In this document: piece by piece, positions 1-64,000 of the stretch
Numbering within the stretch: position 1 is the first letter of the stretch
Layout: each line of letters begins with the position of its first letter
Assembly (NCBI GenBank): GCA_017440935.1
Contig: JAFSAO010000004.1
Location: forward strand, 1 to 64,000
Origin: Opitutales bacterium
Lineage (GTDB): Bacteria > Verrucomicrobiota > Verrucomicrobiia > Opitutales > UBA953
Direction: 5' to 3'
Length of the DNA stretch: 64,000 nt
Program-made: the position numbers and the translations under genes
Notes under the pieces: model-generated
Told to the model about the DNA's origin: nothing
Seen by the model: only the letters and a program-made list of their open reading frames with translations
Databases searched by the model: none

Positions 1-38
1 CGTGAGATTCGTGGAATTTGTGGATAAACAAAAAAAAC
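1..38 (+). repeat. Direct repeat copy 1 of a 38-bp pair
   Basis: The 38 bases at 1-38 recur at 279-316 with two mismatches (core gtggaatttgtggataaac). The pair flanks about 240 bp that holds a dispersed repeat and a hairpin. Short AC/GT-rich repeats of this style recur in other spacers of this window. Nothing here looks coding. The 1-442 spacer before metG holds only these repeats. Confidence 0.85.
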
Positions 39-82
39 AATTCCGTGTATTTCTGTGCGTTCCGTGGTTCAAAAACTTTGGG

Positions 83-225
83 CGCGCCGCGAGCGCGTCA
101 GGGAGCGAATGTGGCGTTCCCGAGGCGCAGTTTGGGCGGTGCCCTTGTCCCCAAGCTCCGCTCGCGTTGCTCGCTTCGCATGGGGTTACGGAAGTGAAGC
201 ATCTCCGATGCTTGTGGATTTCCTG
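83..225 (+). repeat. Dispersed ~140-bp repeat, copy 1
   Basis: This stretch resembles 25324-25455 along its whole length. Shared blocks include a gcgag-gcgtc-gggagcgaa segment, a CGTTCCCG motif, an aagct-cgctcg-gttgctcgcttcgcatg segment, and a terminal small hairpin aagcatc-yycgatgctt. Both copies end in an A-rich tract. I see no protein feature. It may be a degenerate non-autonomous element or a REP-like repeat. Confidence 0.75.
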
Positions 226-243
226 CAAAAAACAAAAAAAAAA

Positions 244-262
244 GACAGGCGAGACGCCTGTC
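244..262. repeat. Short hairpin repeat (gacaggcg-aga-cgcctgtc)
   Basis: A perfect 8-bp stem with a 3-nt loop, followed by cctcc. It belongs to a loose family of hairpins of similar wording at 7928-7973, 23816-23842, 24149-24170 and 24313-24342. There is no T-run directly after it, so a terminator role is doubtful. Confidence 0.6.
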
Positions 263-278
263 CTCCTATAATAAAATT

Positions 279-316
279 CGTGAAATTCGTGGAATTTGTG
301 GATAAACAAATAAAAC
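279..316 (+). repeat. Direct repeat copy 2 of a 38-bp pair
   Basis: Second copy of the repeat at 1-38, with two mismatches. It lies 127 bp before the metG start and may include its promoter region, though no clear -35/-10 pair can be named. Confidence 0.85.
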
Positions 317-442
317 ACCTTTGCGTTGAAAAGAAACGTGTTTTTTTGTGGGAAAAATACGGTTGAGTTGCGGCTATTTTTGCTCGCGGGAACGCCGCTT
401 GCCGCGTATTTTCTTTCCTTAACTTTTTTTTATTCGATCGCT

Positions 443-1987
443 ATGAGCAAACCTTTTTATCTGACAACCGCCATCGACTACGCCAACGGTGCTCCGCATC
501 TCGGGCACGCCTACGAAAAAGTGCTTGCCGATACGATTGTGCGTTTCCACCGCATGAACGGCGAAGACGTGCATTTTCTTACGGGATTGGACGAGCACGG
601 GCAAAAAGTCCAGCAGACGGCGCAGAAGCGCGGCGTGTCTCCGCAACAGTGTTGCGATGAAGTGGCGGAGCTGTTTCAGGCGCTCTGTGTTGAATTGAAT
701 ATTTCTAACGACGACTACATTCGCACGACGCAGCCGCGCCACATCAAAGTGGTGCAGGAGCTGTTGCAGAAACTTTACGACGCGGGCGAAATTTACAAGG
801 CGGACTACAAGGGTTTTTACAGTATTCGCCAAGAGCAGTTCGTGCTCGAAAAAGATCGTTTGGAAAACGGGAAGTGGCCGGAACTTTTCGGCGAAGTCAT
901 CGAAATTACGGAATCGAATTACTTTTTCCGCCTTGCGAAATATCAGGATTGGTTGCGCAAGTATTTGGAAGACAATCCGGACTTTATTTTCCCGGATTTC
1001 CGTCGTAAAAACGTGGTCGAATTTTTGAAGGAACCGATTTCGGACCTTTGCATTTCGCGCCCGAAGGAACGTTTGTCGTGGGGCATTGAGTTGCCGTTTG
1101 ACAAAGATTTCGTGACGTATGTCTGGTTTGACGCGCTTACGAATTATTATTCGGCTTCGCTCGAAAAAGGATGCTGGCCGGCGGATATTCACGTTATCGG
1201 GAAAGATATTCTCGTGCCGCCGCACGCGGTTTACTGGCCGATTATGTTGCACGCGGCGGGGATTGAGCTTCCGAAAAAAATCGTCGCCCACGGCTGGTGG
1301 CTTTCCGCCGGGCGCAAGGTGTCCAAAACAAAAACCGAAGCGGATGCGGATGCTCCGAAGGAAAAAACGGCGCTTGAGCTCGCGAAGGAATTCGGTCCGG
1401 ACGCGTTCCGCTACTTCGTCATGCGCGAAATGGCGGTCGGGCAGGACAGCGAATATTCGGAAACGCTTTATATGTCGCGCTACAAAAGCGACCTCGGGAA
1501 CGACTTGGGCAACCTCGTCAACCGCGTTTTGAACATGACCGGAAATTACTGCGGGAGCGTTTCTCCGGCGGCGACGGTCGATGAGGCTCCGGAGCAGGAA
1601 TTGCGCGAACTTTGGGAAAAAACGGAGCGTCAGTATCACGGCTTGGCGGCGCAACTTGATTATCGTAACGCGCTCGATGCGCTTTGGGCGTTTATTCGCG
1701 GGATTAACCGCTATGCCGACACGCGTGCGCCGTGGAAACTCGCGAAGTCCGACGATCCCGCCGACCGCGCGAAGCTGGAAACCTCGCTCGCCGTGATGTC
1801 GGAAGGTCTGCGCCTCTCCGCCGTTGCGCTTACGCCGGTGATGCCGGGAATTTCCGCAAAGATTCAGGAATTGCTCGGCGGCGTTCCCGCGACGCAGTTT
1901 GCCGGAAATCAAACGTGGGGAAATTCGCTCGTCGGAAAAACTTTCGGCGCAAAGGCGATTCTGTTCCCGCGCCCGGAAAAGAAATAG
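443..1987 (+). CDS. metG: Methionyl-tRNA synthetase
   Basis: Charges tRNA-Met with methionine using ATP, in the cytoplasm. The 514-residue product opens with the class I Rossmann fold. The HIGH signature appears as HLGH at residues 19-22 and the KMSKS loop as KVSKT near residue 292, followed by the anticodon-binding helical domain. The knuckle region lacks zinc-binding cysteine pairs and there is no C-terminal tRNA-binding (EMAP-like) domain, matching the short single-domain form. The frame is open upstream to 326, but the ATG at 443 begins exactly where MetG proteins begin (MSKPFYLTTAIDY). No Shine-Dalgarno sequence is visible. The stop codon lies inside the stem of the hairpin that follows. 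Confidence 0.97.
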   Translation: MSKPFYLTTAIDYANGAPHLGHAYEKVLADTIVRFHRMNGEDVHFLTGLDEHGQKVQQTAQKRGVSPQQCCDEVAELFQALCVELNISNDDYIRTTQPRHIKVVQELLQKLYDAGEIYKADYKGFYSIRQEQFVLEKDRLENGKWPELFGEVIEITESNYFFRLAKYQDWLRKYLEDNPDFIFPDFRRKNVVEFLKEPISDLCISRPKERLSWGIELPFDKDFVTYVWFDALTNYYSASLEKGCWPADIHVIGKDILVPPHAVYWPIMLHAAGIELPKKIVAHGWWLSAGRKVSKTKTEADADAPKEKTALELAKEFGPDAFRYFVMREMAVGQDSEYSETLYMSRYKSDLGNDLGNLVNRVLNMTGNYCGSVSPAATVDEAPEQELRELWEKTERQYHGLAAQLDYRNALDALWAFIRGINRYADTRAPWKLAKSDDPADRAKLETSLAVMSEGLRLSAVALTPVMPGISAKIQELLGGVPATQFAGNQTWGNSLVGKTFGAKAILFPRPEKK

Positions 1988-2015
1988 GAATTTGCCGGAA
2001 GGCAAATTCCTATTT
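1982..2015. terminator. Hairpin at metG stop
   Basis: A perfect 15-bp stem closed by a GGAA loop, with the TAG stop inside the left arm. Only three T residues end the right arm, so intrinsic termination may be weak. The stem-loop wording (tttgcc-ggaa-ggcaaa) resembles the hairpin at 18408-18426. Confidence 0.6.
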
Positions 2016-2079
2016 GGAGACGGGGGGACGGGGACAAGTGACAGGTTCTCACCGCGTTTTTGTTACCTGTTACGATTAA

Positions 2080-2125
2080 CCTGTCGCTCGATACTCGTTC
2101 TCGAAAGGCTTGATACTCGATGCTT
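2080..2125. repeat. Repeat of the 'cgatactcg / cttgatactcgatgc' type
   Basis: Two near copies of cgatactcg with the spelling cttgatactcgatgcttt. Similar wording recurs at 33316-33350 and 33425-33450. It lies between the convergent metG and L,D-transpeptidase genes. No coding potential is evident. Confidence 0.45.
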
Positions 2126-2136
2126 TGCGCTTGGCG

Positions 2137-2164
2137 CTTGTTTCGCTCGTTAGAGCGAAACAAG
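2137..2164. terminator. Hairpin spanning the L,D-transpeptidase stop codon
   Basis: Perfect 12-bp stem (cttgtttcgctc / gagcgaaacaag) with a 4-nt loop, gtta. The loop carries the stop codon of the minus-strand gene. It probably ends the minus-strand transcript, although no long T-run follows. Confidence 0.55.
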
Positions 2165-2698
2165 GAGTCGTGCGCAGGGCGTTCCCGCAGGCGTGGCGGG
2201 CAGCGCGTCGAAGAGCGCGATGATGTCGGCGTTCCCGAGAAGCAGGCAGCCGTGCGAGTTCGGCGTGCCGAGTTTGTGTTCCTGATTTGTTCCGTGAATG
2301 TAAACAAAACGTGAATACGTGTCTCGGTTCCCGCCGCGATTGTGTCCGTCTTCCTCGCCCTGAATGCGGAGAATTCGGGAAGTGATTAAATTTTCGTCGG
2401 GCGCGTTTTTCAAAAATTCGGAAAAGTGCATTCCCGTAGAAACGCGGGCTTTGAAAACGGTTCCCGCGGGAACGCCGGCGCCGATTTTTTCGATAACGGA
2501 AAAAAGCCCGTCGGGTGTGCCGAGCGAATTTTCGATGCAGGACGGTGCGGCGCGTGAGGTGGAAATTTTGTATTCGGCGACGAGATTTTCTTCGCGAAAA
2601 TGCCACAGGCGTTGCGCGGGAACGGAGGCGACGAGCGCGTCCGGCAATGCGGGAACGCCGAGTATTTCGCATTTGCGTTTCAGCTCGGCGAGGAGCAT
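2150..2698 (-). CDS. L,D-transpeptidase family (YkuD) protein
   Basis: Probably makes or edits peptidoglycan cross-links, or attaches proteins, by forming an acyl-enzyme at a cysteine. The 182-residue product carries the YkuD core near its C-terminus: RFVYIHGTN followed by SHGCLLL, giving the catalytic His and Cys. The usual SHGCxR arginine is replaced by leucine, an atypical feature. No signal peptide is visible from the ATG at 2698, so export is uncertain. It is divergent from asd with only 45 bp between starts. Codons carry several copies of the CGGGAACG motif, producing GVPAGT and TPAGT segments. The nearest known relatives are the small ErfK/YkuD proteins of Gram-negative bacteria. Confidence 0.82.
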   Translation of the reverse strand: MLLAELKRKCEILGVPALPDALVASVPAQRLWHFREENLVAEYKISTSRAAPSCIENSLGTPDGLFSVIEKIGAGVPAGTVFKARVSTGMHFSEFLKNAPDENLITSRILRIQGEEDGHNRGGNRDTYSRFVYIHGTNQEHKLGTPNSHGCLLLGNADIIALFDALPATPAGTPCARLLVSL

Positions 2699-2743
2699 TC
2701 TTGCGTTCCCTTTTTTTTCTAAATTTTTTTCAGAAGACAACAT

Positions 2744-3760
2744 ATGGCATACAAAGTCGGTATCGTAGGCGTGACGGGAGCGGTCGGGCAAGAAATTCTT
2801 GCGTTGCTCGCGTCGAGAAATTTCCCGGTGGCGGAGCTTCGCCCGCTGGCATCTGCGCGCAGTGCGGGTAAAACGATTGAATTCGGCGGCAAAACGTGGA
2901 CGATTCGCGAGGCGACTCCGGAAGCGTTCGAGGGTTTGGATTTTGCGATTTTCTCTGCGGGCGGAAGCATTTCCAAGGCGCTTGCTCCGGAAGCGGCGAA
3001 GCGCGGCTGCATCGTCATCGACAACAGCTCGGCGTTCCGCATGGATCCGAATGTGCCGCTCGTCGTTCCCGAAATCAATGCGCACGTTTTGAAGGATCAC
3101 AAGGGCATTATCGCGAACCCGAATTGCTCGACGGCGATTGCGCTCATGGGACTTTATCCGCTCCACAAAGCGTTCGGGCTGAAGCGCTTTTTTGCATCGA
3201 CGTATCAGGCGGTTTCGGGAACGGGCGCAGCGGCGATGGAAGAACTGAAAAATCAGGTTCGGGCGTGGGTCGCGGGCGACGCGGTCGAAAGCAACGTTTA
3301 TCCCTACCAGATTGCGTTTAATTTGCTTCCGCACGTCGATTCCTTCCTCGAAGACGGCTACACCAAGGAAGAAATGAAAATGCTCAACGAAGGACGCAAA
3401 ATCATGGAACTTCCGGAGCTTGTTTGCACTTGCACCTGCGTGCGCGTTCCCGTGCTTCGTGCGCACTCGATTTCGATCGATGCGGAATTTGAAAAACCGG
3501 TTTCGCCGGAAGCCGCGCGCAAGGCGATTTCGGAATTTTCCGGCGCGGAAGTTCAGGACGATCCCGCGAACAAGGTTTATCCGATGCCGTTGTTCTACCA
3601 AAACAAGGTGAAATGCGGCGTGGGGCGCATTCGCAAAAACACGGCGTTCGAGAACGGGCTTGCGCTCTGGGTTTGCGGCGACCAGCTCTGGAAGGGCGCG
3701 GCGCTCAACGCTATCCAAATCGCCGAAGAAATGGACCGCCAAGGTCTTTTGAAGAAATAA
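2744..3760 (+). CDS. asd: Aspartate-semialdehyde dehydrogenase
   Basis: Reduces aspartyl phosphate to aspartate semialdehyde with NADPH, the branch point to lysine, diaminopimelate, threonine and methionine. The 338 residues match the family length. The N-terminal NADP-binding loop is GVTGAVGQE, the catalytic cysteine sits in NPNCST near residue 130, and the substrate-binding region includes STYQAVSGTGAAAMEEL. The ATG at 2744 gives the standard MAYKVGIVG start; no clear Shine-Dalgarno site precedes it. It ends in a strong terminator built from two head-to-head CGGGAACG motifs. Confidence 0.97.
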   Translation: MAYKVGIVGVTGAVGQEILALLASRNFPVAELRPLASARSAGKTIEFGGKTWTIREATPEAFEGLDFAIFSAGGSISKALAPEAAKRGCIVIDNSSAFRMDPNVPLVVPEINAHVLKDHKGIIANPNCSTAIALMGLYPLHKAFGLKRFFASTYQAVSGTGAAAMEELKNQVRAWVAGDAVESNVYPYQIAFNLLPHVDSFLEDGYTKEEMKMLNEGRKIMELPELVCTCTCVRVPVLRAHSISIDAEFEKPVSPEAARKAISEFSGAEVQDDPANKVYPMPLFYQNKVKCGVGRIRKNTAFENGLALWVCGDQLWKGAALNAIQIAEEMDRQGLLKK

Positions 3761-3782
3761 GAATCGGTCGGCGTTTCAAAAT

Positions 3783-3822
3783 GCGTTCCCGTGATTTGCG
3801 TCGCGGGAACGCGTTTTTTTTT
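3783..3822 (+). terminator. asd terminator made of paired CGGGAACG motifs
   Basis: The arms gcgttcccg (3783-3791) and cgggaacgc (3804-3812) are an exact 9-bp inverted repeat, followed by nine T residues. This is a classical intrinsic terminator whose stem is two opposite copies of the window-wide motif. Confidence 0.92.
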
Positions 3823-3849
3823 GTAGGTTTCTGCTCGGAATTTTTTGAA

Positions 3850-5574
3850 ATGAGCCACACCAATCCGCTGAATATTTTTCCTCCGCCGAAAAAAACGACG
3901 CTGACCGGCGGCGTGTTTTCTCCCCGAGATGAGGATTTTTGGGAAAATGTCGAAGACGGGAATTTTTCGAATCAACATTTTCGTTTGGAAATTTCCGAAA
4001 GCGGGAAAATTCTTATTCGTCACGGGAACGGCGATCAGCTCGGGTTCGACAGCGCAGTTTTGGTTTTTGAGCAACTTCTGCAAAACTTTGGCGCGCACAA
4101 TATTCCGTGTTGCGTTATTGAGGATTGGCCGGACGTTCCCGTGCGCGGGTTTATGCTTGATGTTTCGCGCGGGCGTGTGCCGAAAATGTCTGCGTTGCGG
4201 GAATTGGTAAAAACGCTTGCACGGCTTCGCTACAACCAGCTTCAACTTTACGTTGAGCATACGTATGAATTCAAAAATCACGAAGAAGTTTGGCGCGACG
4301 CGTCGCCGCTGACGGCGAAAAATCTGAAAGATTTGGACGGCTTGTGCCGGGAACACGGCATCGAGCTTGTTCCGAATTTAAATTCGTTCGGACACGTTGA
4401 GCGCTGGCTCAAGCACGCAAAATACAAGCCGCTGGCGGAATGCCCGAACGGCTTTTTCCACGCGATTTTTAAAATGCAGCGCGTCGCGGGAACGCTTGCC
4501 GCGTGCGAGGAAACGGCAGATTTCATGGGCGAGCTTTACGGCGAATTTCTCCCGAATTTTTCGTCGGACAAATTTAATATCGGCGGCGACGAGCCGTGGG
4601 AGCTCGGGCAAGGGCGTTCCCGTGAGCTTTGCGAAAAACACGGCAAGCGCGCCGTTTACCTCGAACACATGGCGCGGCTGAAAAAGCGCGTCGAAGCTCA
4701 CGGCAAAAAAATGATGTTTTGGGGCGATGTTTTGCTCGGCGAATCGGGCGAAATCCCGTCGGCGTTTTTGAAAAACACAATTCCCGTGATTTGGGGCTAC
4801 GATGCGGGACACCCGTTTGACGATCAGTGTTCCCGCGTGAAAACTGCGCTCGAAAAAGCCGGCGGGAACGGCGAGTTTTACCTCGCGCCGGGAACGTCGT
4901 CGTGGCTGAGTTTCGGCACGCGCCAAACAAATGCGATTCAGAATATCCGCGAAGCCTGCGCCGCCGCGAAAAAGCACTGCGCAACCGGAGTTTTGCTCAC
5001 GACTTGGGGCGATTTCGGCTACCACAATCCGTTTTGTGCGAATTGGCTTCCGCTGATTTTTGCGGCGGAGGAAATGTGGAGCGGGAACGCCGATGTGAGC
5101 GAGGACCATTTTTCCGAAATTCTCGGTCGGTTTTTGGAAAACTCGCCCGACGATTACGCGAAAGCGCTTTTCCGCTTCGGGAAACTCGACGATTGTATTT
5201 CCAAAAAAATTACGAATCGGAGCATCACGCGGGAAATGTTTTTTGCGAAAGGCGAAGCATTTGAAAAAGTCATGGAGGGCGTTCCCGCAGAAGAAGTCGC
5301 CGCCGCGCAAGCCGAGCTCGCGTGCGTGATGAAGATTTTTTCAAAAATTTCGGAGAAAACGATTCGGCAACAGGTATGGGCGGAGGAATTTTCCGTAGCA
5401 TTAAAAATGACGGACGCCGCCTTGCGTCGGGCGGAAGCGTTTTTGAGAAACGATGCGGGAGCGCTCGCCGCCGTCGAAGCCGAGATGTGCGGTCCGATAA
5501 AAGATGCCTTCGCCGCTGCGTGGAAGCGTTCCAACCGCGAAGGTGGGCTCGCCGAGTCGCTTTCGTGGTTTTAA
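3850..5574 (+). CDS. Glycoside hydrolase family 20 beta-N-acetylhexosaminidase-like protein
   Basis: Expected to release terminal beta-linked GlcNAc or GalNAc from glycans or muropeptides. The 574-residue product has an N-terminal GH20b-like domain. It then has the TIM barrel start VPVRGFMLDVSRGRVP, the strand PNLNSFGHVE, and the catalytic Asp-Glu pair in NIGGDEPWE, where GH20 enzymes place substrate-assisted catalysis. There is no signal peptide from the ATG at 3850, so it probably acts in the cytoplasm on imported or recycled sugars. The frame is open upstream to 3613 inside asd, but no start there gives a sensible extension. The phosphotransferase at 46054 could act on the released amino sugar; that link is inferred. 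Confidence 0.9.
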   Translation: MSHTNPLNIFPPPKKTTLTGGVFSPRDEDFWENVEDGNFSNQHFRLEISESGKILIRHGNGDQLGFDSAVLVFEQLLQNFGAHNIPCCVIEDWPDVPVRGFMLDVSRGRVPKMSALRELVKTLARLRYNQLQLYVEHTYEFKNHEEVWRDASPLTAKNLKDLDGLCREHGIELVPNLNSFGHVERWLKHAKYKPLAECPNGFFHAIFKMQRVAGTLAACEETADFMGELYGEFLPNFSSDKFNIGGDEPWELGQGRSRELCEKHGKRAVYLEHMARLKKRVEAHGKKMMFWGDVLLGESGEIPSAFLKNTIPVIWGYDAGHPFDDQCSRVKTALEKAGGNGEFYLAPGTSSWLSFGTRQTNAIQNIREACAAAKKHCATGVLLTTWGDFGYHNPFCANWLPLIFAAEEMWSGNADVSEDHFSEILGRFLENSPDDYAKALFRFGKLDDCISKKITNRSITREMFFAKGEAFEKVMEGVPAEEVAAAQAELACVMKIFSKISEKTIRQQVWAEEFSVALKMTDAALRRAEAFLRNDAGALAAVEAEMCGPIKDAFAAAWKRSNREGGLAESLSWF

Positions 5575-5669
5575 GAGGCATTTTTGCCTTCGTCGCCGGG
5601 CACTTCAAAAACTTTCCTGTTGCGCCGGTTTTTCCTGCGGAATAAGATACGTCGGCAACAAGGTTACTT

Positions 5670-7244
5670 ATGGCAATGCACATTGACGATCAGTTCTACA
5701 AGAATTCCGACGACTTTTTTGCCGCGAACGCGGGAACGGGTTTGACTTACGACGACGTTTCGCTCGCGACGTGCTTCTCCGACGTGCTCCCGCGCATGAC
5801 GCGCCTCGACACGACGATTTCCGACAAAATTTCGCTCTCGCTTCCGATTATGTCCGCCGACATGGACACCGTTACGGAATCGACGATGGCGATCGCCATG
5901 GCGCTTCACGGCGGGATCGGCATGATTCACTACAACATGTCGAACGCCGACCAAATCGAAAAAGTTCGCCGCGTCAAAACCTACATTCACGGGATGATTG
6001 ACCGCCCGGCGACCGTTCCCGCAGACATCACCGTCGGCGACGTGCTCGCGATGATTGAAGCGAACGATTACAATTTCTCCTCGTTCCCGGTGGTCGACAA
6101 AGACGGAACTTTGCTCGGTTTGCTCCGAGGCGGCGTCGTCAAAAGCCGCCACGCCGCACACAAAGTCGGCGACGTGATGATTCCGCGGGAACAGGTGCTG
6201 ACGATTCAGGAAAAAGACCTCGGCGGCGATCCGATTGCGACCGCAGACCGTATTTTCCTCGAACACATCGGCACGAACAAGCTCCTTGTCGTCAACGAAA
6301 AGGGACAACTTCGCGGCTTGTTTACGCTTTCCGATATCGAACGCATTCGCGATGAAGCGGGAACGGACGCGATTCGTCCGTCGCGCGACGAAAATTTCCG
6401 CCTGCGTTGCGGCGCTTCCGTCGCCGTGCCGCGCTATCCGGACGGACGCGTGAATTACGACGCGCTCAACGAACACGTTTCCAACCTTGTTTCCGTCGGC
6501 GTTGACGCGGTCATTATTTCCACGGCGCACGGGCACTCTGCGGGCGTCGGCGAATGCGTGCGTTTTGTGCGTAGCCATTTCCCGGAACTGACGATTATCG
6601 CCGGGAACGTGACGAGCGGAGAAGGCGTTGAATTTTTGGCGGACGCGGGAGCGGATTCCGTCAAAATCGGTCAGGGACCGGGCTCGATTTGCTCGACGCG
6701 CATCGTTGCCGGCGTCGGGATTCCGCAACTTACGGCGCTTTACGTTTCCGCGCAGGCGGCAAAGAAAAAAGGCGTGCGCATTATCGCGGACGGCGGAATC
6801 ACGAAATCCGGAGACATCGTAAAAGCTTTGACGCAGGCGGATTGCGTGATGCTCGGCGGCATGCTTGCGGGTTGCAAGGAAGCACCGGGGAAAATCATGG
6901 AAATCAACGGCAAACTTTATAAAGAATACCGCGGCATGGGCTCGCTTGAAGCGATGCGCCACGGCTCGGCAGCGCGCTACGGGCACGACTTGCGCAACAG
7001 CAAGGTGACGAAAGTCGCGGCGGAAGGCGTCGAAGCGCTCAAGGAAGTTTCCGGTAGCGTGGATCAGATTTTGATTACGCTCGCGGGCGGTGTTCAGAGC
7101 GGCTTGGGCTACCTCGGCGCGCCGGACTTGAAAACGTTGCGGGAACGTGCGCGTTTCATTCGCGTTACGCCGGCGGGTCAGCGAGAATCCGCTCCGCACG
7201 ACATCGTCGAAATCAAAACGGCTCCGGGAACACCGCGCCGTTAA
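5670..7244 (+). CDS. guaB: Inosine-5'-monophosphate dehydrogenase
   Basis: Oxidises IMP to XMP with NAD, the committed step to GMP. The 524 residues start with the barrel segment [20 protein letters not shown] pair spans roughly residues 115-235. The catalytic cysteine loop [10 protein letters not shown] is near residue 335, and the mobile flap carries [12 protein letters not shown] with a tyrosine-arginine pair. A short ~20-residue tail follows the flap region. The ATG at 5670 is preceded by aacaaggttactt, with little Shine-Dalgarno character. Confidence 0.97.
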
Positions 7245-7317
7245 GAAGTAGGAAGCCGGAAGTTCGTTCGTGCGAGGTTCCTTGAATTTTTTTTGAAAAA
7301 CAAACGGATTGAATCTC

Positions 7318-7914
7318 ATGCACACAAACGACTTTCAGCCCTTATCTTCCGATTTTCAAATTTCCGTTCCGCCGCAGGCTCTTTTTTTGGACCGCGACGG
7401 AACGCTGATTTTCGATAAAGACTATCTGCACGAACCGGAAAAAGTGGAACTGATTCCGGGAACGCGGGAAGCCGTTCGCCGCGTGCTTGATTCCGGGTGC
7501 AAACTCTTTTTGCTGACAAATCAGAGCGGAATCGGGCGCGGTTTTTTCACGATGGCGGATTACGAGGCGTGCCACCGTCGCTTTGTCGAATTGCTCGGCG
7601 TGCGGGCGGAGGATTTTGCCGCGTGCGGCGTGGCCCCGGAAGCGCCGGATCAGCCGTCGAAATATCGCAAGCCGGAGCCGGCATTTGTCTTAGAACAGCT
7701 TGCGGCGTTCCCGCAACTCGATCCCGCGCGGTGTTGGATGGTTGGCGACCGCAAATCCGATTGGCAAACGGGAGTCAATGCAGGAATCCGTTCCGCCGCC
7801 GTGGCGACGGGAAAGCCGATTGACGATGCCGCGAAAGCGTATTTGTCGGGAAACAATATTCCGTTGTTTGAGACGTTCGCGGATTTCGTCAACGCAACTT
7901 TCTCCGAACGCTGA
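7318..7914 (+). CDS. gmhB: HAD-IIIA phosphatase, GmhB-like (heptose bisphosphate phosphatase)
   Basis: Likely removes a phosphate from D-glycero-D-manno-heptose 1,7-bisphosphate in lipopolysaccharide core synthesis. It could instead be a histidinol-phosphate-type HAD enzyme. The 198-residue product has LFLDRDGTL (nucleophile and acid Asp), TNQSGIGRGFF, KYRKPEP and MVGDRKSDWQTGVNAG, the four HAD motifs in order. The zinc-binding Cys-X-His/Cys-X-Cys loop seen in typical GmhB is not evident between motifs II and III. The earlier TTG at 7309 is less likely than the ATG at 7318. Confidence 0.82.
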   Translation: MHTNDFQPLSSDFQISVPPQALFLDRDGTLIFDKDYLHEPEKVELIPGTREAVRRVLDSGCKLFLLTNQSGIGRGFFTMADYEACHRRFVELLGVRAEDFAACGVAPEAPDQPSKYRKPEPAFVLEQLAAFPQLDPARCWMVGDRKSDWQTGVNAGIRSAAVATGKPIDDAAKAYLSGNNIPLFETFADFVNATFSER

Positions 7915-7927
7915 AACTTAAATAGAA

Positions 7928-7973
7928 AAAAAAACGGGAGAAGCGACAGGAGTGTCGCTTCTCCCGTTTTTTT
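7928..7973. terminator. Bidirectional terminator between gmhB and ribF
   Basis: A perfect 21-bp stem with a GGAG loop, A-rich on the left and T-rich on the right, so it can serve both convergent genes. The inner core (ggagaagcgaca-ggag-tgtcgcttctcc) recurs almost unchanged, in reverse orientation, at 23816-23842. Confidence 0.92.
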
Positions 7974-7980
7974 CGCTTCT

Positions 7981-8976
7981 TTAAACTTTAATCTCTTTTC
8001 GTGCGGCGGCGGCGCGCGCGTCCGCTTCGAGCTGGTTTTTCAGCTCTCCGATGCTTTGAAACTTGGTTTCCGGACGCAGAAAATCCAACCATTCCACGCG
8101 AATGAAATCGCCATAAGTCGGAATTGGCGTTCCTGCGGGAACGCCCAAGAGATGCGTTTCGAGAAGCGGCTCGGGAGTGGCTCCGCTCGTAATCGTCGGG
8201 CGCACGCCGTAGTTGGCAACACCGTGAAAAACTTGCCCCGTCGCGGGAACGCTTACACGTGCGCAGTAAACGCCAAGGCGAGGGCGGAGTTCCGGATTCC
8301 ACTCGAGATTCAGCGTCGGAAAGCCGATAGTGCGCCCGAGTCGGTTTCCGGAAATGACGATACCGGAGGACGAGTATGGCTCGGCAAGCATCGCGTTGGC
8401 GCTCGCTATTTCTCCGTCGGTGAGCGCCGCGCGGATGCGTGTGCTGGAAATGCGTTCTCCGAGGTAACTGACGGGCGGGACGACGCAGACGGAAATTCCG
8501 GCGGCGCTTCCGAGTTTTTCCAAGAGGGCGACATCGCCTCGGCGGCGCGCTCCGAAACGGAAATTGTCGCCGACGTAAAGTCCGCTCAGCGAGGGAAATT
8601 TTTCTTTGAGAAAACGGACAAAATCTTCTGCCGCGATATCGGCGAGTGCTTGAGAAAACGGCTCGTGGACGGCGAAATCGAGTCCGGCGGCGGCAAAGAG
8701 TGCGTCTTTGCGTTCCCGCGAAAAAATCAGCCGGACGGCGCCGTTCCCGCGAAAGAAAACTTCCGGATGCGGGGCGAAAGTGAGCGCGCCGACGATTCCG
8801 CCGTTTGCACGTGCCGCAGCTTGAGCTTTTTGAAAAATGGCGCGATGACCGCGATGAAAGCCGTCGTAGTTGCCGATTCCGAGATGAACGGGACGCGAAT
8901 TTTGAGTTTGAGAAAACGCCGCCATATCCGAAAAACTCCGGAAGTGCGGCGTGAGAGTTGAGAAAGAGTCGGGCAT
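7981..8976 (-). CDS. ribF: Bifunctional riboflavin kinase / FAD synthetase
   Basis: Phosphorylates riboflavin to FMN and adenylates FMN to FAD. The N-terminal adenylyltransferase half shows GNYDGFHRGH and the later ISSTRIR signature. The C-terminal kinase half shows GRTIGFPTLN, then GVANYGVRPT and a glutamate within LLETHLL. The 331 residues slightly exceed the usual length. A Met at residue 18 (start 8925) would give a more typical N-terminus. The kinase half carries a motif-coded GVPAGT segment just after ETHLL that looks like a small insertion. It lies 18 bp downstream of the capD-like gene on the same strand. Confidence 0.95.
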   Translation of the reverse strand: MPDSFSTLTPHFRSFSDMAAFSQTQNSRPVHLGIGNYDGFHRGHRAIFQKAQAAARANGGIVGALTFAPHPEVFFRGNGAVRLIFSRERKDALFAAAGLDFAVHEPFSQALADIAAEDFVRFLKEKFPSLSGLYVGDNFRFGARRRGDVALLEKLGSAAGISVCVVPPVSYLGERISSTRIRAALTDGEIASANAMLAEPYSSSGIVISGNRLGRTIGFPTLNLEWNPELRPRLGVYCARVSVPATGQVFHGVANYGVRPTITSGATPEPLLETHLLGVPAGTPIPTYGDFIRVEWLDFLRPETKFQSIGELKNQLEADARAAAARKEIKV

Positions 8977-8994
8977 TGGCGGGAACGCGGAGCG

Positions 8995-10935
8995 TCAGTC
9001 CAGATACGGTTTGTATTCGGGAATGATGAGGCGAATGTCCCGCTTGATTTCGTTGCGGGATTGTTTTTGGACGATTTTTCGAAGCGCCTCGAGCAAATCC
9101 TCCAGCTTTTCGTAATCCATTGGCGTGGAAATGAAGCGGCTGATGCGGGAATGCCCGGACGGCTCAAATTCTTCGCCCTCGGTTTTCAGTTCTTCAAAAA
9201 GTTTTTCGCCGGGGCGGAGTCCGGAAATTTTGATTTCGATATCGATGTCGGGGCGAAGCCCGCTGAGGCGAATCAGGTGGCGCGCGACGTCGATGATTTT
9301 TACCGGTTCTCCCATATTGAGAACGTAAATGCTTCCGCCTTTGCCGATGACGGCGGTTTGCAGGACGAGCCCGACGGCTTCGGGAATCGTCATGAAATAG
9401 CGCTTGATATCGGGATGCGTAACGGTTACGGGACCGCCTTCCGCGATTTGGCGTTTAAAGTGCGGAATTACGCTGCCGGAAGAGCCGAGAACGTTTCCGA
9501 AGCGCACCGCCATGAAGCGCGTGCTGTTTCCGGGGCGGCGGGAATTCGCCTGTAAAATGATTTCGGCGAGACGCTTAGATGCGCCCATCGCGTTGGTCGG
9601 GTTGATGGCTTTGTCCGTTGAAATGAGAACAAAGGCTTCCGTTCCCGCGTTGGAGGCGAGTTCGAGAAGAGATGCGGTGCCGAGAGCGTTGTTTTTAATC
9701 GCTTCCGCAGGTTGGCTTTCCATCATCGGGACGTGCTTGTGCGCGGCGGCGTGGAAGACGAGTTCCGGGCGGAAGCGTTCAAAAATCTGCTCCATGCGCT
9801 GGCGGTCCGTAATGTCGGCAATCAGCGGCTTGATGATGCCGCCGAAACCGCGCCGAATCAGGTCTTGTTCAATCTGATAGAGCAAAACTTCGCATTGTTC
9901 GACGAGAAGGAGTTGCACGGGAGAGCTTGCCGCGACCTGCCGGCAAATTTCGCTACCGATGGAGCCGCCGGCGCCCGTGACCAAAACCCGTTTACCGGAA
10001 AGCATATTTACGATGGCGTGGCGGTCCAAAACCGTCGGCGGGCGCTCAAGCAGGTCTTCGAGTGCAACTTCGCGCAGGTCGGAAACAATCGTCCGTCCGG
10101 CAACCAAATCTTCCATTCCGGGAACGCGCATGACGGAAAGCCCGGCTTTTTTTGCGATTTCCGTGACTTCGCGGGAACGGCGGACGCTTCCGCTCGGCGT
10201 TGCCAGAATCAGTTGGGAAACTTTGTAGCGATCCCGCAGAACGGACAAATCATCGGACATTTGGAAAATGGGAAGCCCGACGACGCGCATTCCGTTTTTC
10301 TCCGGGTTATCGTCCAAGAAGAACATCACGCGTTTTCCGAGGCTCGGGCGGGCGTGAAGCATTGTCGCCAGATTTGAGCCGGCATCTCCGGCTCCGAAAA
10401 TCGCGACACGCGTGCAGGTTGCGGATTCCGCCGGTTCTTCCCCCGGCTCCTTTTTCCGCTCCCAACGCATACGCGCAGCAACGCGAATTCCGCAGACAGC
10501 GAGCACGGAGAGGAAGTAGTCAATAACCAGAACACTTGAATGCACGCCGGAGTTGATGATTCCCATATCCGTCAACACGATACGAATGCAGAAGAACGTA
10601 ACGATGAAGCAGATGGTGAGCGCAACGAAAACGCGCGCCATCTCGGGAATACGGAAATAGCAGAAAACGCTACGAAACATTCCCGAAAAATACAGCGCCA
10701 AAAGTTGGCAGGGAATGACGCCGAGCGCGACGAACGGAATGCGGGAACGGATATTTTGCGGAACGCCTTCCGGAACACCCGGGAAAATCCAACGGCAGTC
10801 CGCTCGCAGGAAGAATTCAAATTCGTAGGCGAGCCAAAGAGTAAAAGAAAGCAGAACCGCAAAAAACGCGGTGCGCTTCAGATTTCTAATCCACGGATGT
10901 TGATCCCGTAGCAAAAGTGTTTCTGTGATTTTCAT
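8995..10935 (-). CDS. Membrane nucleotide-sugar 4,6-dehydratase (CapD/WbpM/PglF-like)
   Basis: Probably converts UDP-GlcNAc to its 4-keto-6-deoxy derivative, an early step to modified sugars of surface polysaccharide or glycoprotein. The 646-residue product starts with about four membrane segments (residues ~20-165). A first Rossmann-like region follows (AIFGAGDAGSNLA), then the catalytic short-chain dehydrogenase domain with LVTGAGGSIGSEICRQ. The active site reads STDKAINPTNAMGASKR, in which methionine replaces the usual YxxxK tyrosine, as in WbpM and PglF. It probably forms an operon with ribF, 18 bp downstream. Confidence 0.93.
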   Translation of the reverse strand: MKITETLLLRDQHPWIRNLKRTAFFAVLLSFTLWLAYEFEFFLRADCRWIFPGVPEGVPQNIRSRIPFVALGVIPCQLLALYFSGMFRSVFCYFRIPEMARVFVALTICFIVTFFCIRIVLTDMGIINSGVHSSVLVIDYFLSVLAVCGIRVAARMRWERKKEPGEEPAESATCTRVAIFGAGDAGSNLATMLHARPSLGKRVMFFLDDNPEKNGMRVVGLPIFQMSDDLSVLRDRYKVSQLILATPSGSVRRSREVTEIAKKAGLSVMRVPGMEDLVAGRTIVSDLREVALEDLLERPPTVLDRHAIVNMLSGKRVLVTGAGGSIGSEICRQVAASSPVQLLLVEQCEVLLYQIEQDLIRRGFGGIIKPLIADITDRQRMEQIFERFRPELVFHAAAHKHVPMMESQPAEAIKNNALGTASLLELASNAGTEAFVLISTDKAINPTNAMGASKRLAEIILQANSRRPGNSTRFMAVRFGNVLGSSGSVIPHFKRQIAEGGPVTVTHPDIKRYFMTIPEAVGLVLQTAVIGKGGSIYVLNMGEPVKIIDVARHLIRLSGLRPDIDIEIKISGLRPGEKLFEELKTEGEEFEPSGHSRISRFISTPMDYEKLEDLLEALRKIVQKQSRNEIKRDIRLIIPEYKPYLD

Positions 10936-11069
10936 GGTTTTGTAACAGTCGTTCCCGTAAGAGCGTTCTTATCGGAACAAATTATTCTCTTTTTCTTAGA
11001 TTGTTTCAGCAAGATAGAAATGGAGAAAAGACAAATTATTTTCGGTGTTCCCGCGAGTTTTCGTGCGCT

Positions 11070-11405
11070 TTATTTCAGCGGGTCGAGTCCGAGCGCGCGG
11101 TCGTGCTTCCGGTGGAGCGCGTCGGCAACGACTTGCGCGATTTCCGTCGCAATCCAGTAGTAAACCTCGCGTGCGTCGCGGCGGGAAATGACGAGCCCGC
11201 TTCGGCGCATTTTGTTGAGATGGAGCGAGGCGACGGCTTGCGGAAGTTTGGTTTTGCGAACGATTTCTCCGACGCGCGATTCTCCGTTTTCGCGCAGAAA
11301 ATCGAGAATCCGGAGTCGTTGCGGATGCCCGAGCACTTTCAGGTGTTCGGCGGTTTCTTCCAAGAGTTCTTCAAAGGCAAATTCTGCGGGAACGTTTTTC
11401 TTCAT
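11070..11405 (-). CDS. ArsR-type winged-helix transcriptional regulator
   Basis: A 111-residue DNA-binding protein of the ArsR/SmtB fold. The helix-turn-helix lies in ILDFLRENGESRVGEIVRKT through AVASLHLNKMRRSGLV, followed by the beta-wing SRRDAREVYYW. From the ATG at 11405 it has no cysteine, so it lacks the usual metal-sensing site and probably responds to another signal or redox route. Its start faces nrdD 412 bp away, and an AT-rich inverted repeat lies in between. Regulation of nrdDG or of itself is plausible but not shown. Confidence 0.88.
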   Translation of the reverse strand: MKKNVPAEFAFEELLEETAEHLKVLGHPQRLRILDFLRENGESRVGEIVRKTKLPQAVASLHLNKMRRSGLVISRRDAREVYYWIATEIAQVVADALHRKHDRALGLDPLK

Positions 11406-11817
11406 AACGCACAAATCGGAAATGTTCTAAAGGGAAGCGGCGAAAGGCGGAAGTTTTTTCATCAAAAAAGAAATCGTGAACTTGGCGTGTATTTCTCTTT
11501 TCCGCTTAAACAAAGGGTTTCGCGGGAACGGAAGCCGAGATCGATACAAATTTCCTCAAAAGTTTATTTCTCAAATATTTAATAATTAAAATATTTAAAT
11601 TTATAGATATGAATGACGTTTCGGCGGGTTTTCCGTCAAGTCGAAAAATGTCGGTTCGAGGCAAAACCGCATGGTTAAGCGAAAGAAAAAATGTGAGTAA
11701 ATTTTTGTTGCGCGGGAACGCGCCGCCGACAGTTTTTTGTCTCATTCGCGTCAATTCCGCTTTGCGGGAACGACGGAAAAACACCTCATTTTTAGCATTT
11801 AACCCAGTAAAACCCTT
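11406..11817. other. Spacer between the arsR-type gene and nrdD
   Basis: This 412-bp divergent region holds four CGGGAACG-type motifs and one very AT-rich stretch (11560-11605). The rest shows no recognisable riboswitch, NrdR box or small gene. A 70-codon frame at 11609-11821 has no family features, and I treat it as chance. Confidence 0.5.
11573..11596. promoter_or_regulatory. AT-rich inverted repeat, possible ArsR-family operator
   Basis: AAATATT at 11573 is mirrored by AATATTT ending at 11596, around a 10-nt A/T centre. It sits between the divergent ArsR-type gene and nrdD. ArsR proteins typically bind A/T-rich imperfect palindromes, so this is a reasonable operator or promoter core. The assignment is inferred from position and base composition only. 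Confidence 0.4.
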
Positions 11818-14025
11818 ATGATCCTCACAGTAGTAAAGCGCGACGGCCGCAAGGTCGGATTTCACACGGATAAAATTATCGGAGCCATCCAAAAGGCGAT
11901 GCTCGCAACGGAGCAGGGCGAAGATATCGCGCTTGCGATGCAGATTGCGCAGCGTATCGCATATCACGGCGATGAATCGATGTCGGTCGAAGCGATTCAG
12001 GACCTTGTCGAAAACGAATTGATGAAGTCGGAGCGCAAAGACGTTGCCCGCAAATACATTGCTTACCGCGAGCAGCGCAACGTCGCCCGCAAGGCGAAAA
12101 CGCGTGATATTTTCCTCGAAATCATTGAGGCGAAGGCGAACGACGTTACCCGCGAAAACGCAAACATGAATGCGGATACGCCGGCGGGAATGATGATGAA
12201 GTTTGCCAGCGAAACGACGAAGCCGTTTGTCGACGACTACCTGCTTTCTCCGGAAGTGAAAGAAGCCGTGCGCAAAGGCTACATTCACATTCACGACAAG
12301 GATTACTATCCGACGAAATCCCTGACTTGCGTCCAGCACCCGCTCGACAAAATTCTCAACGGCGGCTTTTTTGCGGGGCACGGCGAATCCCGTCCGGCAA
12401 AGCGCATTGAAACGGCGAGCATTCTTGCGTGTATTTCGATGGAAACGGCGCAGAACGAAATGCACGGCGGACAGGCGATTCCGGCATTTGACTTTTACCT
12501 CGCGCCCTTTGTTCGCAAGAGCTACATCGAGGAAGTGAAGCAGCTCGAATCTTACACGGGCGAAGATCTTTCCCGCCTCTACAATGCGGAAATTAAGGAT
12601 TACCTTGCACGTCCGCTCAGCGCCTGCGAAGGCGACGAGCGCCTGATGCAGCACGCGATTAACCGCACGGTGGAACGCGTGCACCAGTCGATGGAAGCAT
12701 TTGTCCACAACATGAATACGATTCATTCCCGCGGCGGGAACCAAGTCGTTTTCAGTTCCATCAATTACGGGACGGACACGTCGGCGGAAGGCCGTTGCAT
12801 TATCCGCGAAATTTTGCTGACGACGGATCGCGGCGTCGGGAACGGCGCTACGGCGATTTTCCCGATTCAGATTTGGAAGAAAAAACGCGGCGTGAGCTAT
12901 CTTCCGACGGACCGCAACTACGACCTCTATATGCTTGCGTGTAAGGTTTCGGCGCACCGTTTCTTCCCGAACTTCCTCAATCTCGACGCGACGTTTAACC
13001 AACACGAAAAGTGGAAAGAAGACGATCCGCAGCGCTACATTTACGAAACGGCGACGATGGGTTGCCGCACGCGCGTTTACGAAAATCGCTTCGGCGAAAA
13101 AACCTCCATCGGGCGCGGGAACCTCTCGTTCACGACGCTCAATCTCGTGCGGCTGGCGCTCGAATGTCGCGACGTTCCCGAGCAGGAAAAGCGCATCACG
13201 CATTTCTTTGAAAAACTGAACGCGGTTCTCGATACCACGGCAAAGCAACTTCACGAGCGTTTTGAATTCCAGAAAACGGCGTTGGCGAAGCAGTTCCCGC
13301 TGTTGATGTCCGCGCTTTGGGTCGGTTCAAACGCGCTCGCTCCGAACGACACGATCGAATCCGTAATCAACCAAGGGACGCTCGGGATCGGCTTCATCGG
13401 CTTGGCGGAAGCGCTCGTCGCGCTCATCGGTAAGCACCACGGCGAAGATCAAGGCGCACAGGAACTCGGTTTGCGTATCGTTACACATATGCGAGACCGC
13501 GTTAACGGCTACTGCGAGTTCTACAAGCACAATTACTCCGTGCTCGCCACTCCGGCGGAAGGACTTTCCGGTCGCTTTACGCGCCTCGACCAGAAAGTTT
13601 ACGGAAAAATTCCGGGAATTACCGACCGCGAATATTACACGAACTCCAATCACGTTCCCGTGTATTACAAGTGCTCGGCGACACACAAGGCGCGCATTGA
13701 AGCGCCGTATCACGACCTCACGCGCGGCGGTCACATTTTCTACGTCGAAATCGACGGCGATGCGACGAAGAATCCGGAGTCGATTTCTTCCATCGTCGAT
13801 TTGATGGACAAACACAACATCGGTTACGCGTCCGTCAATCACACGCGTAATCGTTGCATGGATTGCGGCGACGAAAATGTCGAAGAAAATTACGACCAGT
13901 GCAAACTTTGCGGTAGCAAGAACATCGACACGATTCAGCGCATCACGGGCTATCTCGTCGGCACGACTTCGCGTTGGAACAACGCCAAGCTCGCAGAACT
14001 TCGCGACCGCGTTCAACACGACTAA
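11818..14025 (+). CDS. nrdD: Anaerobic (class III) ribonucleoside-triphosphate reductase
   Basis: Makes deoxyribonucleotides from NTPs without oxygen, using a glycyl radical. The 735-residue product begins with an ATP-cone domain (VVKRDGRKVGFHTDKI), then the ten-stranded barrel. It ends with a zinc ribbon (CMDCG and CKLCG pairs) and the glycyl radical loop RITGYLVGTTSRWN. All core features of the family are intact. It is followed 59 bp later by its activase, nrdG. With nrdAB at 28475-32098 the cell carries both an oxygen-dependent and an oxygen-sensitive enzyme. Confidence 0.97.
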   Translation: MILTVVKRDGRKVGFHTDKIIGAIQKAMLATEQGEDIALAMQIAQRIAYHGDESMSVEAIQDLVENELMKSERKDVARKYIAYREQRNVARKAKTRDIFLEIIEAKANDVTRENANMNADTPAGMMMKFASETTKPFVDDYLLSPEVKEAVRKGYIHIHDKDYYPTKSLTCVQHPLDKILNGGFFAGHGESRPAKRIETASILACISMETAQNEMHGGQAIPAFDFYLAPFVRKSYIEEVKQLESYTGEDLSRLYNAEIKDYLARPLSACEGDERLMQHAINRTVERVHQSMEAFVHNMNTIHSRGGNQVVFSSINYGTDTSAEGRCIIREILLTTDRGVGNGATAIFPIQIWKKKRGVSYLPTDRNYDLYMLACKVSAHRFFPNFLNLDATFNQHEKWKEDDPQRYIYETATMGCRTRVYENRFGEKTSIGRGNLSFTTLNLVRLALECRDVPEQEKRITHFFEKLNAVLDTTAKQLHERFEFQKTALAKQFPLLMSALWVGSNALAPNDTIESVINQGTLGIGFIGLAEALVALIGKHHGEDQGAQELGLRIVTHMRDRVNGYCEFYKHNYSVLATPAEGLSGRFTRLDQKVYGKIPGITDREYYTNSNHVPVYYKCSATHKARIEAPYHDLTRGGHIFYVEIDGDATKNPESISSIVDLMDKHNIGYASVNHTRNRCMDCGDENVEENYDQCKLCGSKNIDTIQRITGYLVGTTSRWNNAKLAELRDRVQHD

Positions 14026-14084
14026 TCGAAATTGTTGCCGGGCGGCGAGCGGCGTTCCCGCCTCCCGTCCGGCACACGCATAAA

Positions 14085-14609
14085 ATGGATATTCGAGTTC
14101 TTCGGATTGTGCCTGACACGATTGTGGACGGTCCTGGGCTTCGCACCAGCATTTATTGCGCCGGGTGTTCGCACCATTGTCCGGGCTGCCATAATCCGCA
14201 AACATGGGATTTTGCCGCGGGAACGCCGATGTCTCCGCGCGAAATTTTTGATGCGATTCTCGAGGAATCCCCGGATTCGGATATCACGTTTACGGGCGGT
14301 GATCCGCTGTATCAGGTCGAGGGTTTTTCGGAATTGGCGCAACTGATAAAGGCGGAAACACCGGGAAAAACTATCTGGTGCTACACCGGATTCCGCTTTG
14401 AGGAAATTCTTGCGGACGAAAAGATGTCGAGACTGCTTCCGTGGATTGACGTGCTCGTGGACGGACCGTTTGTCTTGGCGTTGCGCGATACAAAAAATCT
14501 GCGTTTTCGGGGTTCTTCCAACCAGCGGCTGATTGACGTTCCCGGGTCGTTGCGTGCGGGAACGGTGATTGAATGGGAATCTGCATACGGCGGTGTTCCC
14601 GCGGTTTGA
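14085..14609 (+). CDS. nrdG: Anaerobic ribonucleotide reductase activating protein
   Basis: Radical-SAM enzyme that installs the glycyl radical on NrdD. The 174-residue product carries the cluster motif CSHHCPGC (CxxxCxxC) near residue 31 and the SAM-binding segment TFTGGDPL near residue 70. The ATG at 14085 gives the normal MDIRVLRIVPDTIVDGPG start; the frame is open upstream into nrdD without family similarity. The C-terminus VPGSLRAGT is encoded over two CGGGAACG motifs in opposite orientation. Confidence 0.95.
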   Translation: MDIRVLRIVPDTIVDGPGLRTSIYCAGCSHHCPGCHNPQTWDFAAGTPMSPREIFDAILEESPDSDITFTGGDPLYQVEGFSELAQLIKAETPGKTIWCYTGFRFEEILADEKMSRLLPWIDVLVDGPFVLALRDTKNLRFRGSSNQRLIDVPGSLRAGTVIEWESAYGGVPAV

Positions 14610-14690
14610 TACATCGTTTCCCCCTTTTTTTCAAAAAAGGCTTGCCTGCCTCGCCGGAAAAGTCCATCTTGTCCGAACAATTTTTGTTTT

Positions 14691-14765
<75 letters not shown>

Positions 14766-14770
14766 CTTTC

Positions 14771-14800
14771 AAGACCCGCAGAAATGCGGGTCTTTTCTTT
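14771..14800 (+). terminator. tRNA-Lys terminator
   Basis: Stem agacccgca / tgcgggtct with a GAAA tetraloop, followed by the T-rich tract ttttcttttatt. A good intrinsic terminator six bases after the tRNA. Its end touches the stop side of the convergent orphan gene. Confidence 0.9.
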
Positions 14801-15402
14801 TATTCATACGGAATCAAGGGAGGAGAAATGTTCATTTTGTAGTAAGTTTCTTCCGCCACGCCGCATTTCCCGTATATTCCGTAGATTTTCTCCATGATTT
14901 TCAGAAAACGGATTTCCTTTCCGGAAATGTTTTGAGCTCCTTCTGCGTAGTGGATGAGAACTCCGATGTGTTTTTTCGCGGTGCACAATTTGGCGAGAAG
15001 CACGTTTCTGTCCGCATTTGATATGAATTGCTCGTTGTGGATTTTCTCAAACAGACGGATGAACGCCCTCAAAACGTTTACGAGTTCGTGAGGCAAGTTT
15101 ACCGCCGTATCAAATCCCCGCGTGCGCTCGCACGCCGCTTCGTAAACGGATATTTTCTGTTTTTCCTTTTCGGAAGAAATATTGAACGGAGCCATAACAC
15201 TTTCCTGCAGGCAACGACATATGTTTACGGCGAGTGTTTCGGCGTTTATTTTGTCTATTTCCGAATGAATTCGGCTTAATGAGAACTGGCGCCTGAGTCC
15301 TTTTGCATTTCTCCATGCGAGAAACGAGGTGACGGCGACGCTGGGAATGACGACCCAATCGACAAAAAAGCTCCAATTTACGGAAGAAATGAAAACCGGC
15401 AT
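14800..15402 (-). CDS. Orphan single-pass membrane protein, low GC
   Basis: I do not recognise this 200-residue protein. It starts with one membrane segment (about residues 9-28, WSFFVDWVVIPSVAVTSFLAW). A mostly helical cytoplasmic part follows (repeated charged helices such as HSEIDKINAETLA and RNVLLAKLCTAKKHIG). Codon use is clearly more A/T-rich than in its neighbours, and no copy of the CGGGAACG motif occurs in it. Lying directly beside a tRNA gene, it may be a recent arrival. No integrase or attachment repeats were found. Confidence 0.7.
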   Translation of the reverse strand: MPVFISSVNWSFFVDWVVIPSVAVTSFLAWRNAKGLRRQFSLSRIHSEIDKINAETLAVNICRCLQESVMAPFNISSEKEKQKISVYEAACERTRGFDTAVNLPHELVNVLRAFIRLFEKIHNEQFISNADRNVLLAKLCTAKKHIGVLIHYAEGAQNISGKEIRFLKIMEKIYGIYGKCGVAEETYYKMNISPPLIPYE

Positions 15403-15440
15403 ATTTTAAAAGCGTTAAGAGTTTAGAAAAATATAAAAGA

Positions 15441-15455
15441 CTACTTGTTTGGTAG
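15441..15455. promoter_or_regulatory. Candidate operator CTACT-N5-GGTAG (site A)
   Basis: The 15-mer CTACTTGTTTGGTAG is one mismatch from the shared palindrome CTACC-N5-GGTAG, and the longer arms ACTAC/GTAGT pair exactly. It sits 140 bp before thrS and 38 bp before the divergent orphan gene start. Related sites are at 51149, 55098 and 56107. Confidence 0.45.
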
Positions 15456-15595
15456 TATATTAGTGCGTTTTTTGTCCGCAGGGCAACAATTGTTATGCGT
15501 GGCGCCCGCCGGCGTTCATAATCTGTTCCCTTTGTTTTTGCAAATGGCACGGGAAATGTATTCAATTTTTCAAAATTCATTTTTCAGTTTCAGTT

Positions 15596-17449
15596 ATGGC
15601 AACAATGACACCCATTCAGGAACTTCGTCACAGCGCGGCGCATATCCTTGCGACTGCCGTTCTTCGTCTTTTCCCGGACGCCAAACTCGATATCGGCCCC
15701 GCTACGGACAACGGGTTTTACTACGATTTCGACCTTGATCACAAATTTACGGCGGAAGACCTCGAAAAAATCGAGGCAGAGATGAAAAAAATCGCCAAGG
15801 AAAATCAGAAGTTCGAGTGCTTCGAGGTTTCCCGCGAAGAAGCCGAAAAACTGATTTCGGAAACCCCGGCACTCAGCGAATTTAAACCCGGTCGCCTTGC
15901 CGATATTCCCGAAGGCGAAAAAATTACGTTCTACCGCAACGGCGAATTTCTCGATCTCTGCGCGGGACCGCACGTGCGTTACACGTCGCAAGTCAAAGCC
16001 GTGAAGTTGCTCTCCATCGCGGGAGCGTATCACCGCGGCGACGAAAAAAACAAGCAGCTCCAGCGCATTTACGGTGTGGCGTTCCCGTCCAAAGCCGAGC
16101 TCGACGAGTATTTGCACAATCTTGAAGAAGCGAAAAAACGCGACCACCGCAAACTCGGCAAGGAACTGAAACTTTTCACCATCGACGATTCCGTCGGGCA
16201 GGGCTTGGTGCTTTGGACGCCGAACGGCTCCGTTATTCGCCAAGAACTTCAAACCTTCATCGGCGAAGAACTTTTCCGTCAGGGCTACAGCCAGGTTTTC
16301 ACCCCGAACATCGGAAATCTCGACCTTTTCCGCACATCCGGGCACTTCCCGTATTACCGCGAATCGCAATTCACCCCGGTTATCGATCAGGAACAAATCG
16401 ATGCGCTTGCCGCAGAAGGCAAAACCTGCGCGGATCTTTCGGATTTGCTCAACGCGGGAACGCTCGACGGCTTCCTGCTCAAGCCGATGAACTGTCCGTT
16501 CCACGTCAAACTTTACGCGTCTCAACCGCATTCCTACCGAGAGCTTCCCGTGCGCCTTGCCGAGTTCGGCACCGTTTACCGCTGGGAACAATCCGGCGAA
16601 CTCAACGGGTTGACCCGCGTGCGCGGTTTTACGCAGGACGACGGACACATTTTCTGCACCGAGGACCAAATCCACCAGGAAGTTTGTTCCTGCCTTGAGC
16701 TCGTGAACATCATTCTGACGACGCTCGGCATGAAAGATTATTCCGTGCGCGTCGGCTTGCGCGATCCCGAATCCGATAAATACATCGGCAAGGACGAAAA
16801 TTGGGAACGTGCCGAAAATGCCTGCCGCGCGGCGGCTGCGACGCTCGGTGTTCCCGTGGTCGAAGAAAAGGGCGAGGCAGCATTTTACGGACCGAAAATC
16901 GACTTCGTCGTTAAAGACACGCTCGGGCGCGGCTGGCAACTCGGCACCGTGCAGGTCGATTTCAACCTGCCGGAACGCTTTGATTTAACTTACACGGCTT
17001 CGGATAACACACCGCGCCGCCCGGTCATGATTCACCGCGCGCCGTTCGGTTCGCTCGAACGCTTTGTCGGGATTCTGATTGAACATTTTGCGGGCGATTT
17101 CCCGACGTGGCTCGCGCCGGAACAGGTGCGCGTTCTGCCGCTTAACGACGGGCTTGTCGACCACGCGAAAAACGTCGTCGCCGAGCTCCGTAAATTGCGA
17201 ATCCGCGCCACGGTGGACGAGCATTCCGACAAGCTCGGAGCGAAAATTCGCCGCGCCGAGCTCGACAAGGTGCCGCACATGCTCGTCATCGGAGCCAAGG
17301 AAATGGAAGCCGGCTTGGTCAACGTGCGTTCCCGCGCGGATAAATCTCTCGAAGGCTCATGCACGTTGCAGGAGTTTATCGATAAGCTGATGCCGCTCAT
17401 CCGCGAACGCCGGCTCTCGCCCGATGCTCCTCTCGCAAAGAAAGTTTAA
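15596..17449 (+). CDS. thrS: Threonyl-tRNA synthetase, short form without TGS domain
   Basis: Charges tRNA-Thr. The 617-residue product begins directly at the editing domain (LRHSAAHILATAV) and so lacks the ~60-residue N-terminal TGS domain of the E. coli enzyme. The editing site keeps HSAAH. In the class II catalytic core the zinc ligands are in KPMNCPFHV, in DDGHIFC and in VMIHRAPFGSLERF, with motif 2 as YRWEQSG. An extra ~30-residue loop (EQIDALAAEGKT onward) precedes motif 2. The C-terminal anticodon domain is complete. No Shine-Dalgarno site is visible before the ATG. Confidence 0.96.
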   Translation: MATMTPIQELRHSAAHILATAVLRLFPDAKLDIGPATDNGFYYDFDLDHKFTAEDLEKIEAEMKKIAKENQKFECFEVSREEAEKLISETPALSEFKPGRLADIPEGEKITFYRNGEFLDLCAGPHVRYTSQVKAVKLLSIAGAYHRGDEKNKQLQRIYGVAFPSKAELDEYLHNLEEAKKRDHRKLGKELKLFTIDDSVGQGLVLWTPNGSVIRQELQTFIGEELFRQGYSQVFTPNIGNLDLFRTSGHFPYYRESQFTPVIDQEQIDALAAEGKTCADLSDLLNAGTLDGFLLKPMNCPFHVKLYASQPHSYRELPVRLAEFGTVYRWEQSGELNGLTRVRGFTQDDGHIFCTEDQIHQEVCSCLELVNIILTTLGMKDYSVRVGLRDPESDKYIGKDENWERAENACRAAAATLGVPVVEEKGEAAFYGPKIDFVVKDTLGRGWQLGTVQVDFNLPERFDLTYTASDNTPRRPVMIHRAPFGSLERFVGILIEHFAGDFPTWLAPEQVRVLPLNDGLVDHAKNVVAELRKLRIRATVDEHSDKLGAKIRRAELDKVPHMLVIGAKEMEAGLVNVRSRADKSLEGSCTLQEFIDKLMPLIRERRLSPDAPLAKKV

Positions 17450-17513
17450 TGACGGGTGTTTTTAAAGCTTAAAGGATGGGGTGAAAAACGCCTCTTTAAT
17501 CTTTCTTCTCGAA

Positions 17514-18359
17514 ATGAAAGCCTACTTAGACCTTCTTCGAAACGTTTTTGAAAACGGTGAAACCCGTAGCGACCGCACGGGGGTAGGCACGCGCGGAATT
17601 TTCGGCGCGCAAATGCGTTTCGATTTGTCGAAAGGCTTCCCGCTCGTTACGACGAAAAAAGTCCACACGCGTTCCATTATTCAGGAACTGCTTTGGTTCA
17701 TCGGCGGACACACAAACAATGCGTGGTTGCGGGAACGCGGCGTCACGATTTGGGACGAATGGAGCACTGCCGAGCAGTGCGCACGCTTCGGACGCCAAGA
17801 AGGCGACCTCGGTCCGATTTACGGACACCAATGGCGCAATTTCGGCGCAACGAAAAATCCCGACGGCTCCTTCGCGCGCGACGGCGTTGACCAAATCTCC
17901 AATCTCATCGCCGAAATCAAACGCAATCCCGCGTCGCGTCGCCTCATCGTTTCCGGCTGGAATCCCGGCGAAGCTGACAAAGTGGCGCTCCCGCCGTGCC
18001 ACACGCTGTTTCAATTTTACGTCGGCGGGAACGGTAAACTGAGCTGCCAACTCTACCAACGTAGCGCGGATTTGTTCCTCGGCGTGCCGTTCAATATCGC
18101 GAGCTACGCGCTTTTTACGCACATGATCGCGCAGGTCTGCGGACTCGGCGTCGGCGATTTCGTTCACACTTTCGGCGATGCGCACATTTACAGCAACCAC
18201 TTCGAGCAGGTAAACCGCCAGCTTTCCCGCGAGCCGCGCGCGCTCCCGTCCCTGAAGCTCAATCCCGACGTGAAAGACATTTTTGCGTTCCGCTACGAAG
18301 ATATTTCCATCGAAAATTACGATCCGCATCCGGGCATCAAAGCCCCCGTCGCCGTTTAA
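17514..18359 (+). CDS. thyA: Thymidylate synthase
   Basis: Methylates dUMP to dTMP, converting methylenetetrahydrofolate to dihydrofolate. The 281-residue product aligns along its whole length with the E. coli type: [12 protein letters not shown], the catalytic cysteine in [31 protein letters not shown], and the C-terminal [10 protein letters not shown]. The ATG at 17514 gives the family start [11 protein letters not shown]; the frame is open to 17481 with no similarity. A ~15-residue insertion sits around [14 protein letters not shown]. folA follows, supplying the matching folate-recycling enzyme. Confidence 0.97.
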
Positions 18360-18361
18360 TT

Positions 18362-18463
18362 TTTAGTGAATAGCTAATAATGAATAGTGAATAATTTCGT
18401 CTTAAAAATTTTGCTTCCGGCAAAATTAAACACTGCGTTATTCACTATTCACTGTTCGTTAAT
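18362..18463. repeat. Nested inverted repeat between thyA and folA
   Basis: The arms tgaatagtgaataa (18381-18394) and ttattcactattca (18438-18451) are an exact 14-bp inverted repeat. Nested inside is a second hairpin, attttgc-ttccg-gcaaaat (18408-18426). Copies of gaatag/gaata repeat in the left flank. It could be a terminator or processing site. The style resembles the inverted repeats at 38734 and 59576. Confidence 0.8.
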
Positions 18464-18476
18464 TTTTCCCAAGAAA

Positions 18477-18998
18477 ATGCGTCTCGCTTCTGAAAGTTTT
18501 TCCCGCCCGCTCACAGCCATCGCCGCGATGGCGAAAAATCGCGTTATCGGCAACGGGAACGCGATTCCCTGGCACGTTCCCAAGGATTTTAAATTTTTCA
18601 AACAAACGACGATGGGCGGCATTTTGCTGATGGGACGCAAAACCTACGAATCCATCGGGCGACCGCTTCCCGGGCGCATCACCGCTGTGCTTTCCCGCGC
18701 CGGAAAACTGCCTGCGGGAACGCCGCCGAGCGAAAACCTTTTTTGTATTCGCGAACTTTCCGAACTCGAAAATATCGCGCCGGAGAAGAAAATTTTCGTC
18801 GCCGGCGGAGCTGAAATTTATCACCAACTTTTGCCGCTTTGTTCGGAAATTTTTCTGACAACGATTGATGCCGAACCTGACGGAGACGCGTTTTTCCCGC
18901 CGTTTGAAGAAAATTTCGACGCGGGAACGGAACTGCTCCGCGGCGAAAATTTCGTCATTCGAAAATTCGTAAGGCGGGATGCGTCAAAAAATGCGTAG
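18477..18998 (+). CDS. folA: Dihydrofolate reductase
   Basis: Regenerates tetrahydrofolate with NADPH. The 173-residue product shows LTAIAAMAKNRVIGNGNAIPWHVPKDFKFFK, with the usual catalytic Asp after WHVPK; GRKTYESIGRPLPGR; and the cofactor segment FVAGGAEIYHQLLP. A loop KLPAGTPPSENLF between core strands is coded over a CGGGAACG motif. The ATG at 18477 is chosen over an upstream open frame. The next gene starts 20 bp before this one stops. Confidence 0.95.
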   Translation: MRLASESFSRPLTAIAAMAKNRVIGNGNAIPWHVPKDFKFFKQTTMGGILLMGRKTYESIGRPLPGRITAVLSRAGKLPAGTPPSENLFCIRELSELENIAPEKKIFVAGGAEIYHQLLPLCSEIFLTTIDAEPDGDAFFPPFEENFDAGTELLRGENFVIRKFVRRDASKNA

Positions 18999-19902
18999 CG
19001 CATTAAAAATTTGGTTTTTCTCCGCCGTTTTCGGTGCTTTCGCGTTGCCGGTTTTTGCGGAAACGGAAAATCCGGCGAGCGATTCCTCTGAGGCGGATGC
19101 GTTGATTTCCAAACGCGAAACCGAAACGTTAATTGCCGAACTGACTGCGCTTGCCGAGCGCCGCGAAGCATTTTATGCGGAAGCCGAAACGCTTCCCCAA
19201 AACGAGAGTTCCCGCCGTGCCGCCGATATTGCCGCACGCTTTGAAAATCTTCTCGCACGTTTCCCGGATTCCGTTCCCGTGCTGTTTTTCTTCGCGGAAT
19301 TTTTGCACGACGGCGGGGAAAATGAACGCGCGGAAAAGTTGCTTCTGAAAGCGGAACAGCTGGACGAAACATTTGCTCCCGCGCAATTTTTGCTCGCCGA
19401 AATTCTCGCCGCGCGCGGCGCGGCGACGGAAGCGTTCCCGCGTTTTCGGCGCGGTTTTTCCGAAAATCCGGACGCGGAAAGCGTCGCAGTTTACGGCGAA
19501 TTTTTGTGCGATCATCGCGACGCTTTGCTCGCGGGAAAATGTTTCCCGACGCGTGCAGAGCTGGACGAAAATATGCAACGCGTATTTTTTCTTGCCGCAT
19601 TTCTTTCCGATGGAAATCCGGATTATTGTTGGCGTGCAGCGGAATCGTTTTACGATGTCGAAAATCCGGATTGGGATTGGGCGTTGGCGATGTGGGATTC
19701 GATAGCGCGTTTGCCCGCCGTGGAAAAATCGCCGGAATTGCTTGCAGCCGCGACGCTTCACCGCGCGCGCGTGCTTGCCGAGCTCGGGCGTATCGACGAA
19801 GCAAATACGCTGTTGCGCGAAACGGTCGGCGTTCCCGCGCTGGAGCGTTCCCGCAGGCTGGTTTTTGAAGTCATTAAACGCAAAAGAGAAGAGGGAAATT
19901 AA
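18979..19902 (+). CDS. Exported TPR-like protein of unknown role
   Basis: The 307-residue product starts with a signal peptide (ALKIWFFSAVFGAFALPVFA, cleavage near AFA-ETE). It then has a helical array with TPR character, for example GGENERAEKLLLKAEQLDETFAPAQFLLAEILAARGA and LHRARVLAELGRIDEANTLL. Repeats of this kind mediate protein contacts in the periplasm. It overlaps folA by 20 bp and shares one base with the following M50 gene, so the three are probably co-transcribed. Its partner is unknown. Confidence 0.8.
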   Translation: MRQKMRSALKIWFFSAVFGAFALPVFAETENPASDSSEADALISKRETETLIAELTALAERREAFYAEAETLPQNESSRRAADIAARFENLLARFPDSVPVLFFFAEFLHDGGENERAEKLLLKAEQLDETFAPAQFLLAEILAARGAATEAFPRFRRGFSENPDAESVAVYGEFLCDHRDALLAGKCFPTRAELDENMQRVFFLAAFLSDGNPDYCWRAAESFYDVENPDWDWALAMWDSIARLPAVEKSPELLAAATLHRARVLAELGRIDEANTLLRETVGVPALERSRRLVFEVIKRKREEGN

Positions 19903-20594
19903 TGGAATCTTTGGAGCTGCTGAGATGGGCTGTGATTCAGTTTATCGTTCTTGTGCTGTGTATTTCGCTTCACGAATTCGGGCACGCGTGGACGGCGGAT
20001 AAGCGCGGCGACACGCTTCCGCGTGCGCAGGGACGCGTGACGCTCAATCCCGTTGCGCACATTGATCCGATCGGCACGCTTGCGATTCCGGGAATGATGA
20101 TTTTTCTTCCGCTGTTGTTCGGCGGGCTTCCGTTCGGGCTCATCGGTTGGGGAAAACCCGTGCAGGTTTCTCTCAATAATTCAAAGACGCGTCGTCTCGA
20201 CGATATTTTGATAACGCTTTCCGGTCCGGGAATGAATTTCCTGCTCGCGCTGGTCGGAGCCGTAATCTTCGGCGTGCTTTGGGGAATGAATTCGGAAATG
20301 ATTCCGGAAACGGTTTACGATTTTTTCCTCATGTTCGTTATGGTGAATTGCAGTTTGGCGGTGTTTAACCTGATTCCGCTTCCGCCGCTCGACGGTTCCC
20401 GCGTGTTGCGCTACGCTGTCGGAATGGCTGAGGAAACGTTTAATAAAATCGCGCGAAACGCGTGGTGGATTTTGCTTCTCGCCATCAACATTCCGCCGGA
20501 GAATCCTCTTCTCGGCATGATTTTTCGCCCCGTGGTGGAGTTCGTCGCACGCGGTTTTCTGAGCGTGAGCCAACTCATTTCCGGATTGTTTTAG
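19902..20594 (+). CDS. Site-2-protease-like family M50 membrane peptidase
   Basis: A 230-residue polytopic membrane protein of the zinc-dependent M50 group that lacks a PDZ domain. The zinc site HEFGH lies in the first membrane segment (LCISLHEFGHAWTADK), and the third ligand motif is LPPLDGSRVL near residue 163. The layout matches the compact YwhC-like proteases that cut substrates within or near the membrane. The substrate is unknown; the exported TPR protein immediately upstream could be a partner. The start overlaps the previous stop by one base. Confidence 0.9.
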   Translation: MESLELLRWAVIQFIVLVLCISLHEFGHAWTADKRGDTLPRAQGRVTLNPVAHIDPIGTLAIPGMMIFLPLLFGGLPFGLIGWGKPVQVSLNNSKTRRLDDILITLSGPGMNFLLALVGAVIFGVLWGMNSEMIPETVYDFFLMFVMVNCSLAVFNLIPLPPLDGSRVLRYAVGMAEETFNKIARNAWWILLLAINIPPENPLLGMIFRPVVEFVARGFLSVSQLISGLF

Positions 20595-20604
20595 CGCAAC
20601 GGTT

Positions 20605-21618
20605 TCAGGCGTCGAGATTCACTTTGGTTGAAACGAAATGCTCGTAGGCGCGCGCGTCTGCGAGGCGGCGGGAAAGCTCCGGGTTTTCCGTGCCGGAGAC
20701 GATTTTTGCGATACGCGAAATTCGGGTTTTCGGGAAGTTTTCGCGCCAGCTTTTTTCAAAAAAATCGGTCTGCGTTCCCGCGACGGCGATGAGCAGTTCA
20801 TAGTCTTCGCCGTCGCAAAATGCACGGCGGATTAAATTCCCGCCAAGCGTGCGAGCATCGTCGGAAACCGGAATCGCGTCGAAGTCAAACTCGGCGTGTG
20901 TTCCCGCAGGCAAGAGCGTCGCGTGGTCTTTGAGAAGCCCGTCGGTAACGTCAATACACGCGCGCACGGTGCCTTCGGTCAGGGCGGCGAGAAAACGTCC
21001 TTCGGCTATGCGCGGGCAAAAGTCGAAATGTTTTTTCAAAATGCTACCGCCGAGCGTTCCCGTGACATAGAGAAAATCGCCTTCGCGCGCGCCCGTGCGC
21101 AGGAGCGGATTTTCGGAAAATCCGGTAAGCGCAAGCGTCGCGGAAAAAAATTGAGCTGCGGGAGCCGAAGCGACATCGCCGCCGGAAAGTTCCACGTGAT
21201 ATTCCGCACACGCCTCGGCGACACCGCGCAGAAATCGTTCGAGCCACGCGGCGGAAACGTCTCCGCTCATGACGAGGGCGAGCACGGCATCGGCGGGAAC
21301 GCCGCCCATTGCCGCAATGTCGCTCACGTTGCGGCGAATCAGCTTTTTCCCGGTATCTTCCGGCGAAACGCTTTCGTCAAAATGTTTGGAAAAAATGACG
21401 CTGTCGGTGGTGACAAGGCGCTTGGGCGTTCCCGCAATTTTTGCGGGAAAACTTTCCGGAAGTGCGGGAAGAACCGCGCAATCGTCACCGATCCCGCGCG
21501 GCGCGGGCGGCGAGATTTTGTCAAACGCGGCGCGAATGCGTTCGATAATTTTTATTTCGCCGAGTGCGGCGATGCCCGTCGTAACGTCTTCCGTAAAAGG
21601 AAAATACTTTTTTTCCAT
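20605..21618 (-). CDS. thiL: Thiamine-monophosphate kinase
   Basis: Phosphorylates thiamine monophosphate to the active cofactor. The 337-residue product has GDDCAV near residue 44, TTDSVIFSKHFD, the segment RRNVSDIAAMGG, and DVTDGLLKDHATL, all typical of ThiL and its PurM-like fold. It ends 10 bp from the convergent M50 gene. No TPP riboswitch is seen upstream (21619-21694 is only 76 bp). Confidence 0.93.
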   Translation of the reverse strand: MEKKYFPFTEDVTTGIAALGEIKIIERIRAAFDKISPPAPRGIGDDCAVLPALPESFPAKIAGTPKRLVTTDSVIFSKHFDESVSPEDTGKKLIRRNVSDIAAMGGVPADAVLALVMSGDVSAAWLERFLRGVAEACAEYHVELSGGDVASAPAAQFFSATLALTGFSENPLLRTGAREGDFLYVTGTLGGSILKKHFDFCPRIAEGRFLAALTEGTVRACIDVTDGLLKDHATLLPAGTHAEFDFDAIPVSDDARTLGGNLIRRAFCDGEDYELLIAVAGTQTDFFEKSWRENFPKTRISRIAKIVSGTENPELSRRLADARAYEHFVSTKVNLDA

Positions 21619-21694
21619 GGGGGAATCTTAATACGTCCCCGCGCTTTTTTTAACCACAAAGGAACGGGAGTAAAAGAGGTTTTGGAATTTGCGT

Positions 21695-23659
21695 TTATTT
21701 GCGTTCGGTTAGGGTTTCTTTTTCAAAGTAGAACCAGGCGAGGGCGCGCCATGCGTCGATGAGCGCTTCGCGGCGCGCGGCGGTTTCTTCGGAAACACGT
21801 TCGCCGTAATGGACTTTCGCGTTCCCGTAGAGCGAGCCTCCGTTTTTGTGAAGAACGACTCCCGCGCCGAGCGCACATTCGCGGGAACGGGCTTTTTCCG
21901 AAAAGAGGTTTTCACCGAAGCTCGGATAGACAAATCCTTCCGGCGCGCAGAGAGAAAGTAGCGTCGGAACGATGTCTGCGTGCGTTCCGAAGGGAAGTTG
22001 CGTTCCCGCGGGAATGTCTTTCCCGACAATGACGAAAGGCACTTGTGTCCGTTCGTCGAGCGTAGGCGTTTTGCTCGGGAAATGTCGGGAAAAATGGTCT
22101 CCGGTGACGGCGATAATCGCGTGCGGATCTTCGGCGGAAACGCGGGCGACGAATTTTCCCAGCTCCCGGTCGGCGTATTTGAAGTGGGAAAACGTGTTGA
22201 GCGGAACGGAACCGTCGCTGATTTTTTCGATATTTCCCGAGAGATTTGCCGGGGCGTAACCGAGTTCTTTCAACGGCAAATTATACGGCGGATGATAAGA
22301 TGCGCTCAAAATCAGCGTAAACACGGGCTCGTCTCCGTCTTTTCCCGCCAGATCCGCAAGATGTGAAAAAAGAAAACCGTCGGGAACACCCCATTCGCCT
22401 TTGTATTTTTCCGGACAGTTTTCGACGTCGCTCCCGAGGACGATTTCGTCAAATCCCTGATCTCGCGCGTAGTCTTCAACGTGTTGCCAAAGCCCATAAC
22501 CGCAATATGCGAAACGGGTTTTGTAGCCGAGAGAGCGGAAAATTTTTGCGGTGGCGGTCGGGAGCGCGCGGGCGCCGTTCGGGCGGTAGTTCTGCGCGAC
22601 ATCGATGTGCGGAATGCCCGACATAAGCGTCGTGAGCGTGAGCATTGTTCCGTGGGACGCGGAAGCAAAGTTGTCCGAAGACGCGCCGGCATTTTCCAAT
22701 GCGCGCAGAGTGTCGCACAAATCGTTCCCGGCGTATTTTTCCCGCATCGGCCAGCGGTCGTAGCTTTCCATGACGAAAAGATAGATTCGGCGCGGACGCG
22801 GGGCGGACGGGAACGCGCGCTCATTTTTCTTTAAAATCAAATCGTAAATCGTTTCCGCCGTTCCCGCGCGTTCTCCGTAAATTAACGTAGCCTGTTGCCG
22901 GATGTCTTTCACGAATTCCGGTTGTTTGCCGCCGTTAGAAATTTTCCACGAATCGATTGCCGCGTGTTTGAGCGCGAACGCAGGATTGAGCACGAGTTTG
23001 TTGACGGCGTCGTTTTCGCAAACGGCAGCATCACGCAGACGTGGCGGACGCCGGGAAACGCCGCCCCGATAACAGATGACGGCGATGATAAAAAATGCCG
23101 GAAAAACAACGAGGGCGGTTTTGAGGTTGCGGTTCCTTCGGGCGACAAAGCGAAATACGCGTTTTGCCAGAAAATTTATTCCGAAAACCCAAATTCCGGT
23201 TGCGGCGAGTGCCGCCGTCAGGTAGCGCCCCCAGTGATATTCCTCCGCGATGGTGCCGAAAATCGCGTTGGCGTCGTCGTTCACCACGCCGAGGACCCAA
23301 ATGTTGAATTGGTCGCGATATTCGCAGAAGAACCCGAAATTAACGATTTCAATCAGGATAAAAATTATACCGAAAATGTAGGTGAGCACCGTTCCCGTGC
23401 GCAGAAAAACATTTTTCCGGCGCGGGAACGCAAGGGCGCAAAGCCAGCAGAAAAGAATCGGAGCGGAAAAATAGGCGGCAACCATGAGGTCGAAGCGTAA
23501 CGCCACGCACCATGCTTCCCAGGTTTCCGCCATGAAAAAATCAATTCCGGCGGCAAATTTCCAAAGAACGATTCGACCGATTACTGATAGAATTAAAATA
23601 CAGGCGGCGCACAAAATCCAAAGTGCGAAAAAATACGAGCTGCGTCGAAAAAGACCCAT
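21695..23659 (-). CDS. LTA synthase / phosphoglycerol transferase-like membrane sulfatase-fold protein
   Basis: A 654-residue protein with five membrane segments in the first ~190 residues and an extracytoplasmic alkaline-phosphatase-fold domain. The domain shows YLFVMESYDRWP (metal-binding Glu), the nucleophile region SHGTMLTLTTLMSGIPH, and AVTGDHFSRHF (metal-binding Asp-His). Relatives transfer phosphoglycerol or phosphoethanolamine to envelope glycans or lipids. The ATG at 23659 fits better than a TTG at 23695. A bacterium with an outer membrane would use it for periplasmic glucan or lipid A decoration; the true substrate is unknown. Confidence 0.85.
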   Translation of the reverse strand: MGLFRRSSYFFALWILCAACILILSVIGRIVLWKFAAGIDFFMAETWEAWCVALRFDLMVAAYFSAPILFCWLCALAFPRRKNVFLRTGTVLTYIFGIIFILIEIVNFGFFCEYRDQFNIWVLGVVNDDANAIFGTIAEEYHWGRYLTAALAATGIWVFGINFLAKRVFRFVARRNRNLKTALVVFPAFFIIAVICYRGGVSRRPPRLRDAAVCENDAVNKLVLNPAFALKHAAIDSWKISNGGKQPEFVKDIRQQATLIYGERAGTAETIYDLILKKNERAFPSAPRPRRIYLFVMESYDRWPMREKYAGNDLCDTLRALENAGASSDNFASASHGTMLTLTTLMSGIPHIDVAQNYRPNGARALPTATAKIFRSLGYKTRFAYCGYGLWQHVEDYARDQGFDEIVLGSDVENCPEKYKGEWGVPDGFLFSHLADLAGKDGDEPVFTLILSASYHPPYNLPLKELGYAPANLSGNIEKISDGSVPLNTFSHFKYADRELGKFVARVSAEDPHAIIAVTGDHFSRHFPSKTPTLDERTQVPFVIVGKDIPAGTQLPFGTHADIVPTLLSLCAPEGFVYPSFGENLFSEKARSRECALGAGVVLHKNGGSLYGNAKVHYGERVSEETAARREALIDAWRALAWFYFEKETLTERK

Positions 23660-23815
23660 GAGCGCGAATTTACGCTTCAAAAAAATCCCGCTCAAGTTTT
23701 AAAGTTTCGAAGGACCAAGCGAGGTTTCTAAACCACGGAATTATTTTCAACGCAGAGAACTCAAAGTTTTTTAAGGATGCGAGAAAATCCTAATTCCTAA
23801 TTTTTTACATCTTAT

Positions 23816-23842
23816 GGGAGAAGCGACACTCCTGTCGCTTCC
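23816..23842. repeat. Hairpin repeat (gaagcgac-actcct-gtcgcttc)
   Basis: An 8-bp stem whose reverse complement matches the core of the terminator at 7928-7973. It is followed by an 'aaccacggaacgcacgg' segment that is the reverse complement of bases ~50-80. It is part of the short-hairpin family described under findings. Confidence 0.7.
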
Positions 23843-23925
23843 GCGTGACGCACGAAGTTTTTTGAACCACGGAACGCACGGAAAACACAGAATTACTTTC
23901 TTGGTTTGCTCTCGGATTTTTTCTT

Positions 23926-24037
23926 TTGTCCTTACAGGACGAATTTTGTTTGTCCTCAGACCCAAGGCGCCGTTCGCGTTCCCGCGAACTTGCCGTTGGG
24001 CTATAATCCGAACGGCTTTCAGCCGAAATTTTACGGG
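23926..24037 (-). repeat. Palindrome-rich ~110-bp repeat, copy 1
   Basis: In reverse complement this matches 52515-52630 at high identity. The shared order is cggctgaaagccg hairpin, ggattatagcccaacggcaa, gttcgcg-motif-cgcgaac palindrome, cgccttggg, and ttcgtcctgtaaggacaaaag. The copies lie in opposite orientation 28 kb apart. It looks like a REP- or MITE-type element, or a conserved structured RNA. Confidence 0.85.
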
Positions 24038-24148
24038 AACAACAAAATCTCTCACGGAGACACGGAGTTTAGATGGGAATGAAGCTCTCCTGACCTTCAT
24101 CATTGCGGGAACGAAATAGCGTTCCCGCGAAAATTCGTCCGTCGCGCG

Positions 24149-24170
24149 GGGAAGACAAGAATGTCTTCCC
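24149..24170. repeat. Hairpin repeat (gggaagaca-agaa-tgtcttccc)
   Basis: Perfect 9-bp stem, 4-nt loop, followed by ttccattttt. It could terminate transcripts, but no gene lies directly upstream. It shares wording with the other short hairpins in the window. Confidence 0.65.
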
Positions 24171-24294
24171 TTCCATTTTTCCGGGTAAAAACACACGCTG
24201 AAAGCAAACCAATAACATAGCTTGGGGCAAGCGAGCGAAAGTGAGTCGCCGCTCCAGAAGTTCAGTAATTCCGCGCCGCGAATGGAGCATTGAC

Positions 24295-24313
24295 TTTTTT
24301 TTTGGGGGGGGGG
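24295..24313 (+). repeat. T9-G10 homopolymer run
   Basis: Nine T residues followed by ten G residues about 225 bp before the PEP-CTERM gene start. Such runs are prone to slippage in replication and to sequencing error. It is not inside a recognisable gene. Confidence 0.8.
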
Positions 24314-24342
24314 TGGAGAAGCGGTTTCCAAACCGCTTCCAC
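24313..24342. repeat. Hairpin repeat (gaagcggttt/aaaccgcttc)
   Basis: A nine-base stem around a very small loop, with ggtgga and ccac flanks that extend the pairing imperfectly, then a CGGGAACG motif. No coding role is seen. Confidence 0.6.
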
Positions 24343-24535
24343 GGGAACGCGCAAAGTTTCTAACCACACGGAATTATTTTCAACACCAAGATTTTTTCGG
24401 ATTTCGTGAAAAAGTGCTTGCAGAGGCAGTTTTTTTTTTTGCGAGAATCAAAATAAGAAATTGAGCCATATTTGACGGGAACGGTTTTCGTCGGACTCGA
24501 ATTTTTCTTTTTCAACAACAAACAAACATCTGATA

Positions 24536-25231
24536 ATGAAAAGATATATCACGATTGCTGCACTCCTCGCCGCAGGAACAGCTTTTGCTAACGCGGATTC
24601 GTTGACATTGACGGCTCCCTCTAATGCCCAGCTCGAAAGTGGCAATGGGTATATTGCGTGGGAGGGGGCTGAATTGACTTTAGAAAGTTGGTCTTTGTCG
24701 TTTACTCTCATCGATGTTGCTCTTGCCGACGATCAAGCGGTGTTCTCCACCACCAAGCAGGGCGGCGGGGGCGCAACCGGCTATGTTTTGAAAACGCAAG
24801 CTGACGGTGGGATTGCTCTCAGCGAAACAGATCTCGTTATCGAGAATGTTTTAACCGCCGGTCAAAAGAGCAACGCGATTACAATTTCCTTTGTTGCGGA
24901 CGTACTTGATGATGGTTCTTTCCAAGGAGGAACGTTTTCGTTGACTTATGGAGCTACGACCGTAAGTGAAAAGGTTTCGGGGCTTGCCGATCGTCCGGAT
25001 GCTATTAATGGCGCGACTTCGTTGATTAATGGAGAGCAAACGGGAGAGCAAACGGGATTTGGAACGGCAACATGGTCTTCTCGTTTTTGGACGAATGGCG
25101 GCTCTGAAAAAATTTATGATATTTCTGTCCAAAAGCTTAGTAACAACGTCATCCCCGAACCTTCGGCGTTCGGTATGCTTGCGGGACTTGGTGCGTTGGC
25201 GTTGGTAGTAGCGCGTCGCCGTCGCAAATAA
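24536..25231 (+). CDS. PEP-CTERM sorted exported protein
   Basis: A 231-residue secreted protein. A signal peptide (MKRYITIAALLAAGTAFANA) is followed by a beta-rich, Thr/Ser/Gly-rich body. The C-terminal sorting signal is VIPEPSAFGMLAGLGALALVV with a short arginine tail. In PEP-CTERM systems exosortase cleaves at this signal, placing the protein at the surface or in the matrix. No exosortase gene is in this window. The body has no domain I can name. The gene is lower in GC than its neighbours and lacks the CGGGAACG motif. Confidence 0.88.
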   Translation: MKRYITIAALLAAGTAFANADSLTLTAPSNAQLESGNGYIAWEGAELTLESWSLSFTLIDVALADDQAVFSTTKQGGGGATGYVLKTQADGGIALSETDLVIENVLTAGQKSNAITISFVADVLDDGSFQGGTFSLTYGATTVSEKVSGLADRPDAINGATSLINGEQTGEQTGFGTATWSSRFWTNGGSEKIYDISVQKLSNNVIPEPSAFGMLAGLGALALVVARRRRK

Positions 25232-25261
25232 TTTCTGTAATATATTGATTCATATGATTGG

Positions 25262-25297
25262 CGTTCCCGTGAAGCAATTCGCGGGAACGTTTTTTTT
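25262..25297 (+). terminator. Terminator made of paired CGGGAACG motifs
   Basis: Arms cgttcccg (25262-25269) and cgggaacg (25282-25289), then eight T residues, 31 bp after the PEP-CTERM stop. It has the same design as the terminators at 3783 and 35959. Confidence 0.92.
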
Positions 25298-25323
25298 GTA
25301 TTTGCGCGAGATTTTGTTTCTTT

Positions 25324-25455
25324 GCGCTGCGAGAGCGTCGGGGAGCGAAGGCGCCGTTCCCGCGGCGCGGTTTTGTTTTACCTGTTTCCCCCAAGCTTCG
25401 CTCGTGTTGCTCGCTTCGCATGTTTTTTTTTGTAAAGCATCTTCGATGCTTTTAC
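25324..25455 (+). repeat. Dispersed ~140-bp repeat, copy 2
   Basis: Second copy of the element at 83-225, ending with the same aagcatc-ttcgatgctt hairpin and an A-rich tail. It fills most of the 330-bp spacer before mutL. The remainder shows no gene or clear promoter. Confidence 0.75.
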
Positions 25456-25561
25456 GTTCCCCAAAAAATAACAAAAAGAAAACCTTCTTTCTCTTTTGTT
25501 CCTTTCGGTGAAATCATTTGCGTAGGGCGCGGAATCGGCGTAATTTCCCCAGCAGTTTCTC

Positions 25562-27424
25562 ATGGCACAAATCCGTATTCTTTCTGACAACGTTGCCAAC
25601 CAAATCGCCGCCGGCGAGGTTGTTGAGCGCCCGATGTCCGTCATTAAGGAGTTGCTCGAAAACGCGATAGACGCGGGAGCGACGCGGATTGTCATTGAGT
25701 TTCGCAACGGCGGAAAAAGTTTCATGGCGATTGAGGACAACGGCTGCGGAATGTCGCCCGATCAGGCGTTGCTCGCACTCGAACGGCACGCAACCAGCAA
25801 AATTCGGGAAACGACGGACTTGGACACGATTCACTCCTTCGGTTTTCGCGGCGAAGCGCTTCCGTCGATTGCCAGCGTTTCGCGCTTTGTTTTGCGGACG
25901 CGCCCTGCTGAGGCGGATGCCGGAGCGGAGATTTTGGTCGAAGGCGGGAAATACCGTCATTGCCGCGAAGTCGGCATGCCTGCGGGAACGCGAATCGAAA
26001 TTTCCGGACTGTTTTTCAACGTTCCCGCGCGTTTGAAATTTTTAAAAACGGAAAACACCGAGGCGGCGCATATCACGCGTTGCGTGCGCCTCTATGCGGT
26101 GGCGCATCCGGAAATAGCGTTCACGCTTTGGGAAAACGGACGGGAGATTTTTCGTTCTCCGGCGGGAACGGATTTGCGAGCACGCGTCGGGGCGATTTGG
26201 GGGCGGCAACTTTCGGAGGATTTGGTTCCGCTTTGTGAAAGCGAAGGCATCGGGATGCGCGTTTACGGACTCGTCGGCAAGCCGGGCGTGAGCCGCACAT
26301 CGCGCACGGAAATGGTGACGATTGTCAACGGTCGCCCCGTCGACAATCGCACGATGGCGTATTCGTTGGTCGAAAGTTTCCACACGCTGATTCCGCGCGG
26401 GCGCTATCCGCTCGCTTTTCTTTTTCTTGATATTGACCCGCACGCGGTAGACGTAAACGTGCATCCCGCGAAGCGCGAGGTGCGTTTCCGCAACGAATCC
26501 GCCGTGCGCAATCTCATCATTTCCGCCGTGCTGAAAACGGTCGGCTCTGCGGACGAAGCTCCGGATTCTCCGCCCGTTCCCGCGATGGCGCGCGGGAATT
26601 TTTCCGGAATTTCCGCTCCGGAGCGTGTTTCCGCAGAACCTGCTTCCGAGAAAAAACGGGAAACTTCGCCGCAGGCGAAGACGGTTTCACCGGCGGTTTT
26701 GTCGGCGAGAAGTATCGCACCCGCGCAGGAAACGGTGTCGGCAAATCCCGTTCCCGTGAGCGCCGGGGCGATGACCTCCGCTCCGGAGCCTGTGCCGACG
26801 GTTTCGACGAAACCTTTCCCCGCCCCCGTGGCGAACGCCGTTCCCGCGTGGCGGACGTGGCGTTTTATCGGGCGTTTCGACGGACTTGCACTTTTTCAGG
26901 TTGAAAAAAATTTGCTCGTTTTAAATCCGCGCCTCGCTCTCGAGCGCATCTGGTATGAACGCGCGCTTGAGCGTTTCCGCAAGGCGGAACGGCACGCCCA
27001 GATTCTGCTCATTCCCGAGCCGATAGAATTTGAACCCGTGCTTGCCGATGTGCTTTTGCAAAATATGGAAACGCTTAACGAAGCCGGATTTTGCATTGAA
27101 GAATTCGGACGCAATTTTTTCCGCATTATCGAAGTTCCGGATTGGCTTTCGCCCGATGCCGATGTGAAACGGTGCGTGCGGGATTTGGTGGATCGTATTG
27201 CGCGGCTTCCGGCGGAATTTTCGCGCGGGAACGTCGCTCATGAGACGCTCGCGCACATTGCGGCATCGCACGCTTTGCAAGGGCGCGAAGAAATGAAAGG
27301 AGAAAGCGATTTACGCGAATTACTGAGCGCGCTGTTCGCATCGTCCCAACCGAACGTTAGTCCCAACGGGCAGAAAATCTTCTTTGAAATTTCGCGAGCG
27401 GAACTCAACCGCCGTTTTTCCTGA
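25562..27424 (+). CDS. mutL: DNA mismatch repair protein MutL
   Basis: Couples mismatch recognition by MutS to strand removal. The N-terminal GHKL ATPase shows ELLENAIDAGAT, EDNGCGM, HATSKI and SFGFRGEALPSI. The 620 residues continue through a long Pro/Ala/Val-rich linker (about residues 335-425) coded over several CGGGAACG motifs, to a C-terminal dimerisation domain. That domain lacks the DQHA-X2-E-X4-E nuclease motif; the equivalent place reads NPRLALERIWYE. It should therefore not nick DNA itself. No Shine-Dalgarno site precedes the ATG. Confidence 0.96.
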   Translation: MAQIRILSDNVANQIAAGEVVERPMSVIKELLENAIDAGATRIVIEFRNGGKSFMAIEDNGCGMSPDQALLALERHATSKIRETTDLDTIHSFGFRGEALPSIASVSRFVLRTRPAEADAGAEILVEGGKYRHCREVGMPAGTRIEISGLFFNVPARLKFLKTENTEAAHITRCVRLYAVAHPEIAFTLWENGREIFRSPAGTDLRARVGAIWGRQLSEDLVPLCESEGIGMRVYGLVGKPGVSRTSRTEMVTIVNGRPVDNRTMAYSLVESFHTLIPRGRYPLAFLFLDIDPHAVDVNVHPAKREVRFRNESAVRNLIISAVLKTVGSADEAPDSPPVPAMARGNFSGISAPERVSAEPASEKKRETSPQAKTVSPAVLSARSIAPAQETVSANPVPVSAGAMTSAPEPVPTVSTKPFPAPVANAVPAWRTWRFIGRFDGLALFQVEKNLLVLNPRLALERIWYERALERFRKAERHAQILLIPEPIEFEPVLADVLLQNMETLNEAGFCIEEFGRNFFRIIEVPDWLSPDADVKRCVRDLVDRIARLPAEFSRGNVAHETLAHIAASHALQGREEMKGESDLRELLSALFASSQPNVSPNGQKIFFEISRAELNRRFS

Positions 27425-27440
27425 TTTTCTTGAGAAAAAA

Positions 27441-28292
27441 TCAGTTCTTTTCTACGGAGGATTTGGTGCGTCGGCGGCGACGCGGTTTGCGGTTTCCGGA
27501 TTCTTCCGCTTTTTCTCGGCGCGGCGTGTTTTTGGCGTTTTCGGAGTCGGAAATTTTTTTGCGGGAACGCGGTTTTGCGTCGCGCAGCTGCGGAGCTTTC
27601 TTTTTCCCGGAAGTTTTCGCGGGAGGGTCGACAGGTTCGGATTTTCCGTCCGTTTCCTCGGTAGCGCAAATCGGTCCGGCAGATTCTATCTTTGGCGCGA
27701 TACCGAGTTTTTGAAGTTTCAGGAAAAGTTCGCGGGAAATCCACGCGTCTGTTGCGGCGTAGACGATTTGTTGCGGTGAAAGCTCTTTTGCCGCCCAGTT
27801 TGAAACTTGTGCCGCCTTGGAAATGCGGCCGCCGAGGAAATGCGCGGTGAGCGCGCGAAGCCCGGTGTTTTCGATGCGCGCGGCGCGGGTGAATTTGCTC
27901 GCGTCGACAAAACCGGCATCGTCAAACGGCGCACGTATTTTCAGGTGGAGCACGTCGTCTTTGACGGCGACGCCGACTTTGAGAATGTTCGGATTTTCAA
28001 AAATGGGAAAAAGCACGGGAACGCCGCCGCAGAAGTCCAAGCGGAAAAGGTAGGCACATTTTTTTCCGCAAAGTTGCACAAGGGAAACCATGTAGCCGGC
28101 GCCTTTACGAAAGCTCGGGCGCGTTTCCGTATCAAACCCGAGGATTTTTTCGCGTGCGAGTGCGCGCACCGCTTTTTGCGCCGTTTTTTCGTCTTCGACG
28201 AGGACGATTTTGCCCTCGTATTGCATGAGAGGAAGTGCGCTGATGAAATCTTTTTCGATGCGGAGCATCGGCTTGTTTTCGCCGTTATTCAT
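27441..28292 (-). CDS. RNase D-like 3'-5' exonuclease (DEDD family)
   Basis: A 283-residue protein with a DnaQ/RNase D exonuclease fold. Motif I is LGFDTETRPSF, motif II is in KVGVAVKDDVLHLK, and motif III is QIVYAATDAWISREL (DEDDy type). It lacks the HRDC domain of full-length RNase D. Instead it has a ~65-residue highly basic tail rich in Lys, Arg and Ser. It may trim RNA 3' ends, with the tail aiding nucleic acid binding. The ATG at 28292 is preferred over earlier non-ATG starts. It is convergent with mutL. Confidence 0.87.
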   Translation of the reverse strand: MNNGENKPMLRIEKDFISALPLMQYEGKIVLVEDEKTAQKAVRALAREKILGFDTETRPSFRKGAGYMVSLVQLCGKKCAYLFRLDFCGGVPVLFPIFENPNILKVGVAVKDDVLHLKIRAPFDDAGFVDASKFTRAARIENTGLRALTAHFLGGRISKAAQVSNWAAKELSPQQIVYAATDAWISRELFLKLQKLGIAPKIESAGPICATEETDGKSEPVDPPAKTSGKKKAPQLRDAKPRSRKKISDSENAKNTPRREKAEESGNRKPRRRRRTKSSVEKN

Positions 28293-28474
28293 GGATTTTT
28301 CAAAGAAATTCCGATTCCCGTGAAAACGCAAATTGAAATTTGCCTGAGCCGCGCGGGAACCGGAAACAGAAGAAATGCCGGATGAAAAAATAACGGAGAA
28401 GTTCCGGGAAAGGCGCTTCTCCGTTAAAAACATCAGATTTTATCTGCGAAATCCGTGTTGGATAAAAATCGGGA

Positions 28475-29518
28475 TTACAAATCATCTTCGAGGGCGGTGC
28501 TTTTCGCGTAGGCAGTGGAGCGCGCTTCAAAGAAGTCTGTTTTTACCATGTTTGCATTCGCGTAGGAGGAAACCCACGCCATGTCTTCCGGTTCTTTTTC
28601 GTAGCCCGGGAACAGCGGTTCGAAGCCGAGGCTCGTCCAGCGCAGGTTCCCCAGATAGCGGATATAGTCAGAAATCATTTTCGGCGTAAGTCCCCGGATA
28701 TTGTCGCCGATGACGTATTGCCCCCACGCGATTTCCTGTGCCACGCCTTCGCGCATCATTTCCGCATAGTCCCGGACGCGTTCGGGTGTAAACATCTCCG
28801 GTTCTTCCTTTTTGAGTTCCAAAATGATGTTGCGGAAAAGCCACAGGTGCGTGTTTTCGTCACGGTTAATGTAGCGGATTTCCTGCGCGGATCCGGGCAT
28901 TTTTCCGTTGCGTGCGAGGTTGTAGAAAAACATGAAGCCGGAATAGAAATAGATACCTTCGAGGATGTAGTTTGCGATGAGAACCTTAACGAAAGCGAAA
29001 AAGTTTTTATCGACCTGAAATGCGTTGTAGGTGTTTCCGATGAACGAATTTCGACGGAGCAGGTGTTCGTCGGTTTTCCACTGGTAGAGAATGTCGTTGC
29101 GCTGCTCGGGTGAGCAGATCGTGTCGAGCATATAGGAGTAGCTTTGCGAGTGAACGCATTCCTGGAAAGTTTGGATATTCAGGCAAAGGTTGACTTCGTT
29201 GGCGGTGATGTATTCGGCGACGTTCGGCAGGTTGACCGTTTGTATCGAATCGAGAAATACAAGAAAGGACAGAATTTTGTCGTAGGCGGTGCGTTCGGCT
29301 TTGTCGAGGCGCGGATAATCTTTGGCGTCCTGAGAGAGATTGATTTCCTCCGGAATCCAGAAGTTATTCATCGCTTGGCGATACCACGCGGAAACCCACG
29401 GATATTTCATGTTGTTGAAATCGTTCAGGTTCGTGGTGTTCCCGCCGACCATGCGACGGAGGCGGACATCCGTGTCCCCGTCGGGATTAAACAAAGGGCT
29501 TTTGGTAAGTGTTTTCAT
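28475..29518 (-). CDS. nrdB: Class I ribonucleoside-diphosphate reductase, beta subunit
   Basis: Ferritin-like subunit that generates the radical needed by NrdA. The 347-residue protein shows the metal ligands in FLVFLDSIQ, TFQECVHSQSYSY and RDENTHLWL. The tyrosine four residues after the His in ECVHSQSY fits the radical-bearing position of class Ia/Ib enzymes. The C-terminus (STALEDDL) is the acidic tail that docks on NrdA. The ATG at 29518 is preferred over a TTG at 29560. It lies 45 bp downstream of nrdA in the same operon. Confidence 0.95.
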   Translation of the reverse strand: MKTLTKSPLFNPDGDTDVRLRRMVGGNTTNLNDFNNMKYPWVSAWYRQAMNNFWIPEEINLSQDAKDYPRLDKAERTAYDKILSFLVFLDSIQTVNLPNVAEYITANEVNLCLNIQTFQECVHSQSYSYMLDTICSPEQRNDILYQWKTDEHLLRRNSFIGNTYNAFQVDKNFFAFVKVLIANYILEGIYFYSGFMFFYNLARNGKMPGSAQEIRYINRDENTHLWLFRNIILELKKEEPEMFTPERVRDYAEMMREGVAQEIAWGQYVIGDNIRGLTPKMISDYIRYLGNLRWTSLGFEPLFPGYEKEPEDMAWVSSYANANMVKTDFFEARSTAYAKSTALEDDL

Positions 29519-29563
29519 TTTCTTAATTTTTTCTCTCAATTTTAAATGTTCATCGGTCAACTT

Positions 29564-32098
29564 TTACGCTGAGCAGCTTTCGCATTCTTCGACCTCGAGC
29601 GATTTGCTGCGAACGTAGTAAACAGTTTTCACTCCGCATTCCCACGCGAGCAAATAAAGGTCGAGCACGCGCCGCATTGTGTATTCATTCGTAATATACA
29701 GATTCATGCTCTGCGCTTGGTCGACGTGGCGCTGGCGAATACCGCAGGAACGCACGGACCAGCTTTGGTCGATTTGGTGCGCATTTTGGTAGAACCACCA
29801 CGTTTCCGGAGAAAGTTCCGGGGCTGTGCGGGTGAGCATATAGCCCTTTTTCTCTTCGAGAAACCAGCGCTTCATCACGGGATCGATGCCGGGCGTCGTT
29901 CCCGAAATGATACTTGTCGAGCTCGTCGGAGCGATGGCGAGCAGGTAGCCGTTGCGTATTCCGTTTTGGCGGACGCGAAGGGCGAGTTCCCGCCAGCGTT
30001 CGGACGTGTAGTTGCGTTTTTCGAAAAATGCTCCGGTTTGCCAGTCCGAGCCTTCAAAAAATCCGTATGCGCCTTTTTCCGCTGAATTGTCGCAGGAGGC
30101 TTCAATCGCCGCGTAGTTGATGGTTTCAAAAACTTCGTCGGCAAAATCCAAATGTTCTTGGCTTTCCCAGCGGATTTTACGTTTTGCCAATGCGTGATGC
30201 CAGCCGCTCGCGCCGAGCCCGACGGGACGATAGCCGCGACTCGTGATTTCTGCGTAGGGCAGGGGGAAGAAATTCAGATCGATGACGTTGTCGAGCGCAC
30301 GCATCGCCGTGCGAACGACACCGGAGAGATATTTTTTGTCTTCAAGCGGAAGATTGCCCAAGCAAAGCGATGCGAGATTGCAAACAACGAAGTCACCCGG
30401 CTTGGTTTTGGTGACGACGACGGTTTCGCCGTCTTGTGTTGTGATCTCCGTGGAAACGTGGCTCATTTCACTCATGTTTTGAGCGATTTCCGTGCAGAGA
30501 TTGGAGCAATAAATGATGCCGGAATGCGGATTCGGGTTTGCGCGGTTGACGAGGTCTCGGTTAAACGCGAACGGCGTTCCCGTCTCGACGGCGGATTTCA
30601 GAATGAGGCGCACGATGTCTTTGATTGAAACGGCGCGCTTGGAAATACGGCTGTCGTGCACGCAATCGCGGTAGCGTTTTTCCCATTCGTCGCCCCAGAA
30701 ATCTTCGAGGCGGTAGCCTTTGACGGTGTGAATGTCGTGCGGGCACATCAGATACCAGTCCTGATTGAGATTTTCCTTTGCCATTTTCCAGAACAAATCC
30801 GGATAGCAAATTCCGGGGAAAACGTCGTGCGCTTTCATGCGTTCGTCGCCGTTGTTGGTGCGAAGAGCGAGAAATTCGAGCAGGTCCTTGTGCCAAACGT
30901 CGAGGTAAACGGCGACCGCTCCCGTGCGCACGCCGAGCTGGTCGACGGCGACGGCGGTGTCGTTAACCAGACGAATCCAGCGAATGACCCCGCCCGCAAC
31001 GCCCTCAAAGCCGCGAATCGACGAACCGATCGAGCGCACTTTTCCGAAATACATGCCCATACCGCCGCCGAATTTTGAAACTTTGGCAAAATTGTCGAGA
31101 GATCGGTAAATACCGTCCAAGCTGTCGGGAACGGTGTCGATGAAGCACGACGAAAGCTGGTGATACGGCTTGCGGGCGTTGGCGAGCGTCGGCGTCGCCA
31201 TCGTTACTTCCATGCGCGAGAGTATATCGTAAAAACGTTTTACCCAAGCCATGCGGTTTTCTTTTTCTTTCATGGCGAGGTGGAGAGCGATGCCGAGGAA
31301 CATTTCCTGCGGCGTTTCCACGGGAACGTGCTTGCGCGTGCGGATAACGTAACGTTTGAGCAGCAAATCCAGTCCGGAAAACGTAAAAAGGCAGTCGCGC
31401 GCGGGAACGATAAAGCTCTCGGCTTCGAGAATTTCCGCCTTGGAGTAGGCCCGTAAAATGTAGTCCCCGTAAAGACCTTCCGTCGTCAGATACTCGATTT
31501 TTTCAAAAAGATTGCCGATATTGAGTTCGGCGGTTTTTTCCGAAAGTTTTTCCCGAAACGAGAAATTGAGCAGGCGGGCGGCGATAAATTCCCACTTTGG
31601 ACCTTCCGGGCTTGCCAGCTCCGACGCGGCGCGCACGAGCGTGGAAAGTTGTTCTTCGCGCGTCATTCCTTTTTTGAGAAACGAAGTTAGTTTCGCTTTC
31701 AAAACGCCGAGAGAATAGATGTCTTCCGGAAACGCTTTTTGAATTGCGGAAAAAACGGCATTCAGACGGTCGAATTGTGCCTCGTTCGCGTGCACAATCA
31801 TGCCGCAGAGCTCGTTGCGCACCGCGCGGGACTCGTTCCGCTTTTGGCGAAACAGAATGTAGCGTTTCCCTTCTTCGAAAAAGCCCGCTTCCATCAGACT
31901 TTGTTCGACTAAATCCTGGATTTTTTCGACCGTTTTCGGCGTTTCGTTCGACAGTTTTTTTTCAACTGACGCCAGCAGATTTTGTAAAATTTCGTCCGTT
32001 ACCGGCTTGCCCGTGCTTCCGAATGCTTTGGCGATTGCGTTCGTGATTTTTTGTCCGTTATAGGCTTCGATAGTTCCCGTTCGTTTGATTACGCTCAT
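29564..32098 (-). CDS. nrdA: Class I ribonucleoside-diphosphate reductase, alpha subunit
   Basis: Reduces ribonucleotides aerobically with NrdB. The 844-residue product begins with an ATP-cone (IKRTGTIEAYNGQKITNAI). It continues through the barrel with the active-site segment SNLCTEIAQ and with MYFGKVRSIGSSIRG. It ends with the redox cysteine pair ECESCSA. It is divergent from recA; 153 bp between the two starts hold a TGTAT-N3-ATACA palindrome that might coordinate both. Confidence 0.96.
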   Translation of the reverse strand: MSVIKRTGTIEAYNGQKITNAIAKAFGSTGKPVTDEILQNLLASVEKKLSNETPKTVEKIQDLVEQSLMEAGFFEEGKRYILFRQKRNESRAVRNELCGMIVHANEAQFDRLNAVFSAIQKAFPEDIYSLGVLKAKLTSFLKKGMTREEQLSTLVRAASELASPEGPKWEFIAARLLNFSFREKLSEKTAELNIGNLFEKIEYLTTEGLYGDYILRAYSKAEILEAESFIVPARDCLFTFSGLDLLLKRYVIRTRKHVPVETPQEMFLGIALHLAMKEKENRMAWVKRFYDILSRMEVTMATPTLANARKPYHQLSSCFIDTVPDSLDGIYRSLDNFAKVSKFGGGMGMYFGKVRSIGSSIRGFEGVAGGVIRWIRLVNDTAVAVDQLGVRTGAVAVYLDVWHKDLLEFLALRTNNGDERMKAHDVFPGICYPDLFWKMAKENLNQDWYLMCPHDIHTVKGYRLEDFWGDEWEKRYRDCVHDSRISKRAVSIKDIVRLILKSAVETGTPFAFNRDLVNRANPNPHSGIIYCSNLCTEIAQNMSEMSHVSTEITTQDGETVVVTKTKPGDFVVCNLASLCLGNLPLEDKKYLSGVVRTAMRALDNVIDLNFFPLPYAEITSRGYRPVGLGASGWHHALAKRKIRWESQEHLDFADEVFETINYAAIEASCDNSAEKGAYGFFEGSDWQTGAFFEKRNYTSERWRELALRVRQNGIRNGYLLAIAPTSSTSIISGTTPGIDPVMKRWFLEEKKGYMLTRTAPELSPETWWFYQNAHQIDQSWSVRSCGIRQRHVDQAQSMNLYITNEYTMRRVLDLYLLAWECGVKTVYYVRSKSLEVEECESCSA

Positions 32099-32143
32099 AT
32101 TTTTTTGAGCTTAGCGGAGCCGTTCCCGCTATTCAATAAATTT

Positions 32144-32156
32144 TGTATTGGATACA
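32144..32156. promoter_or_regulatory. Palindrome TGTAT-N3-ATACA between nrdA and recA
   Basis: A 13-bp dyad in the divergent nrdA-recA region, 46 bp from nrdA and 96 bp from recA. Both genes are often part of the DNA damage response, so a LexA-type operator is possible. I cannot match it to a known LexA box of this group. The role is inferred from position. Confidence 0.35.
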
Positions 32157-32251
32157 TTACGGAACATTGAAGATAGAAAATTTTGCTTTGCGGGAACGCG
32201 GGAAAACGGATTTTCTTCAAAATAACTCAAATTTTTAGGAAAACTCAATTT

Positions 32252-33313
32252 ATGGCAAAAGAAACGGCTTCAAAACAAACGGTTGCAGACACGAAAAAAG
32301 CGCTCGAACTCGCGCTTTCCGCAATCAATAAAACTTACGGCGAAGGCACGCTCATGCGCATGGGTGATGCCACGAAAATGGACGTAACGACGATTTCCAC
32401 GGGCTCGGTCGCAATCGACCTCGCGCTCGGCGTCGGCGGGCTCCCGCGCGGGCGTATCGTCGAAATTTACGGTCCGGAATCTTCCGGTAAAACCACACTT
32501 TGCCTCAGCGTTATCGCGCAGGCGCAACGCGAAGGCGGCACGGCGGCAATTATCGACGTTGAACACGCGCTTGACCCGCGCTACGCGAAAGTCGTCGGCG
32601 TGGATTTGGAAAATCTCCTCGTTTCCCAGCCGGAAAGCGGTGAAGACGCGCTCAACATCGTCGAAACGCTCGTGCGTTCGGGCGCGGTTGATGTCGTTGT
32701 GCTCGACTCTGTTGCGGCGCTTGTGTCCAAGCAGGAATTGGACGGGCAGATGGGCGATACGACGGTCGGTTTGCAGGCGCGCATGATGTCGCAGGCGATG
32801 CGCCGGCTCACGGCAGCGATTGCGAAATCGAAGTGCCTCTGCATTTTCACGAACCAGATTCGCGAAAAAATCGGCGTGATGTTCGGTTCGCCGGAAACGA
32901 CGCCGGGCGGGCGCGCGCTGAAGTTTTTCGCGTCCGTGCGTATGGATATTCGCCGCATCGGTCAAATCAAGGAGCCGTCGGGCAAAGTCATCGGCAACCG
33001 CACGAAAATCAAAGTCGTGAAAAACAAAGTCGCTTCGCCGTTTACGGAATGTGAATTCGATATTATGTATAACGAAGGCATTTCCCGCACGGGATCGGTG
33101 ATTGACCTCGGTGTTGAGCACAAGATTCTGGAAAAGAAGGGCGCGTGGATTGCTTACAACGGAAATCTGATCGGGCAGGGGCGCGAAGCAGCGAAGGAAT
33201 TTTTGAAGAAAAATCCGGAAACGCTCGCGGAAATTCAGGGCAAGATCATGGAAAAGGTCCACCCGACCGTCGGCGAAACACTCGGCGCCAACGCCGAAGA
33301 AAAAGCCGCGTAA
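32252..33313 (+). CDS. recA: Recombinase RecA
   Basis: Forms filaments on single-stranded DNA for homologous recombination and repair. The 353-residue product is complete: Walker [10 protein letters not shown], Walker [11 protein letters not shown], loop segments [12 protein letters not shown] and [22 protein letters not shown], and the C-terminal domain. The ATG at 32252 gives a normal start; the frame is open back to 32183. The gene contains no CGGGAACG motif, unlike almost every neighbour. A ~195-bp spacer separates it from the next terminator. Confidence 0.98.
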
Positions 33314-33315
33314 AA

Positions 33316-33450
33316 TAGCACCGAGCATCAGGTATCAAGCAGCAGTCAAGAAGAAGTTCGGCTCGCGAGTTGAAAGCAGAAAGATGAAAATTTTCGCAGA
33401 CACCCGGCATTTTCTTTTAAAGCTGTTTACTTGGTGCTCGATACTTGATG
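33316..33450. repeat. Inverted 'gtatcaag / cttgatac'-type repeats after recA
   Basis: The stretch caccgagcatcaggtatcaag (33319-33339) is mirrored imperfectly by cttggtgctcgatacttgatg (33428-33448). The wording matches the repeat at 2080-2125. It forms a possible long imperfect stem after recA. The 333-bp spacer otherwise holds only the terminator at 33509. Confidence 0.6.
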
Positions 33451-33508
33451 TTTTGAGCTTGAGAAAGCTTTCGCTTTCCAATTTTTCTTGTCTTTTCAAA
33501 AAAAGAAG

Positions 33509-33549
33509 CGTTCCCGCAGAAAAATTTTAAATGCGAGAACGCTTTTTTC
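33509..33549 (+). terminator. Terminator with one perfect and one decayed CGGGAACG arm
   Basis: Arm gcgttcccgc (33509-33518) pairs with gcgagaacgc (33534-33543) with one mismatch, followed by six T residues. The right arm differs from the motif by one base, suggesting decay from a perfect pair. Confidence 0.85.
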
Positions 33550-33646
33550 ATGCGTATCGGGCGATTTTTAAATTTTTTTGAAAAAAATAAGAATTTTTAG
33601 ACAAAAGACGCAGACCGGAACGCTAACACAATAAACACATACTACA

Positions 33647-34147
33647 GTGCAGACGACCGGCGAGATGATGGAGCAGGAACAGTGGCGCGAATGGTTAAAA
33701 GAACACGGGCGCCGATTATTGCTTTGCGCTCGCCAGTGGACGAGTTCCTTGGCGGAGGCGGAGGATGTTTTACAGGACGCATTCGTGCGATACTGGAAAA
33801 ACCAACGCCACCTCCCGGGAAATCCGAACGCACTTATCATCACCTCCGTCCGCCGGGCGGCGATTGACCACGGGCGCTCCCGCACCCGACGGCTCAACCG
33901 CGAAACGCAGGCGTATGAACTTGAAGACAAAGTGACGTTTTTTGAACCCGGAGAGGGCGAGATCAATCAAGATCTCGAAAAAGCAGTTAGGGCGCTTCCC
34001 GATGATCAAAGGGAAGTGGTAATCGTGAAAATTTGGGGCATGCTGACGTTCGACGAAATCGCCCGTCAGCTCGGAATTTCTCAAAATACGGCAGCGTCGA
34101 GATATCGCTACGCTCTCGCGACTTTGAGAAAAACCCTCAAACGGTGA
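33647..34147 (+). CDS. ECF-type sigma-70 family RNA polymerase sigma factor
   Basis: Directs RNA polymerase to a dedicated promoter set. The 166-residue product carries region 2 (AEDVLQDAFVRYWKN) and region 4 (LTFDEIARQLGISQNTAASRYRYALATLRK). The start is either GTG 33647 or ATG 33665, six codons later. A small membrane protein follows 123 bp downstream and could be its anti-sigma factor, the normal ECF arrangement. Target genes are unknown. Confidence 0.93.
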   Translation: MQTTGEMMEQEQWREWLKEHGRRLLLCARQWTSSLAEAEDVLQDAFVRYWKNQRHLPGNPNALIITSVRRAAIDHGRSRTRRLNRETQAYELEDKVTFFEPGEGEINQDLEKAVRALPDDQREVVIVKIWGMLTFDEIARQLGISQNTAASRYRYALATLRKTLKR

Positions 34148-34270
34148 TTAAAGGACAGAGATCAGGCGGCGAATGTCGGGTTTAGGAAGTCGCAACAGGC
34201 GGTTCCGAACATCGGTTGTCGGTGGCTGATTCTTCTAGAACAAAGACATCGTAAATCTTTCTTTTTCGCT

Positions 34271-34876
34271 ATGCAGAATTTCGAACAAAAAGATGATGAT
34301 TTTTCCGACATCGAGGACGCGTTGATGAAAATGCGCCCCGTCGAACCGTCGGAACGTTTTTATGCATCTGTGGAAGCGGCGATGAATGAACCGACGGAAA
34401 ACGCCGTCGTGTTCCCGCATCGCGGCGGATTTTTGAATTTCGTTTCCCTGAGACGCTTCGCCGCGTCTGCCGCGTTTCTTGCGGCAACCGTCGGCATGGG
34501 CATTTGGGGGTATTCCGTTTTGCCGGATAATGCTCCGGTGATGGGCGGCTCCGGCGTGAATAAAGTCTCGGCGGCGACAGGTATGCTGCTCGCGGCAGGA
34601 GGTGGTGCGCAGTTGTATTCGGGGTCGGACAAGGATTCCCGTTCCCGCAGACCGCTTACGCGCGGAGGGAACTACAACCTCGTCAACGTTGAGCGCCGCA
34701 TGAATGTCGTCGAGCCGTTTCCGGAAGTCGATGCGTTGGAAGACGGAACGATTTCGCGGCGAGTGCGTTACGTTTACATGGACGAATATCGCTGGGAAGA
34801 CAGTGAAACCGGGGCGGCATTTGTCGAACTGCGTCCGCATGAAAAAATCGTCAGTATGGAAATGCCTATTTACTGA
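34271..34876 (+). CDS. Single-pass membrane protein, possible anti-sigma factor
   Basis: A 201-residue protein with an acidic cytoplasmic N-terminus (about residues 1-60, starting with DDDFSDIEDALMKMRP). One membrane segment follows (FAASAAFLAATVGMGIWGYS, ~residues 63-82), then a Gly/Ala-rich and charged outer part. I see no zinc-binding HxxxCxxC motif. The role is inferred only from its position directly after an ECF sigma gene and before a periplasmic PDZ protein, a layout that would suit signal transfer across the membrane. Confidence 0.65.
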   Translation: MQNFEQKDDDFSDIEDALMKMRPVEPSERFYASVEAAMNEPTENAVVFPHRGGFLNFVSLRRFAASAAFLAATVGMGIWGYSVLPDNAPVMGGSGVNKVSAATGMLLAAGGGAQLYSGSDKDSRSRRPLTRGGNYNLVNVERRMNVVEPFPEVDALEDGTISRRVRYVYMDEYRWEDSETGAAFVELRPHEKIVSMEMPIY

Positions 34877-34914
34877 GAAAAATCTCGGCGGGAACGCCGC
34901 TTACTATCACTTAC

Positions 34915-35925
34915 ATGAACAATAACGAAAATAAAAATATGTTTCTTCGCTCTTTAATATTTGCCGGAATGTTGCCGCTCTGCGCAACTTCCGTTTCCGC
35001 CCAAAATGCCGCCGTTGCGGACAACGCTGCCGCGCCGCAAAATGCACCCGCTTCGGTCGAGCCCGCCGCTCCCGCCGTTCCCGCGGACAACGTTGTCGCC
35101 CGGTATTCCTATCTCGGGCTCGTGCTGGATACGTTGCCCGCTGCAACTTATTGTGAAAATTCCCACCCCGGCGTGCAGGTGATTTACGTTGTCAAAGATT
35201 CTCCCGCAGAACAGGCAGGCTTTGAAGGCGGCGACATTTTAGTTTCTCTCGACGGACAAAAGCTCTTTTTCCCCAACCAGTTTTCCGCACTCGTGCGTTC
35301 TTACAAGCCGGGAACGGAAGTGGAGCTCGTTTTTTTGCGAGGAGGAGAGAAAATGACAAAAAAAGCGAAAATCGGCGAACGTCTTATCACATCGCCGCAG
35401 GTTGCACACCGCGCAAGAACTGAACCCGCGCAGGTGAAGGACGACGTGCGCCTTTATATCAACGGACGGGAAATTTCCCTCGCCGACGGCGCTGACCTCG
35501 GCGGCTGGATCAGCCTTACGCCCAATGGCGTGCTCATTCGCGACCATCTCGATATTCCCGCAGAGTTCCGTCGTTTGGTTAATCGCGCTCACGCCAAAAT
35601 GCCCGAAACCCAAAAAACGCTTTCCTTCCTGCGCAAGCAGTATGACGATGCCCGCAAAGCCGCTCTCGGAAAAGCGAGCCAAACGTTTTCGCAGGTCTTT
35701 TTCGGGCAGGGTAATTCCGTGATTATCGTCGGCGACGAAAAAGGTCGCCAAGTTACGGTTTCCCGCTCCGGCGACGACGATATTCTTTTCCGCGGTCCCT
35801 GCACCACGCAGGCGGACATTGATGCCATTCCCGCCGACGCGAAAAAAATCATCGACTCTTTCACCGTCCTCAAACCGATGCCGGAGGAAGAACTCGTTCC
35901 CCAACAACCGCCCGCCGCAGAATAA
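34915..35925 (+). CDS. Exported PDZ-domain protein
   Basis: A 336-residue protein with a signal peptide (cleavage near VSA-QNA). An Ala/Pro-rich linker leads to a PDZ domain (residues ~65-145: SYLGLVLDTLP, VVKDSPAEQAGFEGGDILVSLDG). A C-terminal region without a recognised family follows. No protease triad is visible, so it is probably an adaptor or sensor, not an enzyme. As third gene after the ECF sigma factor it may belong to the same envelope-signal unit. Confidence 0.85.
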   Translation: MNNNENKNMFLRSLIFAGMLPLCATSVSAQNAAVADNAAAPQNAPASVEPAAPAVPADNVVARYSYLGLVLDTLPAATYCENSHPGVQVIYVVKDSPAEQAGFEGGDILVSLDGQKLFFPNQFSALVRSYKPGTEVELVFLRGGEKMTKKAKIGERLITSPQVAHRARTEPAQVKDDVRLYINGREISLADGADLGGWISLTPNGVLIRDHLDIPAEFRRLVNRAHAKMPETQKTLSFLRKQYDDARKAALGKASQTFSQVFFGQGNSVIIVGDEKGRQVTVSRSGDDDILFRGPCTTQADIDAIPADAKKIIDSFTVLKPMPEEELVPQQPPAAE

Positions 35926-35958
35926 TTTTCTGATATATTAATTCATAATAATGGTTTG

Positions 35959-35994
35959 CGTTCCCGTGGAGGAGTTCACGGGAACGTTTTTTTT
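35959..35994 (+). terminator. Terminator made of paired CGGGAACG motifs
   Basis: Arms cgttcccgtg (35959-35968) and cacgggaacg (35977-35986), then eight T residues, after the PDZ gene. Spelling is almost the same as at 25262, including the preceding 'atattaattcata' leader. Confidence 0.92.
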
Positions 35995-36062
35995 ATAGTA
36001 GATTCCCAAGCGCTTACGCGGGAGAAAAACGCGGGAACATAAAACTTTGCTTTAAGCTGCCG

Positions 36063-37703
36063 CTAACGGCGTTTTCGGCGAAGGGCGCAAATCGCGACGA
36101 ATCCTACTCCGAACAGGAGTGAAAATGCCGACGGCTCAGGGACGGAAAACGGCGCCCACGCCTTGTTTTCATCAAACGAAATGGCGCTCACTTCACATTG
36201 CGTGAGCCACGAATTGCCGATGTCTCCGAAAAGGATTTTGTCCTTGTGTGCGAGGACGTTCGCAATCGATTTGAGGGATTCTCCGATAAGTTGATCTCCG
36301 AGCCAGACGTAGAAGCCGGCATCGACGCCGTCGCCCCCGTCCAAATAGGCGACGGTAATTTCGGAAAAATCCTTGGTTGCGTCAAATGTGTTGTGCGCGG
36401 TGTCGGAAATATTGTTTGAACCGTAGAGCAGAGTTGTGTTCCACAGAATCCCGCATTCGGTAACGTAAAGAATTCCGGCTTCCGCTCCGTTGCCGAGGAT
36501 GATGCCGAATCCGTTGTTGGCGGCATTCGTGTCCGACATTTTTACGGAAAAGGAAACGGTGAATTCCCGTGCGGTTCCCGTGGTATTCCACGTGTAGCGG
36601 ATGTCGTTCCCGCCGCTCAGCGCGGAGTTTACGACGATATTGCCTTCGGCATTAACGGAAAAAGAGGATGAATTCGTCGAAAACACCGTTGTTCCCGTTC
36701 CCGTGGTTTTAGCCGTGATTCCTCCTGCGGTGTTTGCCGAAAAAGTGAGCGACAATGCCAAATCCGTGTTCGCTCGCCGGGTCAGCCCTGCCGTGCGTTG
36801 TCCGATGCCGAGAACGCGTGCGATATTTCCGGCGATAATGAGTTCTCCTTGTGCGTTCGGGTGAGCCCCGGCATTCGTGTCGACCATTGCGCCGTTTTCC
36901 GCGTAAAAACCTGTGGAAATGTTGTCGACGGTGACGGTTGACGTGTTTGTGCTCCAGCTGTTGCCTACGCTGCGGAGCTGTTCATTGTGTGAAAAATAGT
37001 TGTTATTTTTGTTCGTTCCCGTGCCGTTGTTTGCCGCTGTCGGAAGTAGTTCAAAAAGGTGAACGCGGACATTCGGATTGTGCGTTTGGTAGGCTTTGAC
37101 GATTTCTTCGACGTGTTTGAGGATATCGGCGTTTCCGACCTTGTCGTAAAGGTCGTTGATGCCGATCATTACGCAGAGCGTTTCCACTTTTTCGTTTCCG
37201 TAGAGCGATTGATACGTCGCTCCCGTATAGGTTTTCAGAGTGCTCCCGTCGTAGAATGTATTTGTCGTTCCCGTGTAAGGGTCTTCTAAGCCGAGTTTTA
37301 TTGTTACCGGTCCGCGATTTTCAACCGGATAAACGGTGTTCGGGTCCGTTCTGTAGCCGCTTCCCGCTTCATGCCCGCTGTATTGATAAGACCGTCCGCT
37401 TGCCGCCGCTTCGGAGACGTTGGAAAATTTTACTCCGCGATAATCGGGCGTGAGCGCGGATAAATCGATGTTTTTTGCGGCTCCGGCGGTGGTCCCCATC
37501 GGATTATATGCGATGTCGTTGTCTACAAAATTCTTGAAAAGGGAGTAGCGGTAGCTTGCGACATTTCCTGCGAGAAAGTTCCCGCCTTGCGTGATGGAAT
37601 CTCCGACGAACGTAATATTCATCGCGTGGGCAGGCGCGGTAATACCGAATATGGAAAGGGCGATTGTGCCGAGGCGGAAGTGCTTGGGGATGGGGCTTTT
37701 CAT
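36063..37703 (-). CDS. PEP-CTERM SGNH/GDSL-type hydrolase
   Basis: A 546-residue secreted esterase-like protein. The signal peptide ends at AHA-MNI. The SGNH domain follows with block I FVGDSITQGG (Ser), block III MIGINDLYD (Asn) and block V DTNAGAHPNAQG (Asp-X-X-His style). Residues ~300-510 form a beta-sandwich-like domain. The C-terminus is SVPEPSAFSLLFGVGFVAICAL followed by arginines and lysines. It probably deacylates surface or extracellular polysaccharide and is sorted to the envelope by exosortase. It is divergent from the gene at 37855. Confidence 0.9.
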   Translation of the reverse strand: MKSPIPKHFRLGTIALSIFGITAPAHAMNITFVGDSITQGGNFLAGNVASYRYSLFKNFVDNDIAYNPMGTTAGAAKNIDLSALTPDYRGVKFSNVSEAAASGRSYQYSGHEAGSGYRTDPNTVYPVENRGPVTIKLGLEDPYTGTTNTFYDGSTLKTYTGATYQSLYGNEKVETLCVMIGINDLYDKVGNADILKHVEEIVKAYQTHNPNVRVHLFELLPTAANNGTGTNKNNNYFSHNEQLRSVGNSWSTNTSTVTVDNISTGFYAENGAMVDTNAGAHPNAQGELIIAGNIARVLGIGQRTAGLTRRANTDLALSLTFSANTAGGITAKTTGTGTTVFSTNSSSFSVNAEGNIVVNSALSGGNDIRYTWNTTGTAREFTVSFSVKMSDTNAANNGFGIILGNGAEAGILYVTECGILWNTTLLYGSNNISDTAHNTFDATKDFSEITVAYLDGGDGVDAGFYVWLGDQLIGESLKSIANVLAHKDKILFGDIGNSWLTQCEVSAISFDENKAWAPFSVPEPSAFSLLFGVGFVAICALRRKRR

Positions 37704-37854
37704 AACGCCACGAAAGATAGCACTTTATCTGCTATCTATAAAGTAGTTTTTGTGGCCAACTTTTCAATTGTCCAGATTCGTTGCGATAAGCATTATTAAG
37801 GCATCAAAGTGCGTTCCCGCGCATTTTTTTATTATATTTCTTAAGAAATTTCTG

Positions 37855-38724
37855 ATGGCAAAAAAAACATCCCAGATAATTCAGCAGAAAGCTCCGCCGA
37901 AGAAGGAAAAGCTTAGCGGCGGCGCGAAGTTCGGCATTTTCGTTTGCGTGATTGCGGTTGCGGCTCTCGCATTTGCCGCCGCCGAACGTCTCGGGGTCAC
38001 GGGAACACATTTCCTTTTTAAGGGCGAAATCGTTGAGGAAAACGAAGTGGCTTCGCCTTCCGCCGTTGCTCGCACCGACCGCGCCGAGCAGGGCGCTGTT
38101 CGGGAAAAAACCGCAGGAAAAACGTCCGGCGAAAAGGTTGCGGACAAAAAAACTTCCGACGGCGCGGGCAAGAAGTCGGGCAACACAGCGAGTAGCAAAA
38201 AAAGCTCGGCTTCCCGCAATAAAAAATCGTCCTCAAAAAAAGCCAAAGCCCCCGCCCAGCCGCTTCCGCTTGCCGCGTTTGTCGATATTTCGCGCAAGCC
38301 GCACACATGGCCCGGATTCATTCGTCTTACGCGTTCCCGCACGATTTCCATGACGGATCCGCAAACCGGAGCTTCGATGGGACGCATGGAAGTGCCGTCC
38401 GGCACCGTTGTCAAAGTTTTCAAAGTTCTTCCCACGGGAACGCTCGAGGTTTTTGACCGCACGGGGCAAAAATTTCAGGTCGAGGCATCCGGCACGAATT
38501 TTTCTGCCGCTTACGCCGCCGTAAAAAACAAACCGAAGAAAAAATCGAAACCGAAAAAAGTCGTCGCAAAAGCCCCGGAAAAAGCGGAACCGAAGAACAT
38601 TCCCGCGGTCGTCGTCCCGCCGGAACCCGACAGGAAAAAAGCGGGCGGAACTCCCGTGATGAGCGCATTCGGCGTCGCATTTGACGAAGATGAAGAATGG
38701 GAAGACGACGCGGATTACGAGTAA
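37855..38724 (+). CDS. Lys/Ser/Ala-rich membrane-anchored protein of unknown function
   Basis: A 289-residue protein that I do not recognise. One membrane segment lies at residues ~22-42 (AKFGIFVCVIAVAALAFAA). A low-complexity Lys/Ser/Ala stretch follows (residues ~80-140). A small beta-rich segment comes next (GFIRLTRSRTISMTDPQTGASMGRMEVPSGTVVKVFKV) resembling an SH3-like fold, then a second basic linker and an acidic end. It may bind the cell wall or nucleic acid; this is a guess from composition. Confidence 0.7.
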   Translation: MAKKTSQIIQQKAPPKKEKLSGGAKFGIFVCVIAVAALAFAAAERLGVTGTHFLFKGEIVEENEVASPSAVARTDRAEQGAVREKTAGKTSGEKVADKKTSDGAGKKSGNTASSKKSSASRNKKSSSKKAKAPAQPLPLAAFVDISRKPHTWPGFIRLTRSRTISMTDPQTGASMGRMEVPSGTVVKVFKVLPTGTLEVFDRTGQKFQVEASGTNFSAAYAAVKNKPKKKSKPKKVVAKAPEKAEPKNIPAVVVPPEPDRKKAGGTPVMSAFGVAFDEDEEWEDDADYE

Positions 38725-38733
38725 TTTTTATAA

Positions 38734-38806
38734 AAATTAGAAATGAGGAATGAGAAATTAGAAAGTTGAGGAAATTTTACTCATTCCTAATTTCTCATTT
38801 CTCACT
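38734..38806. repeat. Inverted repeat of 'aaattagaaatgaggaat' type
   Basis: The left arm attagaaatgaggaatgaga and the right arm tcattcctaatttctcattt are imperfect complements around a short loop. Similar wording occurs at 59576-59684 and 62021-62060. It may act as a terminator for the gene at 37855 or as a REP-like element. Confidence 0.75.
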
Positions 38807-38827
38807 CTTAATTCTTCAAAAACACAC

Positions 38828-39607
38828 ATGAAAACCGCACTTCTTCATTCATGGAATGTCAACGGTCTGCGCGCCGCAATTCGCAAAGGCTTCGGCAACT
38901 ACGTTGCGCGCTTTGACCCCGACGTGCTTTGCCTGCAGGAAATCAAATGTCCTGCCGACACACCGTTGCCGAACGAAGCGGCGTTCCCGCACAAAATCTG
39001 GCATCCCGCCGACAAACCCGGCTACTCGGGAACGGCGATTTTTTCAAAATACGCGCCGCTTAGCGTTTCCTTCAATTTCGATGGCGAAAATCATCCGCAG
39101 GAAGGGCGCGTCATCACGGCGGAATTTCCTCAGGTTTTTGTCGTTTGCGCGTATGTGCCGAATTCGCAAAACGAGCTCGCCCGGCTCGATTACCGTATGC
39201 GCTGGGACGCGGATTTTCGCAAACACATTTGCTCCCTTGCGGAGAAAAAATCCGTGCTCGTTTGCGGCGATTTGAACTGCGCGCACAAACCGATTGACAT
39301 TGCGCGCCCGAAAGGCAACGAACGTAGCGCCGGATTTACAATCGAGGAGCGCGATTCGCTCTCGGCGACGCTCGACGCCGGATTCATCGATACGTTTCGC
39401 GAGAAAAATCCCGATTTAACCGCCGCCTATTCGTGGTGGAGCTACCGTATGAAAGCGCGGGAACGCAACATCGGGTGGCGCATCGATTATTGGCTCGCTT
39501 CGAAGGATTTGGCGGGAAAATTCAGTGCGCCGGAAATTCATCCCGACGTCGAAGGCTCCGACCATTGCCCCGTTTCCGTTCGCGTTCCCGAAAATCTTTT
39601 TTGCTGA
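38828..39607 (+). CDS. xthA: Exodeoxyribonuclease III / AP endonuclease
   Basis: Cuts DNA at abasic sites and removes 3' blocks in base excision repair. The 259-residue product is of normal length. It shows SWNVNGLRA (Asn), CLQEIKC (catalytic Glu), YVPNSQ, VCGDLNCAH (Asp-Asn) and the C-terminal GSDHCPVSV. The family is unambiguous. The PLP-binding protein gene follows 15 bp downstream, suggesting co-transcription. Confidence 0.97.
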   Translation: MKTALLHSWNVNGLRAAIRKGFGNYVARFDPDVLCLQEIKCPADTPLPNEAAFPHKIWHPADKPGYSGTAIFSKYAPLSVSFNFDGENHPQEGRVITAEFPQVFVVCAYVPNSQNELARLDYRMRWDADFRKHICSLAEKKSVLVCGDLNCAHKPIDIARPKGNERSAGFTIEERDSLSATLDAGFIDTFREKNPDLTAAYSWWSYRMKARERNIGWRIDYWLASKDLAGKFSAPEIHPDVEGSDHCPVSVRVPENLFC

Positions 39608-39621
39608 GAGGAAAATCGCCG

Positions 39622-40353
39622 ATGATTTCGTTTGAAGAATTTTCCGAAAATTGCGCACGCGTGCGGGAACGCGTTGCAGAAGCCTGCGCCGCGTGCGGGC
39701 GCGCACCCGAGAGCGTAAAAATTCTTCCCGTGACGAAAAATCATCCCGTCGCTGCGCCGATTTACGCCGCGCGCGTCGGATTTTCCGCCGTCGGAGAAAA
39801 CCGCGTCCAGGAAGCGGAACTCAAAAAAAAGGAATTTTCCGAAAAAAACGTTTTCGGGTCTCCGTTCCCGCGCTGGGAACTTATCGGGCATTTGCAGAGC
39901 AACAAAGCGCGCCGCGCCGTGGAAATTTTTGACCGCGTTCAATCCGTGGATTCAATTTCACTCGCACAAAAATTGGATCGCCTTTGCGGAGAAATCTCGC
40001 GGGAACACCTGCCGATTTTGCTTCAGGCAAACGCCGGAAGCGATCCCGCGAAATTCGGAACCGCCGATTACGATTCGTTGCGGGCTCTTGCCGAAGCTGC
40101 GTTCGCGGGAACACACTTGCAGGTCGACGGGTTAATGTGTGTTGCTCCGATCGACGATGATTCGCTCGAAACCGCGCGGCGCAGTTTCGACATTTTGCGC
40201 GCTTGGCGTGACCGTCTTGAAAGCGAATTCGGAAAAAAACTCCCCGAACTTTCCATGGGAATGTCGCACGACCTTGCTCCCGCCGTCGCCGCCGGCTCTA
40301 CGATGGTTCGCATCGGCACCGCACTTTTCGGCGCGCGCAATTATACGCTTTAA
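39622..40353 (+). CDS. YggS-type PLP homeostasis protein
   Basis: A 243-residue single-domain protein with the alanine-racemase-like barrel. It binds pyridoxal phosphate and buffers the cofactor without known catalysis. The PLP lysine lies in LPVTKNHP near residue 37 (family form AVSKTxP). Also present are FSAVGENRVQEA, WELIGHLQSNKAR, LSMGMSHDLAPAVAAGSTMVRIGTALFG. The ATG at 39622 gives a normal start with a gaggaaaat leader that may serve as a Shine-Dalgarno site. Confidence 0.95.
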   Translation: MISFEEFSENCARVRERVAEACAACGRAPESVKILPVTKNHPVAAPIYAARVGFSAVGENRVQEAELKKKEFSEKNVFGSPFPRWELIGHLQSNKARRAVEIFDRVQSVDSISLAQKLDRLCGEISREHLPILLQANAGSDPAKFGTADYDSLRALAEAAFAGTHLQVDGLMCVAPIDDDSLETARRSFDILRAWRDRLESEFGKKLPELSMGMSHDLAPAVAAGSTMVRIGTALFGARNYTL

Positions 40354-40515
40354 AAAATCGCTCGGGCGACGCGATCAGGCGAAAAGAGGCGTCGGAAATC
40401 CGCTTTGCTCGCAGGCGATGGCGGAAGATAGTTTCGCACGGTTTCATGTTTCCCCTTTTCTAAGGGTTGCGCGGGAACGGCGCGCGTGCTTTAATGCCTT
40501 TCTCGACTTTTTAGT

Positions 40516-41562
40516 ATGCTTTCACAAGACATTCGCACTCATCACACGCTCGCCTGCATCTGGGATTTTGACAAGACTCTGACGCCGGGCTACATGCAGA
40601 CGCCGCTGTTTACGGAATACGGCATCGACGAGGCGATGTTTTGGACGGAAGTCAACCGCTTGCCGGAAATTTACGCGCGTCAGGGCATTCACGTTTCTAA
40701 AGATACGGTTTACCTGAATCACTTGCTCAGCTATGTGAAAAACGGTCCGCTCAAAGGGCTTTCCAACAAGAAACTGCGTGAGTTGGGCGCGCTTGTTCCG
40801 CTTTGCCCGGGCGTTCCCGAGGTGTTTGATAAATTGCGCGATTACGCAAAAAAAATCGGAGAGGAATACAACCTCGATATTGATTTGGAACACTACATCG
40901 TGAGCACGGGGCTGGCGGAAATGATTCGCGGGAGCGCCGTCGCCGCGCACGTGGACGGCATTTACGGGTGCGAGTTTATCGAACAGCCGCTTCCGCCGCA
41001 TTACACGGAGCAGGACGAACTCGCGTTGGATTTGCCTTCCGAAATTTCGCAAATCGGCGTCATGGTGGACAACACAATCAAGACACGTTTCATTTTTGAA
41101 ATAAACAAAGGCTCGAACAAAAATCCGGAAATCGACGTGAACGCCGTCGTGCGTGCACGGGATCGCCGCGTTCCGTTTGAAAACATGGTTTACATTGCGG
41201 ACGGACCGAGCGACGTTCCCGTGTTTTCCGTCGTTCGCAAGGGCGGAGGTTTCGCCTACGCGGTTTATTCGGAAAACAAACGCGCCGAGCGCCGCCAAAA
41301 CGACACGCTTCAGGAAAGCAAACGCGTAAACGGCTACGGTCCGAACGATTATCGCGATACGCAATTTACCTTTGATTGGCTTTGTATGCGCATCGAAGAC
41401 ATGGTGGCGCGGATTGACAAGGCGCGCAATTTCGCCGTGGAAGCGAATGTCGCTCAACCGCCGCGCCACTTGCACGACCGCCCGGGTTCGAGCGTTCCCG
41501 CGCCGTCCGTCAACCCGTTGGAAGAGCCGGGCGCGTCTCCCGAACAACCTTCTTTGCTTTAA
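40516..41562 (+). CDS. HAD-superfamily phosphatase of unknown substrate
   Basis: A 348-residue cytoplasmic protein with HAD motif I WDFDKTLTPG near the start, motif II at IVSTG, and motif IV YIADGPSDVPVFS. The large cap region between motifs contains charged helices. The last ~45 residues are Pro/Ser-rich and probably unstructured. Substrate cannot be predicted. It ends seven bases before ftsK, so the two are likely transcribed together. Confidence 0.85.
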   Translation: MLSQDIRTHHTLACIWDFDKTLTPGYMQTPLFTEYGIDEAMFWTEVNRLPEIYARQGIHVSKDTVYLNHLLSYVKNGPLKGLSNKKLRELGALVPLCPGVPEVFDKLRDYAKKIGEEYNLDIDLEHYIVSTGLAEMIRGSAVAAHVDGIYGCEFIEQPLPPHYTEQDELALDLPSEISQIGVMVDNTIKTRFIFEINKGSNKNPEIDVNAVVRARDRRVPFENMVYIADGPSDVPVFSVVRKGGGFAYAVYSENKRAERRQNDTLQESKRVNGYGPNDYRDTQFTFDWLCMRIEDMVARIDKARNFAVEANVAQPPRHLHDRPGSSVPAPSVNPLEEPGASPEQPSLL

Positions 41563-41569
41563 TAAAAAA

Positions 41570-44404
41570 ATGGCGACACCGAAAAACTCTCGTTCCGCAA
41601 AGCGCGGGAACGGCAAATCTCCGTCGCACCGCGAAAAAGCGCCTGCACCTGCGCCGGCGGGCAACTTTAACAGCACGACGCAACCGCTTCTTTTTTTGCT
41701 GACGCTTATCGTCGGGCTTTTGTTGCTCGCGTCGCTGATGCTTTTTGAAATCGGGCAACCGTTTTTCGGCGACGGAAATCCGCCGCTTTGGGGCGACAAA
41801 GGCTGGTTGCAGAATTTGGCGATAACGACGGAAGCGGATTTGTCGAACCCGATGGGAAAGCTCGGCGCGACGATTGCCGTGGTCGCGTTTTACATGTTCG
41901 GGCTGGCGGCGTTCATGTTCCCGGTGTTTTTGTTTTTGTTCGCGTATTACACGGCGCGTTTCCGTGCGGATATTTCGTTCTCGTGGAAAACGTTGCTGAT
42001 GTTTTTGGCGCTTTGTTCCGGCGCGACGTTGCTTGAAGTTTTCCCGAAAGACCTGATCGGGTTCGATCCGGCAGCGAGCGTGCCGCATCCGTATATGCCG
42101 AGCGCGTGCGGTCCCGGAGGTTGGTTCGGAAAAGTTTTGTTTAACGATATTTTCAATCCGTTTATCGGCGTTGTGGGGAGCGTGGTTTTGCTCGTTTGCG
42201 TGTATATTTTCTGCGTGCTCGGGCTGATTGTTTCGGCTCCGCAGAAAACGATTGCGAACCTCGTGAATCGCTGTTTCGACGGCGTGAAAAAATATTTTGA
42301 AAACCGCCGCCAATGGAAAGCGCATCAGGCGCGCCAACGCGAGGCTCAGCGCAAAGCGTATTTCGCCGCGCAGGAAAAACTTCGCCAAAATCGCGAAGCG
42401 GCGGAGACCGAAGAACAGGCGGAAGAACCCGACGGGAACGAGGCGGACGGTGATTCCGAAGCCGAATCCGGAGAGGATTTCGACGCGAACGCCGCCGGAG
42501 TTCCCGCAGAATTTGACGGCGCGGAAACCGAAGATGAAGATTTTTCCTCCGTTCCCGTGGACGAGGACGCGATTCCGGAAGAAGCCGCTCCCGTGTTTGA
42601 TGAACTTCCGTCCGGCGCGACGCTCATTCCGATTGATTTTGACGATGAAGCGAAACGCATCGACGAAGCGGAAAAGGCTTCGGAAACGTCTCCTGCCGTC
42701 GTCGCACCGGAAATTCCGGTTCCCGCTTCCGTAATGCCGCCGGAACCCGCCGCCCCGGGAACAATCGACGTCGTTGCCGCCGAAACACTCGAGCGAGCCG
42801 AAGATGCGAGCGTTTTTCCGGAGCGCGGAAACTATGTGTTCCCGCCGCTTGATTTGCTCGCCGCGCCGAAAGCGGACGCGTCCGCTCAAAACGAAGATTA
42901 TGAAGCGCGCGGGCAGGAAATTATTCGCGTGCTTTCGGAATTTAACTGCGCCGCGACTATGCAGTCGGCAAAGGTCGGACCGACGATTACGCGCTACGAA
43001 ATCGTTCCCGGCGCGGGCGTGAAGGCGGAGCGTATTCTCAATTTCCAAACCAACGTTGCGATGGCGTTGCACGTGCAGTCCGCGCGTCTTGCTCCTGTTC
43101 CCGAAAACGGAACCATCGGGATTGAAGTGCCGAACAAAAAGGCGACTCCGGTGCTTATCCGCGAAGTCCTCGAATCCAAGGCTTGGCACGAAAACCGTAT
43201 GGAAATTCCCGCCGTGCTCGGGAAAGATGTTACGGGGAAACCGGTTTTGATCGACCTCGCGAAAATGCCGCACGGGCTTATCGCGGGTTCTTCCGGTTCC
43301 GGGAAATCCGTTTGCCTGAACGGAATTATTACGTCGATTCTTTACCATTCCGCGCCGGAAGACGTGCGCCTCGTGATGATCGACCCGAAAGTCGTCGAAC
43401 TCCAAGTTTACAACGACGCTCCGCACATGCTCATTCCCGTCATTACGGACATGAAACGCGCTCCCGGCGCGCTCAAGTGGCTGATTGACGAGATGGAACG
43501 CCGCTATCTGCTCCTGCAGGAAGCGGGCGTGCGAAATATCGTCGGCTACAACGCCAAGGTCGAAAAAGATAAGGCGGAAGCGGCGCGCCTCGCCGAACTC
43601 GCCGCCGCTTCCGACAACGAAAATGCATTTGAAGGCATTCAAAATCTCTCCGACGGGAACGCGGACGGCTCCGCCGTTCCCGCGAATATTTCCGTGCCGC
43701 GCGACGACGGCGTGCTCGACGAACTTCGCGGGCGGAAAAAAATGTCTTACATCGTCTGCATCATCGACGAGTTTGCCGATATTATGGCGCAAAACGCGGC
43801 GGAAATCGAAACCGGCGTGGCGCGCCTCACGGCGAAAGCCCGCGCCGCCGGAATTCATCTCATTCTCGCGACGCAACGTCCGGACGCAAAAACCGTTACC
43901 GGGCTCATCAAAGCGAACTTGGGAACGCGAATCGCTCTGCGTGTGACCTCGGGAACGAACTCGCGTATTATTCTCGACGAAACCGGTGCGGAAACGCTCA
44001 TCGGCAAGGGCGATATGCTCGTGCTCGGTCCGGGTTCGCCGTTCCCGCAACGCGCACAGGGCGTCTGGGTTTCCGAAGAGGAAATCGAAGAAATCGTCAA
44101 ATTCCTCGCCGAGAAAAACGGCAAGCCGAAATACGCGGACGATGTGACCTCCGCTATCGACAGCTACGCCGCAGAAGACGAAGAGGGCGACTCCGGCGGG
44201 AACACGATTTCCGATTCACGCGACGATTTGGTCGGTAAGGCTTGGGATGTCATTCGCACAACGAAACGCGCCTCTATTTCCAATCTTCAGCGCAAGCTCG
44301 GAATCGGTTATAACCGCGCCGCGAAAATTATCGATATTCTCGAAGAACAGGGCAAAGTCGGACCGGACATGGGTCCGAACAAGCAGCGTGAAATTTACGA
44401 ATAA
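41570..44404 (+). CDS. ftsK: DNA translocase FtsK
   Basis: Septum-bound motor that pumps chromosome DNA during division. The 944-residue product has four membrane segments in the first ~230 residues and an acidic Glu/Asp/Ala/Pro-rich linker (~residues 255-430). The RecA-like motor has Walker A AGSSGSGKSV near residue 573 and Walker B VCIIDEFAD near residue 730. The C-terminal gamma winged helix (ISNLQRKLGIGYNRAAKIID) reads polar DNA sequences. The motor is interrupted by a ~50-residue insertion (KVEKDKAEAARLAELAA onward) between the two Walker motifs. The ATG at 41570 overlaps nothing and lies seven bases after the HAD gene. Confidence 0.96.
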   Translation: MATPKNSRSAKRGNGKSPSHREKAPAPAPAGNFNSTTQPLLFLLTLIVGLLLLASLMLFEIGQPFFGDGNPPLWGDKGWLQNLAITTEADLSNPMGKLGATIAVVAFYMFGLAAFMFPVFLFLFAYYTARFRADISFSWKTLLMFLALCSGATLLEVFPKDLIGFDPAASVPHPYMPSACGPGGWFGKVLFNDIFNPFIGVVGSVVLLVCVYIFCVLGLIVSAPQKTIANLVNRCFDGVKKYFENRRQWKAHQARQREAQRKAYFAAQEKLRQNREAAETEEQAEEPDGNEADGDSEAESGEDFDANAAGVPAEFDGAETEDEDFSSVPVDEDAIPEEAAPVFDELPSGATLIPIDFDDEAKRIDEAEKASETSPAVVAPEIPVPASVMPPEPAAPGTIDVVAAETLERAEDASVFPERGNYVFPPLDLLAAPKADASAQNEDYEARGQEIIRVLSEFNCAATMQSAKVGPTITRYEIVPGAGVKAERILNFQTNVAMALHVQSARLAPVPENGTIGIEVPNKKATPVLIREVLESKAWHENRMEIPAVLGKDVTGKPVLIDLAKMPHGLIAGSSGSGKSVCLNGIITSILYHSAPEDVRLVMIDPKVVELQVYNDAPHMLIPVITDMKRAPGALKWLIDEMERRYLLLQEAGVRNIVGYNAKVEKDKAEAARLAELAAASDNENAFEGIQNLSDGNADGSAVPANISVPRDDGVLDELRGRKKMSYIVCIIDEFADIMAQNAAEIETGVARLTAKARAAGIHLILATQRPDAKTVTGLIKANLGTRIALRVTSGTNSRIILDETGAETLIGKGDMLVLGPGSPFPQRAQGVWVSEEEIEEIVKFLAEKNGKPKYADDVTSAIDSYAAEDEEGDSGGNTISDSRDDLVGKAWDVIRTTKRASISNLQRKLGIGYNRAAKIIDILEEQGKVGPDMGPNKQREIYE

Positions 44405-44415
44405 GGAGAAAAACG

Positions 44416-45213
44416 ATGGCGGAAATTATTCTTTGCGGGCGTGCGTCGGTCGAGGCGTGCGCGGCGATGCGCCCGGCGGCGTTGCGGGAAATTTTTGTCG
44501 ACGAAAAGCGTGCGGGATTTTTCTCGGATTTACGTGAAAAAACTTCGCAGGATTGTTGCGTATGGCACGAAGTTCCTTCTGCGGAGTTGCTGAAAATCGC
44601 GGGAACGCCGAAGCACGGCGGAATCGTCGCGCGGACGGAGCGCCCCGTTCCCGCGCAGGTGAAACCCGTGATGCGCGACGATTGGCACGCCGCCGGAGAA
44701 AAAGTGATTTTTCTCGAAAATATTTCGGACGCGGCGCAACTGGCATCGATTGCGCGCGTCGCCGCCATTTGCGGTGTTACCCGCGTGATTGCGGACGAAA
44801 AAGTAAGCGTTCCTGCTCTCGAAAATTCGAGGGCGTGGAGTTTGAGCGAAGGCGCGCTGGAATCCGTGAAAATTTATCGCACGGAGTCAATGGCGGGAAT
44901 GTTGCGCATGATGAGCGAGAAGTTTTTTGTCGTCGGCTTGGTGCGCCGTGGCGGACGAAAAATCGATTATTCCGTTGTGCCGACGTTTCCGGGGAAAACG
45001 GTGGCGCTGTTTTTGAGCGGCGACGAAAACGGCGTTCCCGCCGAAATGATTTCGCGTTGCGGGTATCTTTTCCACATTCCGGAGCCGGAAGGCTCGCATC
45101 TGCGTTTTTCTCCCGCAGAGCTTGCGGCGCAAATTTTGCCTTGGATTTCGACGAAACCCAAACGCCTCGGAGCCGGATTTCTCGCCCGCAAAAAAGCCCG
45201 CGCAAAATCGTAA
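44416..45213 (+). CDS. SpoU/TrmH-type (SPOUT) RNA methyltransferase-like protein
   Basis: A 265-residue protein with an N-terminal substrate-binding domain (IILCGRASVEACAAM) and a SPOUT knot. Motif 1 is FLENISDAAQLASIARVAA (usual form LDxxxDPxNxGAIxRTA) and motif 2 is VALFLSGDENGVPAEM. Motif 3 normally reads SLNVSVAxxI, but here reads HLRFSPAELAAQ, a clear departure that may affect SAM binding. It may methylate a ribose in tRNA or rRNA. A good Shine-Dalgarno site (aaggag) precedes it, 11 bp after ftsK. Confidence 0.85.
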   Translation: MAEIILCGRASVEACAAMRPAALREIFVDEKRAGFFSDLREKTSQDCCVWHEVPSAELLKIAGTPKHGGIVARTERPVPAQVKPVMRDDWHAAGEKVIFLENISDAAQLASIARVAAICGVTRVIADEKVSVPALENSRAWSLSEGALESVKIYRTESMAGMLRMMSEKFFVVGLVRRGGRKIDYSVVPTFPGKTVALFLSGDENGVPAEMISRCGYLFHIPEPEGSHLRFSPAELAAQILPWISTKPKRLGAGFLARKKARAKS

Positions 45214-45225
45214 TTGTGCACTTCC

Positions 45226-45912
45226 ATGAAAACAAAATTCGTCCTTTTTGCCGGAATCGCGGCATTTGGCGTAATTGTGACGCTTGGCGGATTCCTCGCT
45301 TGGGAAAATTCCGCTACAACGCTCGACGTTCCCGTGACGGTGAAAATCCCGGGGCGCAATTATGCGTTCGGGAAATACGAGGTTACGCAGAAGCAGTATG
45401 AAGCGGTGATGAAAAATAATCCGTCGGGATTCAAGGGCGAAGATCTTCCCGTGGAAAATGTTTCGTGGAATGAAGCCGTGGAATATTGCAAAAAGCTGAC
45501 GGAACGGGAACGCGCTTCGGGGCGGATTTCGATGAATCAGGAATATCGCCTGCCGCCTTCGGACGAATGGAAATACGCGTGTCGTGCGGGAACGACGACG
45601 AAATATTACACGGGTGATTCGGTCGAAGACTTGGCGCGTGCCGGATGGTATCGCAGGAACAGCGGCAGGAAAACGCACTCCGTCGGACAAAAACTTCCGA
45701 ATGCATTCGGGCTTTATGATATGCACGGGAACGTGTGGGAATGGACGTCTACTCCGTTCGGTTCCAACCGTGTGAGTTGTGGCGGCAGTTGGATCAACTA
45801 CGCGGACGGCTGTGAGTCGTCGGATTGGTATAGCGTTTCGCCGGAGGATCGCCGTGACCGCATCGGCTTCCGCGTTATGCTCTCCGAGGTTGAGTATATC
45901 TGGGATTTGTAG
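45226..45912 (+). CDS. Formylglycine-generating-enzyme-like (SUMF1 domain) lipid- or membrane-anchored protein
   Basis: A 228-residue protein with an N-terminal membrane segment or signal (KTKFVLFAGIAAFGVIVTLGGFLA) and a SUMF1 fold. Signature segments are FGKYEVTQKQYEAVM, PVENVSWNEAVEYCKKL, YRLPPSDEWKYACRAGT and YDMHGNVWEW. The catalytic cysteine pair of true sulfatase-modifying enzymes is not evident; the region reads SCGGSWINYADGCESSD. It may therefore be a non-catalytic or differently acting relative, common in Verrucomicrobiota and Planctomycetota. It follows the methyltransferase by 12 bp. Confidence 0.88.
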   Translation: MKTKFVLFAGIAAFGVIVTLGGFLAWENSATTLDVPVTVKIPGRNYAFGKYEVTQKQYEAVMKNNPSGFKGEDLPVENVSWNEAVEYCKKLTERERASGRISMNQEYRLPPSDEWKYACRAGTTTKYYTGDSVEDLARAGWYRRNSGRKTHSVGQKLPNAFGLYDMHGNVWEWTSTPFGSNRVSCGGSWINYADGCESSDWYSVSPEDRRDRIGFRVMLSEVEYIWDL

Positions 45913-46053
45913 CGTATATTGAACTCTGAATAGGTTCATTTTCGGTTTGCGTCTTGCGCGGCGTTTGAGACAATTTTCCCCAATCCTCCGTGCGGGAACG
46001 CCTTTTGGGGGAACGATTTCTTTTTTATTATTTTTTCAAAACCACTCAACAAA

Positions 46054-47154
46054 ATGAGAGCCTCGCTTATCGCCAAGCAGTTTTCCGTTGCCGGTCATCT
46101 CGTGTCCGTCGAACCTTTCGGGAGCGGGAACGTCAACGACACCTATCGCGTGATTTTCCGCACGACGTTTTCCGAAGAACGTTTCATCCTTCAGCGCGTG
46201 CGCCGCGCGGTTTTCCCGAATCCGGAAAACATCATGCGCAATATGCGTATCGTGACGGATGTTTGCCATCAAAAGCTCGAAGAAGTCAATATGTCGTCCG
46301 ACCGCATTTGGCAGTTGCCGAAAATCATCCAGACGCGCGACGGGCAGGATTTTTACTACGACGGAGACGGCGATTTGTGGCGCGCGATTTCCAATATCGC
46401 ATCGGCGGTTTCCTACGAAAAAGTTCAGTCTCCGGACCACGCCTACGAAGCCGGTATGGTGCTCGGGCATTTCCAGAAACTCATCAGCGACATTCCCTGC
46501 GATCAGCTTTCTTACGCAATCGAAGGTTTTCACATCACGCCGATTTACCTCGCACAGTTGGACGAAGCGCTGAAAACACCGCTCGCGCAGGAGCTACTCG
46601 AGCATTCCCGCGAGGCGCGTTATTGCCTGAAATTTATCGAAGCCCGCCGCGAATTTTGCACGACTTTTGAAAATGCAAAAAAACTCGGAGAACTCTCGTT
46701 GCGCCCGACGCACGGAGACCCGAAAGTCGGGAACATTCTCATCGACGAAAAAACCGGAAAGGGAACGTGTATTGTCGATTTGGATACGATTCAGCCCGGA
46801 CTCGTTCACGCGGACATCGGCGACGCCGTGCGTTCCTGTTGCAATCCCGCCGGGGAAGATGCAATCGATTTGCACTCCGTGTTCTTCGATACGGAACTTT
46901 TCACGGCGATTTACTCCGGCTACATGACATATGCGAAGGATTTCTTCACGGAAAACGATCACAAGTATATGTTCGACGCGATCCGTATTCTTCCGCTTGA
47001 GCTCGGGATTCGCTTTTTCGCGGACTATCTCGCCGGAGACGTTTACTTCAAAACACGCTACAAAGAACACAATCTCAAGCGCGCGCTGGTTCAGCTTAAA
47101 TTGGCGGAAAGCGTCGAGGCTCGGGAAGGGAAAATCCGGAAAATTCTCGGATAG
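46054..47154 (+). CDS. Aminoglycoside-phosphotransferase-fold sugar kinase, N-acetylhexosamine kinase-like
   Basis: A 366-residue kinase with the APH fold. The N-lobe contains VEPFGSGNVNDTYRV. The catalytic loop is RPTHGDPKVGNILID and the metal-binding segment is CIVDLDTIQPGLVHADIGDAVR. This wording is close to anomeric N-acetylhexosamine 1-kinases (NahK type), which phosphorylate GlcNAc or GalNAc at C1. With the GH20 hexosaminidase in this window it could feed amino sugars to metabolism. Homoserine- or choline-kinase-like roles are less likely but possible. Confidence 0.82.
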   Translation: MRASLIAKQFSVAGHLVSVEPFGSGNVNDTYRVIFRTTFSEERFILQRVRRAVFPNPENIMRNMRIVTDVCHQKLEEVNMSSDRIWQLPKIIQTRDGQDFYYDGDGDLWRAISNIASAVSYEKVQSPDHAYEAGMVLGHFQKLISDIPCDQLSYAIEGFHITPIYLAQLDEALKTPLAQELLEHSREARYCLKFIEARREFCTTFENAKKLGELSLRPTHGDPKVGNILIDEKTGKGTCIVDLDTIQPGLVHADIGDAVRSCCNPAGEDAIDLHSVFFDTELFTAIYSGYMTYAKDFFTENDHKYMFDAIRILPLELGIRFFADYLAGDVYFKTRYKEHNLKRALVQLKLAESVEAREGKIRKILG

Positions 47155-47187
47155 CGCTTTCGGGCGACGCTTTCTTTTCCGAAAAAT

Positions 47188-48081
47188 ATGATTGCGGAGA
47201 CGGCAACGGCGGGAAGCGCAATGCTTTTGGCGGCTTCGGGGATTCCCGGAAGTCGAGCCGTTCAGATTGTGCTGACGTTGCTGTTTTTTGCGCTGATGTT
47301 CGCGGCAGCGTGGCGCGGATATTGGCGCGGTCCCGTGCGTCAGCTTGCGCCGCTTTGTTCGTTCGTCGTTGCCGCCGCTGCCGCGTATTTCTTCGGGGCG
47401 GCTTTCGGGCACGCATGGCTGGGCGGGATCGGCGTGCCGTGGATTTTGCGCGGTGCGTGCGGCGTGGTGCTTCTGTGTCTTTTCGTTTGGCTGCCCGTTT
47501 TCAGTTACATTTGGTATAAAGGACGCGGTCAAATTTCCGAAAAAACAGGGGAGCCGGAGCATCCGGCATTGGGTGCCGTTGTCGGTTGCTGGACGGGGAT
47601 TTTTTGGGGCGTGCTGGGCGCACTTTGCCTCGCGACGGCGGGAACGGTCGGCGAAACCTTTTTGGCGGTGCGTCCCGGAGCTGAAAAATCGTTGGTCGGT
47701 CGCGTTTTTTTCGGTGCGGCAGTCGCCAAAAATTCGATGGCGCTCTATTCCGGTTTGAAATTTTTGAAAACGTGGAGTCCGTTGCCGGAATCCGTTTTTA
47801 GAATCGTGCACAAGGCGGTGGATGTTTTGGGATCGCGGCAAGCGCAACGGCGGCTTTTGGAAATGCCGGAGATTCGTTCCTTGGCGACCGATCCTGCCGT
47901 TTATCCCGTGTTGAGCGATCCCGAAATTCAGGCAATGATTAAGCGAAAAGACGTGGACGGGTTGCTTTCGGATTCCCGGGTTCAGCGTATGATTTACGAT
48001 GAAACGTTTCAAAAACGACTGGCGGCATTGGAGCTTGAGCCGCTTTTGGACTATGCGCTGACGGGGCGCTTCCCGCAGTAG
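47188..48081 (+). CDS. CvpA-like membrane protein
   Basis: A 297-residue protein with about four membrane segments in the first ~165 residues (for example VQIVLTLLFFALMFAAAWRGYWRG and LGAVVGCWTGIFWGVLGAL). The pattern resembles CvpA family proteins, linked in other bacteria to colicin V production and envelope stability. The second half is a soluble helical region. It follows the kinase gene by 33 bp. The family call is tentative. Confidence 0.65.
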   Translation: MIAETATAGSAMLLAASGIPGSRAVQIVLTLLFFALMFAAAWRGYWRGPVRQLAPLCSFVVAAAAAYFFGAAFGHAWLGGIGVPWILRGACGVVLLCLFVWLPVFSYIWYKGRGQISEKTGEPEHPALGAVVGCWTGIFWGVLGALCLATAGTVGETFLAVRPGAEKSLVGRVFFGAAVAKNSMALYSGLKFLKTWSPLPESVFRIVHKAVDVLGSRQAQRRLLEMPEIRSLATDPAVYPVLSDPEIQAMIKRKDVDGLLSDSRVQRMIYDETFQKRLAALELEPLLDYALTGRFPQ

Positions 48082-48195
48082 TTTCCGCGTTCCCGCCGCG
48101 GTCGTGGAGGGCGCCGGATTTTCCCGCTTGACGACGGGAATACAAAAGAACATAGTCAGCAATTCCGTTTTAAATTTTAACAATCTTTAAAAGTC

Positions 48196-48372
48196 ATGGG
48201 ACAACCGAAACGCAAACAGTCCAAACGCCGCAGCGCTCTTCGCCGCGGGGCAAATCAGTTTAAGGCGCCGCTCCTCGCTAAGGATTCGGACGGCTCCGTC
48301 ATTCGTCCTCATCGCGTCAACCCGGCAACGGGAACGTATCGCGGCCGTAAGGTCGTCGAGGTCGATCTTTAA
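48196..48372 (+). CDS. rpmF: Ribosomal protein bL32
   Basis: A 58-residue protein of the large ribosomal subunit, starting MGQPKRKQSKRRSALRRG and ending RGRKVVEVDL. It lacks the zinc-binding cysteines found in some bL32 forms (C- type). The gene precedes plsX by 69 bp, the arrangement known from many bacteria that ties ribosome and membrane lipid synthesis. One CGGGAACG motif lies in the codons for PATGTYR. Confidence 0.95.
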   Translation: MGQPKRKQSKRRSALRRGANQFKAPLLAKDSDGSVIRPHRVNPATGTYRGRKVVEVDL

Positions 48373-48441
48373 TCAGAACCTATCCGCTTCGGCGGAAAAG
48401 GTTTGTCTTCGGGACGTTTACGGTGTAGCCTTCCGGCTGAC

Positions 48442-49509
48442 ATGGAAACCGTAACTCAGACATACCGCATCGCAGTTGACTGCATGGGTGGCGACAAAGG
48501 TCCCGGAGAAGTGGTCCAAGCCGTATCGCTCGCGCTCAAGGAATTGAGAGCGGGCGATAAGCTGTTTCTTGTAGGGCAGGAAGAAGTGCTTCAGCCGCTT
48601 CTGCGCTCCGCCGGCATAGCCGGAGATTCCAGAATTGAGGTTCGCCATGCGCCGGATGTTATTGAAATGGACGACAAACCGATGCAGGCGATGAAGTCGA
48701 AGAAACATTCTTCGATGATTGTTGCCTTGGAAATGTTGAAGGCGGGAGAAGCAGATGCCGTCGTTTCCACGGGAAATACAAAAGTTTTGGTAGGCGCGGG
48801 AACGCTGAAAGTGCGTTTGATGCCCGGTGTCCAGCGCCCGGCGCTGTCCGCTATTTTCCCGCGTAAAACTGGTTATTCCATCGTCGTGGACGTGGGGGCC
48901 AATCCGGAAACTACGTCGGAGCAGTTGGTGCACAATACCGTGCTCGGCGCGCTTTATTCGATTTCGATTCTCGGCACGGAAAAACCGAAAGTCGGTTTGC
49001 TGACGGTCGGAACGGAAGAAGGCAAGGGCGGCGAGCGCATCAACCGCGCGAACGCGTATCTGAAGGCTTTGAATGAGCGCTTTGACTGGTTTGAATACGC
49101 GGGACCGGTGGAAGGTTTTGATGTTTTTCAGGGCGATGCAGACGTTATTGTTACGGACGGTTTTACCGGAAATATTTTGCTCAAAACCGTTGAAGGTCTG
49201 GTTTACATGCTGAAAGATCTCATCGGTGAAAAGGTAAAACGCAATCCGATTTACATCGCGGCGGGCTTGGTTCTGTTGCCTTTGCTGAAAGCGGTGAAGC
49301 GGCAGGTGCGCCCGGAACGCTTTGGCGGCGCTCCGTTGCTCGGGTTGAACGGCTTGGTGTTTAAGGCTCACGGTTCGAGTAATAAGCACGGAACGGCGGC
49401 GGCGATTCTGATGGCGCGCAATGCCTGTTCGAAAAACATCAACCGGAAAGCGTCCGAGTTGCTCGCTGTGGCGAACGATGTTGTCGCCGAAGTTCAGGAA
49501 AGTTTTTAA
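48442..49509 (+). CDS. plsX: Phosphate acyltransferase PlsX
   Basis: Makes acyl-phosphate from acyl-ACP, the first step of phospholipid synthesis in the PlsX-PlsY route. The 355-residue product shows AVDCMGGDKGPGE, STGNTKVLVGAG, VDVGANPETTSEQL, TVGTEEGKGGE and VTDGFTGNILLKT. The ATG at 48442 gives a normal start; the frame is open to 48403. It ends at a strong terminator. Confidence 0.96.
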   Translation: METVTQTYRIAVDCMGGDKGPGEVVQAVSLALKELRAGDKLFLVGQEEVLQPLLRSAGIAGDSRIEVRHAPDVIEMDDKPMQAMKSKKHSSMIVALEMLKAGEADAVVSTGNTKVLVGAGTLKVRLMPGVQRPALSAIFPRKTGYSIVVDVGANPETTSEQLVHNTVLGALYSISILGTEKPKVGLLTVGTEEGKGGERINRANAYLKALNERFDWFEYAGPVEGFDVFQGDADVIVTDGFTGNILLKTVEGLVYMLKDLIGEKVKRNPIYIAAGLVLLPLLKAVKRQVRPERFGGAPLLGLNGLVFKAHGSSNKHGTAAAILMARNACSKNINRKASELLAVANDVVAEVQESF

Positions 49510-49535
49510 AGTTCGGTTTTCACGAATTTTTGAAC

Positions 49536-49574
49536 AAAAAAAAGCGGACGGCGCGGAGCGGGTCCGCTTTTTTC
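49536..49574 (+). terminator. plsX terminator
   Basis: The stem aaaaagcggac / gtccgcttttt has its right arm ending in a run of T residues, 30 bp after plsX. Loop ggcgcggagcgg. Confidence 0.9.
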
Positions 49575-49616
49575 ATCGATTGAATTCTCAAAATTAAGCC
49601 GTTATAGTCAAAACTC

Positions 49617-51098
49617 ATGCCGGATTTGGGGTTTAGCCAGTATCAGAAGATTTCGCAGGAGCAAGTGCTTTCTCCTCAGGTCTTGCACGCGCTGAAAATC
49701 CTGCAGGTTCCCGCGATTGAGCTCGCGCGTGAAATCTCGGACGAAATGGCAAAAAACCCGCTTTTGGAGGAAATTCCGGGAACGCAGTCGACGGGCGAGG
49801 CGTTACCGTCCGGCGGGAACGGCGAACGGGAGGACGATGACGGTTTTTCCGGGGAAGATGTCGGGAGTGATGCTCTGAAAATATCTTCGGACAAAGAATC
49901 GGACGAGTTCTACGGCGACGAAAAATGGGACGACGAAATCGATTCCGGCTTCGCGGGAACGCAAAGCTCGTGGACGCGCGACGATGAGGAGCGGCGAGCG
50001 CATTTGTTTGATTCGCTCGTGGAAAAAGAATCGTTGCCGCAGCTTTTGGAATCGCAAATAGCGCTCTGCGACGAGGCGGATGTTTCTACGGATTTGCTCA
50101 AAGCCATCGCACAAAATATCGACGAGCGCGGATTTTTAGACGTGTCCTCAACCGTTTTGGCGGAGGCGCAGGGCGTTCCCGTCGAGGACGTGGAGCGAGC
50201 CTTGCGCGTGTTTCAGACTTTTGATCCGCCCGGCGTCGGTGCGCGGGATTTGCGCGAGGCTTTTTTGATTCAGTTGAGGCGCCAAGGTCGGGAAACTTCG
50301 CTCGCTTACCGTATTCTTGACGCGGATTACGAGCTTTTCCTCGCACGGAAATTCCCGGCGCTTGCGCGTCGCTACGGCGTTCCCGCAGAAGCCGTCCGCG
50401 CGGCGATATCGGAAATTTCCAAGCTCAAACGCGTTCCCGCAGAGGATTTTTCCGCCGACGAAAATCGCGAAGTTTCGCCGGATATGACGTTTTATTTTGA
50501 TCGGGAAAAGCGTGAGTGGCGCGTGCGTATGGAAAATGCGTATGTCCCGCGCCTGCGTATTTCCGGTTTTTACAAAACGCTGATTGCGCAAGGGAAAATT
50601 TCGAGCAAAGATCGTGCGTATTTTACCGAAAAAATGCGCGCCGGGCGTTTTCTGATTAACGCGATTGAGCAGCGCCAGAAAACGATTGAGCAAATCGGAG
50701 AATACATCGTTGACGCACAGCATGAGTTTCTGGAGCGCGGTCCCGCGTTCCTGCGTCCGATGACGATGGCGGCGGTCGCGGAGGAAATCGGCGTTCACGA
50801 AACCACGGTTTCCCGTGCCGTTTCCAATAAATATGCGGAAACGCCTCATGGCGTGTTTGAGTTGAGGCGCTTTTTTAATGCCGGTCTGGAAACGGAAGAC
50901 GGCGAGGAGCTTGCCAACGCCGGCGTGCGCGAAGTTTTGCGGGAAATACTCGATGCGGAATCTCCGAAAAAGCCGCTCAGCGACCAAAAACTTGTGGCGG
51001 AACTTGCCGCAAGAGGCATAAAAATTGCCCGCCGCACGATTACGAAATATCGGGCGATTATGAACATCCCTCCCGCGCACCTGCGCAAAAAATTCTGA
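49617..51098 (+). CDS. rpoN: RNA polymerase sigma-54 factor
   Basis: Alternative sigma factor that needs ATP-driven activators. The 493-residue product has the Gln/Leu-rich region I (ISQEQVLSPQVLHALKILQ, KNPLLEE), an acidic linker (~65-125), the core-binding domain, the HTH (MAAVAEEIGVHETTVSRAVSNKY), and the C-terminal RpoN box RRTITKYRAIM (consensus ARRTVAKYRE). It is complete. A candidate activator sits at 59710. Classical sigma-54 promoters (TGGC-N8-TTGC) were not identified in the window. Confidence 0.96.
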   Translation: MPDLGFSQYQKISQEQVLSPQVLHALKILQVPAIELAREISDEMAKNPLLEEIPGTQSTGEALPSGGNGEREDDDGFSGEDVGSDALKISSDKESDEFYGDEKWDDEIDSGFAGTQSSWTRDDEERRAHLFDSLVEKESLPQLLESQIALCDEADVSTDLLKAIAQNIDERGFLDVSSTVLAEAQGVPVEDVERALRVFQTFDPPGVGARDLREAFLIQLRRQGRETSLAYRILDADYELFLARKFPALARRYGVPAEAVRAAISEISKLKRVPAEDFSADENREVSPDMTFYFDREKREWRVRMENAYVPRLRISGFYKTLIAQGKISSKDRAYFTEKMRAGRFLINAIEQRQKTIEQIGEYIVDAQHEFLERGPAFLRPMTMAAVAEEIGVHETTVSRAVSNKYAETPHGVFELRRFFNAGLETEDGEELANAGVREVLREILDAESPKKPLSDQKLVAELAARGIKIARRTITKYRAIMNIPPAHLRKKF

Positions 51099-51102
51099 AC
51101 CT

Positions 51103-51140
51103 GCGGGAACACGGACGTTCCCGCTTTTCTTTCTTTTTTC
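51103..51140 (+). terminator. rpoN terminator of head-to-head motif arms
   Basis: The arms gcgggaac (51103-51110) and gttcccgc (51117-51124) pair exactly around a 6-nt loop, followed by a T-rich tract. The motif arms point the opposite way to those at 3783, 25262 and 35959. Confidence 0.88.
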
Positions 51141-51148
51141 AAAAAAGT

Positions 51149-51163
51149 CTACCAATTTGGTTG
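51149..51163. promoter_or_regulatory. Candidate operator CTACC-N5-GGTTG (site B)
   Basis: The 15-mer ctaccaatttggttg is one mismatch from the shared palindrome. It is followed 9 bp later by ttgact, a possible -35 box, and lies 127 bp before the PEP-CTERM gene at 51290. Confidence 0.45.
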
Positions 51164-51289
51164 AAATTGGTGTTGACTTGACTTTTTTTTTTGCAAAAAT
51201 CCCAAAATTGAAATTGGGACAGTTTTGCTGGAGAAAACCTCCTGCTTCTCAGTTTCTCTACATAAACTTAACAAATTAAAGAAAAACAT

Positions 51290-52255
51290 ATGAAAAAATC
51301 ATTATTAATCACAACGCTTCTCGCCGCAGGAAGCGTGTCTGTGATGGCGATAGCACCGTTTGGCGAACGATTTTCAGCGGGCTTTGCAGGAGGAACCATT
51401 GGAAAATTAAAAGGGACAGAGTGGGATTATCATCATGTTCACGAAAGTCATTACGCATCCAATGACTCCGGTTCGTGGACCGGGAATATTGGCTACCATG
51501 GTGCACATACGACAGGAGCCCATTTCACAGGCATTACACATTATCAGAACCAAAATTCCACATCTATTAATTTGGGGATAAATGCTCGTTACGAGTTCTA
51601 CTTTGAGTTCAATCTGAATCAATCTCAGTCCGGAAACTCCGGTGACCAAGCAATGGCGGGTATGTATTTGGCGGGTAGCGGGAAATCAATCTATTTCGGG
51701 AACGCCCAATTGGACAATAATGGGAATAGGCGTTCTGCGGTCGCGGTTGTGTATAATGCAGACATCGCAGATTATAACGACGACAATGGGCAATATGTCT
51801 ATTTTCCGAATGACGAGTTCAACTATAAACTGGCTAATGCGGGAACATATAAAGGAGATACAACTAATTTTTATACTGCTGTCGCGGGAACCAGTAATAA
51901 TACCTTTGATAGCGGAACGTATAAATTAACGGTCATCATTGAATCGTTTGCGGATACATCCCAAAACGATCTTCTTTATTTCCATGCATACACACCGGAA
52001 GGAACTGCGTCGCACACGTGGAATCTTAGTTCTATGACTGTTGCGTCCGCGCAAAGTTTTGATAATTTTGGCTTTATTCTTCACAACGACGGAGCAACAA
52101 CGGCATCGGCAACCAGAATGATGGCGTATGAATATTCAAGGTCACTGAAGCCGACAGATCCGTTGCCTGATATTCCTGAGCCTTCGGCGTTCGGATTGTT
52201 GGCGGGCTTGGGCGCGATTGCGCTTGCGGTATCTCGTCGCCGGCGTTCCCGTTAA
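51290..52255 (+). CDS. PEP-CTERM sorted exported protein, large
   Basis: A 321-residue secreted protein. A signal peptide (KKSLLITTLLAAGSVSVMA) leads to a beta-rich body full of Asn, Gly, Ser, Tyr and His (for example HESHYASNDSGSWTGNIGYHG). The C-terminal signal is DIPEPSAFGLLAGLGAIAL with an arginine tail. The body may be a lectin- or LamG-like sandwich; no family can be named. Codon use is clearly more A/T-rich than the surroundings. Related sorting signals occur at 24536 and 36063. Confidence 0.88.
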   Translation: MKKSLLITTLLAAGSVSVMAIAPFGERFSAGFAGGTIGKLKGTEWDYHHVHESHYASNDSGSWTGNIGYHGAHTTGAHFTGITHYQNQNSTSINLGINARYEFYFEFNLNQSQSGNSGDQAMAGMYLAGSGKSIYFGNAQLDNNGNRRSAVAVVYNADIADYNDDNGQYVYFPNDEFNYKLANAGTYKGDTTNFYTAVAGTSNNTFDSGTYKLTVIIESFADTSQNDLLYFHAYTPEGTASHTWNLSSMTVASAQSFDNFGFILHNDGATTASATRMMAYEYSRSLKPTDPLPDIPEPSAFGLLAGLGAIALAVSRRRRSR

Positions 52256-52316
52256 AAGTAGATCTTTTTTGCGGAAGGTTCTTTTAAGAGCCCCGCAAAG
52301 AGTTGTAAGTTAAGTC

Positions 52317-52352
52317 GCGCCTCCGGGTTTTAAACTCGGAGGCGCTTTTTTA
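52317..52352 (+). terminator. PEP-CTERM gene terminator
   Basis: Arms gcgcctccg and cggaggcgc pair exactly around an 11-nt loop, followed by tttttattttt. It lies 62 bp after the PEP-CTERM stop. Confidence 0.9.
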
Positions 52353-52514
52353 TTTTTTGTATTTGCCTGATGCTTTGCGCTCAAAAAGGAGAGGACCACA
52401 AGTGAATCGCTGCGGTGAGGGAGTTCCCGCGGAAACACGAAAGCTCTCACGAAGTCTCCAATGCACAGAGTTTTTTTTTGTCAGGGAAACGATCTTCGTC
52501 GTTTTTACGGGAAC

Positions 52515-52630
52515 GTGTGAAGTTTCGGCTGAAAGCCGTTTCGGATTATAGCCCAACGGCAAGTTCGCGGGACGCGAACGACGCCTTGGGTAACGGACAA
52601 ACAAAATTCGTCCTGTAAGGACAAAAGAAA
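52515..52630 (+). repeat. Palindrome-rich ~110-bp repeat, copy 2
   Basis: Direct-strand copy of the element at 23926-24037. The central palindrome here reads gttcgcgggacgcgaac, one base shorter than the motif-bearing copy. The conserved segments cggctgaaagccg and cgtcctgtaaggac are small hairpins. Confidence 0.85.
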
Positions 52631-52834
52631 ACCTCTGTGGCTTGGTGGCTCCGTGAGAGTTTTTTTTGAGTTCTTTGCGTAAAAAAACTTTTACGTTCAA
52701 GTTTTCGCTTCGGGCTTTCTCTACGGGAACGGGGAGGTGTTTTCGTGTCCTTTTGAGGTTGCGCCGTTTCGCGGGAACGGTGTTAACTATTCCCCGATTT
52801 TTCTTAATTTTTTCAGATTTTTCTTTTTACGAAT

Positions 52835-54109
52835 ATGGAAGACACAAAAACACTTGTCGGAAACTTGCTCGTCGCGCAGAGCGGCGGTCCCACTCCCGTT
52901 ATTAATGCCAGCCTCGCCGGCGTGATTTCCTCCGCGCTTCAGTTCGAGGACGATATTGAAGAAATTTACGGTGCGATTAACGGCGTTGAAGGTATCCTCA
53001 ACGAGAACCTCATTGATTTGGCGGCGGAGTCTCAGCAAACGGTGCGTTTGTTGAACACGACGCCGGGCGCCGCTCTCGGGAGTTGCCGCTACAAACTGCG
53101 TAAGGAAGAGGATTTTGCGCGTATTCTCGAAGTTTTTAAGGCGCACAATATCCGCTACTTCCACTACATCGGCGGGAACGACTCGCAGGATTCCTCCAAA
53201 AAAATCGCCGACTACTGCGCGGCTCAAGGCTACGAACTTCGCGTCATCGGCGTGCCGAAAACGATCGATAACGATTTGCCCGTGACGGATCATTGCCCGG
53301 GCTACGGGAGCACGATTAAATACATCGCGACGACGGTGCGGGAACTCACGTTCGATAGCGCTTCGCTCGGGCGCAACAACCTCGTGACCATCGTTGAAGT
53401 AATGGGGCGCGGGGCCGGATGGATTGCGGCAGGTTCTGTTCTCGCCAAGCGCAAGGGCGTGGCGACGGATGCGCCGCACATCGTGCTTTTGCCGGAAGTT
53501 CCGTTCAATGCGGACGCGTTTGCGGCTCGCGTGCAGGAAGTGCTTTCTCAACAAACGCATTGCGTTGTCGTCGCGGCGGAAGGGCTGAAAGATGCGGCGG
53601 GGAATTATCTTGGCGTCGGCGGAGCCGGTGTGGACGCGTTCGGGCACCCGACGCTTGGCGGGGTTTGCGAATTTTTGAAAAATATCGTCGAAGGCACGTT
53701 CGCGGGTGTCAAAACGCGTTGCTGCCGCCTTGGGCACGTTCAGCGCACGGCGTCGCACTGCGGTTCGCTTACGGACATTAACGAAGCGTTTGAAGCGGGC
53801 GCTGCTGCGGTGAAGGCGGCAGTTGCCGGAGAATCCGGAAAAATGATTGTTATCGTGCGCGATGAGCGGGAGCACTACTCGGTGCGCATGGAACTTTCGG
53901 AGCTCGACGGGATCGCGAACTGTGAAAAAATCGTTCCCGCGGCGTGGATCGGCGAAGACGGAATGTCGCTCAATCCCCAATTTGCGAAATATGCGCTTCC
54001 GCTGATTGTCGGCGAGCCGAAATTCGTTTACGAAAACGGGTTGCCGAAGTATGCGGAGCTTGCCCGTCACTTCGTCGACAAAAAATGTGCTCCGTATAAC
54101 GCGGCTTAA
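52835..54109 (+). CDS. pfp: Diphosphate-dependent phosphofructokinase
   Basis: Phosphorylates fructose 6-phosphate, most likely with pyrophosphate, in a reversible glycolytic step. The 424-residue product shows LLVAQSGGPTPVINASL, YIGGNDSQDSS and VPKTIDNDLP. The Asp after Asn in GGNDS and the Lys in PKTIDND are the residues that mark PPi-dependent forms (ATP forms have Gly at both). MGRGAGW and LGHVQRTASHCG complete the active site. The large clade with GGNDS is common in anaerobes. The donor should be tested; ATP use is not excluded. Confidence 0.93.
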   Translation: MEDTKTLVGNLLVAQSGGPTPVINASLAGVISSALQFEDDIEEIYGAINGVEGILNENLIDLAAESQQTVRLLNTTPGAALGSCRYKLRKEEDFARILEVFKAHNIRYFHYIGGNDSQDSSKKIADYCAAQGYELRVIGVPKTIDNDLPVTDHCPGYGSTIKYIATTVRELTFDSASLGRNNLVTIVEVMGRGAGWIAAGSVLAKRKGVATDAPHIVLLPEVPFNADAFAARVQEVLSQQTHCVVVAAEGLKDAAGNYLGVGGAGVDAFGHPTLGGVCEFLKNIVEGTFAGVKTRCCRLGHVQRTASHCGSLTDINEAFEAGAAAVKAAVAGESGKMIVIVRDEREHYSVRMELSELDGIANCEKIVPAAWIGEDGMSLNPQFAKYALPLIVGEPKFVYENGLPKYAELARHFVDKKCAPYNAA

Positions 54110-54187
54110 TTTGAAATTGAGCTTGCAAAGCCGGATTTTGCCTCGGATAATTTTGGTCGTTTTAACAACACACTTCAGAGGAAAACT

Positions 54188-55012
54188 ATGAAATTGATCA
54201 AACTTGTTTCGATTATTGCGTTCGCGCTTGCATCCGGCTTTGCGTTCGCGGCTGCCCCGGGTAACATTGCTGTCGGTTCCGTTGAGGGAACGGTTGTTGT
54301 TACGGCTGCAGACGGCGTTGAAAAACAGCTCGTCGCCGGTTATGTTATTCGCGAAAATTCCCGTGTTTCTACGGACAAGGATTCGACGGCGAAATTCATC
54401 CTCGCCAACGGAACCGTCGTCGTTTTGAAACCGAACACGACTCTTGATATTTCCCAGTTTGAGCAGAATAATCCGTCCGCCGTTGACGGGCAGGATTATT
54501 CCACGTTTGCTACGGAGCCCGAAGCAACTGCCGGCTCTCTGACAACGGTTCGCCTCGTGAAGGGCACGGCGCTGTTCAAGGTCGCAAAGCTTCTTCCGGG
54601 TTCCAAGCTCACGGTGAAGACGCACGGCGGGGATATCTCCGTTAAGGGAACCACGTTCTACGTTACCGTTAACGGTGCGTCCGTTAGCGCGGGTTGCATC
54701 GACGGTGCGATCGCCGTTTCTCCGACCGGGCGTGCAACGCTTACGTTGACTTCCGGCAAGTCCGCAACGATTTCCGGTGCGTCCGGCGCTCTTTCTTTCG
54801 GACGTGCGTCTGTCGCTCTGACGAATGAAGCCAAGACGGCATTTGCGGCAGAGGAAACAGGAAAGCCCTCGTCGTCGACTTCGACGGGAACGGGTTCTTC
54901 CGATGCTTTTGACGTGACGATGCCGCCGGCATCGGTTGAAGGAACGACGGGTTCGGATCGTATTCCGGAAGTCAATTCCGCGTCTTCCGTGGACGACGGA
55001 CGAAAATACTAA
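54188..55012 (+). CDS. Exported FecR-domain protein, paralogue 1
   Basis: A 274-residue protein with a signal peptide (KLVSIIAFALASGFAFA) and a FecR-like beta domain (residues ~25-190). The domain includes VGSVEGTVVVTAADGVEKQL, SRVSTDKDSTAKFILANGTVVVLKPNTTL and SVKGTTFYVTVNGASVSAGCIDGAIAVSP. The last ~60 residues are Ser/Thr-rich and end in MPPASVEGTTGSDRIPEVNSASS. It has no membrane anchor, so it is not a FecR anti-sigma regulator but a secreted relative. It is followed by a near-copy at 55246. The Shine-Dalgarno-like agaggaaa precedes it. Confidence 0.85.
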   Translation: MKLIKLVSIIAFALASGFAFAAAPGNIAVGSVEGTVVVTAADGVEKQLVAGYVIRENSRVSTDKDSTAKFILANGTVVVLKPNTTLDISQFEQNNPSAVDGQDYSTFATEPEATAGSLTTVRLVKGTALFKVAKLLPGSKLTVKTHGGDISVKGTTFYVTVNGASVSAGCIDGAIAVSPTGRATLTLTSGKSATISGASGALSFGRASVALTNEAKTAFAAEETGKPSSSTSTGTGSSDAFDVTMPPASVEGTTGSDRIPEVNSASSVDDGRKY

Positions 55013-55030
55013 TCGTTTCCGTCTGCGAAA

Positions 55031-55078
55031 AGAAAAAGAGCGAATCGCTTTGATGCGGTTCGCTCTTTTTCTTTTTTA
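55031..55078 (+). terminator. fecR-like gene 1 terminator
   Basis: A long stem of agaaaaagagcgaatcgc with gcggttcgctctttttct, one G-T pair, six-base loop and T-rich end. It isolates the first paralogue from the second. Confidence 0.92.
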
Positions 55079-55097
55079 TAATTTTTAAAAATTAATA

Positions 55098-55112
55098 ATA
55101 CCGTTTCGGTAG
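55098..55112. promoter_or_regulatory. Candidate operator ATACC-N5-GGTAG (site C)
   Basis: The 15-mer ataccgtttcggtag contains the perfect dyad TACCG-TTT-CGGTA. Seven bases later comes ttgcgg, a possible -35 box. It lies 134 bp before the second FecR-domain gene. Spacing to TTGC is the same as at site D. Confidence 0.5.
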
Positions 55113-55245
55113 ATTTTACTTGCGGCATTCTGATTTTTTTGCCTAACTTTCGGTGTGAATTTGACGTGTCCTCTTAGCTCATCGTGGTCATGCGCTTAAA
55201 TTTACGAATTTTAACGAACAAAACACAAATAACATTAAAAACATC

Positions 55246-56034
55246 ATGAAATTAACGAAACTTGCTTCAATCTTCGCATTCGTGCTCGCTTCGAGCTTTG
55301 CGTTTGCCGCTGCGCCGGGAAATATTTCCGTCGGTTCCGTGGAGGGAACGGTGGTTGTAACTGCCGCCGACGGCGTTAAAACAAAACTCGTCGCCGGAGA
55401 TATGCTGAAACAGAACACACGTATTTCGACGGAAAAGGATTCGTCGGCAAAAATCGTTTTGGCAAACGGAACAGTTATTTTCCTGAAGCCGGATACGACG
55501 CTTGACGTTGCTCAATTCGAGCAAAACAACCCGTCTGCGGTCGACGGTCAGGATTATTCCGCATTTAAGGCTGAACCCGAAGCAACGGCGGGCTCCGTGA
55601 CGACGGTGCGCATTGCGAGGGGAACGGCTTTCTTCAAAGTTGCGAAACTTCTCCCGGGTTCCAAGCTCACGGTGAAAACCCGTGTCGGCGACGTCGCTGT
55701 TAAAGGGACGACCTTTTATGTTTCCGTTAGCGGTGCGTCCGTGAATGCAGGTTGCATCGACGGCGTTATCGAAGTTACTCCGGCCGGGCGCGCTTCTCTC
55801 ACGTTGACTGCCGGAAAATCCGCGACGATTTCGGAAACGGGAACGCTTTCGTTTGAACGTGTTTCTTCTACTTTGTCGGATGAAGCCGCTGCCGCTTTTG
55901 ACAGCGGAGAAGACGACCGCGTTTCTTCGTTCGGTAGTGCTTCGGGCTCCGTTTTCGACGTTACGATGCCTCCGGCGGCTGTCGAAGGTCCGAATGCGGA
56001 TCGTATTCCGGTCAATTCCGCAAGTTCTCTCTAA
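55246..56034 (+). CDS. Exported FecR-domain protein, paralogue 2
   Basis: A 262-residue protein, closely similar to the 54188 product across the signal peptide (KLASIFAFVLASSFAFA) and FecR domain. The same PGNI-VGSVEGTVVVTAADGV opening, EQNNPSAVDGQDYS and LLPGSKLTVKT segments, and single cysteine in AGCIDG are present. The C-terminal tail has diverged but keeps FDVTMPPAAVEGP and RIPVNSASS. The pair is a recent tandem duplication. Its upstream region, with operator-like site C, differs from that of paralogue 1, so the copies may be controlled differently. Confidence 0.85.
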   Translation: MKLTKLASIFAFVLASSFAFAAAPGNISVGSVEGTVVVTAADGVKTKLVAGDMLKQNTRISTEKDSSAKIVLANGTVIFLKPDTTLDVAQFEQNNPSAVDGQDYSAFKAEPEATAGSVTTVRIARGTAFFKVAKLLPGSKLTVKTRVGDVAVKGTTFYVSVSGASVNAGCIDGVIEVTPAGRASLTLTAGKSATISETGTLSFERVSSTLSDEAAAAFDSGEDDRVSSFGSASGSVFDVTMPPAAVEGPNADRIPVNSASSL

Positions 56035-56049
56035 TCGGAGAAGTTTCTT

Positions 56050-56096
56050 AAAAAAGGGCGAAGCGCAAAATGCGTTTCGCCCTTTTTCTTTTTTTC
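56050..56096 (+). terminator. fecR-like gene 2 terminator
   Basis: Stem aaaaagggcgaagcgca / tgcgtttcgccctttt with a short loop, one mismatch, and a long T-rich tail. It separates the gene from the downstream candidate transcript. Confidence 0.92.
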
Positions 56097-56106
56097 AAAA
56101 AAAAAT

Positions 56107-56121
56107 CTACCAAATAGGTAG
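56107..56121. promoter_or_regulatory. Candidate operator CTACC-AAATA-GGTAG (site D)
   Basis: The most symmetric of the four sites, with exact CTACC and GGTAG arms. Seven bases later comes ttgcct and then ttgcac; the latter has tattcg 17 bp downstream, giving a possible promoter. No gene start lies within 400 bp, so it may drive a small RNA. Confidence 0.5.
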
Positions 56122-56162
56122 AAAATGCTTGCCTTGCACAAAATCATTCGGCAAAGTATTCG

Positions 56163-56410
56163 GCATAGTCTCGCTCAGCGAGTCTGATCTTTTATCTTTA
56201 GTAACAGTTTTTTTCTTGGGACAGCTCCAACGTTCTCAATGCTGAGGATTGTGCCGTGTAAAAATGACTTACGGGTAAAACTTCGGATTTCACTAAGCGA
56301 ATGTAGATTTTCGGAGGAAGGCATAGCCTTTTTCCGGGTTCAATAGATTAGATGAAGTTAGTTGTTAAACCCTTCCCGTGTGTCATAGCACACGGGAAGG
56401 TCATTTTTAG
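56163..56410 (+). ncRNA. Candidate small RNA between fecR-like gene 2 and glgA
   Basis: The 500-bp spacer contains no open frame of note. It begins with a terminator, then an operator-like site and promoter-like boxes (56107-56162). It ends in a perfect 12-bp hairpin, ccttcccgtgtg-tcatag-cacacgggaagg (56371-56400), followed by tcattttta. Inside are smaller hairpins (tctcgctcagcgag, ctcaatgctgag, ggaaggcatagcctttttcc). I could not match it to 6S RNA, tmRNA, SRP RNA or RNase P RNA. It could also be a long glgA leader. Borders are estimates. Confidence 0.4.
56371..56410 (+). terminator. Perfect 12-bp hairpin before glgA
   Basis: Arms ccttcccgtgtg and cacacgggaagg with a 6-nt loop and a moderate T tract (tcattttta). 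It probably ends the candidate small RNA or acts in the glgA leader. Confidence 0.7.
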
Positions 56411-56537
56411 GACGGGCCGCTTTTTATGTGCGTGTTCCCGTGAGTGTTTGCCCTTTACGCAATCGTTTTTTTCCGCGATAATTCCGCAAGGATTCACCCC
56501 CGTTAATAATTCTTAACCACAAGAAAATTCTCCTACT

Positions 56538-58253
56538 ATGAAAATTTTGATGATTTCTCCTGAAATCGCTCCGTATTCCAAGACGGGCGGACTCGGTGAT
56601 GCCGTTGCGGCTTTGACAAAAGCCGTTGCTGAGCGCGGGCACGAGGTGCGCGTTTTTACGCCGCTTTACGGTTCCGTTAAGCGCGTCGGCGAATGGACTC
56701 CGTATCCCGATCCCGTTCGCGTGGAGCTCGGCTTCGGGATGTTTGCGGATTGCCGTGTTTGGGAAGTGCCGTTTCACAAGGCTCAAATCAATTTCTGCGA
56801 ATACAATCATTTCTTCGGCGCGCCGGAAGTTTACTCTCAGCGCAAGGATGACGCATACCGCTTTGCGTTTTTCTGTCGTGCGGCAATTGATTTTTGCGAA
56901 CAGGCAAACTGGATTCCGGATATTGTGCACTGCCACGACTGGACGACCGGGCTTGTTCCCGCGATGCTCAACACGCGTGACAACTGGCGTCGTATCGCTC
57001 GCGCGGGAACGGTATTCACGATTCACAACCTCCAGCACCAGGGGCTTTGCGAAAAAGGAATCATTGATTATCTCGGTCTGCCGTGGGGGCTTTTCACGGA
57101 CGACAACTACGAATGTCTCGGCGGGCTGAACATGATGAAGGGCGCGCTTTATCATTCGACGAAAATTACGACTGTTTCTCCGACTTACGCCTACGAAATC
57201 CAAACCCCGCAGTATGGCTTCGGAATTGACCACGTTTTGCGCCACCGCGCTCGGGATTTGACCGGAATTATTAACGGAATCGACTATCAGGAATGGTCTC
57301 CGCTCGTGGATAAATACATTCCCGCACACTACAATGCGGATGATTTTACGGGAAAAAGAATCTGCAAGGCGGAACTGCAAAAAGCCTGCGGGCTTCCCGT
57401 GAAGGAAAACGTTCCCGTGTTCGGAGTCGTTTCCCGCCTTTACGATCAGAAAGGATTGGATTTATTCGCCGGAATTCTTCCGGAATTGCTTTCCCGCGCG
57501 GAAATGCAGGTCGTGTTGCTCGGGAGCGGCGATCCCGCTCTGGAAAGCGCATTCGGGCGCCTCGCCGCGCAGTTCCCGACAAAAATGTATGCGAGAATCG
57601 GATACGATAACAAACTCTCGCACATGATTGAAGCGGGCTCGGACTTCTTTGTGATGCCGTCGCGATTTGAACCTTGCGGCCTTAACCAAATGTATTCCAT
57701 GGCCTACGGCACGTTGCCGATTGTGCGCACGACGGGCGGTCTCGTCGATACCGTCGCCGCGTGGTCGCCGAATGCTCCGGGGCAGGGCACGGGCATTAAC
57801 TTCCAGGATGCGGATCAGCAGGCGTTGCTCTGGGCGGTGGAACGCGCACTCCAGCTGTATTACGATTATTCCTCGGATTATTACGCAGTGCGCCGCAATG
57901 CGATGTGCCGCGACTTTTCGTGGGATCGCTCCGTCGATAAATACGAAGAAGTTTATCAAAGTGCCGTCGAGATGCGCAAAGGTGCGTTCCCGCCGCCGCC
58001 GAAATTTGTGAAACCGGAACCGAAGCAGGTCGCTCCCGCGCCGGCGCCGAAGAAGGAAAAACAGGAAGCTCCGAAGTCTGCAGCTCCGGCTCCGGTCGTC
58101 GATACCGCGCCGAAACCCGAGACGGTAGCAAAACCCGTGGAGGAGAAGCCCGCGTCGTTGCCGAAAGCAACTTCCGTAAAGGCGACTCCCGCGAAAAAGA
58201 ACGTTCCCGCAAAGAAATCTTCGAGAAAAAAGTCTTCCCGTAAGAAAAAGTAA
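56538..58253 (+). CDS. glgA: Glycogen synthase (GT5) with basic C-terminal tail
   Basis: Adds glucose from ADP- or UDP-glucose to glycogen. The 571-residue product begins with KILMISPEIAPYSKTGGLGDA, the nucleotide-sugar binding KTGG motif. The C-domain has PSRFEPCGLNQMYSMAYGTLPIVRTTGGL. Both fit GlgA. The enzyme proper ends near residue 480; an extra ~90 residues rich in Pro, Ala, Lys follow, ending in repeated KKSSRKK blocks, not seen in usual GlgA proteins. The tail could bind nucleic acid, glycogen or another protein. It is coded partly over CGGGAACG motifs. Confidence 0.94.
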   Translation: MKILMISPEIAPYSKTGGLGDAVAALTKAVAERGHEVRVFTPLYGSVKRVGEWTPYPDPVRVELGFGMFADCRVWEVPFHKAQINFCEYNHFFGAPEVYSQRKDDAYRFAFFCRAAIDFCEQANWIPDIVHCHDWTTGLVPAMLNTRDNWRRIARAGTVFTIHNLQHQGLCEKGIIDYLGLPWGLFTDDNYECLGGLNMMKGALYHSTKITTVSPTYAYEIQTPQYGFGIDHVLRHRARDLTGIINGIDYQEWSPLVDKYIPAHYNADDFTGKRICKAELQKACGLPVKENVPVFGVVSRLYDQKGLDLFAGILPELLSRAEMQVVLLGSGDPALESAFGRLAAQFPTKMYARIGYDNKLSHMIEAGSDFFVMPSRFEPCGLNQMYSMAYGTLPIVRTTGGLVDTVAAWSPNAPGQGTGINFQDADQQALLWAVERALQLYYDYSSDYYAVRRNAMCRDFSWDRSVDKYEEVYQSAVEMRKGAFPPPPKFVKPEPKQVAPAPAPKKEKQEAPKSAAPAPVVDTAPKPETVAKPVEEKPASLPKATSVKATPAKKNVPAKKSSRKKSSRKKK

Positions 58254-58299
58254 TCCTGCAGACCGGCGTTATTCGCTAAGAAATCGTTCATCCTTTAAA

Positions 58300-58328
58300 C
58301 CCGTGCGGGCGTTCCCGCACGGGTTTTT
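58300..58328 (+). terminator. glgA terminator
   Basis: A perfect 10-bp stem cccgtgcggg / cccgcacggg with loop cgtt, followed by five T residues. The loop and right arm contain CGTTCCCG. Confidence 0.92.
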
Positions 58329-58382
58329 ATCTTTACGCCCGCACGGGGAAGGGGTAGGCTGTCCCCTCGCATTACTACAAAA

Positions 58383-59576
58383 ATGAGCAACACCTGTTCT
58401 CCTCTTTCAGTTTGGGCAAGCAACATTGCGCCGTCGCCGACGTTGGCAGTCGATGCCAAAGCGAAGGCGCTCAAAGCCGAAGGCAAAGACGTCTGCGGTT
58501 TCGGTGCCGGCGAACCGGATTTTGACACGCCTCAGTTCATCAAAGACGCGTGTATTAAGGCGCTTTCCGAAGGGAAAACGAAGTATGTTCCCACGCCCGG
58601 AATTTTGCCTTTGCGCAAGGCAATTGCGGCGGATTATGCCGCTCGCGGCTTCCGCAATGTTACGGAGGCGAATGTCGTGCTTAGCCCGGGAGGAAAAATG
58701 TCCTGCTACCTTGCTGTCGTGGCGACAATCAGCCCCGGAGACGAAGTGATTATTCCTGCACCGTATTGGGTTAGCTATCCGGAAATGGTAAAACTCGCCG
58801 GCGGCACGCCGAAATTTATTCTCGCGGAAGACTCTGCCGGGTTCAAAATCACGCCGGAACAACTTCGTGCAGCGATTACGCCGAAAACAAGAATGCTCAT
58901 TCTCACCTCGCCGTCGAATCCGACGGGCGCGGTCTATTCCCGCGAAGAACTCGAAGCGCTGGTCGCAATCGCCGTTGAACACAATATTTACATCCTTTCC
59001 GACGAAATTTACGCGCATTTGACTTACGACGGTGTGGCATCAAGCCATCCTGCGACATTCTCCGAGCGCGCGTCCGAGCTCGTCATCACGGCGTCCGGTT
59101 TTGCAAAAACTTATGCGATGACCGGCTGGCGCCTCGGCACCATCGTTGCTCCGCTTCCCGTCGCGAAAGCGATTGCCAATTTGCAGAGCCAAATGTCTTC
59201 GAACTGCACGAGTTTTGCTCAGTTCGGCGCACTTGCCGTTTACGAACAGCCGGAAAAAGCGCAGGAGGCGATTGATGAAATGCTTGCGACTTTCGATCGC
59301 CGCCGGAAGATGCTCTGGGAAGGTCTCAACGCAATTCCCGGAATTTCCTGCTACCGTTCGCAGGGCGCATTTTATCTGTTCCCGAACATCAAATCATTCG
59401 GACTGAGTTCTTCGGAGTTTGCGGCGAAACTTTTGGAAGAAGAGCTTGTCGCCGTCGTTCCCGGGGTCGCTTTCGGTGCGGAAGGCTATATGCGCCTCAG
59501 CTATGCGACGTCCGACGAGATTATCAAAAAAGGTCTCGAACGTATCGCCCGTTTCTGCGCAAAATTGCGTGGTTAA
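58383..59576 (+). CDS. aspC: Class I aminotransferase, aspartate aminotransferase-like
   Basis: PLP enzyme moving amino groups between aspartate (or related) and oxoglutarate. The 397-residue product belongs to the Ib-type group. It shows [47 protein letters not shown] and the PLP lysine in [16 protein letters not shown]. The closing arginine segment is [10 protein letters not shown]. Substrate choice within this group (aspartate, prephenate, aromatic) cannot be read from the sequence, so the symbol is a best guess. Confidence 0.9.
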
Positions 59577-59684
59577 AATTAGAAATGAGGAATTAGAAAT
59601 TCGTGACGAGGAAACAGTGCTCGGAGACCGGCAACGTGTTGTAAGAAATCCGATCACTTCTTCCTAATTTCTAATTCCTCATTT
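59576..59684. repeat. Inverted repeat of 'aaattagaaatgaggaat' type
   Basis: The left arm attagaaatgaggaattagaaat (59578-59600) and the right arm ttcctaatttctaattcctcatt (59661-59683) are near complements around a ~60-base loop, followed by a T-run. It may end the aspC transcript. Same family as 38734-38806. Confidence 0.8.
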
Positions 59685-59709
59685 TTTTTTTTTCAAAAAA
59701 CCGACCGCC

Positions 59710-61245
59710 ATGATTGATCTTTTAAAAACGGAGTTGGCGGCGCTCCAAAAAATCAGTTCTGCCGCCGTTCGTGCAGAGAACGGTGCGACGCTTTTGGAGC
59801 AGGTTTTGGATATTTTGAGCCGCGAAATGTCGATGCTCCGCGGCACGTTTACGCTACGGCACGGCGATACGTTTTGCATCGAAGTTTCCCACGGTTTGGA
59901 CGAGGGCGAGCGCCGACGCGGGATTTATCGTCTCGGAGTAGGAATCACGGGAACGGTGGCGGAGACGGGAACGCCGTGTTTGGTGCCCGATATTTCCAAA
60001 GACAACCGTTTTCTGAACCTGACCGGCGCACGCGCGGAAAGCCGTGGAATTGCGTTTCTTTGTGTTCCCGTCATGCATCGGGAAGATGTCATTGGCACGC
60101 TGAGCATCGACTGCGAAAAAGAGCCGCTTCCGCGCTTACAGGAAAAACTGCGTTTTTTGGAAATTGTCGGCAGTTTGGCGGCGGAAGCGGTTGCCGAGCG
60201 ACTTCAGGCGGGAAAAGAACGCGATGCTCTGAAACGCGAAAATCTCCAACTGCGCGAATTTATCGGCGAAGCCGAAGGCCTCGGACAAATTGTCGGTAAC
60301 TCGGCGCTGATTCGCGGTGTTTGCGACGAAATTCGCCAAGTCGCTCCGCTGGACGTTCCCGTGCTGATTCGCGGAGCGTCCGGGACGGGAAAAGAACTTG
60401 CGGCGGCGGAAATCCACGCGCGTAGCACTCGCACGGGAAAACCTTTCGTGAAGCTAAACTGCGCAGCTCTTCCGGAGCATCTTCTCGAAGCGGAGCTTTT
60501 CGGTTACGAAAAAGGTTTATTCGCGGGAGCGACTTCACGGCGCTCCGGGCGCATCGCCGACGCCGACGGCGGAACGCTTTTTCTCGATGAAATCAGCGAG
60601 CTTTCTCCCGCCCTTCAAATCAAAATTCTGCAGCTGATTCAGGAAAAAACTTATCGACGCCTCGGCGCCTCCACGGAATCCCGTGCAGACGTGCGTTTCA
60701 TCGCGGCAACGAGCCGGGATTTGGAGGAAATGCTCTCGCAGGGAAAACTCCTCGAGGAATTTTTCTACCGAATCAACGTTTTCCCGATTATTCTGCCGGA
60801 ACTTGCCAAGCGTCGTTGCGACATCATTCCGCTCGCCGAGCATTTTATCCGGAAATTCAATTTGCGCTACGGGAAAAAAATTCGCCGCCTTTCGACGCCG
60901 GCAATCAACCTGCTCGTTTCCTACACTTGGCCGGGAAATGTGCGGGAACTCGAAGCGTGCATTGAGCGCGCCGTGCTGACCGCGCGCGACGAGTGCGTCC
61001 GTAGCTACAACTTGCCGCCGTCGCTCCAAAACGACAGTGCGGGCGACACACGCCTGCGCTCCGACGATTTGACGTTGCCCTACAAAACGCTCGTCGATGA
61101 GTTTGAGCGCGAACTGCTCGTGGAATCACTCAAGCGGCACGAGGGAAATATGTCCGCCGCCGCTCGCGAGCTTCGCCTTTCCGCACGGCTCATGCACTAC
61201 AAAGTGCACAAACTCGGCATCGAACTCAAACCGATGAAAAACTGA
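59710..61245 (+). CDS. Sigma-54 activator (GAF-AAA-Fis type) with altered GAFTGA loop
   Basis: A 511-residue NifA/NorR-like regulator. A GAF sensor domain occupies about residues 1-165. The AAA+ motor has Walker A RGASGTGKE (~222), ELFGYEKG, Walker B GGTLFLDEI and sensor/arginine-finger region FYRINVFPI. A C-terminal Fis HTH (NMSAAARELRLSARLMHYKV) follows. The loop that touches sigma-54 normally reads GAFTGA; here it is GLFAGA, without the threonine held to be needed for promoter opening. It may be altered in function or use a modified contact. menH begins three bases after it. Confidence 0.92.
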   Translation: MIDLLKTELAALQKISSAAVRAENGATLLEQVLDILSREMSMLRGTFTLRHGDTFCIEVSHGLDEGERRRGIYRLGVGITGTVAETGTPCLVPDISKDNRFLNLTGARAESRGIAFLCVPVMHREDVIGTLSIDCEKEPLPRLQEKLRFLEIVGSLAAEAVAERLQAGKERDALKRENLQLREFIGEAEGLGQIVGNSALIRGVCDEIRQVAPLDVPVLIRGASGTGKELAAAEIHARSTRTGKPFVKLNCAALPEHLLEAELFGYEKGLFAGATSRRSGRIADADGGTLFLDEISELSPALQIKILQLIQEKTYRRLGASTESRADVRFIAATSRDLEEMLSQGKLLEEFFYRINVFPIILPELAKRRCDIIPLAEHFIRKFNLRYGKKIRRLSTPAINLLVSYTWPGNVRELEACIERAVLTARDECVRSYNLPPSLQNDSAGDTRLRSDDLTLPYKTLVDEFERELLVESLKRHEGNMSAAARELRLSARLMHYKVHKLGIELKPMKN

Positions 61246-61248
61246 ACG

Positions 61249-62007
61249 ATGGATGCGGAGCAAACATCGGTTTCCACGAAAAGTCTCTCGGGCGCGTCGA
61301 TTCTTGCGTTACACGGCTTCACGGGAGCGGGAGAAGATTTTGAGTATCTGAAAAATCATTACGCAAAAAATTGTTTTTGGGATGCGCCGGACTTGCCGCC
61401 GTTTCCGCTTTCCGCTCTTTGCAAATTTCTGCGGGAACGCTGGGAAAAGCTCGCGGGAACGCCGCGGATCCTGCTCGGATACTCCATGGGAGGGCGCATC
61501 GCGCTCCATTTGGCTCGGGAAATTTCTTGGACTCCGCTCGATTCGCTCGTGCTCATTTCCGCTTCTCCGGGAATCTCCGACGCACAGGCGCGTGCGGCTC
61601 GGCGTGCTTCCGACGAAGTTTTGGCAAAAAAAATTGAAACTCTCGCATCGGCGGAAATATTTTATGCGGAGTGGAAAAAACATCCGCTGATTGCGACGCA
61701 ACGTCGTCTTCCGTCGCCGTGGCGGGAACGCTTGTCTGCACGGAGAGCAGCGGCGGATTGGCGCGTTTGGGCTGCGCACTTGCGTTTGCTCGGGACGGGA
61801 ACGCTTCCTCCTTTGTGGGAAAATCTTCACGAAATTTCCGCACCGAAAGTAACACTTGTCGTCGGCGAGGAAGATGCGAAATTTTGTGCCATCGCTGAAA
61901 AAATGCGGATGAAACTTCCGCGCTCCCGTGTTGTTGTCGTTCCCGCGAGCGGACATTCCCCGCATCTGGAAAACGCGGAATTTTTCACCGATTGTGAGCC
62001 TTTTTGA
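61249..62007 (+). CDS. menH: MenH-like alpha/beta hydrolase (menaquinone synthesis)
   Basis: Probably forms SHCHC from SEPHCHC, a step in menaquinone synthesis, by eliminating pyruvate. The 252-residue product has ALHGFTGAGEDF, nucleophile elbow GYSMGGRIALHLA (Ser), the arginine after it, VVGEEDAKF (Asp) and ASGHSPHLE (His). The GGRIALHLA form is typical of MenH. The presence of a sigma-54 activator gene just upstream, in an apparent operon, is odd. No other men genes are in the window. Confidence 0.85.
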   Translation: MDAEQTSVSTKSLSGASILALHGFTGAGEDFEYLKNHYAKNCFWDAPDLPPFPLSALCKFLRERWEKLAGTPRILLGYSMGGRIALHLAREISWTPLDSLVLISASPGISDAQARAARRASDEVLAKKIETLASAEIFYAEWKKHPLIATQRRLPSPWRERLSARRAAADWRVWAAHLRLLGTGTLPPLWENLHEISAPKVTLVVGEEDAKFCAIAEKMRMKLPRSRVVVVPASGHSPHLENAEFFTDCEPF

Positions 62008-62020
62008 AGGAATCAAAAAG

Positions 62021-62060
62021 TGGGAAATGAGGAATTAGGATTTTTCCCTTATTCTTAAAA
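62021..62060. repeat. Partial 'gaaatgaggaattag' repeat
   Basis: Contains gaaatgaggaattagga followed by a complementary-like ttattcttaaaaatttt. A single-arm relative of the inverted repeats at 38734 and 59576. It lies between convergent menH and coaX. Confidence 0.5.
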
Positions 62061-62080
62061 ATTTTGCGCGTTCCCGCGGA

Positions 62081-62866
62081 TTAGTTGCGGGTGCGGAGGA
62101 AGGCTTCCTCCAAGCCTTGGACCGTGATGAAAGGTGCCCAGTGGACTTTGTTTTTCCACTCGCGCGGGAGGATTCCGGCGCAACCGCCGGTGGCGATAAT
62201 TTTCGGGTCGCGAATGGACCAGCGTTCGAGTTGCGCAAGCACGGTTTCCAAGAGTTTCTCAATCATTCCGGCGAATCCGACGGCGCAACCGAGTTTCATG
62301 GCGCTGAGGGTGGATTTGCCGATGCCTTCGGCGTCTTCCGCAAGCAGAAGTTCGCGCGGATTCAGCGCAGGGAGCAGGGCGGTTTGCTCGTGCAGATAGC
62401 GCGTCATGATTTCGAGCCCGGGAGCGATAATTCCGCCTTCGTAGCCGTGTTCGGAGAGAATGTCAAACGTGACGGCGGTTCCCATGTCGATGATGACGGC
62501 GGGCGCACCGAAGCGGGCTTGCGCTCCGATACAGTTGGCGAGGCGGTCGGGACCGATTTCGCGCGGTGTGGGGTAGTTTATGCCGAGTCCGGGGCAATTT
62601 TCGTGATAAACGCGGCAGACGGGAAGGTCGGTCGTTCCCGCGAGCAGGGCGGAAAGTTTTTCCGTCGCGGCGGGAACGACGGAGCAGAATGAAATTCCGC
62701 CGACGTCGAGTGCCTCAAATTCCGTGGAACGAAGCAGGGCGGGAACACCGTCTTCGGAATCGTCGATTTGCGCGGTTTTGAGGGTTCCGGAGAAAACGGC
62801 GCGGCGATTTTCGACGACGGAAAAATGTGTGTGCGTGTTGCCGATATCGAGGCAAAGAATTTTCAT
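62081..62866 (-). CDS. coaX: Type III pantothenate kinase
   Basis: Phosphorylates pantothenate, the first step of coenzyme A synthesis. The 261-residue product begins MKILCLDIGNTHTHFSVVE (phosphate-binding DIGNT). It has GINYPTPREIGPDRLANCIGA, VIIDMGTAVTFDI, GGIIAPGLEIM and ATGGCAG, all typical of CoaX. The ATG at 62866 is preferred over an upstream frame start at 62884. It follows the exported protein gene at 62930 on the same strand. Confidence 0.95.
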   Translation of the reverse strand: MKILCLDIGNTHTHFSVVENRRAVFSGTLKTAQIDDSEDGVPALLRSTEFEALDVGGISFCSVVPAATEKLSALLAGTTDLPVCRVYHENCPGLGINYPTPREIGPDRLANCIGAQARFGAPAVIIDMGTAVTFDILSEHGYEGGIIAPGLEIMTRYLHEQTALLPALNPRELLLAEDAEGIGKSTLSAMKLGCAVGFAGMIEKLLETVLAQLERWSIRDPKIIATGGCAGILPREWKNKVHWAPFITVQGLEEAFLRTRN

Positions 62867-62929
62867 GGCACGAAGGAAAAACACGTTCCGGCGCGGGAAC
62901 GCAATTTTTTTGTTTCGGGAAAAAGCGGT

Positions 62930-64000
62930 TCAGCGTTTCGGGAACCAAGCGCTACGCCACTGCAGGAACGCGGGGAAATCCTCGGCGGCGCAGTCGATGT
63001 CGAGTTTCAGCGACGTTTCGGAGCGGGTGATTTTCAGCGCTTTGCCGACAGCGAGGAGTTTTGTGCGGGTGGAGGTCTGTTGTTTTTTGGCGGAGTCGAT
63101 GAGGCTTAGTTTGAAGCGCAGAAAAAAGTGTGCCATGAACGCGGCTTCAGAAACGTCTTTGCAATGGAAATCGACGGAGATTCTTACACGGTCGGTATCT
63201 TCGGAAACAATAAATTCGCCCGGCGGGAAGCTCAGCGCAAAGCCGGAAATTTCGGCGGCGCGTCGCGCAAATTTGCGGTAAATTAAAACGCCGGGCAGAG
63301 AGGCTTCGCCGAGGGATTCCGCATAGCCTCTGAGGTGCGGGAAATCCGGAATTTTAGAAAGCGGCTTGGAGGAAGCGAGAACGGAAATGCGCCTGGGCGC
63401 AGGACTTGAAATCAGGACTTGAGTGGCGTTTTCGAGAAATGCGGGCGGGAGATTCTTGCGCAGTTCCTCCGGAAGCACAAAGCAACATTCGGGGGATTTT
63501 TCCGTCCGGAGAATTTCTGCGGGAGTCTCCGTCTTGCGTGTTCCCGGTCCGGCAGAGTAGAAGAACCGCTCACTCGGAGAGATGACCTCGAATCCTGAAA
63601 TCCGTGAGCGTTGCGGTGACGGGCTGTCTGCGTTGTCGATGTTTTCCGGACGATTTTCCCACGGGAACGCGCGTTCCCGCAGTAAATCGAAAAACGTGCT
63701 GACCGTGTTTTTCTCGGAAAATTCAAATTCGGCGGTGTTGAAACTTTCGTCTCCGGGGAAGGAAAACTTGGCGAGAATTGCGCGGTCGACACTTTCCGGA
63801 ACCGCCAGAGCGTATTTGGCGTTGAGGGTTTTCAGAAGAACTGCGGTATCCGGCGCATTTTTCAATTCTTCAAAAATGCGTTCCCGCAGAGCCTGCCCGG
63901 CGGGGCTTCGGGTCATTGCGGAAAAATCGTAATAGTCGAACGTTTCGTAGGTGAGTGTCGGCTCCGCGGCGTGTGCCGGCTGGGAAAGGTTTTCTGTCGG
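62930..64000 (-). CDS. Exported protein of unknown function, N-terminus beyond window
   Basis: The reading frame runs off the right edge without a start. About 356 residues are visible. The first ones, SQPAHAAEPTLTYE, look like the end of a signal peptide (cleavage after AHA), so it is probably periplasmic. No known domain is recognised in the visible part, which has beta-rich character toward its C-terminus (ALSFPPGEFIVSEDTDRVRISVDF). It ends 63 bp before coaX. The true start cannot be given. Confidence 0.75.
   Translation of the reverse strand, partial: PTENLSQPAHAAEPTLTYETFDYYDFSAMTRSPAGQALRERIFEELKNAPDTAVLLKTLNAKYALAVPESVDRAILAKFSFPGDESFNTAEFEFSEKNTVSTFFDLLRERAFPWENRPENIDNADSPSPQRSRISGFEVISPSERFFYSAGPGTRKTETPAEILRTEKSPECCFVLPEELRKNLPPAFLENATQVLISSPAPRRISVLASSKPLSKIPDFPHLRGYAESLGEASLPGVLIYRKFARRAAEISGFALSFPPGEFIVSEDTDRVRISVDFHCKDVSEAAFMAHFFLRFKLSLIDSAKKQQTSTRTKLLAVGKALKITRSETSLKLDIDCAAEDFPAFLQWRSAWFPKR

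Follow-up and report, generated by a model that had tools for sequence, protein, structure and literature searches.

The window, the stretch of 64,000 nucleotides analysed here, corresponds to contig C22 of a MAG from the Opitutales (Verrucomicrobiota), labelled G000. Its right-hand part contains, in this order, a PEP-CTERM gene (51290-52255), a sugar kinase-like gene (52835-54109) that we take to be pfk, two FecR-domain genes (fecR1 and fecR2), an RNA locus and glgA (56538-58253). The features of the RNA locus and of the sites related to it are given in Table 1.

Table 1. Positions of the RNA gene, its parts and related sites in the window.
Feature	Position	Strand	Remarks
Weaker candidate target, PEP-CTERM leader	24477..24540	+	gene start 24536; no operator; -17.2 kcal/mol; 47/400 shuffles equal
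Operator TACCAATTTGGTT of PEP-CTERM gene 51290-52255	51150..51162	.	
PEP-CTERM gene (PF07589)	51290..52255	+	operator-bearing; not a predicted target
3'UTR module of PEP-CTERM gene 51290-52255	52264..52345	+	hairpin, GUUGUAAGUUAAGUC tail, terminator; layout of the sRNA 3' end
fecR1 leader with start codon, candidate target	54160..54193	+	duplex energy moderate; weak after allowing for self-structure
fecR1 (PF04773)	54188..55012	+	without operator
Operator TACCGTTTCGGTA and -35 TTGC of fecR2	55099..55123	+	
fecR2 (PF04773)	55246..56034	+	operator-bearing
Operator palindrome CTACCAAATAGGTAG	56107..56121	.	common to PEP-CTERM and fecR2 promoters
Proposed promoter TTGCCT-N17-CAAAGT	56129..56157	+	boxes 56129-56134 and 56152-56157; putative, weak; layout as in sister promoters
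sRNA gene	56159..56411	+	putative 5' end at about 56159-56164
sRNA 5' domain	56161..56256	+	present only in this genome and G005; includes a segment shared unchanged by the two (GAGTCTGATC...TTTCTTGG)
sRNA 3' domain	56257..56411	+	counterpart of the entire 146-nt RNA of G003/G007
Covarying hairpin	56312..56336	+	11 pairs; loop NUA
Tail (antisense region)	56337..56371	+	follows the hairpin and precedes the terminator; contains the 17-mer GTTCAATAGATTAGATG at 56338-56354
Terminator-like hairpin and U-rich tail	56371..56408	+	hairpin 56371-56400; 12 perfect pairs and one U-G; loop of 4
glgA promoter TTTACG-N17-GATAAT	56454..56482	+	equal boxes ahead of glgA in L004 and L005

A sequence-only reading of this DNA had described about 300 bp upstream of glgA as non-coding, preceded by a strong terminator and closed by a perfect 12-bp hairpin. 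All three statements held: the upstream terminator is located at 56051-56087, the terminal hairpin has its 12 perfect pairs, and none of the ORFs of at least 20 amino acids in the region 56100-56537 is kept as a protein in the related genomes G005 or G007. A 54-aa ORF at 56352 was rejected as a gene, its first codons being shared by G005 because the RNA itself is conserved, and the ORF being absent from G007. The region 56160-56410 is structured as well as non-coding, both being features of a trans-acting base-pairing sRNA, with a fold of -90.1 kcal/mol versus -60 +/- 4.6 kcal/mol for shuffled sequences (z -6.5; 0/200 shuffles equalled it). A further such feature, an intrinsic terminator, is represented by the hairpin at 56371-56400, although the U-tract of the terminator is poorer in the RNA of G003 and G007. 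The same reading had recognised no housekeeping RNA and had suggested a scan against Rfam; indeed, a scan of the window with Rfam 15 assigned no family to the locus at the gathering threshold. Relaxing the threshold gave low scores only, nearly all of them on the upstream terminator, and the homologous loci (E up to 0.1) gave four matches, every one below the gathering score. An origin of the RNA from a phage or plasmid was rejected, as blastn of 56100-56420 returned no match in either the phage or the plasmid collection. Viral contigs hit by a loose pattern, among the matches listed, were judged to be chance matches and set aside.

Homologues of the RNA were retrieved in three of the seven congeners (G005, G003 and G007). 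DNA similarity over the full length was found only in G005, at the equivalent site; G003 and G007 gave short matches. In the latter two genomes, the RNA is flanked by an rpsU-like gene on one side and a fecR gene on the other; it thus adjoins fecR but not glgA there, indicating that its link is with fecR (4/4 genomes) and not with glgA. Between the window and G005, the 3' domain was identical at 147 of 155 positions (94.8%), exceeding both glgA (600/653, 91.9%, over its first 653 nt) and fecR2 (684/789, 86.7%). The corresponding values were 80/98 for the 5' domain, 43/58 for the operator/promoter region and 28/39 for the stretch directly after the RNA. Positions 56183-56222 in the 5' domain are almost invariant between G000 and G005, despite diverged flanks. 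Among 79 genomes of the family, a consensus pattern retrieved eight copies in four genomes (control: one), namely a full RNA in each of G000, G005, G003 and G007 and two short copies downstream of PEP-CTERM genes in each of G003 and G007. A covariance model (R1) scored these eight seed copies at 81-99 bits and added two new copies at 35 and 34 bits. These lie in G000:C8 and G005:C29, in each case in the 3'UTR of a PEP-CTERM gene; no other score in the 79 genomes exceeded 27 bits, the value reached in G001. Pairing in the internal, covarying hairpin amounts to 96.1% across seven distinct sequences, versus 40-58% for slid controls, and three of its 11 pairs show changes on both sides. In G001:C39, an intergenic stretch on the minus strand (L278, about 1260-1572) has a terminator as well as CTATAGATTAACGATGAGTTAG and a promoter-like start; although G001 seemed to lack the sRNA, this stretch may be its diverged equivalent there.

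PEP-CTERM/exosortase surface proteins are widespread. The arrangement of hairpin, tail and terminator at the 3' end of the RNA recurs as a module in 3'UTRs of PEP-CTERM genes, namely in G000:C8, in G005:C29 and in the window at 52264-52345, with a similar one in G005:C20, and also downstream of PEP-CTERM genes in G003 and G007. Another conserved element of 3'UTRs (TAATATATTAATTCATAA-like) occurs at 25232-25291 and 35937-35987, directly ahead of GCGTTCCCG terminators, and recurs after PEP-CTERM genes in G003 and G007. These two genomes also contain dispersed hairpin-rich repeats (CCCTCACC...GGAGGAGTC; L113-L116) between PEP-CTERM stop codons and short module copies. In G001:C89 and G006:C117 (L307 and L314), GGTTAGATAGAGAAGTTAGAGTTA precedes the terminator in the 3'UTR of an apparently orthologous gene, the window counterpart of which, near 35.9 kb, carries the other 3'UTR element.

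The operator-like site noticed earlier ahead of the RNA proved to be a palindrome that reads CTACTTATATAGTAG in G005, both arms being altered and the palindrome intact. Concerning the promoter-like boxes, a sigma-70 scan gave no promoter at 56107-56410, and only the layout shared with sister promoters suggests the weak TTGCCT-N17-CAAAGT, the TTGC box of which is conserved, as is the operator. A pattern of palindrome plus TTGC box matched three times in every genome that has the RNA (four in all) and nowhere in the other four (control: six overall); one of the G000 matches, among ribosomal-protein-like genes, is probably due to chance. A simpler operator pattern, allowing one mismatch, matched 53 times among the four genomes that have the RNA (control: 12), as against 13 times among the others (control: 16). 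The contexts of 46 of these 53 and of all 13 elsewhere were inspected, and the operator preceded a PEP-CTERM gene in 18 of the 46, versus 0/13 in G001 and G006. The remaining seven comprised three RNA promoters (G000, G003 and G007), the PEP-CTERM gene of the window, two sites ahead of a lipoprotein-like gene and one beside the end of the G003 RNA. The operator was also present at the RNA-adjoining fecR of G003 and G007. From its sequence contexts, TACC-N5-GGTA is a predicted promoter element of genes for PEP-CTERM (surface-sorted) proteins. An operator-like TACTTGTTTGGTAG occurs at 15442-15455, upstream of what is presumably a threonyl-tRNA synthetase-like gene.

The tail of the RNA, which is about two-thirds paired in the predicted fold of the G000 RNA (mean unpaired 0.33), was tested against leaders from -60 to +30 and proved complementary to the start regions of mRNAs that are encoded at other loci. 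A search of eight genomes for the antisense of its 17-mer, with at most three mismatches, gave 11 matches (control: two), two of which were the RNA gene itself. All three other matches with at most two mismatches abut the AUG of a PEP-CTERM gene (G000:C8, G005:C29 and G005:C44). In the G005 counterpart of the G000:C8 gene, CATCTAATCTATTGAAC abuts the ATG and is perfectly antisense to RNA positions 56338-56354 (17/17 bp), and the PEP-CTERM target of G000 itself has 14 bp with one G-U. The duplexes of the G005 targets reached -26.4 (17 contiguous bp) and -29.0 kcal/mol, equalled by 0/400 shuffles. The six matches with three mismatches consist of three probably coding sites and three sites (CACCTAATCTTTTTAAC) at 20-36 bases ahead of a 403-aa gene in G000:C20, G005:C14 and G003:C10 (L426, L427 and L419), presumably type II secretion F-like, where the additional match to the tail is weak. 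In G003 and G007, a pattern built on the remaining half of the tail led to the leaders of four MKKYIT-type PEP-CTERM genes, although its 21 matches were fewer than those of the control (33); the PEP-CTERM targets there form multi-helix duplexes with the tail, and a fifth target gene (L300) was found independently, via its 3'UTR. Six of the seven target proteins scanned reached at least the cut-off of PF07589; the protein of C44 scored 19.3 versus a cut-off of 20.7 bits and passed TIGR02595. Most PEP-CTERM leaders had no special complementarity to the tail.

The fecR1 leaders form a second group of candidates. Those of G003 and G007 reached -21.9 kcal/mol with the tail, equalled by 0/500 shuffles and 0/195 other leaders. 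Those of G000 and G005 reached -18.3 kcal/mol, equalled by 37/500 and 17/500 shuffles, respectively, and one of 195 leaders was better, namely that of the PEP-CTERM gene of G000:C8, the 3'UTR of which bears the sister module. When self-structure was counted, all eight PEP-CTERM targets and both fecR1 leaders of G003 and G007 occupied rank 1 or 2 relative to the 24-71 background leaders of their own genome. The fecR1 leaders of G000 (dG_bind -4.7; 23/71 background leaders better) and G005 (dG_bind -10.0; 8/23 better) ranked lower. fecR2 was rejected as a target (141/500 and 156/500 shuffles equal). The 5' domain was unconvincing as a second antisense region, fecR1 ranking 8/72 in G000 and 2/24 in G005.

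The complementarity is kept between the lineages despite sequence change. When paired with the tail from their own lineage, the eight PEP-CTERM targets and the four fecR1 leaders gave -18.3 to -29.0 kcal/mol; the tail from the other lineage gave -8.0 to -14.8 kcal/mol. This co-change represents few independent events, the two genomes within each lineage pair being closely related. This contrast between own and swapped tails is the strongest argument for a real pairing. In addition, significant antisense to the tail was found in 0/16 PEP-CTERM leaders with operator versus 6/15 without (p 0.007), the count covering 31 leaders after removal, from 34, of three with less than 180 bases upstream, and retaining doubtful starts in the no-operator group (e.g. 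L303, L385 at 664 and window 26298). Leaving out the leaders found only by their complementarity, the partition was 0/16 versus 2/9 (p 0.12), and a model in which the RNA switches between the two groups is therefore favoured, not proven.

As judged from its sequence, the locus comprises a conserved RNA gene with a covarying hairpin, a tail antisense to start regions and a common operator. We consider it to be probably (at about 0.78) a stand-alone trans-acting antisense sRNA that is co-regulated with one set of PEP-CTERM genes and silences another. The sRNA would be transcribed from its own promoter, under a regulator reading TACC-N5-GGTA, and hence expressed together with the operator-bearing PEP-CTERM genes and fecR2, from a putative start to the hairpin at 56371-56400. 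Its tail, complementary in sequence, may then pair with the start regions of operator-less mRNAs, namely those of the PEP-CTERM genes of G000:C8, G005:C29 and G005:C44, the MKKYIT-type genes of G003 and G007, and the fecR1 paralogue, the latter being clear in G003 and G007 and weaker in G000. As the sRNA is complementary to the starts of surface-protein messages, it probably switches those proteins off; pairing over or beside the AUG would block ribosome binding, and alternative surface proteins would be off when the operator regulon is on. A wider view, tentative and in our opinion rather doubtful, is that of an RNA switch in which the operator regulon makes one PEP-CTERM set plus the sRNA silencing the other, the sRNA having arisen from the 3'UTR modules of PEP-CTERM mRNAs, beside which it may still act. 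If true, surface-protein messages would police one another.

The earlier reading had left the choice between a free small RNA and a leader for glycogen synthesis. Homologues, covarying hairpin, conserved upstream promoter element, terminator and antisense to distant mRNAs speak for the former. A cis-acting leader or riboswitch of glgA is very improbable and was dropped: the RNA does lie on the same strand, about 130-380 bases upstream of glgA, but its own terminator-like hairpin intervenes and glgA has a separate promoter. The same boxes precede glgA in L004 and L005, probably the same two genomes as G003 and G007, where the RNA is absent at glgA and adjoins fecR instead. Known aptamers were absent at both Rfam thresholds, and position and promoters argue against co-transcription and joint conservation with glgA. 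The chance that the locus is a diverged form of a housekeeping RNA, for instance 6S, is negligible, although its length, folding and size would suit, as the Rfam scan left it without a match. Moreover, the 6S RNA model (RF00013) did not match it and identified a separate 6S RNA at G000:C11:11934-12117 (75 bits), refuting a 6S identity; a 6S match is present in 7/8 genomes of the genus.

The RNA may also be real and act mainly as a decoy, its module titrating an RNA-binding protein or RNase. The recurrence of this module in PEP-CTERM 3'UTRs of G000 and G005 and downstream of PEP-CTERM genes in G003 and G007 is consistent with that role, which we nevertheless regard as unlikely, since it leaves unexplained the 14-17 bp of antisense abutting start codons and the lineage-matched change. 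Still less credible is a decayed, functionless PEP-CTERM gene that lost its ORF and retained promoter and 3'UTR: such a gene would leave behind an operator-promoter, a 3' module of PEP-CTERM type and no ORF between the two, as is seen here, but the 3' domain is conserved above neighbouring coding sequence, its hairpin covaries, the RNA sits elsewhere in the genomes of two further species, and it is antisense to targets. The stand-alone antisense sRNA remains the preferred explanation. It offers exact pairing sites, open to testing, for a gut lineage that is uncultured, the promoter palindrome defines a regulon, and the antisense model gives a reason for the FecR-domain genes adjoining the RNA.

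Antisense trans-acting sRNAs for surface proteins are already known as a kind. RybB, which is under sigma-E control, is an enterobacterial sRNA that represses outer-membrane proteins. MicA, another enterobacterial sRNA, represses outer-membrane proteins too (PMC3551931). As far as the available account extends, the present sRNA resembles both in being a stand-alone RNA with a terminator, a control joined to that of envelope genes and an antisense to the starts of several surface-protein mRNAs. It differs from them in that the Rfam scan shows no sequence kinship, its tail sits between an internal hairpin and the terminator, its promoter has a palindrome common to surface-protein genes instead of depending on sigma-E, and its predicted targets are PEP-CTERM and FecR proteins. 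GibS and other sRNAs of Bacteroides thetaiotaomicron, a gut bacterium outside the Proteobacteria (PMC7366714), differ, on what that source describes, in phylum, targets and sequence, the present locus being without Rfam family. A literature search for sRNAs of PEP-CTERM genes or of Verrucomicrobia(ota) found no sRNA acting on PEP-CTERM genes; new are, most likely, the RNA family, its lineage and its PEP-CTERM targets, absent from Rfam and from the literature searched. Transcriptional control of PEP-CTERM genes is described for DVUA0057 in Desulfovibrio (PMC3333781), in the consulted part of which 'sRNA' and 'PEP-CTERM' relate to different regulators, and for RpoN in Aquincola (PMC9850573). As portrayed there, these systems share with the present one a coordinated control of PEP-CTERM genes, whereas theirs is transcriptional and here an sRNA layer is proposed, with a palindrome upstream of a -35-like box.
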